A stretch of DNA of 64,000 nt, from assembly GCF_007097395.1 (NCBI RefSeq), contig NZ_VKDC01000019.1:1-64000 (forward strand), in the 5' to 3' direction. Position 1 is the stretch's first letter, and the number at the start of each line of letters is the position of its first letter. Positions 1 through 64,000 of this stretch are shown here, one piece after another. The position numbers and the translations under genes are program-made. Below the pieces are notes generated by a model. That model did not search any database. It was not told the origin of the DNA and was given only the letters and a program-made list of their open reading frames with translations. Source of the DNA: Fulvivirga sp. M361 (GTDB taxonomy: Bacteria > Bacteroidota > Bacteroidia > Cytophagales > Cyclobacteriaceae).

Positions 1-14
1 GTAAACGTCCGAGG
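1..14. repeat. IS66 terminal inverted repeat, left
   Basis: GTAAACGTCCGAGG, an exact inverted match to 2396-2409. It starts at the first base of the window, so the insertion boundary and the window boundary coincide. Confidence 0.88.
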
Positions 15-27
15 AACCCATATCGGA

Positions 28-1611
28 CTATTTGGGAGCGTCCCTGTAGTTAGCCCAGTTATTTGGCAGAAGCTGATAGAGGTCCTTTTGCTTATGGGAC
101 TGGATTCGCCCGAAGACGTCAGTGAGCCATTCGAGTTCGTTGACATTGTTCTTTTTGCATGTGGCCATAAAGGAGTACATCGCAGCAGTAGCTTCTGCTG
201 CATCATGTGAGCCGGCGAAAAGGTAGTTCTTCCTGCCGATGGCAAGCGGTCGTATCGCGTTTTCCACAAGATTATTGTCGATTTCCAGCTGGCCGTGCTG
301 CACATAAGCGCTTAGCCCCTTCCACCGCGGTAAGGTGTAGTCGATAGCTTTACCCAAGGGACTGCCCGGGAGAGTTTTGAGGGCATGTTCCTTCAGCCAG
401 GTTTCCAGGCGATCTAAAACAGGCGTAGCTTCTTGCTGCCTTCTTTGGGTCCGCGCTTCCCAGCCCAGTCCTTCTTCTCGCATATCTTCCTCCAGTTTGT
501 AAAGCAATTGCATCTCTGAGAGCACATGGTGCGCTTTGGCTTTATCATCCTTGAGTGCATCCACAAACTTTCTTCTGGCATGGGCCATGCAATAGACTAA
601 AGCTACAGAAGGATGATCACCATATAAGGACTCATAGACGCTGTACCCATCGGTTTGGAGGATCCCTTCATACCCTTTGAGCATCTCTCGGGGGCCACTC
701 CTATCACGGCCCTTCCGGTAGTCGAACAGCACCAGCTTGTCAACAGGGGCATGATACACCCACATGTAGCCTTTATGGATCTTGTTGGCCTTTCCCTTAT
801 CCTGGACTTTGATCGGGGATTCATCGACTTGCACGTAAGTTTGGTTAGCGATCAACAGGTTGAGTAGTTCCCATAAAGGAACCAGGTGTTTCCATCCTTT
901 AATGATCCAATCTGATGCAGTAGAAGCCGGTAGATTCTCGCCCAACCTGCGATACTTGCTTATTTGACGATGTAATGGTAAACCATATACATATTTGTCC
1001 AGTATCATCTGGGCGATCAACCCATCAGAAGGAATCCCTTTGTCAATGACCCGCTCGGGGAGCTGGCCAATGAGGATACCCCCACCGTTGGGACGAGCAT
1101 ACTTCGGGCGTACATAGCGCTTGACATAAAACTCAGCAGGGGTCAGCTCCAATACTTCGGTGACTTCTTCACCGATACAAATACAGTCACTCACATCTTC
1201 GGTAGGCTCTATGAGGATGGTCTCCCTTCTCAGATGTTCAGGAAGCTTCATACGCCCGGTACCTTTGGCTCGGGGCTTGGGTGTCTTTTGAGGAGCAGTA
1301 GATGCTGCCTGCTCAGAAAGGTCTTCTTGTAGCTGTTGAGGAGTACCCAAGTCGAAGAGACTCATCTGAGAGAGGTCTACCTCTTTGAGCGGGAGCTTTT
1401 CACTCTTGCTGCCAAAAATGTACTTCCGGAATTTGTCCAGCTCGAAATTGAGCTGATTGATTTGATCATCTTTCTGGGAAAGTTGCTGCTCTTTTTCCGC
1501 CAGGATCTCCTTGGCTTCAGCTAAGGTTTGTTCGGATGTTTCCCGTTCTTTTTCCAGGGTTTTCAGCGACTGCTCGTAGAGTTTTTTGTAGTCTGTCGCT
1601 GTGTTTTTCAT
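28..1611 (-). CDS. tnpC: IS66 family transposase (TnpC, DDE type)
   Basis: This is the catalytic transposase of the IS66 element, about 527 residues, a normal length for the family. The N-terminus (about residues 5-60) is a Gln/Glu/Lys-rich coiled coil corresponding to the IS66 leucine-zipper region. A short Cys-containing segment (DCICIG) sits where the IS66 zinc-finger region is expected. The catalytic domain includes VQVDESPIKV (first Asp of the DDE triad) and the LQTDGYSVY segment. A C-terminal block with DNNLVENAIRPLAIGRKN is typical of IS66 transposases. I chose the ATG at 1611 over an upstream GTG at 1626. It is the last gene of the element and ends 27 bp from its left end. Confidence 0.95.
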   Translation of the reverse strand: MKNTATDYKKLYEQSLKTLEKERETSEQTLAEAKEILAEKEQQLSQKDDQINQLNFELDKFRKYIFGSKSEKLPLKEVDLSQMSLFDLGTPQQLQEDLSEQAASTAPQKTPKPRAKGTGRMKLPEHLRRETILIEPTEDVSDCICIGEEVTEVLELTPAEFYVKRYVRPKYARPNGGGILIGQLPERVIDKGIPSDGLIAQMILDKYVYGLPLHRQISKYRRLGENLPASTASDWIIKGWKHLVPLWELLNLLIANQTYVQVDESPIKVQDKGKANKIHKGYMWVYHAPVDKLVLFDYRKGRDRSGPREMLKGYEGILQTDGYSVYESLYGDHPSVALVYCMAHARRKFVDALKDDKAKAHHVLSEMQLLYKLEEDMREEGLGWEARTQRRQQEATPVLDRLETWLKEHALKTLPGSPLGKAIDYTLPRWKGLSAYVQHGQLEIDNNLVENAIRPLAIGRKNYLFAGSHDAAEATAAMYSFMATCKKNNVNELEWLTDVFGRIQSHKQKDLYQLLPNNWANYRDAPK

Positions 1612-1685
1612 GAGGTGAAGACACACATAAAAAGTGGCCTCAGGGCTATTTAAAGCCCGTTTTTAATGCCAAAACCACACTTTTT

Positions 1686-2033
1686 TTACGCCCGTTGTAA
1701 GGGGGTATAGCGCCGCCTCATGCGCACGGTTTTCAGCATGACCCCCTCCATGAGAAGGGTCAAATCCCGGCTGGTAAGTCGGCTCTGGTGGCCTGAGGGC
1801 CATTCAAAAGTGCCCGCCTCCAGCTTTTTGATGTAAAGCGCAAAACCGTCACGGTCCCACTGCAACAGACGCACCTGGTTGCGGCGCTTACCGATGAACA
1901 CAAAAACATCGCCACTCAGGGGGTCTTCGCCTAACTGGTTGCGAACCAATCCGGATAAAGAATAGATCCCAAACCGCATATCGGTAGGCTCACGGTATAT
2001 AAAGTAACGACAGGTCGGGGTTATGGACAGCAT
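1686..2033 (-). CDS. tnpB: IS66 accessory protein TnpB (Orf2)
   Basis: A 115-residue protein with the hallmarks of IS66 Orf2: an N-terminal DMRFGIYSLSGLV segment, the FVFIGKRRNQVRLLQWDRDGF core, and a C-terminal region rich in basic residues. In IS66 elements TnpB is required along with the transposase for efficient movement, though its biochemical role is not settled. It starts 3 bp after the stop of the orf1 gene, consistent with coupled translation, and precedes the transposase by about 75 bp. The frame is intact. Confidence 0.93.
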   Translation of the reverse strand: MLSITPTCRYFIYREPTDMRFGIYSLSGLVRNQLGEDPLSGDVFVFIGKRRNQVRLLQWDRDGFALYIKKLEAGTFEWPSGHQSRLTSRDLTLLMEGVMLKTVRMRRRYTPLQRA

Positions 2034-2036
2034 AAC

Positions 2037-2351
2037 TTAGTGCAGTAGCGCTTTCATCAAATCAATCTCCAGCGTATCATACCACTCTATGCTCACCCCA
2101 CTCGGAAAGCGGATGATCGCCGATGGTTGTACTGCGCTTGAATCCACACGGTCAACTTCCATCAAGGCAAAACTGTCCGATGGGTCTGCCGATTCAAAGA
2201 AAGGCTCAGCTTCCCGATCGAACTTCCTGGACCAATAGTAGAAGGTGCGGCGGCGGATGCCTTTTTCTGCCGCATAGTCGGCCTTACTCTGTCCTGAGGA
2301 TCGCCAGCTGCTATACTGCTCACCCATCGTCTTCTCGTCATATCTTTTCAT
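2037..2351 (-). CDS. IS66 accessory protein TnpA-like (Orf1)
   Basis: A 104-residue protein encoded first in the IS66 element. The N-terminal half contains a helix-turn-helix-like stretch (WRSSGQSKADYAAEKGI followed by RRRTFYYWSRKF), as in IS66 Orf1/TnpA proteins that are thought to bind DNA. The C-terminal half (VDRVDSS to the end) is variable in the family. Its position next to tnpB and just inside the right inverted repeat supports the assignment more strongly than its sequence alone does. Confidence 0.85.
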   Translation of the reverse strand: MKRYDEKTMGEQYSSWRSSGQSKADYAAEKGIRRRTFYYWSRKFDREAEPFFESADPSDSFALMEVDRVDSSAVQPSAIIRFPSGVSIEWYDTLEIDLMKALLH

Positions 2352-2395
2352 GATACAACGTTAGACCAACGCAACAAAAACTCAAATATGTACTC

Positions 2396-2409
2396 CCTCG
2401 GACGTTTAC
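2396..2409. repeat. IS66 terminal inverted repeat, right
   Basis: CCTCGGACGTTTAC, the reverse complement of bases 1-14. It closes the element about 45 bp upstream of the start of orf1. Confidence 0.88.
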
Positions 2410-2536
2410 ATACATATTCAGGATTATCCGCAAGTAATATTCAGAAACATAGATCACAACAAAAACAAGAGTCAACTGATGTGATGGTCGTGCACTTGAG
2501 CTTATCTTTAAACCTTCCTGATTCTCACTTATTTTC

Positions 2537-2571
2537 AAAAAAAATAACCCCCATGGCGCACCATGGGGGTT
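2537..2571 (-). terminator. Rho-independent terminator of the dcw cluster (after ftsZ)
   Basis: A perfect 11-bp stem (AACCCCCATGG at 2546-2556 with CCATGGGGGTT at 2561-2571) and a 4-base loop, followed on the minus strand by a run of T (plus-strand A tract at 2537-2544). It lies about 115 bp downstream of the ftsZ stop and insulates the cluster from the IS66 element. Confidence 0.9.
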
Positions 2572-2685
2572 CAGCTGAAAAAATATTGCCATTACAGCAC
2601 CGGCCAAAAAATTTACAACCAACAACCACTACGAATTTGGAATGTAAGCCGGTTTCAGTGCTGCAATGTCAATCAGTCTGTTTCT

Positions 2686-4227
2686 TTAATCCACGTTATC
2701 ATGTAGAAATTTATTATTTCCCAGTATCTGGTTATCATCGTTCAAATTGTATTTAGATACATGCGACTCAGAAGAATGAGGCACATTTTGTAATCGCACA
2801 TCTTTTCTCAGATAAGCAGGCACATCGAGTTTTTCTTTGAATTCATCTGTATTCATTTCCACCTTGTTCAATCCCCTTAACTTGTTCAGACGCTCTTGTG
2901 CTTTCTGCTGTAAACGATCCCGGGTAGTAGTAATATCTCTTGTACTTTCATCCTCCACAGCCTCATTGGTTCTGTCCTCGTTCATTATTTCAAACTCCTC
3001 CTCCAGTTCCGAAAACAAGCCGTCCTCACCCTTATCATCTCCATCATTTGCCTGATTCACAGGGCTGGCAAAGGAATAGCCACGATCAGGGCCCATGGGA
3101 GATTCTTCTACTTTGGTATCGGCATCACGCGTAGTGATCTCAGAAGATTGATTGACAGAATTATCAATTTCAAAAAGGTCAATTTGCTGATTAGAAGACT
3201 CCAGGTTATAAACCTTACGATCATTATCTTCCTTCATCATCGACTGCCTTTTATCATTATCAAAACCAGTGGCTATTACCGTTACCCGAATGCTGTCCTC
3301 TAAATTAGGATCCACACCATGGCCGAATATTACTTCAGCTTCATCTCCCGCCTGGTCCTGAATATATTCTGTGATCTCAGTAAGTTCATCCATTTGCAGT
3401 TCAGCCTTTTCACCGGAGATGATAGAAAGCAATATCTTTTGTGCCCCTAAAATATCACGGTTATCCAATAATGGTGATGCCAACGCCTCTTCAGCAGCCT
3501 TTCGGGCCCTGTTCTCCCCTTTGGTTTGAGAACACCCCATTACTGCAGCACCTGCGTTGTACATCACAGTACGAACGTCCTGAAAGTCTACATTCACATA
3601 ACCTGCTACGGTGATGATCTCTGCTATTCCTTTGGCCGCTGTAGTTAATATATTGTCTGCCTGAGCAAAGGCACTGCCTATGGACAAGTTGCCATGTATT
3701 TCTCTCAGTTTATCATTAAGTATTACCAGTACCGTATCGCAATTGGCTTTGAGTTCACTTATCCCCTGCTCCGCCTGGGCCCTCTTCTTCTTTCCTTCAA
3801 AAACAAACGGTGCGGTAATAATGCCAACCGTAAGAATGTCCATTTCTTTGGCAATTTTCGCAATAACCGGTGCTGCTCCTGTACCGGTTCCACCCCCCAT
3901 TCCTGCGGTGATAAACACCATCTTAGTATCATTTCCCAAGAGATCCCGAATATCTTCTCTGCTTTCCAGCGCAGCATCTTTTCCTACCTCCGGATTGGCA
4001 CCTGCCCCCAGCCCTTCTGTTAGATTAACTCCTATTTGAAGTTTCCCAGGTACTGCATTAGATTTCAGCGCCTGTGAGTCCGTGTTACAAACAATGAACT
4101 CCACATCTTTAATACCTTGATTAAACATGTGGTTAACTGCATTACTTCCACCACCACCAACACCGATCACTTTAATGATCGATTTGTGATGGGTCGGTAA
4201 ATCGAATTTATATGCATCTTCAGACAT
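2686..4227 (-). CDS. ftsZ: Cell division protein FtsZ
   Basis: The tubulin-like GTPase that forms the Z ring at the division site. The nucleotide-binding region is plain: GGGGSN at residues 24-28, the tubulin signature GGGTGTG at 111-117, and the T7 loop NVDFQD at 212-217 that completes GTP hydrolysis in the neighbouring subunit. The 513-residue length reflects a long acidic linker (about 325-460). A VPAYLRK motif at 469-475 resembles the conserved C-terminal peptide that binds FtsA, but 38 more residues follow it, ending FLHDNVD. The gene is last in the dcw cluster, 43 bp after ftsA, and is followed by a strong terminator. Confidence 0.98.
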   Translation of the reverse strand: MSEDAYKFDLPTHHKSIIKVIGVGGGGSNAVNHMFNQGIKDVEFIVCNTDSQALKSNAVPGKLQIGVNLTEGLGAGANPEVGKDAALESREDIRDLLGNDTKMVFITAGMGGGTGTGAAPVIAKIAKEMDILTVGIITAPFVFEGKKKRAQAEQGISELKANCDTVLVILNDKLREIHGNLSIGSAFAQADNILTTAAKGIAEIITVAGYVNVDFQDVRTVMYNAGAAVMGCSQTKGENRARKAAEEALASPLLDNRDILGAQKILLSIISGEKAELQMDELTEITEYIQDQAGDEAEVIFGHGVDPNLEDSIRVTVIATGFDNDKRQSMMKEDNDRKVYNLESSNQQIDLFEIDNSVNQSSEITTRDADTKVEESPMGPDRGYSFASPVNQANDGDDKGEDGLFSELEEEFEIMNEDRTNEAVEDESTRDITTTRDRLQQKAQERLNKLRGLNKVEMNTDEFKEKLDVPAYLRKDVRLQNVPHSSESHVSKYNLNDDNQILGNNKFLHDNVD

Positions 4228-4270
4228 ATTATGAATATTTAGTGGTTGTCTAATTTTTTGTCAGCTCTTC

Positions 4271-5575
4271 TTAATAATCGTTTTTCCCGTCAAGGTCATC
4301 AATCAGCAAACCTTTCGTCTTGTTAAGGATCTTAGAAAAGAAATCTCCTGTAGATTCTCTTTTTCTACCTGTATGGCTCTTTACGTGTTCTTTGGATTCG
4401 TTGTATCTGTTTTCACGTTCATCTAACGCTCTGAATCCTGAAAGCACCAATCCAACTGAAGTAGCATACATCGGACTTTTCACAGCGTCTACTTTACTTC
4501 TGCCCAGATGCTCATTAGGGTATCCTATACGAGCATCCATTCCTGTCATATATTCTACTAACTGTTTCAAACTATTTAATTGAGACCCACCGCCGGTAAT
4601 TACTATTCCACCTGCCAGCCTGTTTTCAAAGCCCGAGGTAATGATCTCCATGTGAGCCAGTTCCACAATCTCTTCCATTCGGGCCTCAATGATATGCGCC
4701 AGGTTTTTGATCGATATCTCTTTAGGTGCACGGTTGCGAATGCCCGGAATAGAAACAATTTCATTCGGACTTGCTTCCTCTCCTATGGCCTTCCCAAACT
4801 TGGTCTTCAATAATTCCGCCTGGTGCTGCATCACCATACAGCCTTGCTTGATATCTGAAGTGATGATATTACCACCAAATGGAATGACGGCCGTATGACG
4901 TATGATATTATCGTGAAAAATGGCAATATCCGTAGTACCACCCCCAATATCGATCAAACATATACCTGCTTCCTTTTCTTCATCGCTGAGTACAGCCAGG
5001 CTGGACGCTAGTGGTTCAAGGATCAGGTTCTCTATTTCCAGTCCTGCTCTTCGTACACATTTATTGATATTATTGATGGCGTTTGTCTGAGCAGTGATCA
5101 CGTGGAAATCCGCTTCCAGTTTTACTCCTGACATACCTACCGGATCTTTAATACCATCTTCATAATCTACCGTATAATCCTGTGGCATAACGTGAATAAT
5201 TTCACTGCCCGGTGGGATCACAATACGATACATATCATTATTCAGACGATTGATATCTTCAATAGTAATTTCATCTTCGTTGGAATCACGTGTAATACTA
5301 CCATGATGTATAGAGCTTTTAATATGCTGACCCGCTATACCTACATTTACGACACGAATGTCGATCCCTGCCTCATCTTCAGCCTGTCTGACAGCTTTTT
5401 CTATGGCCGCTACTGTTTTGTCAATATTGGTGACGATACCGCGAATCACACCATCGGATTCAGCTTTTCCCATCCCCAGGACCTCAAGTTTACCAAACTC
5501 ATTTTTACGTCCTACAATCGCGCAGATCTTGGTGGTCCCAATATCAAGTCCGACGACGATTTTTTCATTTTCCAT
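4271..5575 (-). CDS. ftsA: Cell division protein FtsA
   Basis: An actin-fold ATPase that tethers FtsZ to the membrane and recruits later divisome proteins. The phosphate-1 motif LDIGTTK is at residues 10-16 and phosphate-2 reads IDIGGGTTDIAIF; a GGGSQL adenosine-type motif follows, and the characteristic 1C-domain region lies between the first two. Length (434) is usual for Bacteroidota. The basic stretch near the C-terminus (HTGRKRESTGDFFSKI) followed by LNKTKGLLIDDL could act as the membrane-targeting helix. It lies between ftsQ and ftsZ, the classical order. Confidence 0.97.
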   Translation of the reverse strand: MENEKIVVGLDIGTTKICAIVGRKNEFGKLEVLGMGKAESDGVIRGIVTNIDKTVAAIEKAVRQAEDEAGIDIRVVNVGIAGQHIKSSIHHGSITRDSNEDEITIEDINRLNNDMYRIVIPPGSEIIHVMPQDYTVDYEDGIKDPVGMSGVKLEADFHVITAQTNAINNINKCVRRAGLEIENLILEPLASSLAVLSDEEKEAGICLIDIGGGTTDIAIFHDNIIRHTAVIPFGGNIITSDIKQGCMVMQHQAELLKTKFGKAIGEEASPNEIVSIPGIRNRAPKEISIKNLAHIIEARMEEIVELAHMEIITSGFENRLAGGIVITGGGSQLNSLKQLVEYMTGMDARIGYPNEHLGRSKVDAVKSPMYATSVGLVLSGFRALDERENRYNESKEHVKSHTGRKRESTGDFFSKILNKTKGLLIDDLDGKNDY

Positions 5576-5657
5576 GGTTGCAAATTTTATAGTGTTAGTG
5601 GTTGTTAATTTTCTTAATCATTGGTCGTGAGTCTTCCATCAATAGTCCTTAGTACTT

Positions 5658-6422
5658 TCATTCTGCTATTATTTGATTTTTGTACTTCAGATTAACTCGC
5701 CGGTAGCCATTCCATCCTTTTCTGGGTAAGATCTGAGTGTAAAATGTTTTTAACCTTCTGAACTTATCCTCTACATTCTCCGGCTTACCGAACTCTACGA
5801 TCTGTTTAGTCACCTGGGGATACATCGTTATCTCCAGGTTTTTATCAATGTCTATCTGTGCTACCTGAGCCTTCCAAAATTTATCTTTGTCAATGAAATT
5901 CATCAGCTTGAATAATGCTTTACCTTCCGGTGTTTCATTTAAGTCTTGCCTGATCAATTCAGGAACATAATCTCCGGAAACCAATAAGGTACGAGTAGCA
6001 AACTTGGAAGAAGGTGGTAAAATAGCGCCATCCAGTGCAATAAACTCACCTGGACGCCCCTCGCGGATCACACGGGCAAATGGTCTTCTCAGTGTCACAT
6101 TTACCAATATATTTCCTTTCAGGTCTTTGTAGATCTCTGCCTTCTTTATAAAACGCTCTTCTTTGACACGCTGCTCCATTGCCTTTAGGTTTAGATCGTT
6201 GAAGCTGGCGCCAATCACTACATAAGCGCCCTGGTCTGTGATCAGATTTGTGACGTCCTGTTCGTCTACGAAAAAATTCTCATGCTGATTATCAATTCGG
6301 ATCACGACTTCTTTACATAAATCGCTATCATTATCCCGCTCGGAGAAGGCAATTGTGATAATCATCACCGCAGCAATCACAGCCATGGTGATACTTTTAT
6401 AATTTCTTATGCTACGCCACAT
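5658..6422 (-). CDS. ftsQ: Cell division protein FtsQ/DivIB
   Basis: A bitopic divisome protein of 254 residues. A short basic cytoplasmic N-terminus is followed by one membrane helix (about residues 11-26, ITMAVIAAVMIITIAF) and a periplasmic POTRA-like region, with the FVDEQDVTNLI and FIKKAEIYKD segments typical of FtsQ. FtsQ bridges FtsL/FtsB and the cytoplasmic divisome. The start overlaps the end of murC by 11 bp, indicating coupled translation. Sequence conservation is low in this family, so position between murC and ftsA carries much of the assignment. Confidence 0.92.
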   Translation of the reverse strand: MWRSIRNYKSITMAVIAAVMIITIAFSERDNDSDLCKEVVIRIDNQHENFFVDEQDVTNLITDQGAYVVIGASFNDLNLKAMEQRVKEERFIKKAEIYKDLKGNILVNVTLRRPFARVIREGRPGEFIALDGAILPPSSKFATRTLLVSGDYVPELIRQDLNETPEGKALFKLMNFIDKDKFWKAQVAQIDIDKNLEITMYPQVTKQIVEFGKPENVEDKFRRLKTFYTQILPRKGWNGYRRVNLKYKNQIIAE

Positions 6423-7800
6423 GATACCTCCTTTCCAGGTTTTCTTTTAACGGAGCCACTAACTGATCAATATCACCGGCACCTATGGTAGCCACCACTT
6501 CCAGTTCTTTTGTATCGAGAAAGTCCATTAACCCGTCTTTTGAAATACATATTTTATTCTCAATCAGGATCTTATCTAAGATCATAGCAGATGTCACTCC
6601 TTCAATCTGCTCTTCTCTGGCCGGATAAATATCCAAAAGGATAATTTCATCTGCCAGGCCAAGGCTAACGGCAAATTCATCCACAAAGTCACGTGTTCTG
6701 GTAAACAGGTGGGGTTGGAAAATGACCGTTATCTTTTTGCCGGGGTAAAGCGCTTTTAACGACGTCAGGAATGATTCTATTTCGGTAGGGTGGTGTGCGT
6801 AGTCATCAATAAAAACGACTTTATCTGATCTAAGCACAAATTCAAATCGTCGCTTTACTCCACGGTAAGATGCGACGCCTGTTTTGATATCATCCGCTGA
6901 AACTCCTAATTCCAATGCCACGGCAATAGCTGCGGTAACATTCTCTACATTATGAAAACCGGGAACGCCAAGCGTAATTTTCTCAATTTTGCACTGCTCG
7001 TCACAATAGTTGAATATAAAAAATCCATCTGCGATGGTAATGTTGCTTGCAAAAAATTGTCCCCGGTTTAATCCATAAGTGCTTATTAATTTTGAGTTGG
7101 TATTATCTGTAATGGCAGAAGCCACTTTTTCGGTCACAAAAAGTCTTCCGTTATTTTTTATTTGACTGATAAACTGCTTAAAAGAGTTTTTCAGGCTGTC
7201 TTCATCTCCATAGATGTCCAAATGGTCCGCATCAACAGATGTGATCACGGCTATGTCGGGATGCAGCGTAAGAAATGAGCGATCAAACTCATCTGCTTCT
7301 ACCACCGCTATGGCATTATTGTCCTTATTTTCTATGAAGTTAGAATCGTAGTTCGTGGCTATCCCTCCCAGAAATGCAGTGATGTCCTTACCTGCTGATT
7401 TCAAAATATGTGCCACCATAGAAGAAGTAGTAGTTTTACCATGTGTGCCTGCTACGGCTACCGTAGTAAAACTACTTGAGATCATCCCCAATACTTGTGA
7501 ACGCTTATACATCGGAAGATCAGCGGCACTTAAATGATTTAACTCCTTATGATCTTTAGGAATGGCAGGAGTAATCACTATCAAACATTTTGTATTGAAT
7601 ACTGTTTTCGGAATCAAAGCAACATCGTCATCATAATGAATATCTATTCCCTCTGCAGTTAATTGTTGTGTCAAAGGTGTGGAGGTGCGGTCATAGCCTG
7701 CTACAAAATAGCCATTGGCATTAAACCAACGTGCCAGAGCGCTCATGCCTATGCCGCCAATCCCAATAAAATATGCGCTATCGTATTCTCTGATGTTCAA
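6412..7800 (-). CDS. murC: UDP-N-acetylmuramate--L-alanine ligase MurC
   Basis: Adds L-alanine to UDP-MurNAc, the first step of stem-peptide synthesis, in the cytoplasm. The N-terminal Rossmann motif FIGIGGIGMSALA (about residues 11-23), the ATP-binding GTHGKTTT (118-125), and EADEFDRSF in the Mur central domain identify MurC. The frame begins at TTG (7800-7798), which overlaps the murG stop as TTGA. That overlap and the position of the Rossmann strand make TTG the likely true start. Length 462 is normal. Confidence 0.97.
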   Translation of the reverse strand: MNIREYDSAYFIGIGGIGMSALARWFNANGYFVAGYDRTSTPLTQQLTAEGIDIHYDDDVALIPKTVFNTKCLIVITPAIPKDHKELNHLSAADLPMYKRSQVLGMISSSFTTVAVAGTHGKTTTSSMVAHILKSAGKDITAFLGGIATNYDSNFIENKDNNAIAVVEADEFDRSFLTLHPDIAVITSVDADHLDIYGDEDSLKNSFKQFISQIKNNGRLFVTEKVASAITDNTNSKLISTYGLNRGQFFASNITIADGFFIFNYCDEQCKIEKITLGVPGFHNVENVTAAIAVALELGVSADDIKTGVASYRGVKRRFEFVLRSDKVVFIDDYAHHPTEIESFLTSLKALYPGKKITVIFQPHLFTRTRDFVDEFAVSLGLADEIILLDIYPAREEQIEGVTSAMILDKILIENKICISKDGLMDFLDTKELEVVATIGAGDIDQLVAPLKENLERRYHVA

Positions 7801-8906
7801 GCTACGAGTTCCATTAATTCATTTACAATCTCTTCTGTTGCCTTGGGCTTACCCAGCATTTTTATATTCTTTGATAACTCTGCCTTTTTATCTTCATCCT
7901 TTAGTAATTCCAATGCCCTGGTGATCATACACTCCCGGGCATTACTATCTTTTATCATTAAAGCCGCATTTTTTGATGTTAATGCACTGGCATTTTTAGT
8001 CTGATGATCTTCTGCTACGTTGGGAGAAGGTATAAAGATCACCGGCTTACCCACCAGGCACAGTTCGGAAATAGACAATGCTCCGGCCCTGGAGATGACT
8101 ATGTCAGCAGCGGCATATGCCAAATCCATTTCCTTAATAAACTCCAGAACATGAATAGATGTCAGGTCAAAGTCTTTGGTCCTTTCTTTCATCTCCTGGT
8201 AATAAAATTTACCTGTCTGCCATAAAAGCTGTGTACCGGAGTCAACCACTTTTTGCAAGTGTTCAATGACACTGGCGTTAATCGTTCTTGCTCCCAGGCT
8301 ACCACCTATCACCAGTAATACCGGTTTCGATGCGTCCAGTTTAAAATGATCATGTGCCGCAGCCTTTTTATCCGAAACGGAAAGAATATCGTTTCTTACC
8401 GGATTGCCTGTAAGGACTAGTTTTTCATTAGGAAAATATTTATCCATACCATCATATGCCACGCAAACTTTAGTTACTTTTTTGCCCAGGCGCTGGTTCG
8501 TGATACCGGCATGAGAGTTTTGCTCCTGGATCATAGTAGGAAGTTTTCTGGAACCGGCAGCGAGCATAATAGGCCCACTGGCATAGCCTCCAAAACCGAT
8601 GATGGCATCTGGCTTAAACTTTTTTATTATACGCTTAGCAGATAATACACTCATAATTACTTTGAGTGGGAACAGCAAATTTTGTAAAGTGATCTTACGC
8701 TGAAGGCCACTGATCCACAGCCCTACGATCTCAAAGCCTGCTTCCGGAACCTTGGTCATTTCCATTTTACCCTGCGCTCCTACAAACAGTATTTCAGCCT
8801 CTTTAAGGCGCTTCTTTATCTCATTCGCCACCGCCAATGCAGGATAAATGTGACCACCGGTTCCACCGCCGCTAATGATAAATCGATATGGTTTTTGCTT
8901 TTCTAT
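7797..8906 (-). CDS. murG: Lipid II synthase MurG; 5' end irregular
   Basis: The glycosyltransferase that adds GlcNAc to lipid I to make lipid II at the inner membrane face. The UDP-GlcNAc motif (GGSLGARTIN), the SRAGALSISEL block and the PSPNVAEDHQTKNA loop are present. The N-terminal lipid-binding motif SGGGTGGHIYPALAVA is encoded at about 8873-8827, upstream of the TTG at 8837, so that TTG cannot be the start. No ATG, GTG or TTG lies between the motif and the in-frame TAA at 8921-8919; only ATA (8906) or ACG is available. However, an ATG at 8932, overlapping the ftsW stop as ATGA, would read straight into this frame if one A were removed from the nearby A4 run. The gene is essential, so a sequencing indel or unusual start is more likely than inactivation. 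Confidence 0.9.
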   Translation of the reverse strand: MEKQKPYRFIISGGGTGGHIYPALAVANEIKKRLKEAEILFVGAQGKMEMTKVPEAGFEIVGLWISGLQRKITLQNLLFPLKVIMSVLSAKRIIKKFKPDAIIGFGGYASGPIMLAAGSRKLPTMIQEQNSHAGITNQRLGKKVTKVCVAYDGMDKYFPNEKLVLTGNPVRNDILSVSDKKAAAHDHFKLDASKPVLLVIGGSLGARTINASVIEHLQKVVDSGTQLLWQTGKFYYQEMKERTKDFDLTSIHVLEFIKEMDLAYAAADIVISRAGALSISELCLVGKPVIFIPSPNVAEDHQTKNASALTSKNAALMIKDSNARECMITRALELLKDEDKKAELSKNIKMLGKPKATEEIVNELMELVA

Positions 8907-8927
8907 CGTTCTTTTATTTTATCCTGT

Positions 8928-10094
8928 TCATACTGCCGCCCGGGCTACATTTTTCATTTCTTTACCGGTTCCTGCCCAAGCCTGGTCTACTTCTCCACGA
9001 CTTACACTTAATATTATACCAATGGAAATCCCTGTAAAAAGTAGTGAGGTACCTCCCATACTTATCAGAGGCAAGGGCAAACCGGTAATAGGCCCTAATC
9101 CTACTACCACCCCCATGTTGACCATGGCTTGCAGTACAATCGCAAAACTGAGCCCCGCCGACAGCAAACCGCCAAAAGCCCTTTCACTATTAACCACTCC
9201 CTTCATACCTCTGTAGAGTAGCAGTAAATACAGCATCAATACAATGGTGCCTCCTATTATTCCATACTCTTCAATGATAATGGCATATACAAAATCAGAA
9301 TAAGGGTGTGGAAGAATGTTTCTTTGTTGACTTTGTCCGGGGCCCTTGCCCACCACACCTCCGGTAGCAATGGCTATACGCGCATGTTTGGCTTGAAAAG
9401 GAAGGTCTCTTCCCTGAATAAAGCTTTCTATCCTGTTCTTCGCCGTTTCTCCTCTTACACCAAATTTAATAGCGCCCGCACCGGCTATGGCGCCAACGAA
9501 TACCAGCATCCCCAGGTATTTCAATGGCACACGACCAATGAACATGATGAGCATACAGGTCAGAAATAACAAGATGGCTGATGATAAATTCGTCAGAGCG
9601 ATAAGGCCGCAAATAACTCCGCACCATATCAATATTGGGATCAAGGACTCTTTAAAATCAGCAATGTTTTGCTGGCGTTTAGAGAGCATGCTTGCCAAAC
9701 TGGTGATCAATGCCAAACTAGCCAGGTCAGATGGCTGAAAGGATGCGTTAATCACAGGTATCTGTATCCAACGTGAGGCGTCATTTAAACTTACTCCACT
9801 GGTAAATGTGTAGAGAAGAAGCGGAACACTTACCCAAAGTGCTACCCTGGACAATTTGGAATAGTAGCGATAATCTATTCTATGCGCCAGCCACATGGCA
9901 AAAATACCGATACCAACCAGTAGCGTATGGCGAAGCAAGTAGATTTCGGGATGCTTCATATTCTTAAACGCAAGTGTGCCTGTAGCGCTATACACAACCA
10001 AAATACCAATAAGGGATAACGCCAGCACCACCATCCAGATGACAGGATCACCTTTCAGATTTTCATCCGCCCATATTTTCACCTTCTCCTTCAT
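8928..10094 (-). CDS. ftsW: Lipid II polymerase / cell division protein FtsW
   Basis: A SEDS-family septal peptidoglycan polymerase of 388 residues with about ten predicted membrane helices. Family features include the extracellular loop VSLNDASRWIQIP, the QPSDLASLALI segment, and the C-terminal GPITGLPLPLISMGGTS signature shared by FtsW and RodA. It works with the PBP encoded further upstream (ftsI) at the septum. Its ATG overlaps the murD stop by four bases (ATGA). The location among division genes favours FtsW over RodA. Confidence 0.96.
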   Translation of the reverse strand: MKEKVKIWADENLKGDPVIWMVVLALSLIGILVVYSATGTLAFKNMKHPEIYLLRHTLLVGIGIFAMWLAHRIDYRYYSKLSRVALWVSVPLLLYTFTSGVSLNDASRWIQIPVINASFQPSDLASLALITSLASMLSKRQQNIADFKESLIPILIWCGVICGLIALTNLSSAILLFLTCMLIMFIGRVPLKYLGMLVFVGAIAGAGAIKFGVRGETAKNRIESFIQGRDLPFQAKHARIAIATGGVVGKGPGQSQQRNILPHPYSDFVYAIIIEEYGIIGGTIVLMLYLLLLYRGMKGVVNSERAFGGLLSAGLSFAIVLQAMVNMGVVVGLGPITGLPLPLISMGGTSLLFTGISIGIILSVSRGEVDQAWAGTGKEMKNVARAAV

Positions 10095-11452
10095 GACATC
10101 ACCTGGTTTTCAAATTCTTTTTTCAATTCCCAAACAGCAGCTTTAAACTGCTCTCCCCGATCCTGGTAGTTCTTAAAAAGATCGAAACTGGCGCAGGCCG
10201 GTGACATTAGCACCACGTCATGCGCTGTGGCATATCCCATAGCTGATCGTACTGCATCCTTCATATTGTCTGTTTCTAACAGATTGATGATTTCCGTATG
10301 GAATGCATCACGAAGTTTCTGATTGTCTTTCCCAAGGCAAACAAGTGCCTTTACTTTCTCATTGACCGATTCCATGATCAGATCATACTCATTTCCTTTA
10401 TCAACCCCTCCTGCTATCCATACCAGTTGTTCATCGAAGCTGTCCAAGGCGTAGTGCACCGCGTCCACATTCGTAGCTTTGGAGTCATTGACAAAGTCTA
10501 CCTTATTGATAGAAGTGACATATTCAAGCCTGTGAGGAGCGTTTTCAAAGGTTCTTAAGCCCGCCTTGATCACCTCTTCAGGAATACCACAGAGCAACGC
10601 CGATTTCACAGAGGCCATCATATTAATAGCATTATGTTTGCCACGTAGTGTTGTTTCCGCAAGGAGAATGTTTAGTGTATCAGCCCCCTGATCAAAGACC
10701 ATCTGATCTTTGTCAAGGTAAGCTGATGTTGTATGGTAAAGAGAAATTGAATGAATGTTCGCCTTAAATTCTCTGGATTCCAATTCTTCTCTGATCAGGT
10801 CATTATCCTGATAATAGATAAAATGGTCATCCCTACCCATGCTCTGTACAAGTCTGAATTTTGACTGAACATAGTTGCTTAATTTATAGTCATACCGGTC
10901 CATATGGTCCGGCGTGATATTCAGAAGCACGCCTATGAATGGTTTAAATGTATAGGTCCCATCCAGTTGAAAACTACTGATCTCTACTACATAGTAGTCA
11001 AATTCATCTTCGATAACCTGCTTGGCAAGACTATGTCCTATATTTCCGGCCAGCCCCACCTTACAACCTGCTACCTTAAGTAAGTGATAGGTAAGTAAGG
11101 CAGTGGTGGTCTTCCCATTGGTACCGGTTATGGCGATGATCTTAGCAGAGGTATAATGTGAAGCAAATTCAATTTCGTCTATCACACGGACACCCTGCTG
11201 AATGGCCTTTTGCACAATCGCCACTTTCTCAGATATTCCAGGACTTTTAATGATAAGTTGCGATTCCAGGACCTTACCTTCACTATGCTGTCCTTCTTCG
11301 AAAGGTATATTATGAGCTGTCAGCTCTTGCTTGTACTCATCAGCTATCTCAGAATAGTCAGAAACAAATACATCAAAGCCTTTGGCTTTCGCCAAGAGTG
11401 CCGCTCCTGTGCCGCTTTCGCCTGCACCCAATATGGTTAATCGATTGTTGAT
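10091..11452 (-). CDS. murD: UDP-N-acetylmuramoylalanine--D-glutamate ligase MurD
   Basis: Adds D-glutamate to UDP-MurNAc-L-Ala. The ATP-binding loop [16 protein letters not shown], the NITPDHMDRY segment, the FVNDSKATN substrate loop and the WIAGGVDKGNEY motif are all visible. Start choice is uncertain. A TTG at 11431 leaves only MGAGESG, cutting off the first Rossmann strand. The frame runs upstream as INNRLTILGAGESG without ATG or GTG to a TAA at 11470-11468. An ATC at 11452, with AGGA six bases before it, gives a family-like N-terminus, and I use it here. A small ORF in another frame overlaps this region. Confidence 0.93.
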   Translation of the reverse strand: MNNRLTILGAGESGTGAALLAKAKGFDVFVSDYSEIADEYKQELTAHNIPFEEGQHSEGKVLESQLIIKSPGISEKVAIVQKAIQQGVRVIDEIEFASHYTSAKIIAITGTNGKTTTALLTYHLLKVAGCKVGLAGNIGHSLAKQVIEDEFDYYVVEISSFQLDGTYTFKPFIGVLLNITPDHMDRYDYKLSNYVQSKFRLVQSMGRDDHFIYYQDNDLIREELESREFKANIHSISLYHTTSAYLDKDQMVFDQGADTLNILLAETTLRGKHNAINMMASVKSALLCGIPEEVIKAGLRTFENAPHRLEYVTSINKVDFVNDSKATNVDAVHYALDSFDEQLVWIAGGVDKGNEYDLIMESVNEKVKALVCLGKDNQKLRDAFHTEIINLLETDNMKDAVRSAMGYATAHDVVLMSPACASFDLFKNYQDRGEQFKAAVWELKKEFENQVMS

Positions 11453-11592
11453 TTTAGATCCTGGATTTTATTGGTTGAAAAAATTCTTTTAAAAACATGA
11501 AAAAAGATACCTTCTGAGGTCTTTGCCACACCTCCAATACTTTTCCTTAAAAGCTCAAATAGACTAGTGTATATGTCACATATATTTATCAT
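11437..11592 (-). CDS. Possible small ORF between mraY and murD (51 aa)
   Basis: An ATG frame of 51 codons begins 14 bp after the mraY stop and ends inside the 5' end of murD. The predicted peptide (MINICDIYTSLFELLRKS... ending DLKSTID) is basic and amphipathic in its middle part and has no signal peptide or known motif. It fills almost the whole gap in an otherwise tightly packed cluster, and its position suggests translation coupled to its neighbours. I do not recognise it. It could also be a chance frame in a spacer that sets the level of murD translation. Confidence 0.35.
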   Translation of the reverse strand: MINICDIYTSLFELLRKSIGGVAKTSEGIFFHVFKRIFSTNKIQDLKSTID

Positions 11593-11606
11593 CTATCGAT
11601 GTTTGA

Positions 11607-12815
11607 TCATCTCAGTTTTAATGTTGCTAAACTCAGTATTGCCAAAAGCACTCCCACAATCCAAAAACGGGTCACGATCTTTGATTCATGTAATTCCATT
11701 TTTTGATAATGGTGATGAAGCGGAGCCATCTTAAAAATCCGCCTACCTTCTCCATATTTCTTTTTTGTGTATTTGAAGTATCCTACTTGCAGCATTACCG
11801 ATAAGTTTTCTATCAAAAAAATACCGCATAGCAGAGGGATCATTAATTCTTTCCTTACCACCAACGCCAATACAGCTATGATACCCCCTAACGACAGGCT
11901 ACCTGTATCGCCCATGAAAATCTGGGCAGGATAATTATTATACCATAGAAAGCCGATACATGCACCTACAAAGGCTGTGCAAAAAATAACGACCTCACTG
12001 AGATTCGGAATATGCAAGATATTCAGATATTCACTAAAGTCGACACGGCCTGATAAGTAGGCGAAAATCGCTAATGTAAGTCCTATGATGGCAGAAGTGC
12101 CGGCTGCCAGACCGTCAATGCCATCTGTAATATTGGCTCCGTTAGAGACGGACGTAATGATCAGTACCACCACCAGTACATAAATGATCCATGTAAAGTC
12201 ATGACCAAGGAACGGGAATAGTTTATCATAGTCCAATTCATTGTCCTTCAGGAATGGAACAGTGGTTTTCGTGGATTTAACATCTTCATAAGTAGCTATT
12301 ACCTCTCCGTCTTGTAACACATGCTCTTCACTATATTCCCTGATCACCACATCATCATTGAAGTAAAGTGTAAGCCCTACTACCAGCCCGATTGTGACCT
12401 GGCCTACCACCTTAAACTTACCGGCCAGCCCTTCTTTATTTTTTTTAAAAACTTTAATGTAGTCATCTGTAAACCCTATCAGCCCTAATCCAATGGTAGC
12501 TATGAGCAGCAGGACTACATAAACATTATCCAGTTTAGCGAGCAGTAATACAGGGACCAGTATGCCACTAAGTATCATTAACCCGCCCATAGTAGGCGTA
12601 CCTTTTTTTTCCATTTGGCCCTCCAACCCCAGGTCACGAATGGTTTCTCCCACCTGCTTTCTACGTAAGATATCTATGATCTGCTTTCCTAATGAAATAG
12701 TGATGAATAAGGAAATAACAGCTGCCATACCCGCCCTGAAAGAGATATACTGAAATACCCCTGCACCTATCAGGTTAAATTCTTGCTCTAAATAGTCAAA
12801 CAGATAATAAAGCAT
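11607..12815 (-). CDS. mraY: Phospho-N-acetylmuramoyl-pentapeptide-transferase MraY
   Basis: An integral membrane enzyme that transfers phospho-MurNAc-pentapeptide to undecaprenyl phosphate to make lipid I. Visible family motifs are [28 protein letters not shown] (catalytic Asp pair), [29 protein letters not shown] and the loop [10 protein letters not shown]. It also has the roughly 60-residue insertion around [10 protein letters not shown], a feature I associate with Bacteroidota MraY. I chose the ATG at 12815, four bases after the murE stop, over an upstream TTG at 12830. About ten membrane helices are predicted and length is 402. Confidence 0.96.
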
Positions 12816-12819
12816 GTAT

Positions 12820-14283
12820 TCAGTTGGCAAACAGGTTTAACATTCGTTCTAGTACTTCTTTGTCATCAAAAGGATGACGTACTCCTTTTATTTCCTGGTA
12901 GGTTTCATGGCCCTTACCGGCTACCAGTATGATATCCTTTTTATTGGCCAGTACGCAGGCGGTTTTAATCGCTTCCTCCCTATCGGCCAATACCAGTGTC
13001 TTTTTATAATCAGCAGGACTTACGCCTGTCTGCATTTCTTTAATGATCTCCAACGGATCCTCATCTCTTGGATTATCTGAGGTGAGCACTACTTTATCAC
13101 TCATTTTACAAGCAATAGAAGCCATTAAAGGTCTTTTTGTCTTGTCCCTGCTTCCGCCACAGCCTACCACAGTGATCACTTGCTCATTTCCTGTTCGCAA
13201 TTCCGCTATTGTATTCAACACATTTTTAAGTGCATCAGGTGTATGAGCATAATCCACTATGGCCGTAATATCTGATTCGGAGATAATTTGTTCAAACCTT
13301 CCAGGTGCACCATCCATTAAAGAAAGCTGTGTTAGCAACTCATCAGAATCTTCGCCGAGTAATACTCCGGTGGCATACACTGCCAATAAATTGTAAGCAT
13401 TAAAATCACCGATCAGTTTAAACCATACATTTTTACCGTCTATCTCCATTTCCAGCCCCTGCAGCGTGTTTGCTACAAGTTTGGCTCTGAATTCAGCTAC
13501 ACTTTTCAGCGCATAGGTATTTTTAGATGCTTTCGTATTTTGAAGTATCACTCTGCCGCGCTTATCGTCTACATTGGACAATGCGAAACTCCCTGGCCTC
13601 AGATCATCAAAAAGTCTTTTTTTAGCTTTGATATAGGCATCAAAAGTTTTATGATAATCCAGGTGGTCATGTGAAATATTGGTGAATATGGCTCCTTTAA
13701 AATTCAAACCTGCCACTCGTCCTTGATCGATGGCATGAGAGCTTACTTCCATAAAGCAGAAATCGCAACCTTCCTCTACCATTTCTGCAATGAGTGCATT
13801 CAAACTAATAGCATCAGGTGTAGTATGGGTAGCTTTTATTACTTTGTTGTCAATACGATTATTGACAGTAGACAGAAGCCCTGCTGAGTAACCCATTTGG
13901 CGAAACAGATCAAAAAGCAACGTAGCAACTGTAGTTTTTCCGTTGGTACCGGTAACACCTACCAACTTGAGTTTTGTGCTCGGATTACCATAAAAATTTG
14001 CCGCAATAATGCCTAACGCATGAGCGCTGTTCTTTACGGCAATGTAGGTAACTTCTTTTTTCGTTTCATCAGGAAGACGCTCACAAACAATAGCTTGGGC
14101 ACCTTGCTGGATAGCAGTATAAATGTAATCGTGACCATCCACCTGAGTTCCTTTAACCGCTATGAACAATCCACCTTTTGCCACTTTTCGTGAATCAAAG
14201 GCAATACTTTCCACCTTTCTTTCCATATCCCCTGAAGTGGAAACCAGTGAAACTTTATATAATATGTCTCTTAATATGGCCAT
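12820..14283 (-). CDS. murE: UDP-MurNAc-L-Ala-D-Glu--diamino acid ligase MurE
   Basis: Adds the third residue of the stem peptide. The Mur ligase motifs [16 protein letters not shown] and [13 protein letters not shown] are present, together with [10 protein letters not shown] and [12 protein letters not shown]. The segment [14 protein letters not shown] contains DNPR, the motif that marks meso-diaminopimelate-adding MurE enzymes, so DAP is the likely substrate. Length 487 is usual. The ATG overlaps the ftsI stop by one base (TAATG), consistent with translational coupling. Confidence 0.96.
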
Positions 14284-16373
14284 TAACTCAACTTGATCAC
14301 TATTTCATCTCCTTTTATTATCCTTCTGCCTACAGGTAAAGATTGTTCTTTCACCCTGCCTACCCCTTCAATCCTGACATTCAGCCCTGCATTTTCCAAC
14401 ACATATATGGCGTCACGCAAGGTCATTCCTTTTACATTTGGAGTGAGGTTATCCTGGATAGTATTTGCCTTCCATTCCACAGCATTGCCGATAACACCGG
14501 TTCGCACCCAGGGCTCTTCAGTGGAAGAATGATTTGAAACGCCGAGTTCGTTGCACAGAAATTTCAAGTCTTCCTGATAACCGGACCTGATGACAGGGAA
14601 TATTTCCGGTAAGGCTGTAAACTCAGCCTCCATGGCAGCATGCATTTCTATGTCCCTGGAATAAATGTTATCAGCAATTTCCTTAAAAACAGGTGCTGCT
14701 ACATTACTACCGTATTGCCTCCAGCCCTTAGGGTTTTTAATAATAATGATGGCACTATACTTCGGATTATCTGCCGGAAAATATCCGGCAAAAGAAGTGT
14801 AGTATTTCCTGGTATACCTCCCATTTTCAAGGATTTGTGCAGTCCCTGTTTTACCTGCTATTTTGTAATGCGCGTTGCTGATATTAGAAGCAGTACCATT
14901 GGTCACCACCCCTTCAAGCAGTATTCTTAGCTTGACCAATGTCGCATCGGAGCATATTCTTTTCCGAAGCACGGGGGCCTCGTATGCTTTAATTACTTTA
15001 TCAGCTTTGCGGATGGATTTTACAAATATCGGTCGGATCATTTTACCTCCGTTAGCCACTGCATTGAACATGGCCAATACCTGCATGGGGGTAAGCTCTA
15101 ACCCATAGCCGTAGGCCATCCATGGCAATGTGATCCCACTCCAATCTTTATCCTGAGGGCGTTTTATCTTTGGGTTGCCCTCTCCTTTGATCTGCAAACC
15201 CAATGGTTGTGACAAACCAATATTATCAATGTAATCTAAAAACCGGTCAGGCCGGTCTCCAAAATGCTGATCTACCAATTTGGCCATGGCGACATTAGAA
15301 GATTTTTCGAACGCTCTTTTGATCGTAATGGTACCATATCCACCTTCATCATGATCACGAACAGTATTATTGTAGAATTTCTGAATGCCATTACCAGTAG
15401 CAATACTGTCGTAAATATTGATATCCGCACCTTCTAATAATGCAATCATTGTGGCGAGTTTGAATGTAGAGCCAGGCTCTATTAACCCACCAACTGCATA
15501 ATTATATCGTTCATAATAGTAACCTTTGTCATTGCGACTCAGGTTAGCGATGGCTTTCACCTCACCTGTAGCCACCTCCATTACCGCAGCTACACCGTAA
15601 TCTGCTTCATGATACTCGAGCGCACGTAAAAGGGCTGTTTCACTAACATCTTGCAGATTAATGTCAATGGTGGTCTCAATGTCATAGCCGTCCTCCGTTT
15701 TCACCTCGTTTCCATCATAAAGGGGTTTCCACCCTCCCCCAGCCATTTTTTCATATAAGGCCTGACCGTCTTTTCCGGCCAGTTCCTCGTTAAAGCTGTA
15801 TTCCAACCCGGCACCACGCTCGTTTTCATTAATAAATCCGATCGTTCTATGACCCAGCTGGGTAAAAGGTCTAAACCTCTTATCTACCCGTTCGAAAATG
15901 ATCCCACCTTTTAAGCGTCCCTCTCTGAATATGGGCCATTCAGACATCACCTTTTTCTGTTGATACCCTACCTGCTTCCTGTTCAAGATCAAATATTGAC
16001 GCTTGGAAGCACGGGCATTCTTGAGTAACTGCTTATATGCTTTGGTTGACCTGTCCCCAAAATATCCCGACAAATAGATGGCTAAAGAATCGACACCTCT
16101 ACTAAATACCTCCTCCGATGACTGTGTAGCATCGAAAGCGACTTTATAAAATGGCAGATCAGTAGCGAGCAAACTGCCATTGTCCGAATAGATATTGCCG
16201 CGAGTAGCCTTTACCGTTCGTGTTTTAAAGCTGATCTGGTCTGCTATTTCCTTCCATTTATCTCCTTCGGAAAATTGAATACGACTGGCTTTATATGCAA
16301 CACCCATAGCAAAGACAGCCACCAAAAGGAAAGCCACTCTGACTCTAAGTAATATGGATTTTTTAATGTTCAC
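14283..16373 (-). CDS. ftsI: Septal penicillin-binding protein (FtsI/SpoVD type) with C-terminal PASTA domain
   Basis: A class B transpeptidase that cross-links septal peptidoglycan. One N-terminal membrane helix (about 8-25) is followed by a dimerisation region and the transpeptidase domain. The active-site SxxK is in GSTFKLA (about residue 300), the second motif is SSN in FEKSSNVAMAK, and KTGTAQ lies near 508. The last 65 or so residues (from NVKGMTLRDAIYVL) form one PASTA repeat, as in SpoVD. Start is GTG at 16373, overlapping ftsL by 11 bp. Length 696. Confidence 0.95.
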   Translation of the reverse strand: MNIKKSILLRVRVAFLLVAVFAMGVAYKASRIQFSEGDKWKEIADQISFKTRTVKATRGNIYSDNGSLLATDLPFYKVAFDATQSSEEVFSRGVDSLAIYLSGYFGDRSTKAYKQLLKNARASKRQYLILNRKQVGYQQKKVMSEWPIFREGRLKGGIIFERVDKRFRPFTQLGHRTIGFINENERGAGLEYSFNEELAGKDGQALYEKMAGGGWKPLYDGNEVKTEDGYDIETTIDINLQDVSETALLRALEYHEADYGVAAVMEVATGEVKAIANLSRNDKGYYYERYNYAVGGLIEPGSTFKLATMIALLEGADINIYDSIATGNGIQKFYNNTVRDHDEGGYGTITIKRAFEKSSNVAMAKLVDQHFGDRPDRFLDYIDNIGLSQPLGLQIKGEGNPKIKRPQDKDWSGITLPWMAYGYGLELTPMQVLAMFNAVANGGKMIRPIFVKSIRKADKVIKAYEAPVLRKRICSDATLVKLRILLEGVVTNGTASNISNAHYKIAGKTGTAQILENGRYTRKYYTSFAGYFPADNPKYSAIIIIKNPKGWRQYGSNVAAPVFKEIADNIYSRDIEMHAAMEAEFTALPEIFPVIRSGYQEDLKFLCNELGVSNHSSTEEPWVRTGVIGNAVEWKANTIQDNLTPNVKGMTLRDAIYVLENAGLNVRIEGVGRVKEQSLPVGRRIIKGDEIVIKLS

Positions 16374-16734
16374 TTGTACTGATTACAATTTTTTCCGGTG
16401 GACGTAAGCTTTCCTTTATTCCCAATGCCCCCACTTTTTTAGCCACTTCTGACTGCTTGCTGGCGTACATATAATCTGCCTTTAGCGTAGTGTAATCCGC
16501 TCTGAGGTCTTCCACCTCCTTTTTAAGCAGGTCTATTTTTCTCACATTCTTATCAGCATAATGACTATTGCCTATGTAAAAAATACCGACTGCCATCATA
16601 AAGAGCACATAAGGCAGGTACTTCAATGGTAAGCCATAAGCGAACACACCTTCCATTTTCAGCAGGCCCTCAAGACGTGAGAAGATACTGCCTCTGGAAA
16701 TGCTTTCTTTTAATTTATATGTGTTTACTGCCAT
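16363..16734 (-). CDS. ftsL: FtsL-like cell division protein
   Basis: A 123-residue bitopic protein: a cytoplasmic N-terminus of about 40 residues, one membrane helix (YLPYVLFMMAVGIFYIG) and a periplasmic coiled coil (VRKIDLLKKEVEDLRADYTTL). This matches the FtsL-like family placed between rsmH and ftsI in Bacteroidota. FtsL forms a complex with FtsQ and FtsB that activates FtsW and FtsI. I chose the ATG at 16734, one base after the rsmH stop, over an upstream in-frame start at 16767 that would overlap rsmH by 32 bp. Confidence 0.85.
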   Translation of the reverse strand: MAVNTYKLKESISRGSIFSRLEGLLKMEGVFAYGLPLKYLPYVLFMMAVGIFYIGNSHYADKNVRKIDLLKKEVEDLRADYTTLKADYMYASKQSEVAKKVGALGIKESLRPPEKIVISTSEH

Positions 16735-16735
16735 C

Positions 16736-17644
16736 TTATATTTTTTCAGCAATTCGGAGTTTAGCACTCCGAGCTCTGTTATTTTCTTTAATTTCTTTTT
16801 CTGAGGCCACCATTGGCTTTCTGCTTATCGCTTTGAAAGATCTATTGATATTTCCGTAGAAATCTTTCTCGACCTCTCCCCTTACCTTTCCTTTAGCAAT
16901 GAAATTCTTAACCAACCTATCTTCCAGGGAGTGATAAGACATTACTACCAACCTACCCCCTGGCTTCAGAACCTCTGACATCTGTTCAAGTGTCTCTTCC
17001 AGTACTTTCAATTCTTCGTTCACCTCTATTCGAATTGCCTGAAACACCTGTGCATAGTACCTATTTTCTTTGGCCCTGGGAGCATATTTTTTCAGTAGTG
17101 CTTTAAGGTCGTCAACCGTTTTAACAGGGTGATTTATTCGCTGGGCTACAATAGCATTTGCCAGTGTTTTAGCATTTCTCACCTCTCCATAGCTCCCCAG
17201 AATATGCTGAAGGTCTTGCTGCGAATAGGTATTTACCACCTCCTCTGCTGTTAACTCCGCTGACTGATCCATCCTCATATCAAGATCAGCATCGAAGCGA
17301 GTGGAGAAGCCCCTGGAAGGTTTATCAATCTGGTGAGATGAGATCCCCAGATCTGCCAATATACCATCCACCTGTCCGACACCATGCATTTTGAGGTACC
17401 GTCTTAAGTGCCTGAAATTTGCCTCAATAAATGTGAAAGAACGTTTGTCTAAGTCTATCGCATTTTGACCAGCATCACTATCCTGGTCAAAAGCATATAA
17501 ATGTCCTGTCTTTAACTTTTTCAGTATTGCTACTGAATGTCCCCCTCCGCCAAATGTCAAATCCACATAAATTCCTTCTCCCTTTATGTCAAGCCCGTCA
17601 ATACACTCTTCCAACATCACAGGCTTGTGGTAGCTATCTGCCAA
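16736..17644 (-). CDS. rsmH: 16S rRNA (cytosine(1402)-N(4))-methyltransferase RsmH
   Basis: Methylates N4 of C1402 in the ribosomal P site using S-adenosylmethionine. The N-terminus HKPVMLEEC and the SAM-binding loop DLTFGGGGHS (about residues 28-37) are characteristic. They are joined by GILADLGISSHQID, RGFSTRFDADLDMRM, FQAIRIEVNEEL and VMSYHSLEDRLVK. The start is TTG at 17644, preceded by AGAGAAGA. Length 302 is normal. It is the second known gene of the dcw cluster, after mraZ and a possible small ORF. Confidence 0.96.
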   Translation of the reverse strand: MADSYHKPVMLEECIDGLDIKGEGIYVDLTFGGGGHSVAILKKLKTGHLYAFDQDSDAGQNAIDLDKRSFTFIEANFRHLRRYLKMHGVGQVDGILADLGISSHQIDKPSRGFSTRFDADLDMRMDQSAELTAEEVVNTYSQQDLQHILGSYGEVRNAKTLANAIVAQRINHPVKTVDDLKALLKKYAPRAKENRYYAQVFQAIRIEVNEELKVLEETLEQMSEVLKPGGRLVVMSYHSLEDRLVKNFIAKGKVRGEVEKDFYGNINRSFKAISRKPMVASEKEIKENNRARSAKLRIAEKI

Positions 17645-17655
17645 TTCTTCTCTAT

Positions 17656-17763
17656 TTAGGCGTTAAGCTTATTCAAAGCGCAATTCATATGTTCCCACAT
17701 CGCCCGGTTCCTTACTCCGTCTGACGTCAATCTCTTCACATCTTTCTTAAAAGCGTATCGCAT
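17656..17763 (-). CDS. Possible small ORF between mraZ and rsmH (35 aa)
   Basis: An ATG frame of 35 codons (MRYAFKKDVKRL... ending NKLNA) starts 13 bp after the mraZ stop and ends 11 bp before the rsmH start. AGAGG lies just before the ATG. The peptide is strongly basic, contains no hydrophobic segment, and resembles nothing I know. It occupies the whole 132-bp gap between two genes that are usually adjacent. A chance frame cannot be excluded at this length. Confidence 0.35.
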   Translation of the reverse strand: MRYAFKKDVKRLTSDGVRNRAMWEHMNCALNKLNA

Positions 17764-17776
17764 ACCTCTATTCCTC

Positions 17777-18220
17777 TTATTCATTCAAATACTTTTGGGC
17801 CAATGCCGAAAATTCATCAGGATCTCCTATAGAGTACTTTTTATACTCTTCAGGGTTCCAGATCTCTATCTTATTCCCCATACCCACGACTACCGCATTT
17901 TTTTCCAACCCAGCGTGCTGCATCATCAACTTAGGAATAAGAAACCTGCCTGTACCGTCTAGCTCCACCACCGAACTCCCACTAAAAAACTGCCTTTGGA
18001 TCTTCCTGTATTCAGCGTTGAATTCATTCAGTCCTGCAATTTTAGAATAGAGTTTTTTGTACTCTACCATAGGGTACAAAATCAAACAAGGCTCAAAACC
18101 TTTGCGTATTACCAATTCACTACCAGAAGATTCCGGCAGAGTTCCTTTGATTTTTGCCGGCAAAACAAGCCTGCCTTTGGCATCAATCTTACATTCGAAC
18201 TCACTGGTGAAAAAAGTCAT
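17777..18220 (-). CDS. mraZ: Transcriptional regulator MraZ
   Basis: A 147-residue protein with two tandem SpoVT/AbrB-like MraZ domains: FTSEFECKIDAKGRLVLPAK (about residues 4-23) and, in the second half, VVELDGTGRFLIPKLMM. In other bacteria MraZ forms a ring-shaped oligomer that binds repeated boxes upstream of its own gene and controls the dcw promoter. I use the ATG at 18220; a TTG two codons upstream gives no better match. Three box repeats with 10-bp spacing lie at 18280-18306, suggesting autoregulation. Confidence 0.95.
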   Translation of the reverse strand: MTFFTSEFECKIDAKGRLVLPAKIKGTLPESSGSELVIRKGFEPCLILYPMVEYKKLYSKIAGLNEFNAEYRKIQRQFFSGSSVVELDGTGRFLIPKLMMQHAGLEKNAVVVGMGNKIEIWNPEEYKKYSIGDPDEFSALAQKYLNE

Positions 18221-18249
18221 ACTCAAGGGTATAGTCTTATTCTAATAAA

Positions 18250-18257
18250 CAAACATA
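18250..18257 (-). promoter_or_regulatory. Bacteroidota-type -7 promoter element for mraZ/dcw
   Basis: The minus strand reads TATGTTTG, matching the TAnnTTTG element recognised by the primary sigma factor of Bacteroidota. It is 30 bp from the mraZ ATG, which predicts a 5' leader of roughly 20 bases. No clear TTTG element is seen at -33; the MraZ-type boxes start near that position instead. Confidence 0.6.
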
Positions 18258-18279
18258 TGAAAAATATTGACATATTTCA

Positions 18280-18306
18280 CCACTTCATACCACTTTACAC
18301 CACTTT
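18280..18306 (-). promoter_or_regulatory. MraZ-type operator, three boxes at 10-bp spacing
   Basis: On the minus strand AAAGTGG, AAAGTGG and GAAGTGG occur at 18306-18300, 18296-18290 and 18286-18280, exactly one helical turn apart. This resembles the MraZ binding sites known from other bacteria (repeats with 10-bp period; AAAGTG-type boxes in Mollicutes, TGGG-type in E. coli). The boxes lie immediately upstream of the mraZ -7 element. Confidence 0.75.
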
Positions 18307-18408
18307 TTTACATTTTATACCCACAAAGGCCCAACAAGGCCAGTTCAACCCACATCATCGTCGTTAAACCACATGGTCAGGGAATTGTAAAAAGAAGATA
18401 CAACAGGG

Positions 18409-19593
18409 TTAGAAAGTGCCCTTATTTATTAAAATATTGATTTCAGAGGTATCCAGGGAAAGAATATCCCGTAATATTTCCTGGGTATGTTCGCCAAATT
18501 GAGGCGGTGGGAGAATGTGGGAGGATTTTTCCAGTATCCCCTTTTCAGTGAAAGATCTTACCCCGGAAAAATCATTTTTTTTGAGTAGAAGAGCTGATGC
18601 GTAAGGCAATGCCAGAGCCTCTGCTACCGTATTTACACTACCCACAGGAACGTTGGCGGCGTTTAGCTTTTCAATTAACAGGTCCCCCGTCCACATCCTG
18701 ATTTTCGCAGCCAAAAGTACGAGTAGCTTTTGCCTGTTTTTAACGCGATTCTCATTGGTGTTAAAGTCAATATCTTCAGGTATATGCTTCATATCCAACA
18801 CCTGGCACAACTGCTTGAACTGTCTGTTTGTGCCTACAGCAAGGATGATCTGTCTGCTATCCCGGGTATGATAAATATCACCATAAGGAGCAATGTTCGG
18901 ATGGGTGGAGCCCTTTCTTTGCGGATTACTTTTAGCCATGAGCCAATTGGTACCCTGGTTCGCCAGAGAAGCCAATGCAGCATCTAATAAAGAAACGGAT
19001 ACATAAGCGCCATCACCTGTTTGAAGCTTTTGAATATAAGCCAGTAGCATAGCTTCTTTTAACTGATGCGCTGCCAGCAGGTCGATCAAGGCTACCGGCA
19101 TTTTGGTAGGTGGCCCATCTTCATGACCATTCATTGACATAAAACCAGCCTCAGCCTGGATTACCGCATCGTAGCCTACTTTCAGGTCTCTTTGCCCATA
19201 GCCTGTGATTTCACCATATACCAGGTCTTTTTTGTGCCTTGAAAGTGTTTCATAATCTACTCCCAGCCTGACTGCATCTCCGGATTTATAGCTGGTAATA
19301 ACAAAATCACTGGAAGCAATCAGCTTATACAGTATTTCCTGACCCGGCACCTTGGAGATGTCCAGCGCCAGTGATTTTTTTCCCCAGTTAGTACAGCAGA
19401 AATAAGCGGAGAGCGTGTTTTCTTTTTCCCCTTTTCCTCTCCAGCTTCGTGTTACATCCCCATGAGTGCCTGGGTTTTCCACTTTGATAACTTCTGCCCC
19501 CAGCTCTGCAAAAAATTGCCCTACGCTTGGACCCGCCAATACTGATGCAAGTTCTATCACCCGACAGCCTTTGAACAAATCATGTGATATCAT
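18409..19593 (-). CDS. CaiB/BaiF family CoA transferase
   Basis: A class III CoA transferase, 394 residues from the ATG at 19593. The opening FKGCRVIELASVLAGPSVGQFFAELGAEVIKVE is cut here to its key parts: VIELASVLAGP and GAEVIKVENP are family signatures. The catalytic Asp lies within the central region near the GYDAVIQAEAGFMSMNG segment. These enzymes move CoA between carboxylic acids such as succinate, oxalate, carnitine or bile acids; the substrate here cannot be read from the sequence. The gene stands alone, converging on the mraZ upstream region and divergent from the next gene. Confidence 0.9.
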   Translation of the reverse strand: MISHDLFKGCRVIELASVLAGPSVGQFFAELGAEVIKVENPGTHGDVTRSWRGKGEKENTLSAYFCCTNWGKKSLALDISKVPGQEILYKLIASSDFVITSYKSGDAVRLGVDYETLSRHKKDLVYGEITGYGQRDLKVGYDAVIQAEAGFMSMNGHEDGPPTKMPVALIDLLAAHQLKEAMLLAYIQKLQTGDGAYVSVSLLDAALASLANQGTNWLMAKSNPQRKGSTHPNIAPYGDIYHTRDSRQIILAVGTNRQFKQLCQVLDMKHIPEDIDFNTNENRVKNRQKLLVLLAAKIRMWTGDLLIEKLNAANVPVGSVNTVAEALALPYASALLLKKNDFSGVRSFTEKGILEKSSHILPPPQFGEHTQEILRDILSLDTSEINILINKGTF

Positions 19594-19700
19594 CGTTCTT
19601 ATCTCTTTGTATGAATACCTGGCACTTTCAGTCCCGGACAAACTAACCGTTAAATGTTTATTTTACAAAAAATCATGGCAACCATTACTACCATTTATTC

Positions 19701-20930
19701 ATGAACAGTTCATTTAGCATTTCGCTTCTTTTTTCCATAATAATCATACTATTTTCAGGATGTACAACACCTGAAAAGACAGCTACATTAAAACCAGGCA
19801 TGTGGCGGGCAACGATCAATGTTCAGGGGAGTGACCTACCATTCAATTTTGAAGTAAGGCATGAAAAAGGGCTGGAGATCTACCTTCAAAATGGTGAAGA
19901 ACGCATACAACTGGATGAGGTAAGGATAGAAAAAGATTCTTTTTACATTCCAATGCATATTTTTGACGCTGACCTCAAAGGGACCATCAAAAACAACCGT
20001 CTGCAAGGTCGGTGGACAAAAAACTACGCAGAGGACTACTCCCTGGATTTTACTGCCACCTACGGCCAATCCCATCGCTTCGAACCTACCGAACTAAAGC
20101 CACAGGATTTTAACGGCAAATGGAGAGTAACGTTCATACATGCAGACGACCAGGATACTACGGAAGCCGTAGGCATTTTTGGTCAAACCGGTACGGCAAT
20201 AACTGGTACCTTCTTAACGCCTACCGGTGACTATCGCTACCTGGAAGGTACTGCTTATGGAAAAGAGTTGAAGCTAAGTACTTTTGACGGCGGACATGCT
20301 TTCCTGTTTTCCGCCAGACTCAACGCACAAAATGAATTGGTAGGTGATTTTTGGTCGGGAAAACGCTGGCATGAAACCTGGAGTGCCGTCAGAGATGAGG
20401 CTGCAGCGCTTCCGGACCCTGATTCGTTGACCTACATAAAAGAAGGACATGATGGACTGACATTCAGCTTCCCTGACCTGGAAGGGAAGATGGTTTCGTT
20501 AGATGACTACAAAGGAAAAGTAGTGATACTGGATATTTTCGGCACCTGGTGCCCTAACTGTATGGATGAAACCAAATTCCTGAAAAAGTGGTATGATGAC
20601 AACCGGCATCGCGGGGTAGAAGTACTGGGATTGGCCTATGAAGCCAAAGATGATTATGAATATGCTAAAAGCCGGGTGGAACATATGAAAAACAAGTGGG
20701 ACATACAATATAATATGTTAATCGCAGGCACTCTGGATAAAAAAGAAGCCGCCAAAACGCTGCCTATGTTAAATCATGTGCTTGCTTTTCCTACTACTAT
20801 TTTTATTGATAAAAATGGTGAGGTCAAACGCATTCATACGGGGTTTACAGGGCCCGGGACCGGGCATTATTATGAACAATTCATTAAGGAGTTTAATGAA
20901 ACTGTTGATGAATTAGTAGCTCAGAATTGA
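19701..20930 (+). CDS. TlpA/ResA-like thioredoxin-fold lipoprotein
   Basis: A 409-residue lipoprotein. The signal sequence ends in a lipobox (LFSGC, Cys about residue 21). Residues from about 30 to 240 form a beta-rich region like the DUF4369-type N-terminal domains that precede thioredoxin folds in Bacteroidota. The C-terminal half (about 255-400) is a TlpA-like thioredoxin domain with active site WCPNC after ILDIFGT, and a cis-Pro region (FPTTIFI). Such proteins reduce disulfides in the periplasm or help cytochrome maturation. The gene is divergent from the CoA transferase and has no operon partner. Confidence 0.88.
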   Translation: MNSSFSISLLFSIIIILFSGCTTPEKTATLKPGMWRATINVQGSDLPFNFEVRHEKGLEIYLQNGEERIQLDEVRIEKDSFYIPMHIFDADLKGTIKNNRLQGRWTKNYAEDYSLDFTATYGQSHRFEPTELKPQDFNGKWRVTFIHADDQDTTEAVGIFGQTGTAITGTFLTPTGDYRYLEGTAYGKELKLSTFDGGHAFLFSARLNAQNELVGDFWSGKRWHETWSAVRDEAAALPDPDSLTYIKEGHDGLTFSFPDLEGKMVSLDDYKGKVVILDIFGTWCPNCMDETKFLKKWYDDNRHRGVEVLGLAYEAKDDYEYAKSRVEHMKNKWDIQYNMLIAGTLDKKEAAKTLPMLNHVLAFPTTIFIDKNGEVKRIHTGFTGPGTGHYYEQFIKEFNETVDELVAQN

Positions 20931-21196
20931 AGGAATAATCTAACGCTGATCACCATCACCCCAATATTATCACCGTGTATATTAAAATAAATGAGTTGAA
21001 TAACCCTATTCGGGGTCTTTCAAATTCCATTGAACGGCGTGTTTGTTAGTAAAATACCCTATTCCATAACATCATTCAAACCGTCGTTAACTTTATTCAC
21101 GCTAACAAGAGGCATTAAAACGGATCAAAGTGAATTATACATGGTGAAATACAATCACCGAAGGTATCTTTTGGCTGAACATTGTCTACTAATCTC

Positions 21197-21204
21197 TACT
21201 TTTG
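21197..21204 (+). promoter_or_regulatory. Promoter -7 element directly before mnmA
   Basis: TACTTTTG matches TAnnTTTG and ends only four bases before the mnmA ATG at 21209. A TTTG lies about 23 bp upstream (21170-21173). If used, transcription would begin at or within a few bases of the ATG, giving a leaderless or nearly leaderless mRNA. Confidence 0.55.
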
Positions 21205-21208
21205 CAAT

Positions 21209-22405
21209 ATGAAACGTGTAGTAGTAGGAATGTCCGGTGGAGTAGACTCTAGTGTAGCTGCTTATTTATTAAAAGAGCAAGGTTACGAAGTCATAGGTAT
21301 GTTTATGAAAAACTGGCATGATGACAGTGTGACCATAAGTGATGAATGTCCCTGGGTGGAAGACAGCAATGATGCTATGATAGTGGCCCAGAACCTGGGC
21401 ATACCCTTCCAGGCCATAGACCTTAGCAAGGAATATAAAGAGCGCATCGTCGATTATATGTTCGAAGAATACCAAAAAGGCAGAACACCTAACCCGGACG
21501 TATTATGCAACCGGGAAATTAAGTTTGATATCTTCTTAAAAGCCGCCTTAAAGCTGAAAGCAGACTTTATTGCTACAGGACACTACTGCCGAAAGGAAAC
21601 AATTGACCAACATGGACAAGCAATACATCGGTTACTGGCCGGTATAGACCCTAACAAGGACCAAAGCTATTTTCTATGTCAGCTGACGCAAGACCAACTC
21701 GCTAAGGCACTTTTCCCCATTGGTGAACTTACCAAGCCTCAAGTAAGAGAAATTGCCAAAGAAATAGGGCTGGTAACCGCGGATAAAAAAGACAGCCAGG
21801 GGCTGTGCTTCGTAGGAAAAGTACGGCTACCGGAATTTCTACAACAAAAGCTGGCTCCCCAAAAAGGCACAGTGATAGAAGTTACTTCCTCAGGTCGGCC
21901 CTTTGAGAATAACCCTGTTGATATAGCACTTAATGACGCCGAAATAACCACTTTAAGAAAATTAACAGCTCCCTTCTCTTATACCATAGAAGACGGTAAA
22001 GCTGTTGGAGAACACAACGGGGCACATTACTTTACTATTGGCCAGCGCAAAGGTCTGAACATAGGTGGTACACCGGAGCCATTGTTTATCATTGACACTG
22101 ATACAAAACAAAACATCATTTATACCGGGCAGGGCGAAGATCATCCCGGGCTATACAGAAAAGGGCTATTTGTCACTAAAGAGGAAATACATTGGGTTCG
22201 TCAAGACAAAGCGCTGCTAGAAGACGAATCAAGAGAATACCAGGTACGTATACGTTATCGGCAAGACCTGGAATCCGCCCGGTTATTTATGAAAGAAGAT
22301 GGGCTTTACGTTATCTTTAATCATCCGCAGAAAGCCATAGCTGCCGGACAGTTTGTGGTGTGGTATGACGGAGATGAACTGATAGGCTCAGGAGTCATTG
22401 CTTAA
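21209..22405 (+). CDS. mnmA: tRNA-specific 2-thiouridylase MnmA
   Basis: Thiolates U34 of tRNA-Lys, -Glu and -Gln. The N-terminal PP-loop [15 protein letters not shown] binds ATP; the catalytic cysteines are in [11 protein letters not shown] and in DSQGLCFVG. The [13 protein letters not shown] and [16 protein letters not shown] segments complete the family pattern. I chose the ATG at 21209 because the glycine loop follows at once, as in homologues, rather than a TTG at 21182. Length 398. The stop overlaps the start region of a small downstream ORF. Confidence 0.97.
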
Positions 22406-22686
22406 TTACAACCCTATACGTTATCGAAAAAGACCCGTTAGAAAATCGTATCCAGGAACTTGATCAGCAATTAGATGAGCTGCTGGAAGAGAAGTATTTT
22501 CTCGAGCAAAAGCTTGATAAAGAGCGCCTGATAAGAACAGAACTTCAGGAATTCCTGGGCAACATTTATTATAGCTGCCAGAGTTTGCTGGAAGATGACA
22601 GTAATAAAATAGAAGCGGGCCAGCTCATTCGCAACCTCACTAAGAACATCAAGGATTTCACCCGGACCTATAAAATCGATTTATAA
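22405..22686 (+). CDS. Small coiled-coil protein downstream of mnmA, non-canonical start
   Basis: A frame of about 90 codons that is clearly coding-like: an acidic, leucine-heptad coiled coil (LENRIQELDQQLDELLEEKY...) followed by a helical C-terminal part (FLGNIYYSCQSLLEDD, then NIKDFTRTYKIDL). No ATG, GTG or TTG exists in the frame. An ATT at 22405 overlaps the mnmA stop as TAATT and has AGGAG ten bases upstream; an ATC at 22423 is another choice. Alternatively a TTG at 22398 in a neighbouring frame would join if the A5 run at 22427-22431 had one base fewer. I do not recognise the family. Confidence 0.7.
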   Translation: MTTLYVIEKDPLENRIQELDQQLDELLEEKYFLEQKLDKERLIRTELQEFLGNIYYSCQSLLEDDSNKIEAGQLIRNLTKNIKDFTRTYKIDL

Positions 22687-22701
22687 GTCCCGAATATTAT
22701 G

Positions 22702-23382
22702 CTATTGGATAGAATCTGTTGTCACCGGTGATGGATAGGCCACCACTCTGTTAAAGCCTGTACTTTCTCCATCATAGTCTCTCAAAATCTTTTTAACTTC
22801 TCCTTTTTCATACATATCTCTTAACTCGTTTTTATGTATTGCATAAGAGAAATTATAAAAGCCATCTTCCGGTTCAAGTTTGGTGGGTATCCCGTCATAA
22901 GAATATGAACTAGGAGATACAAACACACTGTCGTTCTCAACTTTAGCTACTTTCCACAAGTAATATTTATAAGTTGTTTCTTCGGTTTTATCAATGTTTT
23001 TGTAAATGTCACCTTCCATCGGCTCTTCGAGAAAAGCCTGCTCCATTTTCTTAGCCTGGCTTCCTGCAAAACTAAAGTAGCCTATCGCTAATACTATGAT
23101 AATAAGTCCGCTGTATAAGTATTTAGGAGTTGATACACTATTTTTCAGTTGCTTGATCTTTTCCTTGAAATCCGGAGTCATTTGCTTTTCCTCAGTGGCT
23201 TTCTGGCAATGACCGCAATGCATCAGCGCAGACTTTTTAAAAGGAAACAACGGGATCCAAAAGATATGCACATATTTTGAATAGATCGTCAGAAACAGGT
23301 TTTGTTCCTGACAATTATCACATGCCATATTTTCCAATGGAGCTTGTTTGATCGTCTTATTATTCCAACCGTAAATGATCAT
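22702..23382 (-). CDS. Zinc-ribbon membrane protein of unknown function
   Basis: A 226-residue protein with two CxxC pairs near the N-terminus (ACDNC and HCGHC, about residues 20-60) that suggest a zinc ribbon. The segment between them (LTIYSKYVHIFWIPLFPFKK) recalls the zinc-ribbon membrane proteins often annotated zf-ribbon 15. One membrane helix follows (LYSGLIIIVLAIGYFSF, about 93-109), and the remaining 115 residues are a soluble domain. Function is unknown. It converges with the mnmA unit and has no clear operon partner. Confidence 0.75.
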   Translation of the reverse strand: MIIYGWNNKTIKQAPLENMACDNCQEQNLFLTIYSKYVHIFWIPLFPFKKSALMHCGHCQKATEEKQMTPDFKEKIKQLKNSVSTPKYLYSGLIIIVLAIGYFSFAGSQAKKMEQAFLEEPMEGDIYKNIDKTEETTYKYYLWKVAKVENDSVFVSPSSYSYDGIPTKLEPEDGFYNFSYAIHKNELRDMYEKGEVKKILRDYDGESTGFNRVVAYPSPVTTDSIQ

Positions 23383-23470
23383 AGGGCAGTTATTTTTTAA
23401 CGATTAAAGCTATTTAATTCATAGATCATTACCAAGTACCCTCACAATCTACTATCCCGGTCAGACAATA

Positions 23471-24163
23471 TCAACCTTTAGGCTTGAGAGGCCTCACCTC
23501 AATATCTACGTGGTGGTAGTTAGGGTGAGATTGGATACAATGTACTATAGTCTCCGCGATATCTTCGGGACGCATCATATTTTCATTGGCTGTGATGGAA
23601 TCAATGGCATCGAAAAAACTGGTGTTGACAGAACCCGGATAGATGCAAGTCACTTTTACTCCATCATTACGCACCTCTTTATACAAAGAATGGGAAAGTC
23701 CCCGTACCGCATGCTTCGTAGAACAATAGGCTGCAAGTCCGGGAAGACCTGTGGTACCGGCTATAGAAGATACATTGATAATATGGCCTTCATCATTTTT
23801 CCTCATTTGAGGGATCACCAACTGAGAGCAATAAAAAACACCATCTACATTCACTTTGAACATCTGCTGCCAATGTTTATGGTCCAATGTTTCTAACGGG
23901 CCTTCGTATCCCAGCCCGGCATTATTGATCAAAATGGCTACATCACCCTCCAGGTCTTTAACGGTCTGGTTGTAGGCTTTTTTTACTGATTCGCTATCAC
24001 CTACATCCACTGAATAGTAATTGAAATCCGGATGGTCAATGGCTACTTCACTACGACTCCATCCGGCTACCTTACACCCTGCTTCTAATAAGGCCCTCAC
24101 AGTGGCATATCCTATCCCTTTACTAGCTCCGGTTACAATAGCTACTTTTCCTTCTGTATTCAT
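23471..24163 (-). CDS. SDR family NAD(P)-dependent oxidoreductase
   Basis: A classical short-chain dehydrogenase/reductase of 230 residues. The cofactor motif is TGASKGIGYA (about residues 11-20), NNAG is at about 85-88, and the catalytic Ser-Tyr-Lys are in NVSSIAG and YCSTKHAV. The residue after the second strand (WSRSE) would favour NADP. Substrate is unknown. The ATG overlaps the stop of the polyprenyl synthase gene by one base (TAATG), so the two are almost certainly cotranscribed. Confidence 0.92.
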   Translation of the reverse strand: MNTEGKVAIVTGASKGIGYATVRALLEAGCKVAGWSRSEVAIDHPDFNYYSVDVGDSESVKKAYNQTVKDLEGDVAILINNAGLGYEGPLETLDHKHWQQMFKVNVDGVFYCSQLVIPQMRKNDEGHIINVSSIAGTTGLPGLAAYCSTKHAVRGLSHSLYKEVRNDGVKVTCIYPGSVNTSFFDAIDSITANENMMRPEDIAETIVHCIQSHPNYHHVDIEVRPLKPKG

Positions 24164-25137
24164 TATCGGTTCCTTTCTATCGTAAATTGAACAAGGTCAG
24201 CTAATGATTTTTTGTAGACAGAATCTTCAAATGTATTAAGTACACTCATAGCTTCTTCATAGAATTGCATCATAACCCTTTTGGCATATTCCAACCCTCC
24301 GGCATTTTTTACAAAATCAATAACCTCATTAATATTTTGTTTGCTCTTCTTATCACTCCGGATGATCTTTTTAATATGCCTTCGGTCTGACCATGAAGCC
24401 GTTTCCAAAGCTTTTATCAAGGGCAGGGTCATTTTCTTTTCTTTTATGTCTATGCCCAATGGTTTACCAATCTCACTTTTCCCATAGTCGAAAAGGTCAT
24501 CTTTTATCTGGAAGGCCATGCCCACTTTTTCTCCAAAATCTCTCATTTTGGTAATATCTCCGTTCCCACTTCCTGATGAGCTGGCACCTACTGCACAGCA
24601 AGAAGATACCAGCGACGCCGTTTTCTGGCGTATAATTTCATAATACACTTCTTCTGTAATATCCAGGTGTCTTGTTTTTTCCATTTGAAGGAGCTCTCCT
24701 TCACTCATCTCTTTAACCGCTGAAGAGACTATTTTGAGCAGGTCATAATCCTCATTATCCACCGATAAAAGTAACCCGCGCGACAAAAGATAATCGCCAA
24801 CGAGAACGGCAATCTTATTTTTCCACAATGCGTTTACCGAAAAGAACCCTCTGCGATAATCTGCGTCATCTACTACATCATCATGCACCAGGGTAGCCGT
24901 ATGCAATAATTCAATCAATGAAGCACCTCTATAGGTTGACTCTGAAATATTGCCGCAGGCTCCGGCACTAAGGAAAACAAACATGGGACGCATCTGCTTG
25001 CCTTTGCGCTTTACAATGTAACTCATTATTTTGTCAAGAAGGAGTACTTTTGTCCTCATAGAGGCGCGGAATTTTTTTTCAAATTCCTCCATTTCAGAGG
25101 CAATGGGCGCCTTTATGTCTTTTAAGCTTGAGGTCAT
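24163..25137 (-). CDS. Polyprenyl diphosphate synthase (trans, IspB/HepT type)
   Basis: A trans-prenyltransferase of 324 residues that extends an allylic diphosphate with isopentenyl diphosphate. The first Asp-rich motif is in VHDDVVDDADYRRG and the second in FQIKDDLFDYG; the GKQMRP motif near the N-terminus binds substrate. The small residues ahead of the first DDxxD and the length suggest a long-chain product such as the menaquinone side chain, but chain length is not certain. It lies first in a two-gene unit with the SDR gene. Confidence 0.93.
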   Translation of the reverse strand: MTSSLKDIKAPIASEMEEFEKKFRASMRTKVLLLDKIMSYIVKRKGKQMRPMFVFLSAGACGNISESTYRGASLIELLHTATLVHDDVVDDADYRRGFFSVNALWKNKIAVLVGDYLLSRGLLLSVDNEDYDLLKIVSSAVKEMSEGELLQMEKTRHLDITEEVYYEIIRQKTASLVSSCCAVGASSSGSGNGDITKMRDFGEKVGMAFQIKDDLFDYGKSEIGKPLGIDIKEKKMTLPLIKALETASWSDRRHIKKIIRSDKKSKQNINEVIDFVKNAGGLEYAKRVMMQFYEEAMSVLNTFEDSVYKKSLADLVQFTIERNR

Positions 25138-25191
25138 TCTGAATAATGAGTTACAATTATAATCAGCAAAAACCCCTAATCAAAATATAAT

Positions 25192-26058
25192 ATGTCATCA
25201 CAAATTAAAACCATTAACAATATACCACTAATAAGCGCACATAGTTCAAGGCCCTTTATTGCAGACATACGCTATGTCAAAGATCACGTGAAGAAGCCAA
25301 TCATTATTTTTATACATGGCTTTAAAGGCTTTAAAGATTGGGGTCATTTTAATCTTATTGCCGACCATGTTGCCAAACAGGGCTTTGTATTTATCAAGCC
25401 GAATTTATCTCATAATGGCACCACTCCTGACCATCCTATGGACTTTGCAGATCTTGAAGCTTTTAGTGAAAATAACTTCTCCATTGAGCTGGATGACCTG
25501 GCAGTACTTATCGACTTTTTATCAGGTGCTCAAAATATCGTGCCAGCGGAAGAGATCAATATGGATCAACTATTCCTGATAGGTCACAGTCGTGGCGGAA
25601 GTATTGCACTGCTCAAAGCATATGAAGATACCCGTGTTAAAAAAGTAGCTGCGTGGGCACCTATACATAATTTATTTCAACGATGGCCTGAGGAATTGGT
25701 AGAGAAGTGGCGCTCCAATGGTACTCATTACATTTTCAATAGCAGGACCGGGCAGGACATGCCTCTTAAATATCAACTGATAGAAGACCTCCAAAAAAAT
25801 AAAGTAAGACTGGATGTGTCCGGAGCAGTTCAACAAATAAATAAGCCTGTACTATTGATACATGGCACAGAAGATGAAACATTACCCTATCAACACACAG
25901 TAGAACTTGCTACAATACAACCTTTGGCAGAATCTTTCATTGTTGAAGGCGCTAACCATGTATTCGGTGGAAAGCATCCTTATGAAAACCCGGAATTACC
26001 AGAGGCTTCATTAAAAGTACTGAACAAAACACTGTCTTTTTTTCAAAAAGGTTTATAA
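25192..26058 (+). CDS. Alpha/beta hydrolase
   Basis: A 288-residue alpha/beta-hydrolase. The oxyanion region FIHGFKGFKDWG follows the third strand, the nucleophile elbow is GHSRGG, and LIHGTEDETLP supplies the likely catalytic Asp. The His is in GANHVFGG near the C-terminus. No signal peptide is visible, so it is probably cytoplasmic. It resembles dienelactone-hydrolase or esterase types, but the substrate cannot be inferred. It is followed 22 bp later by a small secreted protein gene and is divergent from the prenyl synthase. Confidence 0.88.
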   Translation: MSSQIKTINNIPLISAHSSRPFIADIRYVKDHVKKPIIIFIHGFKGFKDWGHFNLIADHVAKQGFVFIKPNLSHNGTTPDHPMDFADLEAFSENNFSIELDDLAVLIDFLSGAQNIVPAEEINMDQLFLIGHSRGGSIALLKAYEDTRVKKVAAWAPIHNLFQRWPEELVEKWRSNGTHYIFNSRTGQDMPLKYQLIEDLQKNKVRLDVSGAVQQINKPVLLIHGTEDETLPYQHTVELATIQPLAESFIVEGANHVFGGKHPYENPELPEASLKVLNKTLSFFQKGL

Positions 26059-26080
26059 ACCACAAAACATCCCGCTTATT

Positions 26081-26479
26081 ATGAAAACGATATTAACTTC
26101 TTTTATGCTGCTGTTAATAAACCTGCCTCTACTAGCACAAAAATCTGCAACAGACCTGGCTCAGCAACAATTAGATGCCTATAACCACCGGGACATCGAA
26201 GCTTTTCTACTGCCCTATAGTGACACCGTTAAGGTGTTTAACTTCCCCGCCGCATTTTTGTACCAGGGAATAGAAGAAATGCGTAAAAGATACAGCCCTA
26301 TGTTTGAAAAGCAGAAGGACCTGCATTGCACATTGGTGAACAGAATGTCTTTGGGCAATATGGTGATCGACCAGGAGAGTGTAATATTTGATAAGACAAA
26401 GCCTCCGGTGGAAGTATTCGCCATTTACAAAGTTGCTGCAAACAAAATACAGGAAGTTTATTTTATGAGGCCGGATTAA
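26081..26479 (+). CDS. Secreted NTF2-like/SnoaL-fold protein
   Basis: A 132-residue protein with an N-terminal signal peptide (ILTSFMLLLINLPLLAQ). The rest is a cone-shaped NTF2-like fold: AYNHRDIEAFLLPYSDTVKVF and YQGIEEMRKRYSPMF are characteristic of the SnoaL/steroid-isomerase type. No catalytic residues can be assigned with confidence. It lies 22 bp after the hydrolase gene and is likely cotranscribed with it. Confidence 0.8.
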   Translation: MKTILTSFMLLLINLPLLAQKSATDLAQQQLDAYNHRDIEAFLLPYSDTVKVFNFPAAFLYQGIEEMRKRYSPMFEKQKDLHCTLVNRMSLGNMVIDQESVIFDKTKPPVEVFAIYKVAANKIQEVYFMRPD

Positions 26480-26640
26480 ATCGTCCCTTCAAATAGCGGG
26501 CGAAGAACTTGTAGTAATTAGGTGTCCATCGCTAAATAAGGTTGACCGATTGTACTCACCTATTTACTGTCGGACAATTATGCACCAGAGGTCTTGTTCC
26601 GATTAGATGTTTTATCATCTCTTTAATTTTTAGAGTAGAT

Positions 26641-27597
26641 CTACTTAAAGTCGTCCGGGGAAATGATTTTTGCGTTAAGTAATTCGCGCATGACCATTTC
26701 AGTCATATCACTTTTAAAAGCAAATTCATTCCGGATATCAGCTACATAGGCTTTCAGTCTCATTTTAAGGTAGGACTTACGGTCCTTCACCTCATTGAAA
26801 AACAAAACGACAATAGGCTTATTCAGATAAACAAATCGTGAAACCTGGGCGACTTCCATCGCAACATGTCTGGCCTTCTCCGTATCCACCGTAATGGGTA
26901 AATAAATTTCAGCCACCACCTGACAATTCGCTTCTCCGGCATTGGCATTAGAAACAGACTGGTTCATAATCTCACTATTAGGCACACTTACCAATGAGTC
27001 GTCTGCCGTAACGATCCGCGTAGAGCGTAAACCAATTTCCAACACTTCACCATAATGGCTTCCAATTTCTATTTTATCTCCTACTTTAAAAGGCCTGTCG
27101 AACAATATCATTATACCGCCAAAAACGTTTTTTAATACATCCTGAGCGGCAAAGCCTACCGCAATACTCACAGAAGCTGTGACTGCCACTATCGTTTCCA
27201 ATGGTGGATGAAATATCCCGGCGATGACTACAAATAATATGAACACCCATCCCAGAATATTAAAAACAGGAATAATTCCCTTAATGGTGATCCTATACCG
27301 GGTACTTCGTTCAGCAATGGATCCAAGCACAGAGCCAATGAAACGAATGAAAAAATAGCCTATCGTCAAAAAAATAATGGACCAAAATATCTTGCTGAAT
27401 GAAATGACCTCAGAAATAGGCGGCGGTTGCAGATTACGCCTGGCCTTTTCTACAACATCTTCGGAATCTGTTGAAAGCTGCGCTGAATCAGTCACAACTG
27501 CTTTCTCCTCATCTTGTAAGACCACAGTATCTGCTTGTGCAAAGCCCGGCCCTGAAAATAACGTCAACAAGACCAGATATATAAAGCGCTTTTTCAT
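26641..27597 (-). CDS. MscS-family mechanosensitive ion channel
   Basis: A 318-residue MscS-type channel with a cleavable signal peptide (ends GFAQA), a short polar segment, then three membrane helices. The pore-lining helix and following conserved beta domain read SIAVGFAAQDVLKNVFGG and FDRPFKVGDKIEIG; the VPNSEIMNQSVSN motif is typical. Such channels open on hypo-osmotic stress or act in specific ion flux. The start overlaps the stop of the upstream 999-codon P-loop gene by one base (TGATG), so the two proteins are translationally coupled and probably act together. Confidence 0.93.
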   Translation of the reverse strand: MKKRFIYLVLLTLFSGPGFAQADTVVLQDEEKAVVTDSAQLSTDSEDVVEKARRNLQPPPISEVISFSKIFWSIIFLTIGYFFIRFIGSVLGSIAERSTRYRITIKGIIPVFNILGWVFILFVVIAGIFHPPLETIVAVTASVSIAVGFAAQDVLKNVFGGIMILFDRPFKVGDKIEIGSHYGEVLEIGLRSTRIVTADDSLVSVPNSEIMNQSVSNANAGEANCQVVAEIYLPITVDTEKARHVAMEVAQVSRFVYLNKPIVVLFFNEVKDRKSYLKMRLKAYVADIRNEFAFKSDMTEMVMRELLNAKIISPDDFK

Positions 27598-30596
27598 CAG
27601 TGAATAATATTCCTGGATTTAAGTAACGTTACCACCTGACGGTAAAGCAACGGATTGATGCAATAAAAACCATTCTCAAGTACCAGAATTCCATCCTCAT
27701 ACAAGGGATGAAGTACCGTCCTGCTATCATATGAACTTCTGCCGGTAACTTGCACAAAATCATCTTCACTCATTCCGTCATGAAGCAGAAGTTGTGTTAA
27801 TCCATACAACTTATTTGGCGAATAGCTCTTAAGAAACGAAAAATCAATATCTCGCAAGCAGCTGATGGAAATTGTGTTATCGGACGTCTCACTGGTAGAA
27901 CGTAGCCAATACAATAACGCCAGACTGGCATTCCCTTTGGCAATTTTATTCAAATCATTAAAGTACTGTTTCTGCAATAGTTCTTGTCGGGCCTCCTCAG
28001 ACAGCTTCTTAAATTTCTTACTATTCATATTTATACCGGAAGGCTCGAATACCATGTTGTAACCACTGACTTTATGTCTTCTTTTGATCATATCAACCAT
28101 TTGTTCATTATCAAATTCGTCCAGCTTCACCACATAACCGAAGTGATCGGATAGACCCAGTGTTTTATCCAGGTAGTCCCAGGCATATTGCGTACATCCT
28201 ACGATCCAAAACACATTCTTACTGGTAAGCGAAATCATCCGGATCAATTGTTTCAAGCCCTCAAACCCATGCACCTTTTTTAGGTAAAGTCGTTGAATAT
28301 TTTCTACGATGATCACCCTTTTAATTCCCTGATTAAGGTAGTTGACAATATCCGCCGAACTCACAAACTTTTGATCCAGGGACTTTGAAAAAAATGCCAC
28401 TATCTCATTCGGTCTTAAGACCCTCGATGCGGGTGATATCCTGATCACTTCTTTCGAACTGGCCAGTTCCTTTAAATAGAAATTGAATAGTGTAGTAAGC
28501 CCACTTCCCTTTTCACCTACAACGACTGAAGCTGCAAAACGCTTTTTCATCCAGTTATTATAAGCCGTTGTTAATTGTCGTATTTCTTTAGGACGGGTCT
28601 GATAAAAATTTTCGTCCTCTAACGGCTGCGCCCTGAAAAGTCGTTGATAAACAAAAGGCAGTTTATTAATTGAATGTTCCGTTTCAGCCAGAAAATCTGC
28701 CAACTCTGTAGAAATAGCTTCTGACTCAGTAGAAATGCCATAACGTTTAAATACCTGATGAACAAATTCAGTTGTTTTCCGGTAACGTATCCTACTCAAA
28801 CGGGCTACCGTGGGAAATATATTTCGAATGCCTTCAAGAACACGGTCCCGTAAAGCCCTGCTTTGCTCTATCGCCTTTGCACGCGCAATACGAACACGTA
28901 TTTCAAAGATGTTTTCGTTGTTCGTGAATTTTACCAGACTCTTATTGAACAGTTCTACTGCGTTGTAGAGATCTTCGCCCACCCCTTGTTGCATTTTTCG
29001 GAAGCTCTCGCGAATCTCTTCTAATTTCTGCAGCGTCCTTTGCAGTCCTTCAAAGGCTATTTTACGAGGGTCATCTTTGCTGTCTTTTTCTTCAAACAGC
29101 GACAATGCAGAAGCCAAATTAAATTCCGCAATCTTATCCAGTTCAGTTAACTGGTGAAGTATTTCACTAATTTGAGTCGTAGTTTTTACCTTCACATTTC
29201 TGGCCACTTTCTGAAACTGCGGCCACGATTCAAAATTGATCAGCTCATAAGGTGAGATCGTATTCACCGAAGACGAACGCAACGGCATATTGTATTCAAA
29301 TTTATTAACTACGGCCCTATTTTCGCTAATGGAGTTAATACGATGGTCCATTCGCGCTTCCACTTCATTAACAATATCCGGGATATCCTGTGACAAAATG
29401 AGTTCACCAATCTCTTCTGCCGTTTTGCCCAGATCACCCTTTAGAAGACTTTGATGCTCCGCTATTAATACTGCCTGCAGGTTTTCTGCATTTGTCTGAT
29501 TTATACCATTCACATGCTTCTGTACCAACACATTCAGGCGATCGAATTCCGGTATAATAACCCCTTGAATCCGCTCTCTCAGTTTTCGATCAGAAACATA
29601 AAATTGTGCCAGTGCAGCATATATAATGGAATATAACTCTATATCTATCTCCCAATCATCTGACATTACTCTTAACGTGTTATGCCATCCCTTTGTAAGC
29701 ACATCATATTTTCTAATAACACGTTGTCGTTTTTTCTTCAGATTACGTGGATTAAAGCGATTGTTGGTCAGTTCAATAGTACCTGCCTTGACGTATGCCC
29801 CGGCATAGTCGCTAAAGAGGGTTTCAAATACATTTCTTACCGCTATCCGGAATTCCTCTTTTTTCCGGGCTAAGTCGACCTTGAGTTGATCAAAACGTGA
29901 AACCCAATCCGCCTGGAATTGGAATTTTTTCTCTTCTGATATACATTGATCAAAGGCATGGTCTATGATTTCATCTAATTTCCATACTCCTTTTGAAACA
30001 TCGCAAAGGGATAAATAGTAATTGGAAAGTTGTGGCACCAGCCGATTAAATAGTTCCTCTTCAAGATAAAATCGTGACAAGCGTCGGAAGTATATTTTGT
30101 GATACCAGGGTTTGAGTGGTTTAACCGGTTTTTTAAATAACCTCCTGAATGAATTGGTCATTTTCTCGGGCCACTTGGAAATACTATAAAACAATCGTTT
30201 AAACCATTTCCCTAGTTTTATAGCCTTCCCGTCACTTTGCTGGCATTCAAACCGCTCCATATCCTGAGCACGACGCAGATGCATGTCAAAGGTCTGTACA
30301 TAGTCATGCAGCGCTTTGCTAAAAGGAGCAAACTCTTCATGAAGTGTCCTGACTTCGAAAGCTTTAAAATAGCCCCCTACCGACTTTAGCCATTCCGACT
30401 TGGCCATGGCTATATAGCGAAGTTCCTTAGCCACTTCATTTTGCTGTTGTTGCAGCTTTTTAAGCTTACCAAGGTATTGAAAGTATTGGTCCAGGAAAGA
30501 GGCATAAGCATCAAACCGGGCATCCATTGCGGTCAGAAAATGTGACTCCAGCATAGAGCCTACCTGCTGCTTATGATTTTCTAATTCTTCGGGCAT
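27597..30596 (-). CDS. Large P-loop (AAA/STAND-like) protein coupled to an MscS channel
   Basis: A 999-residue protein with no recognised family. Residues 1-650 are mostly alpha-helical and rich in charged residues with coiled-coil stretches; there is no signal peptide or clear membrane helix. A P-loop-like motif VVGEKGSGLTTLF lies near 690-700, but the usual Walker A lysine is Leu (GxxGxGLT). A Walker B-like strand RVIIVENIQRLY is near 760 and also lacks the usual DE pair. A sensor-like strand, FWIVGCTQYAWDYL, lies near 800. The last 80 residues look like a winged helix. The arrangement recalls STAND/Orc-like regulators. It is the first gene of a two-gene unit with the MscS gene. Confidence 0.8.
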   Translation of the reverse strand: MPEELENHKQQVGSMLESHFLTAMDARFDAYASFLDQYFQYLGKLKKLQQQQNEVAKELRYIAMAKSEWLKSVGGYFKAFEVRTLHEEFAPFSKALHDYVQTFDMHLRRAQDMERFECQQSDGKAIKLGKWFKRLFYSISKWPEKMTNSFRRLFKKPVKPLKPWYHKIYFRRLSRFYLEEELFNRLVPQLSNYYLSLCDVSKGVWKLDEIIDHAFDQCISEEKKFQFQADWVSRFDQLKVDLARKKEEFRIAVRNVFETLFSDYAGAYVKAGTIELTNNRFNPRNLKKKRQRVIRKYDVLTKGWHNTLRVMSDDWEIDIELYSIIYAALAQFYVSDRKLRERIQGVIIPEFDRLNVLVQKHVNGINQTNAENLQAVLIAEHQSLLKGDLGKTAEEIGELILSQDIPDIVNEVEARMDHRINSISENRAVVNKFEYNMPLRSSSVNTISPYELINFESWPQFQKVARNVKVKTTTQISEILHQLTELDKIAEFNLASALSLFEEKDSKDDPRKIAFEGLQRTLQKLEEIRESFRKMQQGVGEDLYNAVELFNKSLVKFTNNENIFEIRVRIARAKAIEQSRALRDRVLEGIRNIFPTVARLSRIRYRKTTEFVHQVFKRYGISTESEAISTELADFLAETEHSINKLPFVYQRLFRAQPLEDENFYQTRPKEIRQLTTAYNNWMKKRFAASVVVGEKGSGLTTLFNFYLKELASSKEVIRISPASRVLRPNEIVAFFSKSLDQKFVSSADIVNYLNQGIKRVIIVENIQRLYLKKVHGFEGLKQLIRMISLTSKNVFWIVGCTQYAWDYLDKTLGLSDHFGYVVKLDEFDNEQMVDMIKRRHKVSGYNMVFEPSGINMNSKKFKKLSEEARQELLQKQYFNDLNKIAKGNASLALLYWLRSTSETSDNTISISCLRDIDFSFLKSYSPNKLYGLTQLLLHDGMSEDDFVQVTGRSSYDSRTVLHPLYEDGILVLENGFYCINPLLYRQVVTLLKSRNIIH

Positions 30597-30703
30597 GGAA
30601 AGGTAAGTTAACTTTCTATGCTCATATGTAAAAATACAGGGTGCATAATTGCCAATTTAAGGCATTGCAAAACGTATTTCTCTATCTTTAACTGCAAAGA
30701 GGG

Positions 30704-30736
30704 CATAAAAAAAGTCGAAGCGCAAGCTCCGACTTT
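30704..30736 (-). terminator. Terminator downstream of the DUF2911 gene
   Basis: An 11-bp stem with one mismatch (AAAGTCGAAGC at 30711-30721 with GCTCCGACTTT at 30726-30736) and a GCAA loop. On the minus strand it is followed by TTTTAT. It lies 27 bp beyond the stop of the gene at 30763. Confidence 0.75.
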
Positions 30737-30762
30737 AAAACGTCATTATGTATTCTCAAAGT

Positions 30763-31260
30763 CTATTGGACCCCCACTTTGACAAGGGATTTTTCCCAGG
30801 CCAATACTACACCATCTTTTTCTACACTAATGTCAAACGTTTCAACATGATCAGCAGGTTTTCCGGCTGCCACTTTAACACGTAAAACATCCTTGGATTC
30901 ATCGTATTTGTAAGCTCCCCATTGTTCCGGTTCGCTGTTAAATATGATGGTCCATTCCTTCTCTCCGGGGATAGTAAAAAAGCTGTATTTTCCTTTTGGT
31001 AGTTTTTTACCTTCCACCTTAATGTCCTTGCTTACTTCAAAAGTGGTAGCATTGTTAGCACCTGTTCTCCATACTTTGCCATAAGGTACTTTATCACCGC
31101 CAATCATGGTCCTGCCTCTTGCTGAGGGTTGATGATAGTTAATCTTTATTTCTGCACCACTTATCGTTCCTTTTGCTTCAGCCGGTGGACTTTCCTGCCC
31201 ATAAGCACAAGATATCAGTAGTAAAAGCGCAACAGAAAATAAAATGTTCAATTGTTTCAT
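30763..31260 (-). CDS. DUF2911 domain secreted protein
   Basis: A 165-residue exported protein. After a signal sequence (FSVALLLLISCAYGQ), which could be cut by signal peptidase I after YGQ or processed as a lipoprotein at LISC, comes a DUF2911 domain. Its typical segments are INYHQPSARGR, YGKVWRTGANNATTFE and GKYSFFTIPGE. The function of DUF2911 proteins, common in Bacteroidota, is not known. I chose the ATG at 31260 because the signal peptide begins there; upstream in-frame starts add an unlikely extension. A terminator follows. Confidence 0.88.
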   Translation of the reverse strand: MKQLNILFSVALLLLISCAYGQESPPAEAKGTISGAEIKINYHQPSARGRTMIGGDKVPYGKVWRTGANNATTFEVSKDIKVEGKKLPKGKYSFFTIPGEKEWTIIFNSEPEQWGAYKYDESKDVLRVKVAAGKPADHVETFDISVEKDGVVLAWEKSLVKVGVQ

Positions 31261-31398
31261 GTGAATAGTTTTAATTGGTTGGCATATATAACGCAAAGCG
31301 TTATCAAGAGTTGACATCAAAGGTTAAAATACCTGTTATGTCGTACGGACAACATTTAGGCATATATTCCGTCACCAGTGTTTTTACTGGCTTATCGC

Positions 31399-32484
31399 TT
31401 AAAACGATTCAGAAAGACCAAAGTATAATCCGCTGGTATCCTTACCTATACCATAATCAACCCTTACATTCAACCGGTCTTTTTCATTGATCATTAGCCG
31501 AAGACCTCCACCTCCGGCCCATTTGAAGTCCCCTAAAGAGAATGAGTCTACCGAACGGGCAACATCACCCATAGCGCCAAAAACAACCACTCCAAGCCAG
31601 GTAATAATCTGTCGACGATATTCAACCTGGGCTGCTAACTGATTTTTATCTCTGAAACGCCCACGGTAATAGCCTCTCATTATCTGATCACCACCTAACA
31701 GTGCTATCTCTCGAAATGGAACGTCACCTTCTGTAAAAACGCCAAGGAATTGTGCCGCAAGAATGTGATCATCTTTAAGCTTCCAATATTTTCTGGCATC
31801 CAATCGATACCTGGCAAAGGTAAAATCACTACCCGTCAAGTCACCGTTAAATAAAGTTGAGACTTCCAAAAAGTTCCCTTCAAATGCATTCAACAGATTA
31901 TCACGACTATCATAAATATAGGAAAGGCCAAGGCCTGAGTAAAGTCCGACGTCTGATTCCAGTTGCTCCAGATCTTCAATAAGAAATTGTGGTTCAAACT
32001 TTAGGTCAAACACACGTACACCGCTGTAGTTAAACCCTGCAAAATGGTATTCCGTGATCTTTTTCAAAACACGTTGCTCAAAGCTAATTACCTTGTAGTC
32101 AAGATCCTCCTCATTTTCTTCTTTGCTATCATTACCAATACCGTAGTAAAAGATCGGAAAATCGAAATAACTCAACTCTCCGAAAAAAGCATAACTTTCG
32201 TCTTTCAGGAATATGTTGTTTTTTACCTGAAAAATCACCTGATCATTAATAGTATAAGCCCCCAAAGTCTGAACATTTGATACACGCGTGTCTTTCGGAT
32301 CTCCCAGGTTAAAAATACCTGTGGCCAAAGCCCCAAAGCCAAAACGTGACTCAGGAGAGTAAAAAGCTACTGGAAAAAGATTGATCTTTACTTTTTTGTC
32401 GACATGTGTAGAATCTTGACTTTGTGCTTTTACAGTGAAGCTACCTGCAAGACAAAGTAACCCTAAAGAAATCTGTCTTACCAT
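31399..32484 (-). CDS. BamA/TamA-family outer membrane beta-barrel protein
   Basis: A 361-residue protein with a signal peptide (LGLLCLAGSFTVKAQ) and a predicted barrel of the surface-antigen (D15/Omp85) type. The typical C-terminal region contains GGDQIMRGYYRGRFRD and VDYGIGKDTSGLYFGLSESF, ending in Phe as outer membrane barrels do. No POTRA domains are seen, so it is a short, barrel-only member and its cargo or partner is unknown. It overlaps the flavin reductase gene by 7 bp. Confidence 0.87.
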   Translation of the reverse strand: MVRQISLGLLCLAGSFTVKAQSQDSTHVDKKVKINLFPVAFYSPESRFGFGALATGIFNLGDPKDTRVSNVQTLGAYTINDQVIFQVKNNIFLKDESYAFFGELSYFDFPIFYYGIGNDSKEENEEDLDYKVISFEQRVLKKITEYHFAGFNYSGVRVFDLKFEPQFLIEDLEQLESDVGLYSGLGLSYIYDSRDNLLNAFEGNFLEVSTLFNGDLTGSDFTFARYRLDARKYWKLKDDHILAAQFLGVFTEGDVPFREIALLGGDQIMRGYYRGRFRDKNQLAAQVEYRRQIITWLGVVVFGAMGDVARSVDSFSLGDFKWAGGGGLRLMINEKDRLNVRVDYGIGKDTSGLYFGLSESF

Positions 32485-33347
32485 TTTTCAACGTTTTGAA
32501 GCAGGATAAGCCAGGCCTCGCTTACATCTCCTTTCTCTAATACCTCTTGGGCTTTGCGATGTAATTCATCACTACTGCGGCCGGATAGCTTATGGGTGGT
32601 ATTGTAATTCTCCACTTCTTTCCGGGATGGAAGAGCTTCCACATTACCCAACCTACCGAGATTATTACCTGTCAAAATCGTGCTGTTGCGTATTGCTTCA
32701 GGCATTCCGTCCACCCCAATACCAAGCGTGGTCAGGGGTTTGGTAATTTCAAAAATCACATCCCGGGAAATTTTACTGTACCAATTACCTCCCATACGGG
32801 CCACAGCATCGAGTTTAAAGGGATCAACAAGGCCATCATTGGTCAACATATTATCTTCCAGATGGACCAATATAACTTCGCATATTACCAGGTTACCTGC
32901 ACCACCTTCTTTACCCAGTCTTTTGACCTCGATCACCTTGCATTCAAAGGAAGCAGGGGACTCTTTTACACGTGGTGGTTTTACTCTTTCGGAAGGAACT
33001 GGTGTTAACCCAGATTTGATAAACTCATTCACCCCACGTGGGTATTCGGTACTTGCCAATGACATTTGTTCTACCATCGGATAGTTTACCATATTAATGA
33101 CCACCTCGGGTACTTCAAGTACATTATCATAACTATGCTTGGAAGTATTATCCCTGCCTCTGCGTGCAGGAGAAAAGATCAAAATGGGTGGGTTGGCACT
33201 GAAAACATTAAAATAGCTGAAAGGACTGAGGTTAACATTGTCCTCACTATCTATTGTACTGGCAAAGGCTATAGGTCGTGGTACTATCGCCCCCAGCAGG
33301 TAGGCATGCAGCTTTCCCAGTGAAACTTCTTTAGGATCTATGGTCAT
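32478..33347 (-). CDS. Flavin reductase-like family protein
   Basis: A 289-residue flavin-binding protein of the flavin-reductase-like superfamily. The N-terminal half holds family features: GAIVPRPIAFASTID, NLSPFSYFNVFSANPPIL and the FSPARRGRDN segment. FMN is the likely cofactor, but no specific reaction can be assigned. It lies between the fumarylacetoacetase gene and the barrel gene, overlapping the latter, so it may take part in aromatic amino acid degradation. Confidence 0.88.
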   Translation of the reverse strand: MTIDPKEVSLGKLHAYLLGAIVPRPIAFASTIDSEDNVNLSPFSYFNVFSANPPILIFSPARRGRDNTSKHSYDNVLEVPEVVINMVNYPMVEQMSLASTEYPRGVNEFIKSGLTPVPSERVKPPRVKESPASFECKVIEVKRLGKEGGAGNLVICEVILVHLEDNMLTNDGLVDPFKLDAVARMGGNWYSKISRDVIFEITKPLTTLGIGVDGMPEAIRNSTILTGNNLGRLGNVEALPSRKEVENYNTTHKLSGRSSDELHRKAQEVLEKGDVSEAWLILLQNVEKW

Positions 33348-33376
33348 TTAACTTTTCTCGCTGTTTAAAACATTAA

Positions 33377-34648
33377 TTAGTCTGCCGGTAAAACTTTAGA
33401 CCGTACTTCTCCAAAACCGATACGTACACCTTCATTTTCCGCAAATCCGCGTATGATTACCGTATCTCCATCTTCAATGAATTTGCGCTCCGAGCCATCT
33501 GATAGTTTTATGGGTCTGGTACCCTTCCAGGCCAATTCAAGCATTGACCCGTAAGAATCAGGAGTAGGTCCGCTAATGGTACCCGATGCATACATATCGC
33601 CAACCTGTATATTACACCCGTTCACTGTTTGATGAGCAAGTTGCTGATTTACATTCCAGTACATGTATTTAAAATTACTCTTACTTACCAGGTCCTCATC
33701 CCCCTGTTCTGGTTGTATGAATACCTGAAGATTAATGTCAAAATTCTTTTGCCCTTCGAATTTTAAATAAGGCAGCACTTCGGGCTCTTGTTCAGGTCCG
33801 TCCACCCTGAAAGGTACCAGTGCATCCATGGTAACAATCCATGGTGATATGGAAGAAGCGAAGCTCTTGGCCAAAAAAGGGCCCAGTGGCACATATTCCC
33901 ATACCTGCACATCCCGGGCAGACCAATCATTGAACAAAACGAATCCGAAAATGTAGTCCTCAGCTTCGGAGGTGCTGACAGCATTCCCTAAGCCGTTTTC
34001 TTTGCAAGTGATAAAAGCCATTTCAAGTTCAAAATCAAGTCGTTTGGATGCTCCGAAACTTGGTTTATCAGCATCAGGCGCTTTGGTTTGTCCTTTTGGC
34101 CGTTTAATATCTACCCCCGAGGGTATGATCGAAGAAGCTCGTCCGTGATATCCTACCGGAAGATGACGCCAGTTAGGCAACAAAGCATTATCAGGATCAC
34201 GAAACATCGTACCGACATTAGTGGCATGCTCGATGCTGGAGTAAAAATCCGTATAGTTTGCCACACTTACCGGCATCAGCATTTCTACTTCTGCCTGAGG
34301 TATTAGTGCTAGTTCGCGGGCAGGCTTATTTTGCTGTAGCTCATCGTTGTCATGCTGAAGCAATTCCGATACTCTCTCCCTTACGGAAGAGGTGATCTTT
34401 TTCCCAAGGCCAATAAAGGAGGTAAGACAAGATTGATTAAAAATGCCCGGAGGTAACTCCAGCCCATCCAGGAACCCATTTTCATGCAGGTACGTCAGAT
34501 CAAGCACATATTCTCCTATGGCCACCCCGGCTGCGGCCTCCAGGTATTCCGTTTTAAATACTCCGAAAGGTAAATTCTGAATAGGAAAATCTGAATCGTC
34601 CGGTATTTTTATCCACGATTTTAAGGATGGGTCATTTGCTTTGCTCAT
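33377..34648 (-). CDS. fahA: Fumarylacetoacetase
   Basis: Cleaves fumarylacetoacetate to fumarate and acetoacetate in tyrosine degradation. The N-terminal FAH domain contains SWIKIPDDSDFPIQNLPFG-like residues (here SDFPIQNLPFG). The catalytic domain shows the metal and substrate residues in YTDFYSSIEHATNVG, PVGYHGRASSI, DFELEMAF, DWSARDVQVWE and GTISGPTPDSYGSMLEL. Length 423 is normal. It is first of a three-gene minus-strand unit, 29 bp before the flavin reductase gene. Confidence 0.96.
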   Translation of the reverse strand: MSKANDPSLKSWIKIPDDSDFPIQNLPFGVFKTEYLEAAAGVAIGEYVLDLTYLHENGFLDGLELPPGIFNQSCLTSFIGLGKKITSSVRERVSELLQHDNDELQQNKPARELALIPQAEVEMLMPVSVANYTDFYSSIEHATNVGTMFRDPDNALLPNWRHLPVGYHGRASSIIPSGVDIKRPKGQTKAPDADKPSFGASKRLDFELEMAFITCKENGLGNAVSTSEAEDYIFGFVLFNDWSARDVQVWEYVPLGPFLAKSFASSISPWIVTMDALVPFRVDGPEQEPEVLPYLKFEGQKNFDINLQVFIQPEQGDEDLVSKSNFKYMYWNVNQQLAHQTVNGCNIQVGDMYASGTISGPTPDSYGSMLELAWKGTRPIKLSDGSERKFIEDGDTVIIRGFAENEGVRIGFGEVRSKVLPAD

Positions 34649-34786
34649 GTAATTTTCGTTGAATGAATTTGATAAAGCTTTAGATAAGTCAATCCACTAA
34701 GTACCTCTCAAAATATAACCGATTTCAACAGGAAATGTCTCATTGTCAGGCACAATCTTTTGAAGTGCGAAGTTAATATGAAATGC

Positions 34787-35449
34787 TCATTTATTTGTAT
34801 CACCGGAAGGCTGGCTTATGGCAAATGTCATCAGTCCCAGTAATACGTAAATGCCGCCTGAAATATATTGGTGTATACGACCGTATAAGGGACTATTTTT
34901 GAGCCATCCGGCTATTTTAGCAGATAAAAAAACATAGATAAGATCACTTATTACAGCGATCCCAATAAACAAAAATCCTAAAAAGATAATTTGAGAAGAA
35001 ACTCCCCCTTTCTCAACGCTTATGAATTGTGGTAAAAAGGCCAGAAAAAAAATGGCTGTTTTGGGATTAAATACGTTTAAGATCACCCCTTCAAAGAAAA
35101 GTCGTGAAAGCGGAGTTTTACTATGGGTTACTAGTACCTGCTGATTATAACGCTTTTTCTCCAGCAGCTTTTTCACTCCTAAAAAGATCAAATAAAAGGC
35201 CCCCAGGTATTTTAATATGGCAAACGCCGTAGCCGACGCCACCAATAAGGCTGAAAGGCCAAACCCGGCGGCAATAACATGAACCAATCCGCCTATGCTA
35301 ATCCCTAGTACAGACACTACACCTGCTTTATGGCCTCGCTCCATGCTTTTAGCTACAATATAAAGCACTGCAGGTCCGGGCATAATGATAAGTAGCCCGG
35401 CTGCTGTAGTGAATAACAGAATATTTTCCAATATAGGTATAGTGATCAT
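34787..35449 (-). CDS. LysE-family translocator
   Basis: A 220-residue membrane protein with about six predicted helices. The N-terminal MPGPAVLYIVAKSMERGHKAGVVSVLG-type segment (key part: MPGPAVLYIV) and NVFNPKTAIFFLAFLPQFI match the LysE/RhtB exporter family, which exports amino acids and related compounds. Substrate cannot be predicted. It is divergent from valS and stands alone. Confidence 0.9.
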   Translation of the reverse strand: MITIPILENILLFTTAAGLLIIMPGPAVLYIVAKSMERGHKAGVVSVLGISIGGLVHVIAAGFGLSALLVASATAFAILKYLGAFYLIFLGVKKLLEKKRYNQQVLVTHSKTPLSRLFFEGVILNVFNPKTAIFFLAFLPQFISVEKGGVSSQIIFLGFLFIGIAVISDLIYVFLSAKIAGWLKNSPLYGRIHQYISGGIYVLLGLMTFAISQPSGDTNK

Positions 35450-35592
35450 ATGAGTAGTTTAATACGTGTACATAGTACGAATAAGAAAATTAGCAAAAAA
35501 TCAGAAAACATCATTAGCGCCTTGCAATAGATAAACTTAATTCTCTTTCCATGACGGATACCAACCATCTTTCAGACCTCATATGGTTTTAC

Positions 35593-35600
35593 TAATTTTG
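35593..35600 (+). promoter_or_regulatory. Promoter -7 element of valS
   Basis: TAATTTTG matches TAnnTTTG. A TTTC, one base off the -33 TTTG, lies 19 bp upstream at 35570-35573. The predicted transcript would carry a leader of about 30 bases before the valS ATG at 35635. Confidence 0.6.
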
Positions 35601-35634
35601 CGCTCTTAAAAAAATTATACGCGCAGCAAGATCT

Positions 35635-38316
35635 ATGGCACTTTCTACAAAATACGACCCTACACAAGTAGAGGACAAATGGTACAAAATGTGGATGGAA
35701 AAAGGTTTCTTTCATTCGGAACCAAACCCCGATAAAGAACCTTACACCATTGTTATCCCTCCTCCTAACGTCACCGGGGTGCTACATATGGGCCATATGC
35801 TGAACAATACGATCCAGGATGTGCTGATCCGAAAAGCACGAATGGAAGGTAAAGAGGCCTGTTGGGTACCAGGCACTGACCATGCTTCCATCGCCACCGA
35901 AGCCAAGGTGGTAAGGATGCTACGTGAAAAAGGGATCTCTAAAGGTGACCTGACGCGTGAAGAGTTCATGAAGTATGCCTGGGAATGGAAAGAGAAATAC
36001 GGTGGCATCATCCTGGAACAGCTTAAAAAGCTGGGGGCATCCTGTGATTGGGAAAGAACGAGCTTCACTATGGATGAAGGGTATTATAAAGCTGTTATCA
36101 ATGTATTTGTAGACCTGTATAAAAAGGGTTATATCTATCGCGGACTACGTATGGTAAACTGGGACGTTGAAGCAAAAACAGCTGTTTCGAATGAAGAGGT
36201 TATATATAAAGAAGGAGGCGAGGTATCTAAACTCTATTCTGTAAAATACAGCATCAAAGATTCTGAAGATGTTGTAGTAATAGCCACACAGCGGCCTGAA
36301 ACTATCCTGGGGGACACTGCCATAGCTGTCAATCCGAAAGATGAACGACATAAACACCTCATCGGTAAAAAGGCCCTGGTTCCTTTTATTAATCGTGAGA
36401 TACCTATTATTGGCGACGACTATGTAGAGCTTGACTTTGGAACAGGATGCCTGAAAGTAACACCGGCACACGACCCAAATGACTACGAAATAGGCATACG
36501 ACATAACCTGGAGGTGATCGACACCATTGATAATGATGGTAATCTCAATGAAAAATGTGAGATACCTGCTTACATAGGCAAAGATCGTTTTGCCATACGT
36601 AAGCAGATTGTAAAAGACCTGAAGGAGGCAGGGCTGTTGGTAAAAGAAGAAGATTTTACTACCAGGATAGGACGCTCCGAACGAACGAATACGGTTATTG
36701 AACCTAAGCTTTCGCTACAATGGTTTATCAGGATGAAGGACATCTCCAGGAAGGCTCATGCTGCAGTAATGGATGATGAAGTCTTATTGCATCCTGCCAA
36801 ATTCAAGAACACCTACAACCACTGGATGGAAAATGTTCGTGACTGGTGTATTTCACGCCAACTTTGGTGGGGACAGCAGATCCCTGCCTACTACTTTGAT
36901 AAAGGTGAAGACGACTTTGTGGTGGCAGAAACCAGGGAAGAGGCATTAGCACTGGCAAAAGAAAAATCCGGCAATGACAGTTTAACGGCTGATGATCTTA
37001 CTCAAGATCCTGATGTATTGGATACCTGGGCATCTTCCTGGTTATTTCCCCTCACTGTTTTTAATGGTTTTGACAATGGTTTCTTTGATAAAGAAAGTGG
37101 CCGGATCTTAGAAGGAGCAAATAAGGAGCTGGATTATTATTATCCCACCAACACGTTGGTAACTGCCCCGGAAATATTATTTTTCTGGGTGGCCAGAATG
37201 ATAATAGCAGGATACGAATACAAAGGTGAAAAACCTTTTAAAGATGTTTACCTGACCGGTATCGTTCGTGATAAGCAACGTAGAAAAATGTCCAAATCAC
37301 TGGGTAACTCACCTGATCCTCTGGATTTGATCAAGCAATACGGAGCGGATGGAGTACGTACCGGAATGCTATTTAGTTCTCCTGCTGGTAATGACCTTTT
37401 ATTCGATGAAAAGCTATGCGAGCAGGGCCGGAATTTTGCCAATAAAATATGGAATGCTTTCCGCCTGGTCAAAGGCTGGGAGGTAAAAGAGGGCAATAAC
37501 CCGGAAAACAGTAAGCCTGTTTCATGGTTTACCACTCGTTTCAACCAGACACTAATAGAAATTGAGGACCACTTTGCCAAATTCAGGATCTCAGACGCAC
37601 TAATGTCGATTTATAAACTTATTTGGGATGACTTCTGCTCCTGGTACCTGGAAATGATCAAACCGGCATATGGTGATCCTGTAGACAAGGCCACTTTAGA
37701 CCAAACCATTGGTTTCTTTGAAGAACTGATGCGTGTATTGCACCCCTTCATGCCGTTCATTTCCGAAGAAATATGGCATGAATTAAGCGACCATTCTGAA
37801 AATGATTGCCTGATCGTTGCTGCCTGGCCTAAAGCTACGAAAGTGGATGACAGCATTACCGCTAAGGCGGGCCTCGCTTTTGAAGTAATAACAAATGTTC
37901 GCAACATCCGTAACGCAAAACAGATCTCCCCTAAAGAGTCCCTGGAATTAGCGATCAAAACCGTTGACTTCTCAAAGTTTGCGGACTTTACACCTAGCAT
38001 AAAAAAATTGGCTAACCTGAGCTCATTGACCGAAACCCAGGAAAAAGTGGATAATGCCGCCAGTTTTGTACTTAAAGCTGATGAGTTTTTCATTCCACTG
38101 GAGAGTGCAATAGATGAGGAAAAAGAACTTGAAGAGCTGAATAAGCAGCTAGAATATACCCGGGGCTTTTTAGCCGGAGTTGAAAAGAAACTGAGTAATG
38201 AACGTTTCGTAAACGGCGCTCCTCCCCAGGTAGTAGAGGTAGAAAAGAGGAAAAAAGCCGATGCTGAGGCCAAAATAAAAGTGCTGGAAGAAAGCCTGGC
38301 TGCACTTAACAGGTAA
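35635..38316 (+). CDS. valS: Valine--tRNA ligase
   Basis: Charges tRNA-Val. The class I motifs are HMGH (in VTGVLHMGHMLN, near residue 50) and KMSKS (in RRKMSKSLGN, near 545). The editing domain between them includes IATQRPETILGDTAIAV. The C-terminal anticodon-binding domain and the final coiled coil (LEELNKQLEYTRGFLAGVEKKL) are typical of ValRS. Length 893 is normal. The gene is transcribed alone from a recognisable promoter. Confidence 0.98.
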   Translation: MALSTKYDPTQVEDKWYKMWMEKGFFHSEPNPDKEPYTIVIPPPNVTGVLHMGHMLNNTIQDVLIRKARMEGKEACWVPGTDHASIATEAKVVRMLREKGISKGDLTREEFMKYAWEWKEKYGGIILEQLKKLGASCDWERTSFTMDEGYYKAVINVFVDLYKKGYIYRGLRMVNWDVEAKTAVSNEEVIYKEGGEVSKLYSVKYSIKDSEDVVVIATQRPETILGDTAIAVNPKDERHKHLIGKKALVPFINREIPIIGDDYVELDFGTGCLKVTPAHDPNDYEIGIRHNLEVIDTIDNDGNLNEKCEIPAYIGKDRFAIRKQIVKDLKEAGLLVKEEDFTTRIGRSERTNTVIEPKLSLQWFIRMKDISRKAHAAVMDDEVLLHPAKFKNTYNHWMENVRDWCISRQLWWGQQIPAYYFDKGEDDFVVAETREEALALAKEKSGNDSLTADDLTQDPDVLDTWASSWLFPLTVFNGFDNGFFDKESGRILEGANKELDYYYPTNTLVTAPEILFFWVARMIIAGYEYKGEKPFKDVYLTGIVRDKQRRKMSKSLGNSPDPLDLIKQYGADGVRTGMLFSSPAGNDLLFDEKLCEQGRNFANKIWNAFRLVKGWEVKEGNNPENSKPVSWFTTRFNQTLIEIEDHFAKFRISDALMSIYKLIWDDFCSWYLEMIKPAYGDPVDKATLDQTIGFFEELMRVLHPFMPFISEEIWHELSDHSENDCLIVAAWPKATKVDDSITAKAGLAFEVITNVRNIRNAKQISPKESLELAIKTVDFSKFADFTPSIKKLANLSSLTETQEKVDNAASFVLKADEFFIPLESAIDEEKELEELNKQLEYTRGFLAGVEKKLSNERFVNGAPPQVVEVEKRKKADAEAKIKVLEESLAALNR

Positions 38317-38577
38317 TCGTCGTAAATACGGATGAACAGAAACGATATCTAGTGTCGTGTCAAGCCTCAACTGATGTTTAGAGTTAGATTATGAACGCTA
38401 TTTGCCGTGTTGGAACGTTCTCTATCAGTTAGCAATAGTCAAGGGGCAATAAGCAAAAAAGAGTAGAGGGTAAATTGAAGTAATAAAAGCAGGAGATTGC
38501 CTACTGATTTTTGCCTACTACCGACTTTAAGAATGAGACCTAAAAAAATAATGTAACCGCCATTTGAGCCGTGTACA

Positions 38578-39801
38578 CTAGAACCTGGCGGCCATAAGCA
38601 AACCAAGGTCTTTGTATTTCAGTCCTAATTTACGGGCTACGTGTTCATTGGTAAGGCTACCACGATAGGTATAAACTCCTTTCATAAACCAGCTATGTGC
38701 AAAGATCATTTCTTCCAATCCTCCTTCTTCTCCTGCACGCAATATAGTGGGGGTGAAGATATTGCTCAAGGCAGTAGAAGCAGTTAGCGCTACCCTGGAA
38801 GCTATGTTGGGAACACAATAGTGGATGACACCATATTTTCTGAAAATCGGCTTACTTAATGAGGTCAATTCGGAAGTCTCCACACTTCCTCCCTGGTCGA
38901 TACTGAGATCAATAATGATAGAATCCTGCTGCATATTAGCGACCATCTCTTCCGTCACTACATACCTGGTCCGGCCTTTTTCGGCCCGTAAAGCACCAAT
39001 GACCACATCAGCTTGTATAAGAGAATCTTCAAGCGTACGTGTGTCAATGGTAGAAGTATACACCTGCTTACCTAGTGCATGTTTGATCCTGCGTAATTTA
39101 TAAATATGATTATCAAATATCTTGACTTCTGCTCCCAGTCCCAAACAGGCCCGTGCAGCATATTCAGCAACGGTACCCGCTCCAATAATGACCACATTGG
39201 TAGCCGGCACCCCTGTGATACCTCCCAGGATCACTCCTTTGCCATCTTTTACCGTACTCAGGTATTCCGAAGCAACCGACATGACCAGGTTACCCGCGAT
39301 CTCGCTCATAGCCCGAATAATAGGCATGCCACCTACTTTATCTTCAATAAACTCATAGGCAAGGGCTGTTATATTTTTTTTGTTGAGCGCTCTAATGTAT
39401 TCCGGACTTTGATTACCCAATTGCACGGTTGAGATCAGCGCCTGCCCCTGCTGCATCAGATCAATCTCTGCCATTGTAGGAGGTTCAATTTTAAGGATGA
39501 TCTTCGCTTTGTAAACTTCCTCCGGGCTGTAAACAATTTTCGCTCCAGCTTCGCTATAATCCTGGTCTGTAAATTTGGACCCCTCACCCGCCTTCGTTTC
39601 TACCCATATTTCGTGACCGTTATTTACCAATAGCTCCACCGAATCCGGCGTCAGGGTGATCCGCTTCTCCTGCATTGATATTTCGTTGGGCAAACCTATA
39701 AAAAAGGAATGATTGCCCTGCTTATAAGGCATCAGCTTTTCCTGTGGATATAAGCTGGTTTCTTGCGCAAGTTTTGCAAAACCCGACTGTTTCTTAGTCA
39801 T
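38578..39801 (-). CDS. ald: Alanine dehydrogenase
   Basis: An NAD-dependent dehydrogenase interconverting alanine and pyruvate plus ammonia. The N-terminal domain has FIGLPNEISMQEKRITLTP and the RVALTP-like substrate site. The Rossmann motif is VVIIGAGTVAEYAARACLGLGAEV, of which GAGTVAEYAA is the core. The C-terminus contains NIASRVALTAS. At 407 residues it has an N-terminal extension of about 35 residues relative to many Ald proteins. The start overlaps the tsaE stop by 8 bp, so it is cotranscribed with tsaE and porX. Confidence 0.92.
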   Translation of the reverse strand: MTKKQSGFAKLAQETSLYPQEKLMPYKQGNHSFFIGLPNEISMQEKRITLTPDSVELLVNNGHEIWVETKAGEGSKFTDQDYSEAGAKIVYSPEEVYKAKIILKIEPPTMAEIDLMQQGQALISTVQLGNQSPEYIRALNKKNITALAYEFIEDKVGGMPIIRAMSEIAGNLVMSVASEYLSTVKDGKGVILGGITGVPATNVVIIGAGTVAEYAARACLGLGAEVKIFDNHIYKLRRIKHALGKQVYTSTIDTRTLEDSLIQADVVIGALRAEKGRTRYVVTEEMVANMQQDSIIIDLSIDQGGSVETSELTSLSKPIFRKYGVIHYCVPNIASRVALTASTALSNIFTPTILRAGEEGGLEEMIFAHSWFMKGVYTYRGSLTNEHVARKLGLKYKDLGLLMAARF

Positions 39802-40240
39802 ATGTAGTAAGTTGGATAGATCGTCGTTCAGCGTCCGTTACAGAAATTTTCACTTCCATATATTGATCCGGTATGAGGTTAGTTACTTTCGATGGCCATT
39901 CGATAAAGCAATGATCGCCAGAGTAAAAATAGTCTTCCGTACCAATATCCCGAGCTTCTGTTTCATCTTTTATCCGGTAAAAGTCAAAGTGGTAAAATAC
40001 CTCTCTCCGGTTATTTTGGTATTCATTAACCAATGAAAAAGTGGGACTACTCACATTGTCTGTAACACCAAAGTGTTTGCACAAGCTACGAATGAAGGTC
40101 GTTTTGCCAGCCCCCATTTCACCTTGAAAAGTCCAAACTTTCACGTCTCCGGCAAATTCAATGATCCGCCGTGCTACCTCGTCAATTTCTTTTAACCCAT
40201 CGCAATCCAACCGTAAGGATCGCCATGTATTATCGGCCAT
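39794..40240 (-). CDS. tsaE: tRNA threonylcarbamoyladenosine biosynthesis ATPase TsaE
   Basis: A 148-residue P-loop protein that assists t6A37 formation with TsaB and TsaD. The Walker A motif is GEMGAGKTTFIRSLC (about 40-54), followed by SSPTFSLVNEY (the switch I Thr region) and the FYRI and EWPSK segments typical of the family. It overlaps porX by 11 bp and ald by 8 bp, a tightly coupled three-gene operon. Confidence 0.95.
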   Translation of the reverse strand: MADNTWRSLRLDCDGLKEIDEVARRIIEFAGDVKVWTFQGEMGAGKTTFIRSLCKHFGVTDNVSSPTFSLVNEYQNNRREVFYHFDFYRIKDETEARDIGTEDYFYSGDHCFIEWPSKVTNLIPDQYMEVKISVTDAERRSIQLTTYD

Positions 40241-41798
40241 ATTTCGAATTTAGTAAAATTATTGGTATAATCATTTCTTCCATCGAAACGCCTCCATGTT
40301 GAAAGGTGTCCTTATAATAATTTACATAGTAGTTATAATTATTAGGATATGCAAAGAATTGATCTTCCGTAGCGAATACATATGAGGTAGATACGTTCAC
40401 TTTGGGCAGATGCATGCGTTCCGGACGTAATGCCTCTACCACCTTATCCGACGCTTCATATCCCAGGTTCTTCCCTTGTTTATACCTGAGGTTAGTATTG
40501 GTATTTCTATCGCCAATGATCTTAAAAGGTTTTTTCACACGTATAGTACCGTGGTCCGTTGTAATGATCAGGCGTGAGCCCGTTTCCGCAATGATACGGA
40601 GCGCATCAATTAAGGGAGAGTGCTCTATCCATGAACGGGTTATAGAACGGTAAGCAGACTCATCCGGAGCCAGTTCGCGGATCATCGCCATGTCTGTACG
40701 GGCATGTGAAAGCATATCGACAAAATTATAGACGATCACATTCAGATCATTGGCGGCGAGGTTACGTATTTTATCAACCAACTGTTTCCCTTCATTGGTA
40801 TGCTTGATTTTGTGATAGCTGAATTTGTAGTCCAGGTTATTTCTTCGTAGTTGACGCTCTAAGAATTTATCTTCGTTGTTGTTTTTACCTTCTTCTACGT
40901 CTTCTCCCACCCATAAGTCAGGGTGTTTCTTAGCCATTTGGTCCGGTAACATGCCGGAGAAAATAGCGTTCCTGGAGTAAGCAGTGGTAGTAGGTAAGAT
41001 TGAATAGTAAGAATCTTCATTTTCTACTGTAAAAAATTCCTGGATAGCAGGCTCAATAATTTTCCACTGGTCATAGCGCAGGTTATCAATCACCAAAAAG
41101 AAAAGTGACCTGTCGCCAGGAGTCACCTCAGGAAAGACTGTGTTTTTCATCACCTGGTGGCTTAGTAGTGGCTTATCGGCATCCGGATCATTTAACCAGG
41201 ACTCATAATTCTCATCAATAAAACGGGAAAACTGGCTATTGGCTTCGTCTTTTTGCATATCAAATACCTCACCCATACTCCTGTTATCTGTCCCATCTAT
41301 CTCTAACTCCCAAAAGACCAGCTTTTTATACATTTCCGCCCATTCCTCGTGCGACATATCATCCTGGAATGCCATGCTTATGTTACGAAAGTCCTGCTGA
41401 TAGTTCAGGTTGGTTTTTTCGGTAACCAGACGTTTATTGTCCAATATCCGCTTTATAGAAAGTAATATTTGGCTCGGATTGATCGGCTTGATCAGATAAT
41501 CGGCTATTTTGGCCCCTATAGCCTCCTCCATGATCTGCTCTTCTTCACTTTTTGTGATCATGACCACAGGTAGCATTGGCTTCATGGATTTGATCTGGGT
41601 CAATGTTTCCAGACCAGACATGCCAGGCATATTCTCATCCAGGAAAACGACATCGAAATGTCCTTCTTCACATTTTTCTATGGCATCCGTACCACTGTTG
41701 ACTGGTGTAATATCGTATCCTTTATTTTCCAGAAAAAGGATGTGCGGCTTAAGTAAGTCAATCTCATCATCAGCCCATAAAATGTTATATCTTTGCAT
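40230..41798 (-). CDS. porX: PorX-type response regulator with PglZ domain
   Basis: A 522-residue response regulator. The receiver domain (1-120) has the acidic pair DD at 10-11, the phospho-accepting Asp54 in VFLDENMPG, the Thr/Lys switch residues in VMITKSE, and YLIKPI. The C-terminal part (about 200-522) is a PglZ domain of the alkaline phosphatase superfamily, with LVIDNLRYDQW, VYNFVDMLSHAR and IITTDHGT marking metal-binding regions. PorX homologues, with the kinase PorY, control type IX secretion in Bacteroidota. No porY or secretion gene is present here. Confidence 0.93.
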   Translation of the reverse strand: MQRYNILWADDEIDLLKPHILFLENKGYDITPVNSGTDAIEKCEEGHFDVVFLDENMPGMSGLETLTQIKSMKPMLPVVMITKSEEEQIMEEAIGAKIADYLIKPINPSQILLSIKRILDNKRLVTEKTNLNYQQDFRNISMAFQDDMSHEEWAEMYKKLVFWELEIDGTDNRSMGEVFDMQKDEANSQFSRFIDENYESWLNDPDADKPLLSHQVMKNTVFPEVTPGDRSLFFLVIDNLRYDQWKIIEPAIQEFFTVENEDSYYSILPTTTAYSRNAIFSGMLPDQMAKKHPDLWVGEDVEEGKNNNEDKFLERQLRRNNLDYKFSYHKIKHTNEGKQLVDKIRNLAANDLNVIVYNFVDMLSHARTDMAMIRELAPDESAYRSITRSWIEHSPLIDALRIIAETGSRLIITTDHGTIRVKKPFKIIGDRNTNTNLRYKQGKNLGYEASDKVVEALRPERMHLPKVNVSTSYVFATEDQFFAYPNNYNYYVNYYKDTFQHGGVSMEEMIIPIILLNSKYGR

Positions 41799-41864
41799 GC
41801 TTTATAATTTGCCTGAAAATTAGTTATAATCCATAAACCCTAACGCAATAATCGTCCCAATAGG

Positions 41865-43109
41865 TTGAATAAAAAGAAAATATTTAACGATCCTGTTTAT
41901 GGTTTCATTCATATCAAAAGCGATCTGGTTTTTGATATCATTGAACACCCCGTATTTCAACGCTTAAGACGTATCCGGCAACTCGGTTTGACGGACCTGA
42001 TCTATCCGGGTGCTTTGCATACGCGTTTCCATCATGCTATAGGCGCCATGCATTTGATGACCTCCGCGCTCGATAGCCTGCGCAGCAAAGGAATTGAAAT
42101 ATCACAAAAGGAATATGAAGCATGTCAGGCGGCTATATTATTGCATGACATTGGCCATGGTCCATTATCGCATGCCTTAGAATACAGCTTATTGCAAGGC
42201 ATAAATCATGAAAGCATTTCTTACCTGATGATGAAATTTCTTAACCGGGAATTCAACCATCAACTGGACCTGGCTGTAAAAATATTCCAGGATACGTATG
42301 AAAGGCGTTTTTTCCACCAGTTAGTGTCAAGCCAGCTGGACATGGACCGTCTCGATTATCTGAAGCGCGACAGCTTTTTTACCGGAGTATCAGAAGGTAC
42401 TATAGGTATGGAACGCATCATTAGTATGCTTAATGTGGTAAAAGATAAAGTAGTCATAGAGGAAAAGGGGATTTACAGTATAGAAAATTTCCTGAATGCC
42501 CGAAGGTTGATGTACTGGCAGGTATATCTTCATAAGACTTCTGTGAGCGCTGAAAAGATGATGATCAATGCCATATTACGGGCAAAAGAGTTGACGCTCT
42601 CCGGACAGCAGGTTTTCGGATCAAAAGCTTTAACCACTTTCCTGGAATGTAAGATAAGCCTGGAAGACTTTCAAAACAGCCCTGACTTACTTATGTGCTT
42701 TGGTCAGTTAGATGACTATGACATTTGGGGCGCCATTAAGGTTTGGAAAGACCACCCGGATGATATCTTAAGCTATTTGAGTAATAGTTTGCTGGATCGA
42801 AAGCTTTTTAAAATATCGCTAACCAATGATCCTATAAAAAAACAAACCGTAGATGATATAAGAGGCTCTCTGGCTAAGGAATATAAAATATTACAGGCCG
42901 ATACGCGTTTCCTTTATTCTTATGGAGAGGTCACCAACAAAGCTTACATTGCAGAAGGGAGTTCTATCAATATTCTGAAGAAAAACGGAGGTGTAATAGA
43001 TATAGCAAATGCCGTTGATCTGCCAAATATTAAGGCCATAAGCAAAATCGTCAAAAAACATTATCTATGCTGCCCCAAAAATGTATATTTGAGGCATTTA
43101 AAAAAATAA
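41865..43109 (+). CDS. HD-domain phosphohydrolase
   Basis: A 414-residue HD-superfamily protein. The metal-binding signature is in LHTRFHHAIGAMHL and ILLHDIGHGPLSHALE, followed by the LDMDRLDYLKRDSFFTG segment seen in dGTPase-like and YdhJ-type proteins. Substrate is unknown; dNTP or nucleotide hydrolysis is typical of relatives. The start codon is TTG (41865), which gives the conserved N-terminus NKKKIFNDPVYGFI. It precedes lpxD by 15 bp and is divergent from porX. Confidence 0.9.
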   Translation: MNKKKIFNDPVYGFIHIKSDLVFDIIEHPVFQRLRRIRQLGLTDLIYPGALHTRFHHAIGAMHLMTSALDSLRSKGIEISQKEYEACQAAILLHDIGHGPLSHALEYSLLQGINHESISYLMMKFLNREFNHQLDLAVKIFQDTYERRFFHQLVSSQLDMDRLDYLKRDSFFTGVSEGTIGMERIISMLNVVKDKVVIEEKGIYSIENFLNARRLMYWQVYLHKTSVSAEKMMINAILRAKELTLSGQQVFGSKALTTFLECKISLEDFQNSPDLLMCFGQLDDYDIWGAIKVWKDHPDDILSYLSNSLLDRKLFKISLTNDPIKKQTVDDIRGSLAKEYKILQADTRFLYSYGEVTNKAYIAEGSSINILKKNGGVIDIANAVDLPNIKAISKIVKKHYLCCPKNVYLRHLKK

Positions 43110-43124
43110 TCCAATCATAACTGA

Positions 43125-44180
43125 ATGGAATTTACCGTTGAACAAATAGCGCTTCTTCTTGGCGGTGATGTAAAAGGAGACGGAACGGCTAAAATAAACA
43201 TGTTAGCCAAAATCCAGGAGGCAAAAAGCGGTCAGATTTCTTTTCTTTCCAATCCAAAATACGAAAACTTTATTTACGAAACGGATGCCAGCGCCGTCAT
43301 TGTAAACAAAGGTTTTGAAGCTAAGAAGGCGCTAAATACTACGCTCATATTAGTAGAAGATGCCTATTCTGCTTTTACGGTATTGTTAGAAGAATACTAT
43401 AAGTTTATCAGCTTTCAAAAAACAGGAGTAGAAGATCCGGCCTTTATAGGTAAAGACAGCACTTATGGGGAAGACGTATATCGTGGAGCTTTTTCGTATA
43501 TCGGCAATAATGTTAAAATTGGTAATAACGTAAAGATCTATCCTCATGCTTACATTGGTGATGGTTCGGAAATTGGGGATAACACTATCCTACACTCCGG
43601 AATAAAACTTTACAACAATACCAAGGTAGGCTCCTACTGTGTCATACATTCCGGTGCCGTCATAGGGAGTGCAGGCTTTGGCTTTGCTCCCCAGGATGAT
43701 GGCTCGTATAAAAATATCCCCCAGATGGGCAATGTAATCCTGGGTGATCATGTAGATATTGGTGCAAACACTGTTATTGACTGCGCCACCTTCCATGGTG
43801 ATTCTACCAAAATAAGTGACGGTGTTAAATTGGATAACCTGATCCAAATAGCACACAACGTGACCGTTGGAAGCCATACCGTTATTGCAGCACAAAGCGG
43901 TATTAGCGGCTCTACGTCTCTTGGAAAACATAGCGTGATCGCCGGACAAGTGGGCATAGCCGGACATCTGGAGTTTGGAGATAAAACGTCTATAGGGGCA
44001 CAATCAGGCATTGGAAAGTCCTATCCGAAAGGTAATATAAAACTCATGGGAAGTCCTGCCTATGAGCTACTTGCCTATCATAAATCTTATGCCGTCTTCA
44101 AGAATCTCCCCGATTTAAGCCGCCGTCTAAAGCAACTTGAAGAAAAAGTACTAAATTTGCCCTCTTTTCAGGAAAAATAA
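43125..44180 (+). CDS. lpxD: UDP-3-O-acylglucosamine N-acyltransferase LpxD
   Basis: Third enzyme of lipid A synthesis; adds a 3-hydroxyacyl chain to the amine of UDP-3-O-acylglucosamine. The N-terminal uridine-binding domain (about 1-100) carries the SNPKYENFIYETDASAVIV segment. It is followed by a left-handed beta-helix of hexapeptide repeats and the catalytic His region (LDNLIQIAHNVTVG). Length 351 is usual. Its stop overlaps the lpxC ATG by one base (TAATG). Confidence 0.96.
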   Translation: MEFTVEQIALLLGGDVKGDGTAKINMLAKIQEAKSGQISFLSNPKYENFIYETDASAVIVNKGFEAKKALNTTLILVEDAYSAFTVLLEEYYKFISFQKTGVEDPAFIGKDSTYGEDVYRGAFSYIGNNVKIGNNVKIYPHAYIGDGSEIGDNTILHSGIKLYNNTKVGSYCVIHSGAVIGSAGFGFAPQDDGSYKNIPQMGNVILGDHVDIGANTVIDCATFHGDSTKISDGVKLDNLIQIAHNVTVGSHTVIAAQSGISGSTSLGKHSVIAGQVGIAGHLEFGDKTSIGAQSGIGKSYPKGNIKLMGSPAYELLAYHKSYAVFKNLPDLSRRLKQLEEKVLNLPSFQEK

Positions 44181-45574
44181 TGAAAATAAAGCAGCACACG
44201 ATCAAAAAATCGGTGACATTGTCAGGGGTTGGTTTGCACACCGGCGTACAAGCCAATATGACTTTTTTACCTGCCAAACCAGGACATGGCATTAAATTCC
44301 AGCGCATAGACCTGGAAGGTCAGCCTACAGTAGACGCAGACGTGGACAACGTGGTAGACCTTTCAAGAGGTACTACGATCGAGCAAAGCGGAGCAAGGGT
44401 AAATACAGTAGAACATACGCTGGCTGCCTTGGTAGGACTGGAAATAGACAATGTTTTAATACAACTGGACGGTCCGGAAACCCCTATCATGGATGGTAGC
44501 TCCAAGCAATTTGTAGAGATACTGAATGAGGCGGGCATGGAAGAACAAAATGCTCTGCGTGATTTTTTCGAACTGCAGGATGGTATTTTCTACCGTGATT
44601 CTGCCAGAGATGTGGAAATCGGGGCATTACCTTTAGATGACTATCGTGTAACGGTGATGATCGACTACAACTCACCGGTTTTGGGAAGTCAGCATGCTTA
44701 TCTCAATGATATAAGCATGTTCGAAAAAGAGATTGCTTCCTGCAGAACCTTTTGTTTCCTGCACGAACTGGAAATGCTCCATAAAAATAATCTCATCAAA
44801 GGTGGTGATCTGAATAATGCCATTGTGGTAGTGGATCGGATAGTGGAAGACCATGAACTGGATAGCATTGCCAAGCTTTTCAACAAGCCAAAAGTTGAGG
44901 TTAAAAAAGAAGGAATACTCAATAACGTTGAGTTACGCTATAAAAATGAGCCTGCACGTCACAAATTATTAGACGTAATAGGTGATCTGGCACTGGCAGG
45001 CAGACCTATAAAAGCTCAAATACTTGCCGCCAGACCCGGACACGCGGCCAATGTGGCCTTTGCAAAGAAGCTCAAAAGGGCGATGGAAAAATCTTCCAAG
45101 CATAACCTGCCGAAGTACAATCCTAATTTACCCCCTGTTCTGGACATTAACCAGATCATAAATATTTTACCTCACCGATATCCCTTTCTTTTAATAGATA
45201 AGATCATACATCTAGATGATGAAAGTGTTTCCGGTGTGAAAAATGTGACTGCCAACGAAAACTTTTTCCAGGGTCATTTTCCAGGTAACCCTGTGATGCC
45301 TGGCGTATTGCAAGTAGAAGCCATGACACAAATAGGCGGCATACTGGTATTAAATACGGTACCTGATCCGGAAAACTATTGGACCTACTTCCTGGCCATA
45401 GAAAATTTCAGATTTAGGAAAATGGTCCTGCCTGGTGATACCATGGTCATCAAATGTGACCTCCTGGGACCTATTAAAAGAGGGATCGCCAAAATGGCCG
45501 GGCGTGCCTATGTGGGTAATACTCTCGTATGTGAAGGAACAATGATGGCCAGTATCGTTAGAAAAGATTCATGA
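44180..45574 (+). CDS. lpxC: Bifunctional LpxC deacetylase / FabZ 3-hydroxyacyl-ACP dehydratase
   Basis: A fusion of two enzymes, 464 residues. Residues 1-300 are LpxC, the zinc deacetylase that commits UDP-GlcNAc to lipid A: VGLHTG, the zinc-binding NTVEHTLAAL, MDGSSKQFVE and RHKLLDVIGDLALAG are visible. Residues about 320-464 are FabZ, with ILPHRYPFLLID and the catalytic His/Glu region NENFFQGHFPGNPVMPGVLQVEAM (core GHFPGNPVMPG). The fusion is known in Bacteroidota and coordinates fatty-acid and lipid A synthesis. It shares ATGA with lpxA. Confidence 0.97.
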   Translation: MKIKQHTIKKSVTLSGVGLHTGVQANMTFLPAKPGHGIKFQRIDLEGQPTVDADVDNVVDLSRGTTIEQSGARVNTVEHTLAALVGLEIDNVLIQLDGPETPIMDGSSKQFVEILNEAGMEEQNALRDFFELQDGIFYRDSARDVEIGALPLDDYRVTVMIDYNSPVLGSQHAYLNDISMFEKEIASCRTFCFLHELEMLHKNNLIKGGDLNNAIVVVDRIVEDHELDSIAKLFNKPKVEVKKEGILNNVELRYKNEPARHKLLDVIGDLALAGRPIKAQILAARPGHAANVAFAKKLKRAMEKSSKHNLPKYNPNLPPVLDINQIINILPHRYPFLLIDKIIHLDDESVSGVKNVTANENFFQGHFPGNPVMPGVLQVEAMTQIGGILVLNTVPDPENYWTYFLAIENFRFRKMVLPGDTMVIKCDLLGPIKRGIAKMAGRAYVGNTLVCEGTMMASIVRKDS

Positions 45575-46350
45575 ATCAACCTTTAGCTTATATACATCCT
45601 CAAGCTCAGATCGCCCGAAATGTGGTTATTGAGCCATTTTCGGTGATCCATGCCAATGTTGTCATTGAAGAAGGCACATGGATCGGTCCCAATGTGACCA
45701 TTTTTGAGGGTGCACGAATTGGTAAAAACGTAAAAATCTACCCTGGAGCATCTATTTCATCGGTACCCCAGGACCTCAAATATAAAGGAGAAGAAACCGA
45801 AACATTCATCGGTGACAATACGGTGATCAGAGAGTTTGTAACCGTCAGCAGAGGTACTGATGATAAGTACAAGACCGTCATTGGTAAAGATTGTCTTTTG
45901 ATGGCCTACGTTCACATAGCCCATGACTGTGCCATTGGCAACAATTGTATTCTGGCCAACGCAGTACAGTTGGCAGGGCATGTTATTGTAGACGATTACG
46001 CTATCATTGCAGGGTCGAGTGCCATACATCAGTTTGTCAAAGTCGGTTCCCATGTGATGGTTTCAGGAGGTTCACTGGTTAGAAAAGACGTTCCGCCATA
46101 TACAAAAGCAGCACGTGAACCACTCACTTACTGTGGCATCAACTCCATAGGCTTACGCAGAAGAGGCTTTTCTTCAGAAAAGATCAATGAGATCCAGGAA
46201 ATATATCGTTATATCTTCCTGAGAGGCCTTAATAACTCTAAGGCCATAGACCTGGTAGAGTTAGAGCTTTCTCCCTCCAAAGAACGTGATGAGATCATTA
46301 ACTTCATCCGAAACTCCGACAGAGGGGTTATGAAAGGGTACACGTACTAA
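45571..46350 (+). CDS. lpxA: UDP-N-acetylglucosamine O-acyltransferase LpxA
   Basis: First enzyme of lipid A synthesis; transfers a 3-hydroxyacyl chain to UDP-GlcNAc. Hexapeptide repeats fill residues 5-180 (for example IHPQAQIARNVVIEPFSVI, core IARNVVIEPFSVI). The catalytic His is in MAYVHIAHDCAIGN, and the C-terminal helical domain starts after NSIGLRRRGFS. Length 259 is normal. The ATG overlaps the lpxC-fabZ stop by four bases. Confidence 0.96.
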   Translation: MNQPLAYIHPQAQIARNVVIEPFSVIHANVVIEEGTWIGPNVTIFEGARIGKNVKIYPGASISSVPQDLKYKGEETETFIGDNTVIREFVTVSRGTDDKYKTVIGKDCLLMAYVHIAHDCAIGNNCILANAVQLAGHVIVDDYAIIAGSSAIHQFVKVGSHVMVSGGSLVRKDVPPYTKAAREPLTYCGINSIGLRRRGFSSEKINEIQEIYRYIFLRGLNNSKAIDLVELELSPSKERDEIINFIRNSDRGVMKGYTY

Positions 46351-46432
46351 GATGAAAGGCCGGGGTAAAGCGGTTATCCGATGTTATGCTCCCCGGTGTG
46401 AAGGACTACCTTCGGCCCTTGCCTGAATTGAA

Positions 46433-47050
46433 ATGTTTCGGATAGAACTCCATCAGCTCGGTAAACGCTTTAATAAAGAAGTAATTTTCAAAGGACTGGA
46501 CTATGAATTTGAATCCGGCCGGTCCTACGCTCTTACCGGGCCTAACGGAAGTGGGAAATCCACATTACTACAGATCATATCAGGCTTTACATTACCTACT
46601 GACGGAAAGGTCAAATACAGTTACAATGAGCGGGAAGTGGAAGCTGAAAATGTGTTTAAACACCTGGCTATAGCGACCCCCTATATGGAACTGATCGAGG
46701 CCTTCACATTATATGAGCTACTGGATTTCCATTTTAAATTCAGAGTCCCGCGAGAAGGCTATAGCATTGATACCGTAATGGAAACGGCTTATCTGTCAAA
46801 TGCTCGTAATAAATATGTAAAGAATTTTTCTTCCGGCATGAAACAACGGGTAAAGCTGGCGCTGGCGTTTTACTCACAAAGCGAAATAGTACTATTGGAC
46901 GAGCCTACTACGAACCTGGACCGGCAAGGAATGGACTGGTACCAGGAACAGCTACTTACATTAGGGCCATGCCTCACGATCATTGCGTCCAATCAACAGG
47001 CTGAGTATGAAAAGTGCTCAAACGTGCTCTCTATTTCTGATTATAAATAA
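46433..47050 (+). CDS. ABC transporter ATP-binding protein
   Basis: A 205-residue ABC ATPase. Walker A is GPNGSGKSTLLQ (about 36-47), the signature is NFSSGMKQRVKLALAF, and Walker B is VLLDEPTTNLD. No permease gene is adjacent, so partner and cargo are unknown; its position 82 bp after lpxA hints at lipid or envelope transport but does not prove it. The protein is short, lacking extra domains. Confidence 0.9.
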   Translation: MFRIELHQLGKRFNKEVIFKGLDYEFESGRSYALTGPNGSGKSTLLQIISGFTLPTDGKVKYSYNEREVEAENVFKHLAIATPYMELIEAFTLYELLDFHFKFRVPREGYSIDTVMETAYLSNARNKYVKNFSSGMKQRVKLALAFYSQSEIVLLDEPTTNLDRQGMDWYQEQLLTLGPCLTIIASNQQAEYEKCSNVLSISDYK

Positions 47051-47231
47051 CAATGACTAAAGCGCAAACCTATGCGCGCAAGATACCATAAATGTATGGT
47101 TCAAATAGGTTACCATTACGTTTAAATTGTGATTTATAGTAATACTATTTAAAATTAATCGACTATTTTAGTGTGTTAGTCTAAAAGAAGACTGATTTAG
47201 AAAGACATTATAATCATAAGATCATATTAAA

Positions 47232-47714
47232 ATGAAAAAGTTACTCTATTTATTAAGCGTTGGATTGGTATTAAGCTCACTTGCATTGGTAGGATGCGGC
47301 GATGACGGCGGAGACGGTCCAACTATTCAGGAACAACAGTTAACAGCCATTGTAGGAACATGGTCCACTAAGGATGGAGATGGTGGAGTAACCCAAAATG
47401 ACGCCGATGCACCTGGAGATTGGGCTTCAACAACATTTACATTTGCAGCGGGACAGAATAATGCAGGTAGTTATACTATATCAGGCCAGCCTACTGACGA
47501 TATCACTGTCTTTAATGACGGTGGTGGAAATTTCACTATCGCAGGCACTACAGCTGAAAATTTTCAGCTTGTTTTCAGTGGTGGTGGCACTGTCGATGTA
47601 AAGGTCAATAGTGCGACGGAAATTGAACTTTCTACGACTATTGAGCAGGACCAGGTTATTGGTGGAAGAACCCAAAGTATCAATGGACCATGGAAATTCG
47701 TTTTGACAAAATAA
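47232..47714 (+). CDS. Small putative lipoprotein, lipocalin-like
   Basis: A 160-residue lipoprotein with lipobox ALVGC (Cys at about 22). The mature part is acidic and rich in Gly, Thr and Asp, with beta-strand pattern; segments GTWSTKDG and WKFVLTK at the ends suggest a small lipocalin-like barrel. No enzyme motif is visible. It is monocistronic, with a strong terminator 40 bp after the stop. Confidence 0.8.
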   Translation: MKKLLYLLSVGLVLSSLALVGCGDDGGDGPTIQEQQLTAIVGTWSTKDGDGGVTQNDADAPGDWASTTFTFAAGQNNAGSYTISGQPTDDITVFNDGGGNFTIAGTTAENFQLVFSGGGTVDVKVNSATEIELSTTIEQDQVIGGRTQSINGPWKFVLTK

Positions 47715-47752
47715 TAATAGTTTTAGAAAATCCTAAACCTATTTAAAAAGTA

Positions 47753-47786
47753 AAAACCTGTGGAGCGTGCTCTACAGGTTTTTTTT
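47753..47786 (+). terminator. Rho-independent terminator after the lipocalin-like gene
   Basis: A stem of about 13 bp with one mismatch (AAACCTGTGGAGC at 47754-47766 with GCTCTACAGGTTT at 47769-47781), followed by a run of T to 47786. Confidence 0.88.
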
Positions 47787-47928
47787 ATGTTTAAAGATAG
47801 AATCTAGGCTCCCGGAGATTGGCAAGATAGTAAACAGAATGTCCTTAATCTTTTCTATCTGCCGTTCAGCAAATACTGGTGCCGGAAAATCAGATAGAGC
47901 TTATTTATAGGCCTCTCTCGAAAATTCC

Positions 47929-48198
47929 ATTTTCAAGGTTTGTTTCTGGATGCTTGTCACTGGGCCACTGGCAATACAGTGCACAATTTATTGATTATCA
48001 ATATATTAAAAATACACTTGAAAAATGATATTGCTCAGTCGCTTATTGCAAATCAGACCGTGACAGAAGACAAAAACCTCGAAAATGGCATAATACCAAT
48101 GATTTTGAGATTCAAAACACCAAAACCTCCCATAAAAAGGTGCATTTAAACGTCAAAAACACACTTTTTGAGCTAAAACTATTTTTCATGAGTGGCCT
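47929..48198. repeat. Diverged direct repeat, copy A
   Basis: Copy A of a two-copy imperfect direct repeat. It shares gattatcaatatatt (47993-48007), acactttttgag-like and tttttcatgagtggcct (48182-48198) with copy B at 48253-48479, in the same order. The spacing differs between copies (281 to 323 bp), so they have gained or lost bases since duplication. Boundaries are approximate. Confidence 0.65.
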
Positions 48199-48252
48199 TT
48201 ATAGTTTTGGCCTTATAACACCCGCAATTATTAAAGCTAAATAGGGTTTTGA

Positions 48253-48479
48253 AAATTCCTTGCCCGCTTTTGGTGCTGGCTACTGGGTTACTGACAATAC
48301 AGCCTGTAGCTTTATGATTATCAATATATTGCAAAATGCTTAAAACGCGCTATTGCTCAACAGTTTTAATATGATGTGCTATGGTAGCGAGGTGCAAACT
48401 GACCAAACATTCGGCAAAAAGCACACCTAATCATTAAAAGAGAACTTTTTGAGTCCAAATCTTTTTTCATGAGTGGCCT
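48253..48479. repeat. Diverged direct repeat, copy B
   Basis: Copy B of the repeat at 47929-48198. It carries gattatcaatatatt at 48316-48330, an aactttttgag block, and tttttcatgagtggcct at 48463-48479. It ends 45 bp before the uxaB stop. Confidence 0.65.
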
Positions 48480-48523
48480 AAATAAGGTATTCAAATGGCC
48501 TTCCCAATAAATGATCTCTCCCT

Positions 48524-49972
48524 TTATTTCAACAAGCCTGAGACCCCTTCTTTCAGGATCACTCTAACACCCTCCGCTACCTTACTACTCAATCCCGACA
48601 TCCCGGTCAGGTTTGTCGCCCAGAACGATTCGTTGCTAAGCACCGCATGGACCAATGCCTTAACAGCATCGTCCGACCCATCACAAGCTTGCCACTGGCC
48701 GTTCATAAAGTCAATGACGGTTGATTCATCATTTAAAGGAATTTGATCACCCGATCGCTGGCCTTTGTAAAAACATATTAATGCTGCAAAAGCAATGGAT
48801 AACAGTTCCGGAGCTGATCCTTCTTTCTCATGGTAACTGAGTATGGAGGGTAAAACCCTGGTTTTAAATTTGGAAAATGAATTTAATGAGATACTGATCA
48901 GTTCGTGTTTTACAGAGGGGTTTCTAAACCGGTCAATGACCTGATGTGCATACACTTTGAGTTCTTCCTTATCACCGGAAAGCGAAGGAATGATCTCTTC
49001 AAAAATCAGCTTTTTCACAAATCCTCCAGTCAGTTCGTCCTCCACGGCTTCTCTCACAAAATTTAACCCGTAGAGATAGGCCACCGGTACCATAGACGTA
49101 TGGGCACCGTTCAGGATCCTGACTTTTCGTGTACGGTAGTAGTCCAGGTCATCCGTAAAAACTACATTCAGCCCCGCTTTGCCAACAGGCAATTCTTCTT
49201 GAATACGTTCGGGACCTTCAATTACCCACAAGTGAAACACTTCTCCCTTAACCATCAGTTCATCACGATATCCCAAATCTGTCCACTTTTCATCGGCATC
49301 TTCTTTAGGGTAACCCGGCACAATACGGTCTACCAGGGTATTGCAAAATGTCATTTTTGTATCCAGCCACTGCACAAAATCAGCCCCCAGGCTCCAATGG
49401 TCTGCATATTGGTATATAACGTCTTTTAGCTTTTCTCCATTTTTATCAATCAGTTCACATGGAAGCACGATCAAATCGGTGCAATCCGGTATTACCTGGA
49501 AGCGGCGGTAGAGCAGTTGGGTAAGTTTCCCTGGAAAAGATGATGCAGGCCTATCCTCTACCCGGTCTGCTCCATTAAACTGAATGCCGGCTTCTGTGGT
49601 ATTGGAAACGATAAATTTCAGGTCCGGATTCCCGGCTTCAGAAAGGTAAGCTTCAAACTGAGCATAAGGATCAATGGCCTTTTGGATCACATCGATCAGT
49701 GAACGGTCGGAAACGAACGAACCGTCTGTTATACCACTCAGGTACAGATTATATAATCCATCCTGATCATTCAATTTATTGATAAGCCCTTTTTCAATAG
49801 GTTGTACTACCGTTACTCCGGCATCGAAATCTGTAGCCTGGTTCATTTCATAGATCATCCAGTCAACAAATGCACGTAGAAAGTTACCTTCACCAAATTG
49901 AAGTACCCTGTTTTTTAGTGAGGCAGGCTTTGAGGACAGTTTGCTTTTGTTTAATAAATCGAATTGCTGCAT
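48524..49972 (-). CDS. uxaB: Tagaturonate reductase (altronate oxidoreductase) UxaB
   Basis: An NAD-dependent mannitol-dehydrogenase-family enzyme of 482 residues. The N-terminal cofactor motif is LQFGEGNFLRAFVDW, followed by the YNLYLSG segment. The SNTTEAGI motif and NGAHTSMVPVAYLYGL (with the catalytic Lys/His region of the family nearby) support UxaB, which interconverts tagaturonate and altronate in galacturonate use. No other uronate genes are nearby, so the pathway is not confirmed here. Confidence 0.88.
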   Translation of the reverse strand: MQQFDLLNKSKLSSKPASLKNRVLQFGEGNFLRAFVDWMIYEMNQATDFDAGVTVVQPIEKGLINKLNDQDGLYNLYLSGITDGSFVSDRSLIDVIQKAIDPYAQFEAYLSEAGNPDLKFIVSNTTEAGIQFNGADRVEDRPASSFPGKLTQLLYRRFQVIPDCTDLIVLPCELIDKNGEKLKDVIYQYADHWSLGADFVQWLDTKMTFCNTLVDRIVPGYPKEDADEKWTDLGYRDELMVKGEVFHLWVIEGPERIQEELPVGKAGLNVVFTDDLDYYRTRKVRILNGAHTSMVPVAYLYGLNFVREAVEDELTGGFVKKLIFEEIIPSLSGDKEELKVYAHQVIDRFRNPSVKHELISISLNSFSKFKTRVLPSILSYHEKEGSAPELLSIAFAALICFYKGQRSGDQIPLNDESTVIDFMNGQWQACDGSDDAVKALVHAVLSNESFWATNLTGMSGLSSKVAEGVRVILKEGVSGLLK

Positions 49973-50438
49973 TATGTTTCTTTATTAATTATGACTTTCA
50001 AAATAACACTTACCCTTACTTTGAGTTAAGCACCCCAAGAATAGAATAGCACTTCGGGTATTTCTCCGTTCCATAGGCTGTAGCTTTCCATTTTATCCGT
50101 GATTGAGATACCTTATGAATCTATCCGCCAAGGTACTATGAATATCTTTAAACCTCGTATTCACAGATTGGCAAACCTTTGCGTAGCTTTTAGTGAGCCT
50201 TTGACAAAACTGGTTTCTCCATTGTATTTCGCCATCAAAATAAAATTTAAACCGTAAATTAGTTAGATTAAAGCTGTATTCACCGTAAGGTGAAATTACT
50301 GTCGCTTCGATGAAAGTCATTATTAATCAAACCTTTATGATGTGAATTAGTTAATTTGATGTTTACCTGCTCTTTATTGACGGTAATCGTTGTTTTGTCT
50401 ATATTGAATTGATTTTTTCAACTATCCAATATGCATTA
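49973..50438. other. Intergenic region between uxaB and the sensor gene
   Basis: About 465 bp with no convincing gene. A 75-codon minus-strand frame (50093-50320) has no start context or recognisable motif. The region must hold the divergent promoters of uxaB and the sensor gene; I see no full TAnnTTTG element. Confidence 0.5.
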
Positions 50439-52415
50439 ATGCTGATCGATAACCTAAACCTAAAACAAAAGCTTACTGGTTCTTTTGCCATTGTATTCCT
50501 TTCTTTTTTGATCATCGGATTGGTTATCTACAAAGGTATTTTAGATATCCAGGAAATTAACAGATTGATGGAGGGAGAGAACAAAGCCCTGTCTTTTGTT
50601 CATCAAACCCGTCAAAACAACCTTTCCCTTCGCTTCCGCGCTACACGTATGTTTACGGCAAACAGGATAAAGGATGCAAGGAAATTTCAAAAGCGTTATG
50701 AAGAAGATGCGGCTGAGATGATCAATGACCTCGCCGCAATGGACAGTATTTATTCTTCTATTGCTGATGAAGAACCGGAAGAATTAGACCGGATCATTTT
50801 TGGGTCGAAAGACAGTACCATAGTCTATTTGGACCAGGTCATGTTACCCAACCTTCACCAGGGAGCAGTACCATTGGATCAATTCATAAGCAAAACAGAC
50901 GAGTTGAACAACCACCTTAAAAAAGATTCGCTGGACAGTGAACGAATACACGAATTGACTGCTGAAATTAAAGACCTGAGAAGTGAAGCATTGGATTACG
51001 CCCATATTGTTTACTCCAATTACGGTGAAGTAAATCGTATCATAAAAAATATGAGGGATAGTCTTCAAGATTCCATTGCTATGCGTCAGGCAAGAATACA
51101 GCGGGTAATCAACCAAACACTTATTATAGTACTGGTGGCCATAGGCCTTGCACTGGCAATCATTTTAGGTATTTCCTCTTTCCTGAACAGAATAATTGTT
51201 CCACCTGTAAGAAAAGTAGCCCAATTCCTGACAGAGTTTGCGGCTGGTCAGTTTCCGGATATCAAGCTACGAGAAAGCCAGGATGAGATAGGTACAATGG
51301 GTAAGGAGATCAATAAGCTAAAAACTAACCTGGAGTTATCCACCAATTTTGCCAATGCCATGGGGAAAGGAAATTTCGAAATGGACTTTGAAGCCAAAGA
51401 CGCGCTGGGACAAAGCTTATTGGGTATGCGTGACAGCCTTAAAGTATCTTATGAACAGGAACAGTCAAGAAAATTCCTTTCCGAAGGACTTGCTCAGATC
51501 AACAATGTGTTACGGAAACAAACAAAAAGTCTTGAAGAATTCGGGGACAACCTGTTATACAGTATCATTAAGTACCTTAATCTGCAAATAGGTGCTTTTT
51601 ATGTAGCCAATGAGGACAATGATGAGACGATACTGGAAATGAAGGCCTGTTATGCCTATGACAGAAAAAAATTCATTAAAACCACTGTCAGGTCCGGTGA
51701 AGGAATAGTAGGGCAGGCATTTAATGAACGTGCTCACATATTCCTTGCTAATGTACCGGAAAGTTACATCAAAATACGTTCCGGACTGGGGGATACGCCT
51801 CCCGGTTCCGTTTACTGTACACCTCTTATACATAATGATGTCGTAGTCGGTGTTCTTGAGTTTGCTTCTGTCAAGCCCATGACTGATTTGGGGAAAGAAT
51901 TTATAGAAGGGGCAGCAGAGGTCATTGCTTCCGACCTTTCTGCTCAGAAAATCAACAACGAAACCAAAAGGCTCCTGGACGATTCTCAAAAACGTACACA
52001 ACAGATGCAGTCCCAGGAAGAAGAATTGCGGCAGAATATGGAAGAGCTTCAGGCCACTCAGGAAGCTATTACCAGAAGTGAAAGCCGTACCCAGGCCATC
52101 CTGGAAAATATACAGGACGGGATTATTACGCTGGATGCTACCGGGGTAATAGGAAGTGTAAATAAAGCGACCACCCGAATGTTTGGTTATGATCAGCAAG
52201 AATTGGAAGGCGCAAACGCCAGCGCCTTATTTGGTAATAACTACAATGAAATACTGGAATATGCGGCATCGGAGATCGCCAATTTGCCTGAAAAAACCAT
52301 CCGGGCAGAGGGACGAAAAAAGAATGGCTCCAGGTTTAATGCCCAGGTACGGCTGGACGATGCCATGGTAGGGTCTGAAAGGTTGGTCATCGCACTGTTG
52401 AAGCCAATGGATTGA
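50439..52415 (+). CDS. Membrane sensor with HAMP, GAF and PAS domains, no kinase
   Basis: A 658-residue sensor. A first membrane helix (about 12-32) is followed by a periplasmic helical domain (about 35-220) of the MCP four-helix-bundle type. A second helix (about 228-248) and a HAMP domain come next. The cytoplasmic part has a GAF-like domain (about 370-510), a glutamine-rich coiled coil (QQMQSQEEELRQNMEELQAT) and a C-terminal PAS domain (ILENIQDGIITLD to the end). No histidine kinase, GGDEF or methyl-accepting domain follows; the frame ends cleanly. I use the ATG at 50439 rather than a TTG at 50409. Confidence 0.85.
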   Translation: MLIDNLNLKQKLTGSFAIVFLSFLIIGLVIYKGILDIQEINRLMEGENKALSFVHQTRQNNLSLRFRATRMFTANRIKDARKFQKRYEEDAAEMINDLAAMDSIYSSIADEEPEELDRIIFGSKDSTIVYLDQVMLPNLHQGAVPLDQFISKTDELNNHLKKDSLDSERIHELTAEIKDLRSEALDYAHIVYSNYGEVNRIIKNMRDSLQDSIAMRQARIQRVINQTLIIVLVAIGLALAIILGISSFLNRIIVPPVRKVAQFLTEFAAGQFPDIKLRESQDEIGTMGKEINKLKTNLELSTNFANAMGKGNFEMDFEAKDALGQSLLGMRDSLKVSYEQEQSRKFLSEGLAQINNVLRKQTKSLEEFGDNLLYSIIKYLNLQIGAFYVANEDNDETILEMKACYAYDRKKFIKTTVRSGEGIVGQAFNERAHIFLANVPESYIKIRSGLGDTPPGSVYCTPLIHNDVVVGVLEFASVKPMTDLGKEFIEGAAEVIASDLSAQKINNETKRLLDDSQKRTQQMQSQEEELRQNMEELQATQEAITRSESRTQAILENIQDGIITLDATGVIGSVNKATTRMFGYDQQELEGANASALFGNNYNEILEYAASEIANLPEKTIRAEGRKKNGSRFNAQVRLDDAMVGSERLVIALLKPMD

Positions 52416-52718
52416 TCCACTGATACAAGACTTTAAGGAATAATAAAATGCACTGAAGGTAGTGCTATTTTGGATGAGGCACATCTCAAATTAGAAGAGT
52501 TCGGATCCTGGGTAAACATGAAAAATCACTTTTTCTGATATCAAAAGTTAAAGGGATAAAACCTTAGAAAAAGTAATAAAGCGCCTTTTTCTGAGGTTTG
52601 TCTTAGTATTATCACATTGTAAATTGATGAAAATCAATATTTTATATCATAATAGTTTTGCTTATAAATAGAACACTAATTCCTACTATGAACAAAATCA
52701 GATTACTTAATACACTCT
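52416..52718. other. Intergenic region between two converging genes
   Basis: About 300 bp between converging genes. It contains one strong hairpin (52559-52599) and otherwise AT-rich sequence without a gene. Confidence 0.6.
52559..52599. terminator. Long-stem hairpin between converging genes
   Basis: A 15-bp stem with one wobble pair (AAACCTTAGAAAAAG at 52559-52573 with CTTTTTCTGAGGTTT at 52585-52599) and an 11-base loop. No long T run follows on either strand, so it is terminator-like rather than a textbook terminator; it could serve both converging transcripts. Confidence 0.5.
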
Positions 52719-54158
52719 TTATTCAAAAGTCACAATAAGTTCAGAAACCGCATCTCCTTCAAATGTCTCAGCTTCCCTGCCCCCGGTACTGCTTGTAACT
52801 CCTACACTCACTCCGGAATGTTTCATAATTATGTTCAAACTATTGCCTGACGCCCAGTCCACGTGGCCCACAATCTCCTGGATAATAGCAGCCAGATCTA
52901 CGGTTTTTTGGGCATCCAGTTTATCGCCGATCGTTACCCATTCAGGAATGCTCCAAACCGCATTGGCCGTAGTCAACGCCCTGTTGGACAAATCACTTGT
53001 ATTTACAGTGTACTCTGCTGAGTTCCCAACATTCTCACCGAAGATGGTAAGCTCTACAGGGTCTGCACCTATATTATCAGCCGTAAATTGAACACTGGCG
53101 CTGAGAATTGTAGCATCTTTTGGTATTTCAACATTTCTAAACCGGAGACCGATATTCTGAAGCCCTCTATCAGGCGTGCTGGAAGTATCAAACTCACCCA
53201 ATTCCTGATCATTGCTATCTAACCACATTCTTCCATCAGCTTCACTCTCTTCCACATCATCTATGTCAACGGTAATTGGAATTATCAAGGTAATTGGCCC
53301 TGCCAAAGTAAAGTCTGAACTGGTGGCTATTTCATCTTCAATTTCAACGGTTATTGGACCCGTATCTGCCACCTCAGGCACTTCAACAACGAGTGAGGTA
53401 TTAGTAGCTATCGTAACAATCGCTTCAACACCGTTAAACTTTACTACATTATCTTCAAGAATAGTACTAAAGTTTTTTCCTGTGATCGTCACCAGCGTTC
53501 CTACTTCCCCTGTCGTAGGTTCAAATGATGTGATTTCCGGTGTCAGGACAAAACTAGCTTCGCTGATGGCCGTCTGCCCAAATACGGTCATAGAAATCTC
53601 CCCCGTTTGAGCGCCCTCAGGCACCGTCACCGTTAGCGAGGTGGTAGTAGCATTGATCACCATGGCGTCCACCCCATTAAAACTAACTGTGTTATCCCCG
53701 GCTGTAGGACTAAAGTTCGTTCCGGAAATAGTAACCGTAATGCCGACCTTTCCACCTGTAGGGTCAAAAGATGTTATAGTAGGCGCTGGTATTATTGTAA
53801 AAACAGGGCCCGTAGCTGTAAATCCACCATGGAACACCGAAATACTACCTGTGGTAGCATCATCAGGAACAGTCACCGTCAGAGTAGTATCGGTCGCTTC
53901 GGTAACCTCTGCTATTGCACCATTGAAATTGACCTTATTATTTGAAAGTGTCCGACTAAAGTTGGTTCCGCTAATGGTCACCGTTGTCCCAATGTCACTG
54001 CCAACAGGCTCTATCCCGGTAATCGTCACGGGTTCAATAGGGTCTGCTTCAAATGTATACTCCTGGTCATTACAGGATGTAATCATTGCTGCGAAAAAAA
54101 CTATTATACCTATATCCGGGAGAAACAGCCTTTTTGTAATTTCCACTATCTTTTTCAT
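52719..54158 (-). CDS. Lipoprotein with three IPT/TIG repeats and a DNRLRE-like domain
   Basis: A 479-residue lipoprotein (lipobox MITSC, Cys about 29). Three immunoglobulin-like IPT/TIG repeats follow, each with the pattern ITSFDP.GG.VG..VTI.G.NFS (about residues 40-285). The C-terminal part (about 295-479) resembles DNRLRE domains: DSNDQELGEFD, LRFRNVEIPKDATILSA and ENVGNSAEYTV. Such surface proteins often bind glycans or other ligands. I use the ATG at 54158; the longer upstream frame has no signal sequence. It is the last gene of the uptake locus. Confidence 0.82.
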   Translation of the reverse strand: MKKIVEITKRLFLPDIGIIVFFAAMITSCNDQEYTFEADPIEPVTITGIEPVGSDIGTTVTISGTNFSRTLSNNKVNFNGAIAEVTEATDTTLTVTVPDDATTGSISVFHGGFTATGPVFTIIPAPTITSFDPTGGKVGITVTISGTNFSPTAGDNTVSFNGVDAMVINATTTSLTVTVPEGAQTGEISMTVFGQTAISEASFVLTPEITSFEPTTGEVGTLVTITGKNFSTILEDNVVKFNGVEAIVTIATNTSLVVEVPEVADTGPITVEIEDEIATSSDFTLAGPITLIIPITVDIDDVEESEADGRMWLDSNDQELGEFDTSSTPDRGLQNIGLRFRNVEIPKDATILSASVQFTADNIGADPVELTIFGENVGNSAEYTVNTSDLSNRALTTANAVWSIPEWVTIGDKLDAQKTVDLAAIIQEIVGHVDWASGNSLNIIMKHSGVSVGVTSSTGGREAETFEGDAVSELIVTFE

Positions 54159-54251
54159 ATGATATTTTTTATTTAAGTAAGCCTGAAAGCTTATAATTTT
54201 AAGATAATTACAGGTACGACAACTTGCCGTAGTCAAGTGATGGATAGCTTA

Positions 54252-55385
54252 TCATTCATCCGGCACGTACACCAGCATCTCGTCAAAATAGATTTCTTCA
54301 CTTCCGTTGTTAATTTCAGAATCTATGATCAGAGTATAGGAAGTAACACCATCAAAAAAAACCCTGAATCAGCTAAATTCCACCGCCCTTCCATAGCATT
54401 GATGTCAGCACCATTTGCACTCATCAGTTCAATGGTCTCCGGTGATCCGGACCTTTCTATCTCTGCATAGATCCGTATGGTATCATCATCATCCCAGGAT
54501 GTTTCTCTAAAAAATATCTGGATACGTACTCCTGTCCTTGGCGTACCATCAGGAATATCTACTTTATCAAAGGTTAACCGAAACAGGCCGTCAACGTCTT
54601 CCAGTTGAAAGCCTTGCACGCCGTCGACATATGCACCTACATCTTCAGTCTTCCGTGTAACTCCTATTTCTTCGTTTTCAAAACCACTTCCTCCATTGTC
54701 AAAGAATTCGGACTTAAATCCGATTTCATCATCAACACCTGTACCAACAGCCACATGTATCACATGACGCTGCCCATCAATATTCAGTAGTTCACCCTCA
54801 TCTGTCGGTCCTCCCGTTCTGATGTAATCGGCACCATCTGAAGGTGCGGCAAAAGGCTCTTCAAATGAGGTGCCTCGCAGTTTCTTTGGAGGGGGCACAA
54901 AAAATGTCATGGTAAAATCCATGGCATCGTTCAAGCCCCGTCTAAACAGGTTAACCGCAGTATTCCCCCCTTCCTGTGTATTAGACGAAGTATTAAAAGA
55001 CGGGGCAGACCCTGTATAAACACCTGTTGGAGTGGTTACAATGGCCACAAAACTAAATTCAGTACTGGGTGTAATGTCATTGATGGTCAGTCCCGCCGCA
55101 TCCAAAAGCATGTCTCCTGTAAAAATGATCGTCCCGGGAAAACTGTTTACCGTAACGAAATTGTCCACTGTTAGAGTTCCAAAGACCAGGGCAAGCGAAT
55201 AACTCGTTGCATTATTGTTGGGGTCTGAAATTTCATTGGAAAACGTAAGGTTGTCAAATTCCAATAAATTAAACCTGAGCTCCGGATCTCCGGCAAATTG
55301 TATGAAACCTCCGCGTTCTGTTATTATTATCCTCCTGGCAGGATATACAAACCATGCACAGTATCCCTATAAATATTTTCTTCAT
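54252..55385 (-). pseudogene. Frameshifted lipoprotein gene of the uptake locus
   Basis: A single gene appears split over three frames. From the ATG at 55385 a lipoprotein signal (MKKIFIGILCMVCISC, then QEDNN) is read. Near 55321-55330, at an AAT repeat, the frame must shift by one base to continue as TERGGFIQFAGDPEL and then as the 311-codon frame at 54329-55264. Near its end, at the T8 run (plus-strand A8, 54354-54361), a second shift restores a family-like C-terminus (DGVTSYTLIIDSEI... VYVPDE) ending at 54252. Without the shifts the products are truncated. I do not recognise the family. Sequencing indels, phase variation or decay could each explain this. Confidence 0.75.
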
Positions 55386-55403
55386 AATCTGTAAGATTTA
55401 AGT

Positions 55404-56981
55404 CTAGTTAATAAATCCGCCTGGATTTGTATCCCAAAATACCTGATTCGTGATCGGCCTTGGTTTCAGGGAAGTATTAGCATTCACTGCTTCTTCGGGC
55501 AAGGCAAATGTTCTTGGGAAAGGAACATTTTCATTGATTATAGGCTCCTGAATGCCTTCAGGAAATCCGGTGCGCCGATAAGCTTTATAGGACTCAACAG
55601 AATTTCCAAGCGTAGCAATGTAAAGTTCCCTGATCACAATATTCAATCTTTCATTGTCAGATCCGGCCAGTGCATATTCATCCATAACGTTAGTGACATA
55701 GGCTTCTACATCATCTTGCTTAGGCACGAAAGCAGTATCCACACCTATAGTGCTAAAATTCAACACCTTGTTTATTGACTCCCTAACACCGGCTTCTAAT
55801 GACGCTGCTGCATCGCCATTTGCACCAAGCCTTAACACGGCTTCCGCCTTAAAAAACTCTACATGAAATGACATTAATATGGGTAAAATACCGGCCCCTC
55901 CCATATTAGTACTTCTTGAACCCCTGGAAGGATTATCTCCATCAAAAGCCCCTCCGGCAGGATACATGCCATAAACCGTTTTCAAAAACCGGTCAGCAGC
56001 CCTGGGAGTGTCATCTCCATGATCTCTACCCCAATAAAAGTCTCCGGTATAACAAAAATCATGTACAGAAGAGCCTATACATCCCAATAAGTTTGCCGGA
56101 GGGTCTGTATTAGTTTGACGAAAGAGATAGAACCTCAACCGCGGATCTATCACTGATTTTGATTCTTTGAGAAGCCATATGAAATAGTTCCCTATGTATT
56201 CGCCCTGACCATCCTCACCATCGTAGCCACGGTTAAAATACGCATGCCTGCTTTCTACCGGATTAGCTGCAGTAGAATAAGGAAATTGGAAGTCATCCTC
56301 TTCTTCGCTAACCAAATTGTCCTCATCCAGTAACTCATTCAGCGCTGTTACGTCCCCGGTGTTTAATAATAACTTAAACTTAAGGGTATTCGCCAATCTG
56401 ATCCACTTTGTGGTGTCTCCATTGTAAAACAGGTCTTCCGTAGGAATGCGGTCAGCATTACGAAAATCATCGATGGCAATATTGATCATTTCCAATAAGG
56501 CCGGGTAAATGATGGCATCATCCTCTACTTTAGGGCTAAGATTCTCCACCCCTTTATTGGACTCGGAAAATGGAATGTCCCCCAGGTAATCTACCAACGT
56601 TGCGATACTGTAAGTACTCAGAAGTGTGCCTATACCTTTATGAAAACGTAATGCCTCATCCTGAGCAGCCAGATCTTCAAGAATCCTTAAATTCTCCCTT
56701 ATACTGAAGGTATTATTCCATTCATTGTCCATCTCAGCCGGTTCGGCTTCATCCGTGTATGTGTCGTTCATGGCTTCATACCTCATGATTTCGTCCCCTG
56801 CCAGGTTGAACCCGTTCATTGCTCCTTCAAACCGAATTTGAATAGCATTCAACAAGAAATCCGGGTCGATATGATCCGGCAATAACCGGTTAGGATCATT
56901 TTGTAAATCAAAGTCTATTACCTCACAGGATGCGAAAAACGCACTTACTATTACGCTTAGATATATAATTATTTTTTTCAT
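55404..56981 (-). CDS. SusD/RagB-family nutrient-binding outer membrane lipoprotein
   Basis: A 525-residue SusD-like lipoprotein with lipobox FFASC (Cys about 19). The helical tetratricopeptide-like core holds typical segments: WNNTFSIRENLRILEDL, GDIPFSES and KWIRLANTLKFKLLL. These proteins cap the SusC barrel and bind substrate at the cell surface. It lies 21 bp after the SusC-like gene in the usual SusC-SusD order. No glycoside hydrolase gene is in the window, so the substrate is unknown. Confidence 0.94.
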   Translation of the reverse strand: MKKIIIYLSVIVSAFFASCEVIDFDLQNDPNRLLPDHIDPDFLLNAIQIRFEGAMNGFNLAGDEIMRYEAMNDTYTDEAEPAEMDNEWNNTFSIRENLRILEDLAAQDEALRFHKGIGTLLSTYSIATLVDYLGDIPFSESNKGVENLSPKVEDDAIIYPALLEMINIAIDDFRNADRIPTEDLFYNGDTTKWIRLANTLKFKLLLNTGDVTALNELLDEDNLVSEEEDDFQFPYSTAANPVESRHAYFNRGYDGEDGQGEYIGNYFIWLLKESKSVIDPRLRFYLFRQTNTDPPANLLGCIGSSVHDFCYTGDFYWGRDHGDDTPRAADRFLKTVYGMYPAGGAFDGDNPSRGSRSTNMGGAGILPILMSFHVEFFKAEAVLRLGANGDAAASLEAGVRESINKVLNFSTIGVDTAFVPKQDDVEAYVTNVMDEYALAGSDNERLNIVIRELYIATLGNSVESYKAYRRTGFPEGIQEPIINENVPFPRTFALPEEAVNANTSLKPRPITNQVFWDTNPGGFIN

Positions 56982-57002
56982 ACGATTGTCTTTTAAGTAT
57001 GA

Positions 57003-60000
57003 TTAAAAAGTAACGGCTACTCCAGCTGCAAACCTTTTTGTAGTAGGTACAGTAGTGCCCTCCTGCGTATCAACAGCAGGATCTATATTGGTATACTTCG
57101 GAAAGCCGGGAGCATAGAAAAATATATTTCTACCGCTCACAGTAAACGTAACATCCTGGAAAGGGAGCTTTGCTACCTGACCTTTGGTCAGCCTGTAAGA
57201 GAGTGCTATTTCCCGTACTCTGAACACAGAGGTATCGAACGTGCTCAAGTCATCCGCATCAAAATAGTTAGAAAAAGCAGTTCTGTTACCATTTGCCTGG
57301 ATGGTATTTGGGATGGTCCGCCCGCTTTCATCCAGGTAAGGAAGCCCTGTACTTGGATCACCCAGCACCCCTGGGATAATAAAAGACCCTTCCCGGTTTT
57401 CCGTATCACGTGTAACCCCTCTTCCGATCAGGTCCTGTGCCAGGTCAGAAAAATTTTCACCACCATGCGTATATTCAAACTGCAGAAGAAGTGAAAAACC
57501 TTTGTAGTTAAAATTATGGATGTTAGTAAGTCGCCAATCCGGGGTGGGATTAGCAATCACACGATTCTGCAAGCCAACTGCCTCACTGGTAATTAACTCA
57601 CCATTCGTAGGGTTGATCAAAAAATTACCCTGAGGGTCTCTCATCGCAAAACTGCCCCACAATACCCCAAGAGGTTGTCCCTGTACGGCCACCCTATCTT
57701 CGTCATCATCGTCATCATCCAGTGAAATACGATCTATCGTTCCTCCCAGGTCCACCACTTCTGTTTCAAAAGCAGTAAACAGGTTTCTTATATTCCAGGT
57801 AAAATCTCCGGTCCGGACAACATTAACTCCCAGATCGATCTCCACACCATCGGTATCCACACGTCCTACATTGGTAAGTATGTTGGAAAAACCTGTTGAA
57901 CGATCAAGGGCCCGTTCAAGGATCTGGTCCTCTGAAATTCTTTTGTATACAGAAACGTCCAGATTAACCCTTCCTTGAAAAAAATTACCTTCAACTCCCA
58001 ATTCGAACTCTTTATGCAGTTCCGGCTTCAGGTCAGGATTGGGTAAACGTAACCTAACACTGTTAGCCACTATTGCTGTACCATCTCTTTTGATAAACTC
58101 CTGAGGGTCTAACTCCAGGCTTTCACGGGTATTAAAGGCACCGGGGAATCCGGAGGACGTTGCATAAGCGCCCCTGATCTTCAGGTTATCGATCACATTG
58201 GACCCTAAATTAAACGCTGAAGTAGGTATAAAAGAAACTGCTACTCCAGGGTAAAACAAACTCCTGTTTTCAGGTTCTACGGTTGACCCCCAGTCATTTC
58301 TGCCTGATAAGGTAAGATAAAGGTATTGATCATAGCTGAATTCAAACTGCCCAAAAACCCCGACCAAGTTCCGACGCGTCCTGGAAGCCTCTGCTGTGGT
58401 AACATTAAAATTATCAGGCCTGTTAAACCCAAAAACGATTTGTTCTCTGGACCGAGATGAATTAGACCTGAATTTATCTATTCTTGAATTGATGCCTACC
58501 TGTGAGGTAAAACCTAGCTTATCTGCCAGTTGATAATCAGAGCCGATGATGATAGACTGATCGAGTAAAATATCCCTGTTAAAATCAAGCTCTAGCTCAC
58601 CAAGCTCATCCCCCTCACCTGACAAGCTTACAATATTTGTAAAGTCTTCTTCATCTTCCGTTTCATTGTTGTAGCCTAAACGATAACTTATGTTTAAATT
58701 ATCTGTGAGTCGATAACCTACATTTAACGTAGTAAATAAGCGAACAATATTGTCATTCCTGCCGGTATTATTGATGGTCCACAACGGGTTAGTATCTCCC
58801 CTGTAATAAACATTTTCCCCCGTCTGGGGATTTTGAAAGGGTAAATTTTTAAGGTCTAAGTTTCTCGGGAGATACAGTAAACGTTCAAAGATATCGGTCC
58901 CGCTTTGCGAATTACGCTCCCTGGTCATATAGCTCATGGTCGCAGAAACATTCAGCTTATCTGTGACCTGCGCCTGCCCACCTACGGATAAATTGAACCT
59001 TTCCAGGTCATTGTTTCCGATGATGCCCGATTCTTCTGTATACCCAATGGAAACGTTAAAAGATGTTCTTTCCTGGCTGGTGGTTATGTTCAACGCTGTT
59101 ACAGAACCTGTACCTGTTTCAAAGAAGTCTTCTACATTATTGGTAGCTGGCACGTATGGCACATTAACGGTAGCAAATTCAGGAAAAATATCGGCTTGTC
59201 CTGCATAAGGGTGAGGCACAGAGTCCAGCTCAGCAAATGCGGGACCCCAGTTACCTATGGAACTGCTAAAAGTTCCATCAGCGCCCTGACCATAGGTATT
59301 TTGAAATTCAGGCAGGTTCGCCAGGGTGTTGGTATAGAAAGTCTGGGAAAAGTTTATCGTCGTATTTTCTTTGCCTTTCCCTTTACTGCCACTTTTTGTT
59401 TGTATCAGTATAACCCCGTTTCTACCGGCGCTACCATACAAAACAGAGGCATTAAGGCTTTTTAAAACCGTTGTTTCCTTAATATCATTAGGATCAATGT
59501 CTATTAAGCTACCGGCAAAAGGGACATTGTCTACCACGATCAAAGGGGCATTTCCCTGGGTAATGGATAGCGAGGACCGGACTCGAATAGAGGGGGTATT
59601 CCCTGTACTACCACTGGATTCCGTAAGCTGTACCCCGGCTATTTTACCAAATAACGATCGCCCTACATCAGACTCTGCTTTACCTTGAACTTCCTCCCCA
59701 CTAATACGGGCAATACCGTAACCCAACGCCTCTTTCGACTTCTCTATCCCCTGAGCGGTAACAATTATTTCACTCAATGACAGGATATCTTCTTCCAAAG
59801 CAAATTCATACACCGTCTGTGCAGAAGTAATTTCCTTCACCTGGTATCGATACCCAATACCCGAAACCACCAGGTAGCGACCAGGCTCAACTTCCAGTGA
59901 AAAATTACCGTCGATATCGGTGATCGTGCCATTAAGAAAGTCATTTTGACTCAATACCTCTCCGGTCGGCCGTTCGTTAGTCACATAAACCGTCATACCA

Positions 60001-60464
60001 GGCAGTCCATTACCGTTCCGATCCGTTACTTTTCCTGTTATATTGATGGGTGCTACAACAGCAGCTGTCTGCTTGTTTGGAGGGTCACTTTTTTCTTTAC
60101 GAGGTTTATCAAACAAAATAATCTGTTTGTCCTTTATATTATATTGCGTACTTGTTTCTGAAAAAAGGATTTTCAGAACATTCGTAATAGAGACTTTCCT
60201 GACATTTATTGAGACTTTACGGGATACATCTACCTGTTTATTACTGTATACAAACCTAAAATCTGTAGTGACTTCAATCTCATCAATAATTGCCGCAATG
60301 GAAGAATTCTCTGCTTTTAGTGTGATCTTGCTTTTTTGTGAGTAACTGTCATTAGCTTGTAATCCAATCAGAGTAGTTAATAATAACAGTGTAGTAAGTT
60401 TCATCCTTAAACCGAATTTCATAAAAGAATGATAGAACCTCTCTTTGTGTAGAAGTTTTTTCAT
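57003..60464 (-). CDS. SusC/RagA-family TonB-dependent outer membrane transporter with STN domain
   Basis: A 1153-residue TonB-dependent transporter. After a long signal region comes an STN domain (about 50-115), the part that talks to FecR-type anti-sigma factors. A carboxypeptidase-regulatory-like domain (about 140-230, NITGKVTDRNGNGLPGM), the plug (about 245-355, with SLNASVLYGSAGRNGVIL) and the barrel follow. The C-terminal FAAGVAVTF ends in Phe. It works with the SusD protein to import large ligands. The STN domain and adjacent fecR/sigma genes suggest transcriptional autoinduction. Confidence 0.95.
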   Translation of the reverse strand: MKKLLHKERFYHSFMKFGLRMKLTTLLLLTTLIGLQANDSYSQKSKITLKAENSSIAAIIDEIEVTTDFRFVYSNKQVDVSRKVSINVRKVSITNVLKILFSETSTQYNIKDKQIILFDKPRKEKSDPPNKQTAAVVAPINITGKVTDRNGNGLPGMTVYVTNERPTGEVLSQNDFLNGTITDIDGNFSLEVEPGRYLVVSGIGYRYQVKEITSAQTVYEFALEEDILSLSEIIVTAQGIEKSKEALGYGIARISGEEVQGKAESDVGRSLFGKIAGVQLTESSGSTGNTPSIRVRSSLSITQGNAPLIVVDNVPFAGSLIDIDPNDIKETTVLKSLNASVLYGSAGRNGVILIQTKSGSKGKGKENTTINFSQTFYTNTLANLPEFQNTYGQGADGTFSSSIGNWGPAFAELDSVPHPYAGQADIFPEFATVNVPYVPATNNVEDFFETGTGSVTALNITTSQERTSFNVSIGYTEESGIIGNNDLERFNLSVGGQAQVTDKLNVSATMSYMTRERNSQSGTDIFERLLYLPRNLDLKNLPFQNPQTGENVYYRGDTNPLWTINNTGRNDNIVRLFTTLNVGYRLTDNLNISYRLGYNNETEDEEDFTNIVSLSGEGDELGELELDFNRDILLDQSIIIGSDYQLADKLGFTSQVGINSRIDKFRSNSSRSREQIVFGFNRPDNFNVTTAEASRTRRNLVGVFGQFEFSYDQYLYLTLSGRNDWGSTVEPENRSLFYPGVAVSFIPTSAFNLGSNVIDNLKIRGAYATSSGFPGAFNTRESLELDPQEFIKRDGTAIVANSVRLRLPNPDLKPELHKEFELGVEGNFFQGRVNLDVSVYKRISEDQILERALDRSTGFSNILTNVGRVDTDGVEIDLGVNVVRTGDFTWNIRNLFTAFETEVVDLGGTIDRISLDDDDDDEDRVAVQGQPLGVLWGSFAMRDPQGNFLINPTNGELITSEAVGLQNRVIANPTPDWRLTNIHNFNYKGFSLLLQFEYTHGGENFSDLAQDLIGRGVTRDTENREGSFIIPGVLGDPSTGLPYLDESGRTIPNTIQANGNRTAFSNYFDADDLSTFDTSVFRVREIALSYRLTKGQVAKLPFQDVTFTVSGRNIFFYAPGFPKYTNIDPAVDTQEGTTVPTTKRFAAGVAVTF

Positions 60465-60649
60465 ATTTGCAATGTGTTTTGAGTGGTTAATTAATTTTGG
60501 TTAATCACTTTCATAGACCGGGAAATGTTGCCGCATTTTCCGGTTTTTCAGATAATGTTTCAACACCATCCAAAAGTGAACACCGAATTTTCATTCGTAA
60601 GTTAGTTGTGTTCCATATATTCCATTTTAGGCTTTAATTGTCTATTTAA

Positions 60650-61771
60650 TTATTTGATATACAAGGTATTATCTTTTATCTTATAACCTATTCCCTGGAT
60701 ATCATCAAAATAACTTAGTACCATTTCTATGGTTTTATTGGTAAAACTGGCACTAAACAATTCTTCGCCTAACGCTTCATTTTCCAATACAATTTCAACA
60801 TTGTAGTGCCTCTCCATTTTCTTAAGAATGTTCTTAAAAGGAGTATTTCTAAAGACAAGCTCTCCGTTTCTCCAGGAAGTATACACCCTGGTATTGACAG
60901 GTTCTGTTACTACTGTCTTTCCTGATTTATTAAAAGAACCTTTGAGTCCCGGAGTCAACGTCAGTGCATCTTCAACTACTTCCTGATCATTGTACATACC
61001 CACCATACCTTCAATAAGTACCACATCGGTTGAAGCATCTTCTACATAAGATGAAAGGTTAAATTGTGTCCCCAGAACGGCAACATTCAATGCTCCGGCA
61101 TTCACAATAAAAGGATGTTCCGCATCTGTAGTCACGTCAAAATAAGCCTCACCAACGATAGACACTTTACGATCCATGTTTTTTAAAAAAGTAACAGGAT
61201 ATCTCAGACTGGTCCCGGAATTTAAGTGTACTTGCGTACCGTCGCTAAAGCGTTTGCCATAAGGCACTTTTAAGGTATTATATAGTAATGTCTCCGAATC
61301 ATTCGTCCCCTGGTAGGTTAATTGACTTTTGTTTTGTACCCCTACAAGGTTCCCGGCTGCATCTTTAATATCTTTTGTGGCTCCCGGATTAATGGTCTGA
61401 ACCAATCCGTTGTCCAATTCAAGGGTGATGAAATCTTCTTCAGGCACCAGAGTGGTTTCTTCCGGAGAAAGGAAGAAACCTTGCTGATATATAAAGGTCA
61501 ATCCGACCAATAACACCACTGCCGCCGCATATTTCGTCCAGTTCGGGATCAGTTTTCGGATTGGCTTTTCTTCATGGTCAATCTGAGTGATCACGTTGTG
61601 GTAGGCGGCATCTACGTCATTTTTTATAATGGCCAGATTTAAATCATGCTCATCTTGTATATAGGTCTCAAGAAGCTTTTGATTTGCCGGATCTTTTAGC
61701 AACTCATGAAGTTCTAAGAGCTCTTCTTCAGAAATAGTCTCCGTTAGAAGCTTGGAAATCAGGATTTTCAA
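60650..61771 (-). CDS. FecR-family anti-sigma factor
   Basis: A 373-residue anti-sigma regulator. The cytoplasmic N-terminus (about 1-80) is followed by a membrane helix (YAAAVVLLVGLTFIYQQ, about 82-98). The periplasmic FecR domain includes VPYGKRFSDGTQVHLNSGTSLRYP (core GTQVHLNSGTSLRYP) and VGEAYFDVT. A C-terminal DUF4974 domain follows (FKNILKKMERHYNV to the end). It is divergent from the sigma factor gene and upstream of susC, the usual Bacteroidota arrangement. Confidence 0.93.
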   Translation of the reverse strand: MKILISKLLTETISEEELLELHELLKDPANQKLLETYIQDEHDLNLAIIKNDVDAAYHNVITQIDHEEKPIRKLIPNWTKYAAAVVLLVGLTFIYQQGFFLSPEETTLVPEEDFITLELDNGLVQTINPGATKDIKDAAGNLVGVQNKSQLTYQGTNDSETLLYNTLKVPYGKRFSDGTQVHLNSGTSLRYPVTFLKNMDRKVSIVGEAYFDVTTDAEHPFIVNAGALNVAVLGTQFNLSSYVEDASTDVVLIEGMVGMYNDQEVVEDALTLTPGLKGSFNKSGKTVVTEPVNTRVYTSWRNGELVFRNTPFKNILKKMERHYNVEIVLENEALGEELFSASFTNKTIEMVLSYFDDIQGIGYKIKDNTLYIK

Positions 61772-61889
61772 TGTGTTTGACTTTATAATTAGTACTATTG
61801 CTCAAAAAATAAAAAAAACCTTAAAGATTTTTCGCTTTTTTTTTGATCTTTAAAATAGTCGGAGTTGGTTTTTCCTTACAAAACAAAAT

Positions 61890-62400
61890 ATGGACGAGGT
61901 AGAAGCTGCAAAAGCCTTAAAAAAAGGAGATAGGGCAGTTTCTAGGTATTTCTTTGAACGCTATTATGATCGACTGATAGCCTACATTACTACTTATACT
62001 CGTGATAAGCTCCAATCTGAGGACATCGTACAAGAGGCTTTCATTAACCTCTGGAAAGACAGAGACAAGTTAGATCCTACTAAATCACCAAAAAGTTATT
62101 TGTATGCGATTGCTTATAACAGGTGTATTGATAGTTTAGAAAAAGCTCCTGGAGGTAATATGGCATAGAGCACTGGGCGACCGTATAAAGGAAGATACCG
62201 AATCACTCGAAAAACGTATTGAAAAGGTGAAACAAGTGGTAGATTCCCTCCCTCCCAAATGCCAGGAGATCATTCGGCTAAACAAGCTGGAAGGTATTAA
62301 GTATAAAGACATTGCAGTTCGAATGGACATTTCTGTTAAAACAGTAGAATCACAAATGCGCATAGCTTTTAAGAAAATAAGAGAAGCTTTTCACGATTAA
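61890..62400 (+). pseudogene. ECF sigma-70 factor gene with apparent frameshift
   Basis: Region 2 of an ECF sigma factor is read from the ATG at 61890: ALKKGDRAVSRYFFERYY and SEDIVQEAFINLWKDR are typical, up to YLYAIAYNRCIDSLEK. The frame then runs into a stop at 62168. The next frame from about 62140 continues as KLLEVIWHRALGDRIKE and holds region 4 (PPKCQEIIRLNKLEGI..YKDIAVRMDISVKTVESQM), ending at 62400. The join falls at an A5 run; one A fewer would make a single protein of about 170 residues. The same pattern occurs elsewhere in this window, so a sequencing indel is possible. The partner would be the adjacent FecR. Confidence 0.85.
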
Positions 62401-62434
62401 TACCCCCGTTTCTTTGTTTCCCGGATGAAGTAAT

Positions 62435-62896
62435 TCAAAATGTTAGAGGCCGTCTCAAAAGTAGTTGAGGCGGTTTTTCTGTTTTTGACATAAAAAAGAA
62501 GGTGCCCTTTTGAGACACCCTCATCTGTGAAAACTTTGGAATAAATCTGATCCTTTTAGAATGACTGTGAGACATTTCAACAATCAAACTATCAAAAATT
62601 CTTTTATTCAATATGGATGACTCCAGGCCGACTACCTTATTACATGAACTTGATACTTCAATCAACCAAGCTGAATGGCACACAAACGGTCGCACCGAGG
62701 ATGCTTTGTAATAATCCAGTCTTGCTTTAAATTCTTCTTGTTGATAATTGCCATATAGAAGCCTCAAGGTACATCCAAAATGATCATACCATAGTTTTTT
62801 TTGCAGGGCAATGCAGCAAATGCTAGTACTGCTTATCCTACCTAATAATATTAGATTAAAATCGTTCGTTCCTACTAATTTTTTGTAATCTTCCAT
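62435..62896 (-). CDS. Uncharacterised ORF, doubtful
   Basis: A 153-codon minus-strand frame with no recognised motif and several cysteines; composition is unusual. A terminator lies within its last 30 codons, and a neighbouring frame has a TGA just before that terminator, so the true C-terminus may be in the other frame. It may be a small gene with an indel or a chance frame. No signal peptide or membrane helix is seen. Confidence 0.3.
   Translation of the reverse strand: MEDYKKLVGTNDFNLILLGRISSTSICCIALQKKLWYDHFGCTLRLLYGNYQQEEFKARLDYYKASSVRPFVCHSAWLIEVSSSCNKVVGLESSILNKRIFDSLIVEMSHSHSKRIRFIPKFSQMRVSQKGTFFFMSKTEKPPQLLLRRPLTF
62450..62478 (+). terminator. Terminator after the ECF sigma gene
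   Basis: A 9-bp stem (CCGTCTCAA at 62450-62458 with TTGAGGCGG at 62465-62473, one wobble pair) and a T run at 62474-62478, 50 bp beyond the end of the sigma reading frame. Confidence 0.75.
62492..62519 (-). terminator. Minus-strand terminator facing the sigma gene
   Basis: On the minus strand GGTGTC (62519-62514) pairs with GGCACC (62506-62501) around a 7-base loop and is followed by TTCTTTTTT. It lies inside the 3' part of a minus-strand frame (62435-62896), which argues either that the frame is shifted near its end or that it is not a gene. Confidence 0.65.
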
Positions 62897-63039
62897 AACA
62901 TAGAAATGGTACTCATGAATTCAAAAACTTTACCCATCCAAGTAAGTTCCCAATTAAAAGTTAATAAAGTAGTTATTTGCAATGTTTACAATGATTAGTT
63001 TTCACGGTTAAACAAAGGTGCTAATACCGCCTGAAATCA

Positions 63040-63858
63040 ATGATGATCAAATTTTCACCTGCTTTATTAAGTACGCTGTTTTTGGGATGGCTGTCCTGTA
63101 GTTCTTCTATTCAACTAGGTGAAGTAGACCCTACAGAAGAATATGGAGCCTTGCACATACGCTGGTTCCGCGATCTTCATCTTTATATGGAACAACCTAA
63201 TTGGATTATGAAATTAGAAGGGCCGCAAAATCTTCGTCGAGAAACATCTTATAAGAAAGACTCTGTATTCATAGGGAAGATTCCTACAGGGATTTATCAA
63301 TTGAGCTTAAGTCGTAGGGTGGTAGAGCTCAATAGAGAAATCAAAATAAAGATCAGCGAAATTGTCGTAGTCAAGGAGAAAGTAAGTTTCGTCTCAGTCA
63401 CGAAAGAAGATGAGCAGCTTACCCGTACTAAGGGTTCAAGTCTTTGGGAAGGGCATCAGATACTACTGAATCAATTAGACAAGACAGGCAATGTTGTAGG
63501 CTCTGTTGACACAATAGCATTTAAAAAATGGTTTAATGAGCCATTATCACCCTACAACGGCCAATTCAGGAAAGCTGTAATGGGAAACAGTCCTCGGGAC
63601 AAAGCAGATTACCTGGTTGACCTGGATTCAGCGGCATCATTCCAATTTCATCATGTCAAGCCAGGTTACTACAAACTGCACGTAGTATTCCGTGAAAATC
63701 AAGCCTCTTACCAATCCAGGATTATCCAAAATGTATTTGTCAAACCGAACACTGCCTCAGTAGTTAAAGTGGATCAATTCATACGTCACATGTCATTGTT
63801 TCCTCCTCTGACTGGTAGCCAATACATGGATTGGCTACCCCAATTTAAACCGAAATAG
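63040..63858 (+). CDS. Putative lipoprotein of unknown family
   Basis: A 272-residue protein with a lipobox-like signal (LGWLSC, Cys about 20). The mature part has a regular beta-strand pattern with segments such as YGALHIRWFRDLHL and GKIPTGIYQLSLSRRVVEL, and YYKLHVVFRENQASYQSR near the end. These recall carboxypeptidase-regulatory-like or transthyretin-like folds, but I do not recognise the family. A second ATG one codon downstream may be the real start. No partner gene lies within the window. Confidence 0.7.
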   Translation: MMIKFSPALLSTLFLGWLSCSSSIQLGEVDPTEEYGALHIRWFRDLHLYMEQPNWIMKLEGPQNLRRETSYKKDSVFIGKIPTGIYQLSLSRRVVELNREIKIKISEIVVVKEKVSFVSVTKEDEQLTRTKGSSLWEGHQILLNQLDKTGNVVGSVDTIAFKKWFNEPLSPYNGQFRKAVMGNSPRDKADYLVDLDSAASFQFHHVKPGYYKLHVVFRENQASYQSRIIQNVFVKPNTASVVKVDQFIRHMSLFPPLTGSQYMDWLPQFKPK

Positions 63859-64000
63859 TTACTCAATTAAACCAATACAGTTATGAACAAATCCCATAAA
63901 TGCCTAATCACAGCAAAGGGTAAAAGTTGACCCTGCTCTCCGTATGATTTACCGTTCCAAATATTCACAACCTTTGTAGCCATCTTCGAGAATGGCAACG

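Follow-up and report, generated by a model that had tools for sequence, protein, structure and literature searches.

MscS is the textbook tension valve, and we know of no dedicated regulatory subunit or giant AAA+ partner for it. TrkA/KTN (RCK) proteins are cytoplasmic nucleotide-binding regulators paired with cation channels and transporters, such as the Trk and Kef K+ systems. In eukaryotes, WNK kinases regulate cation-chloride cotransporters in cell-volume control, which serves here as an analogy only. In the 64,000-nucleotide stretch of DNA analysed in this work (the window), the gene of an MscS-family channel overlaps that of a 999-aa protein, here called BIG. With moderate confidence, we favour BIG as a cytoplasmic AAA+ regulatory subunit of an ion-release system, docking on MscS and acting in osmotic and ion homeostasis. 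Among the top matches listed from the open-licence literature, no MscS-AAA+ or transporter-AAA+ system is described, and the available portions of PMC3924187 and PMC4301019 contain nothing on fusions of transporters to such a module.

The preliminary description had placed a two-gene unit here, and both open reading frames are present on the minus strand, as are all features given below. BIG (27597..30596) has helical, AAA+ and winged-helix parts, as judged from the ORF, its AlphaFold2 model and its family of relatives, and the channel, of 318 aa, occupies 26641..27597. The reported one-base overlap of stop and start is also found in the TGATG at 27595..27599 by ORF coordinates, where the A at base 27597 is common to the TGA of BIG and the ATG of MscS. 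Upstream of BIG lies a terminator-like hairpin with an 11-bp stem and a T run (30711..30736), which has the longest stem among six sites returned by a hairpin scan, against 4.0 expected (sd 2.1). This hairpin suggests that BIG and MscS form their own transcription unit. A promoter scan gave no excess, with 14 sites versus 12.3 in shuffles.

To place BIG in a family, relatives were collected by a search of genome contigs (best 80 of 101 relatives) and by a phylum search of 72 matching genomes, in which 49 loci were examined besides that of the window. The two genome collections overlap, for example in L031 and L089. Dropping rows that were near-identical (over 95%) or short in the C-terminal part reduced 160 rows to 146 non-redundant relatives, window included, and the contig-end loci L155 and L165 were excluded. 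The relatives come mainly from Bacteroidota and Ignavibacteria, other phyla being represented by single contigs. An MscS-type gene adjoins BIG in 145/145 non-redundant relatives with enough flank (at most 200 bp downstream or at most 400 bp upstream). Among the 146, it lies downstream in 132 and upstream in nine, was recovered by six-frame search in four, and one row is at a contig end; 123 of the 132 downstream pairs are within 20 bp of each other. Other genes at the same loci are MscS at a rate of 16/873 in the genome-contig set and of 3/338 and 5/270 in the other two sets, and the pairing is far beyond chance. The adjacency that was to be checked in other Bacteroidota is kept, with no homologue lacking an MscS neighbour among the 145 examined, which rules out BIG as an orphan curiosity. 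Searches of Pfam, NCBIfam and PADLOC returned only a sub-threshold AAA match, in Pfam, and no already described family. Since no MscS-less homologue and no described family were found and an AAA+ fold is predicted (below), a conserved functional partnership of BIG and MscS is supported.

The smaller gene was correctly assigned to MscS. The window protein matches PF00924 with 81.5 bits against a cut-off of 20.2 (E 4.7e-23), with the beta-domain at residues 153-219 (26941..27141). Profile A2, whose first row is the window MscS, aligns to 7dlu_A (3.1e-21) across the transmembrane region, pore helix included, and the beta region. The window channel therefore resembles MscS, MscK, YnaI and MscM in its beta-domain, and the profile of linked proteins aligns to their solved chains, those of MscS, MscK and YnaI among them. 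It differs from them in that its group adjoins BIG in every locus examined and has a well conserved C-terminal domain. This cytoplasmic alpha/beta domain, residues 220-305 (26683..26940), is the proposed docking site of BIG. In 121 linked MscS, 20 positions past residue 219 are conserved in at least 95%, a contrast that is only partly separable from overall divergence, since linked and unlinked MscS overlap at matched divergence, where the unlinked samples are small.

BIG-linked MscS group apart from the other MscS of the same genomes. The linked partners were randomly thinned to 45 for the tree, to which 30 unlinked MscS from five genomes were added; these came from 36 MscS loci, of which five were linked and one, L195, gave no row. 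On this tree (93 rows) the linked/unlinked label changes twice, and a single clade of linked MscS is not rejected (p-AU 0.677). Distances among BIG proteins and among their partner MscS are correlated over 121 pairs (r 0.836; best of 1000 shuffles 0.12), although shared descent of an operon would also give co-inheritance and correlated distances.

The AlphaFold2 model of the whole BIG protein has a mean pLDDT of 87.7. Residues 644-919 (27840..28667) are predicted to form an alpha/beta P-loop domain with an AAA+ fold, whose absence would have spoken against the preliminary description, followed by a lid and a winged helix of the Orc/Cdc6-TnsC-STAND type. The winged helix that had been proposed for the C-terminus falls at residues 927-980 (27657..27818), where the model contains its secondary-structure elements and Orc/Cdc6 and TnsC chains align. 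In a viral structure library, the named rows are mostly AAA+ ATPases and clamp loaders. BIG shares with the Orc1/Cdc6, TnsC and STAND ATPases the fold predicted for residues 644-996, including the winged helix, but differs in its 620-residue helical domain in front, in that its family adjoins ion channels and transporters or is fused with them and, in the window, in the loss of the Walker A lysine.

That loss had been emphasised in the preliminary description, and it is real in the window: Leu700 replaces lysine in GEKGSGLT (residues 694-701, 28494..28517). It is not a hallmark of the family, however, as the position holds K in 57, R in 11 and another residue in 78 of the 146 relatives, so that the idea of a lost lysine defining the system is ruled out. 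The Walker B-like VIIVEN (residues 761-766, 28299..28316) lacks the usual DE pair, as had been noted, because E765 is followed by N766 and no second acid; E765 itself is near-invariant in A3, with E or D in 146/160 rows. Of the two marks of an active ATPase, the window BIG thus has the Walker B acid and not the Walker A lysine. Judged from the alignment, the lysine loss is real but lineage-specific, which makes ATP hydrolysis doubtful in the window BIG and not across the whole family. In the lineage of the window, the AAA+ domain probably does not hydrolyse ATP and acts as a switch through binding or a change of conformation. Relatives with GEKGSGK[ST], such as the Aquimarina muelleri protein (L100, GEKGSGKT), may retain hydrolysis.

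The long helical N-terminus, also as first described, is predicted at residues 1-620 (28737..30596), with helices of up to 84 residues (pLDDT 93.8, pTM 0.85). A Foldseek search with these residues gave no match in the PDB at E <= 0.001. Among 50 VIA rows for the helical domain, ten are dynamin or Mx chains and eight are designed proteins, the others being mixed. Sequence-profile searches of the PDB yielded helical look-alikes (best 3s84, 1.4e-4) and short P-loop matches, and no informative solved relative of BIG. The likeness to the stalk of bacterial dynamin-like proteins, these 10/50 rows, is at noise level for helical bundles, and BIG differs from them in that its nucleotide domain is predicted to be AAA+ and it has no GTPase domain. 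Hydrophobic moment and charge mark a basic amphipathic stretch at residues 127-165 (30102..30218; net +13 within 120-180), a candidate membrane contact. A short form of BIG of about 400 residues in one genus (L088, L188) is without the helical domain and still adjoins MscS, so this domain is not essential everywhere.

Relatives of BIG also occur as parts of transporters. In 11 loci (by an HMM built from nine of them), one of them in the window's own genome, a BIG module of about 1000 residues is fused to a K-Cl cotransporter (KCC); TIGR00930 is found in L050 and L184, PF00324 in L050, L054, L057 and L185, and L185 also exceeds the cut-off of PF03522 SLC12. The fusion of the window's genome resembles cation-chloride cotransporters (SLC12, KCC/NKCC) in its N-terminal part, which matches TIGR00930 at 2.1e-109 with 367 bits, short of the curated cut-off of 953, and differs from them in that its C-terminal tail is the BIG module. 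Na+/H+ exchangers carry the module in three loci, identified by PF00999 in L169 and L170 and, in L171, by similarity to these two (3.6e-63). In a fourth membrane fusion, L177, the membrane part had no match, Na+/H+ exchangers included. Both kinds of fusion carry a homologous helical part, for which hhalign gave 99.1% in alignments of 542 and 592 columns, where reversed controls reached 0.6% and 8.5%.

Six of the 11 KCC fusions are followed by a soluble ORF of 97-123 aa and the other five by a mini-MscS. The soluble ORFs match the C-terminal domain of mini-MscS (hhalign 95.4%; at most 0.3% for seven unrelated profiles and 0.1% for a reversed control), and their HMM matched 11/1796 proteins, namely its seven training rows and four mini-MscS. 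Compared directly with full-length MscS they gave an hhalign of only 0.1%, which leaves a transitive link to full channels by way of the mini-MscS. By these comparisons, what is left of the partner in the KCC branch is either a mini-MscS or just a soluble C-terminal domain of MscS type, and this remnant also points to that domain as the proposed docking site.

In some relatives, the module and the channel also share operons with transporter genes. One locus, L105, has the order KCC-253aa-TrkA-TrkH-NHE-BIG-MscS-RimB-RimK, and L044 and L110 hold the TrkA-to-RimK part of it. A survey of 106 gene runs, for named families only, defence genes not among them, found TrkH in seven, NHE in six, KCC in three and CorA in 11, and most runs are without any of these other transporters. 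Conceptually BIG may be compared to TrkA/KTN (RCK), as a nucleotide-binding regulator paired with cation channels or transporters, but its predicted fold is AAA+ and not Rossmann, and TrkA is a separate gene in some BIG operons. RimB and RimK occur together in 15/106 runs, whereas the 866 genes outside the runs include a single RimK and lack RimB. In 12 loci, of which ten belong to the window's genus, RimB-RimK-AstE lies immediately upstream; the window lacks these genes, which in the same genome adjoin the KCC fusion. This resembles the RimABK/Rlo systems of Pseudomonas, in which RimB kin named Rlo are required under hypoosmotic stress according to the accessible part of PMC12239564. As described in the accessible parts of PMC12239564 and PMC7343187, however, rim/rlo operons contain neither BIG nor MscS.

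This company raises the possibility that BIG and MscS work in the polyglutamate metabolism of RimK and RimB, where BIG would be the sensor of polyglutamate or glutamate and the channel would let glutamate out together with K+. In P. fluorescens, RimK adds and RimB removes polyglutamate, as given in the available part of PMC7343187, and the enrichment in the runs is consistent with such a role. However, 91/106 runs, that of the window included, are without RimK, and the words osmotic and potassium do not appear in PMC7343187; we find a glutamate-pool controller very improbable. It is also quite improbable that BIG and MscS are simply co-expressed and act on separate targets, both under osmotic stress. 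Translational coupling is common in operons, but without contact it is hard to explain an adjacency of 145/145 over several phyla, the occurrence of both gene orders, or a partner that some systems of the KCC branch have cut down to a single soluble domain. Alternatively, BIG could be a scaffold rather than a gate, a pseudo-ATPase whose stalk-like helices and basic stretch assemble or position the channel, or the transporters in relatives, at the membrane without direct control of opening. We regard this as unlikely.

Because the predicted AAA+ core belongs to a class that includes STAND proteins (2qen; Avs4 8dgf_A, E 1.2e-4), a role in defence or cell death was also considered, in which BIG is a STAND-type sensor that opens the MscS pore on phage infection. 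However, no PADLOC-DB 2.0.0 family matched at E <= 1. BIG is present in 12/15 genus genomes searched, and a homologue of the 185-aa gene upstream of it in the window adjoins the block in 10/10 genus-type loci mapped (L031-L040). In the predicted model no domain follows the winged helix, the chain ending at residue 999 with no Avs-type C-terminal target-binding repeat. Given the lack of a PADLOC match, the genus-wide retention with its surroundings, and the fact that some runs, searched for named families only, also contain Trk, Na+/H+ exchanger, KCC, CorA and RimK genes, we rejected a defence system, which we consider extremely unlikely.

Returning to BIG as a regulatory subunit of MscS, the long-helix domain and the AAA+/winged-helix core would together form a switch. 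Its docking site would be the C-terminal cytoplasmic domain of MscS, the product of the overlapping gene. Once docked, BIG would set when K+ and solutes can leave through MscS, which would then be a regulated channel for osmotic or ion homeostasis and no passive valve. Relatives would have this switch connected to other cation transporters, some fused to it (KCC, Na+/H+ exchanger) and some encoded in its operon (TrkA/TrkH, KCC, Na+/H+ exchanger). We infer docking, control of gating and its direction, and a signal, which might be turgor, ionic strength or a nucleotide; BIG might gate or localise the channel, and its helical part may do the sensing, as the preliminary description had suggested. 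More tentatively, and with considerable doubt, one AAA+ module could be a general osmotic and ion controller in bacteria. Fused to its targets or docked on cytoplasmic domains of MscS type, it would co-ordinate the release of K+ by MscS, the export of KCl by KCC, the exchange of Na+ and H+ and the uptake by Trk. It would then be a counterpart of eukaryotic cell-volume control, with repeated switches between intact and dead P-loops, and some systems of the KCC branch would have discarded the MscS pore and kept its cytoplasmic domain as an adaptor. The family offers a natural series in which the P-loop is intact or dead, the helical domain present or missing, and the partner a full channel, a mini-MscS or a soluble MscS domain. 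Taken as a regulatory subunit, BIG amounts to a testable claim on how K+ release and uptake are co-ordinated and, if true, many bacteria would control osmotic ion flux through an unstudied layer.

We find that BIG, a 999-aa protein with a predicted long-helix domain (residues 1-620), AAA+ core and winged helix, is encoded at 27597-30596 on the minus strand, next to a 318-aa MscS gene carrying the Pfam domain MS_channel_2nd (26641-27597, minus strand). The two-gene unit given in the preliminary description is borne out, as both ORFs are present and their TGATG shares one base. A terminator-like hairpin is located between BIG and the gene upstream of it, so BIG and MscS probably form a separate unit. 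Against Pfam, BIG gives only sub-threshold AAA matches (AAA_22, 26.2 bits; cut-off 27). Near homologues of two other window genes, 25192-26058 and 26081-26479, the loci L032:2213-6316 and L033:2439-6559 carry an additional MscS gene (290 aa) with 366-aa and 530-aa genes; these three are absent from that place in the window.

BIG matches were found in 28 genomes among 98 relatives, with near full-length BIG in 20 of these genomes, including 12 of the 15 genomes of the window's genus. The phylum sample had a match in 72 of 395 genomes. Among the best 80 of 101 relatives, which were retained from the scan of named genomes, the closest are Fulvivirga species; further ones come from Polaribacter, Aquimarina and Reichenbachiella, and from MAG contigs labelled Ignavibacteria, KSB1, Nitrospirota, Gemmatimonadetes and Desulfatitalea. 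The BIG of L141, on a contig labelled Rickettsiales, is 71% identical to a Marinoscillum BIG over the C-terminal part, and is possibly from a misbinned MAG contig.

Whether homologues elsewhere also adjoin MscS had been posed as a check on the pairing, and they do. After near-identical and short rows were dropped, an MscS-type gene neighbored BIG in 145 of 146 loci: 3' in 132, 5' in nine and seen solely through six-frame search in four. The remaining locus is cut off by a contig end, which hides the neighboring position. The MscS rate among other genes of the loci was 16/873, 3/338 and 5/270 in three sets. Because the search query was BIG and not MscS, the pairing is not forced by the search itself. 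Two short BIG proteins with AAA+ and winged helix only, L088:1537-2778 (413 aa) and L188:7258-8457 (399 aa), still lie immediately 5' of MscS, and the phylum sample holds more frames of similar length in their genus. At L048:6984-8023 the MscS partner is spread over two ORFs that overlap, which may reflect a frameshift or an error in the assembly.

The window's own genome has seven MscS-type matches. On an MscS tree with 93 members, some linked to BIG and others unlinked, these labels cost only two changes, and a single clade of BIG partners is not rejected (p-AU 0.677), in a tree with several long branches and unlinked rows drawn from five genomes only. BIG and MscS distances correlate (r 0.836, 121 pairs; shuffles reach 0.12 at most). 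This supports linkage and not contact, because shared descent by itself would produce agreement of this kind too.

The 106 gene runs, labeled by phmmer at 1e-8 with seeds included in the counts, contain RimK and RimB (15 each), AstE (12), CorA (11), TrkA (8), TrkH (7), the Na+/H+ exchanger NHE (6) and the K-Cl cotransporter KCC (3). The 866 genes outside runs contain RimK 1, NHE 2, KCC 2, CorA 7 and no TrkH, TrkA, RimB or AstE. Where BIG is unfused, L105 has KCC, a 253-aa gene, TrkA, TrkH, NHE, BIG, MscS, RimB and RimK in a single run; in L044 and L110 the run extends from TrkA to RimK. RimB-RimK-AstE lies immediately 5' of BIG(-MscS) in genus relatives, and in the window's genome adjoins a KCC fusion, not BIG-MscS. 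A CorA-type gene follows BIG-MscS in L113, L114, L126, L128, L132, L106, L107, L115 and L122, with a second MscS in between at some such loci. In L167:987-11263, from a Bacteroides-labelled MAG, an unfused KCC is followed in a row by two further genes, a 501-aa MS_channel_1st_1 protein, BIG and MscS.

The genome's second match (G000:C94, locus L050) is a 1691-aa protein with an N-terminal KCC (TIGR00930, 2.1e-109) followed by the ~1000-residue BIG module. L050:5067-12888 continues with a 111-aa soluble partner and the convergent RimB-RimK-AstE trio. Eleven KCC fusions were seen, their KCC identity checked by TIGR00930 in two and PF00324 in four. Three further fusions, each ~1500 aa, have NHE at the N-terminus (PF00999 in L169 and L170, similarity in L171) and sit in runs with MscS, TrkH and TrkA. 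At L177:6062-10459, next to TrkA, TrkH and MscS, the module lies behind a membrane part of no assigned family with about ten predicted helices. The helical domain is common to KCC and NHE fusions (99.1% across 542 and 592 columns, against 0.6% and 8.5% for the reversed controls). Judged from sequence, fusion or gene run connects the BIG module with further cation transporters. Ahead of two exchanger fusions, at L169:8688-9956 and L171:2727-3971, is a 414-422 aa multi-helix membrane protein with no Pfam match; that of L169 is weakly similar to the exchangers.

The degenerate Walker A noted previously stands for the window (GEKGSGLT, residues 694-701) but does not extend to the whole family. Of 146 rows, 57 keep K at the lysine position, 11 have R there and 78 have another residue, requiring at least eight changes between K/R and other states on the tree; K is kept in 11/11 KCC fusions, all three NHE fusions and L177. 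The Walker B position is E or D in 146 of 160 rows. Hence many MscS-paired forms, which retain the fold, probably do not require hydrolysis.

KCC fusions are followed by a shortened MscS (mini-MscS, 235-250 aa) in five of eleven cases and by a soluble ORF (97-123 aa) in six. Mini-MscS matches full MscS at 98.6%. The soluble ORFs match the mini-MscS C-terminal domain at 95.4%, where none of seven unrelated profiles exceeds 0.3% and the reversed control gives 0.1%; compared directly with full MscS they give no match (0.1%). Their HMM matched 11 of 1796 proteins, namely its seven training rows and four mini-MscS. Along this series the partner seems pared down to the MscS cytoplasmic domain. That domain appears to be what MscS-type partners share, and from this we infer that it holds the candidate docking site for BIG.

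The preliminary description had singled out the pair as a candidate undescribed system, and no described family was found in NCBIfam or PADLOC (E <= 1) or in a literature search, mainly of non-subscription papers, for a BIG-type regulator system. A word search of two STAND surveys (PMC7159879, PMC8195603) found "MscS" and "mechanosensitive" absent. The folds are known, and the regulator-transporter combination fits no kind known to us. The company of KCC, NHE, Trk and MscS supports an osmotic context, as do the links to RimB kin and to RimK/RimB. PMC12239564 reports that Pseudomonas requires Rlo, relatives of the RimB kin, under hypoosmotic stress, and PMC7343187 that RimK/RimB build and trim polyglutamate. 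On these sequence grounds BIG is most likely a regulated switch that sits on the cytoplasmic side of its MscS partner and would serve osmotic or ion homeostasis.
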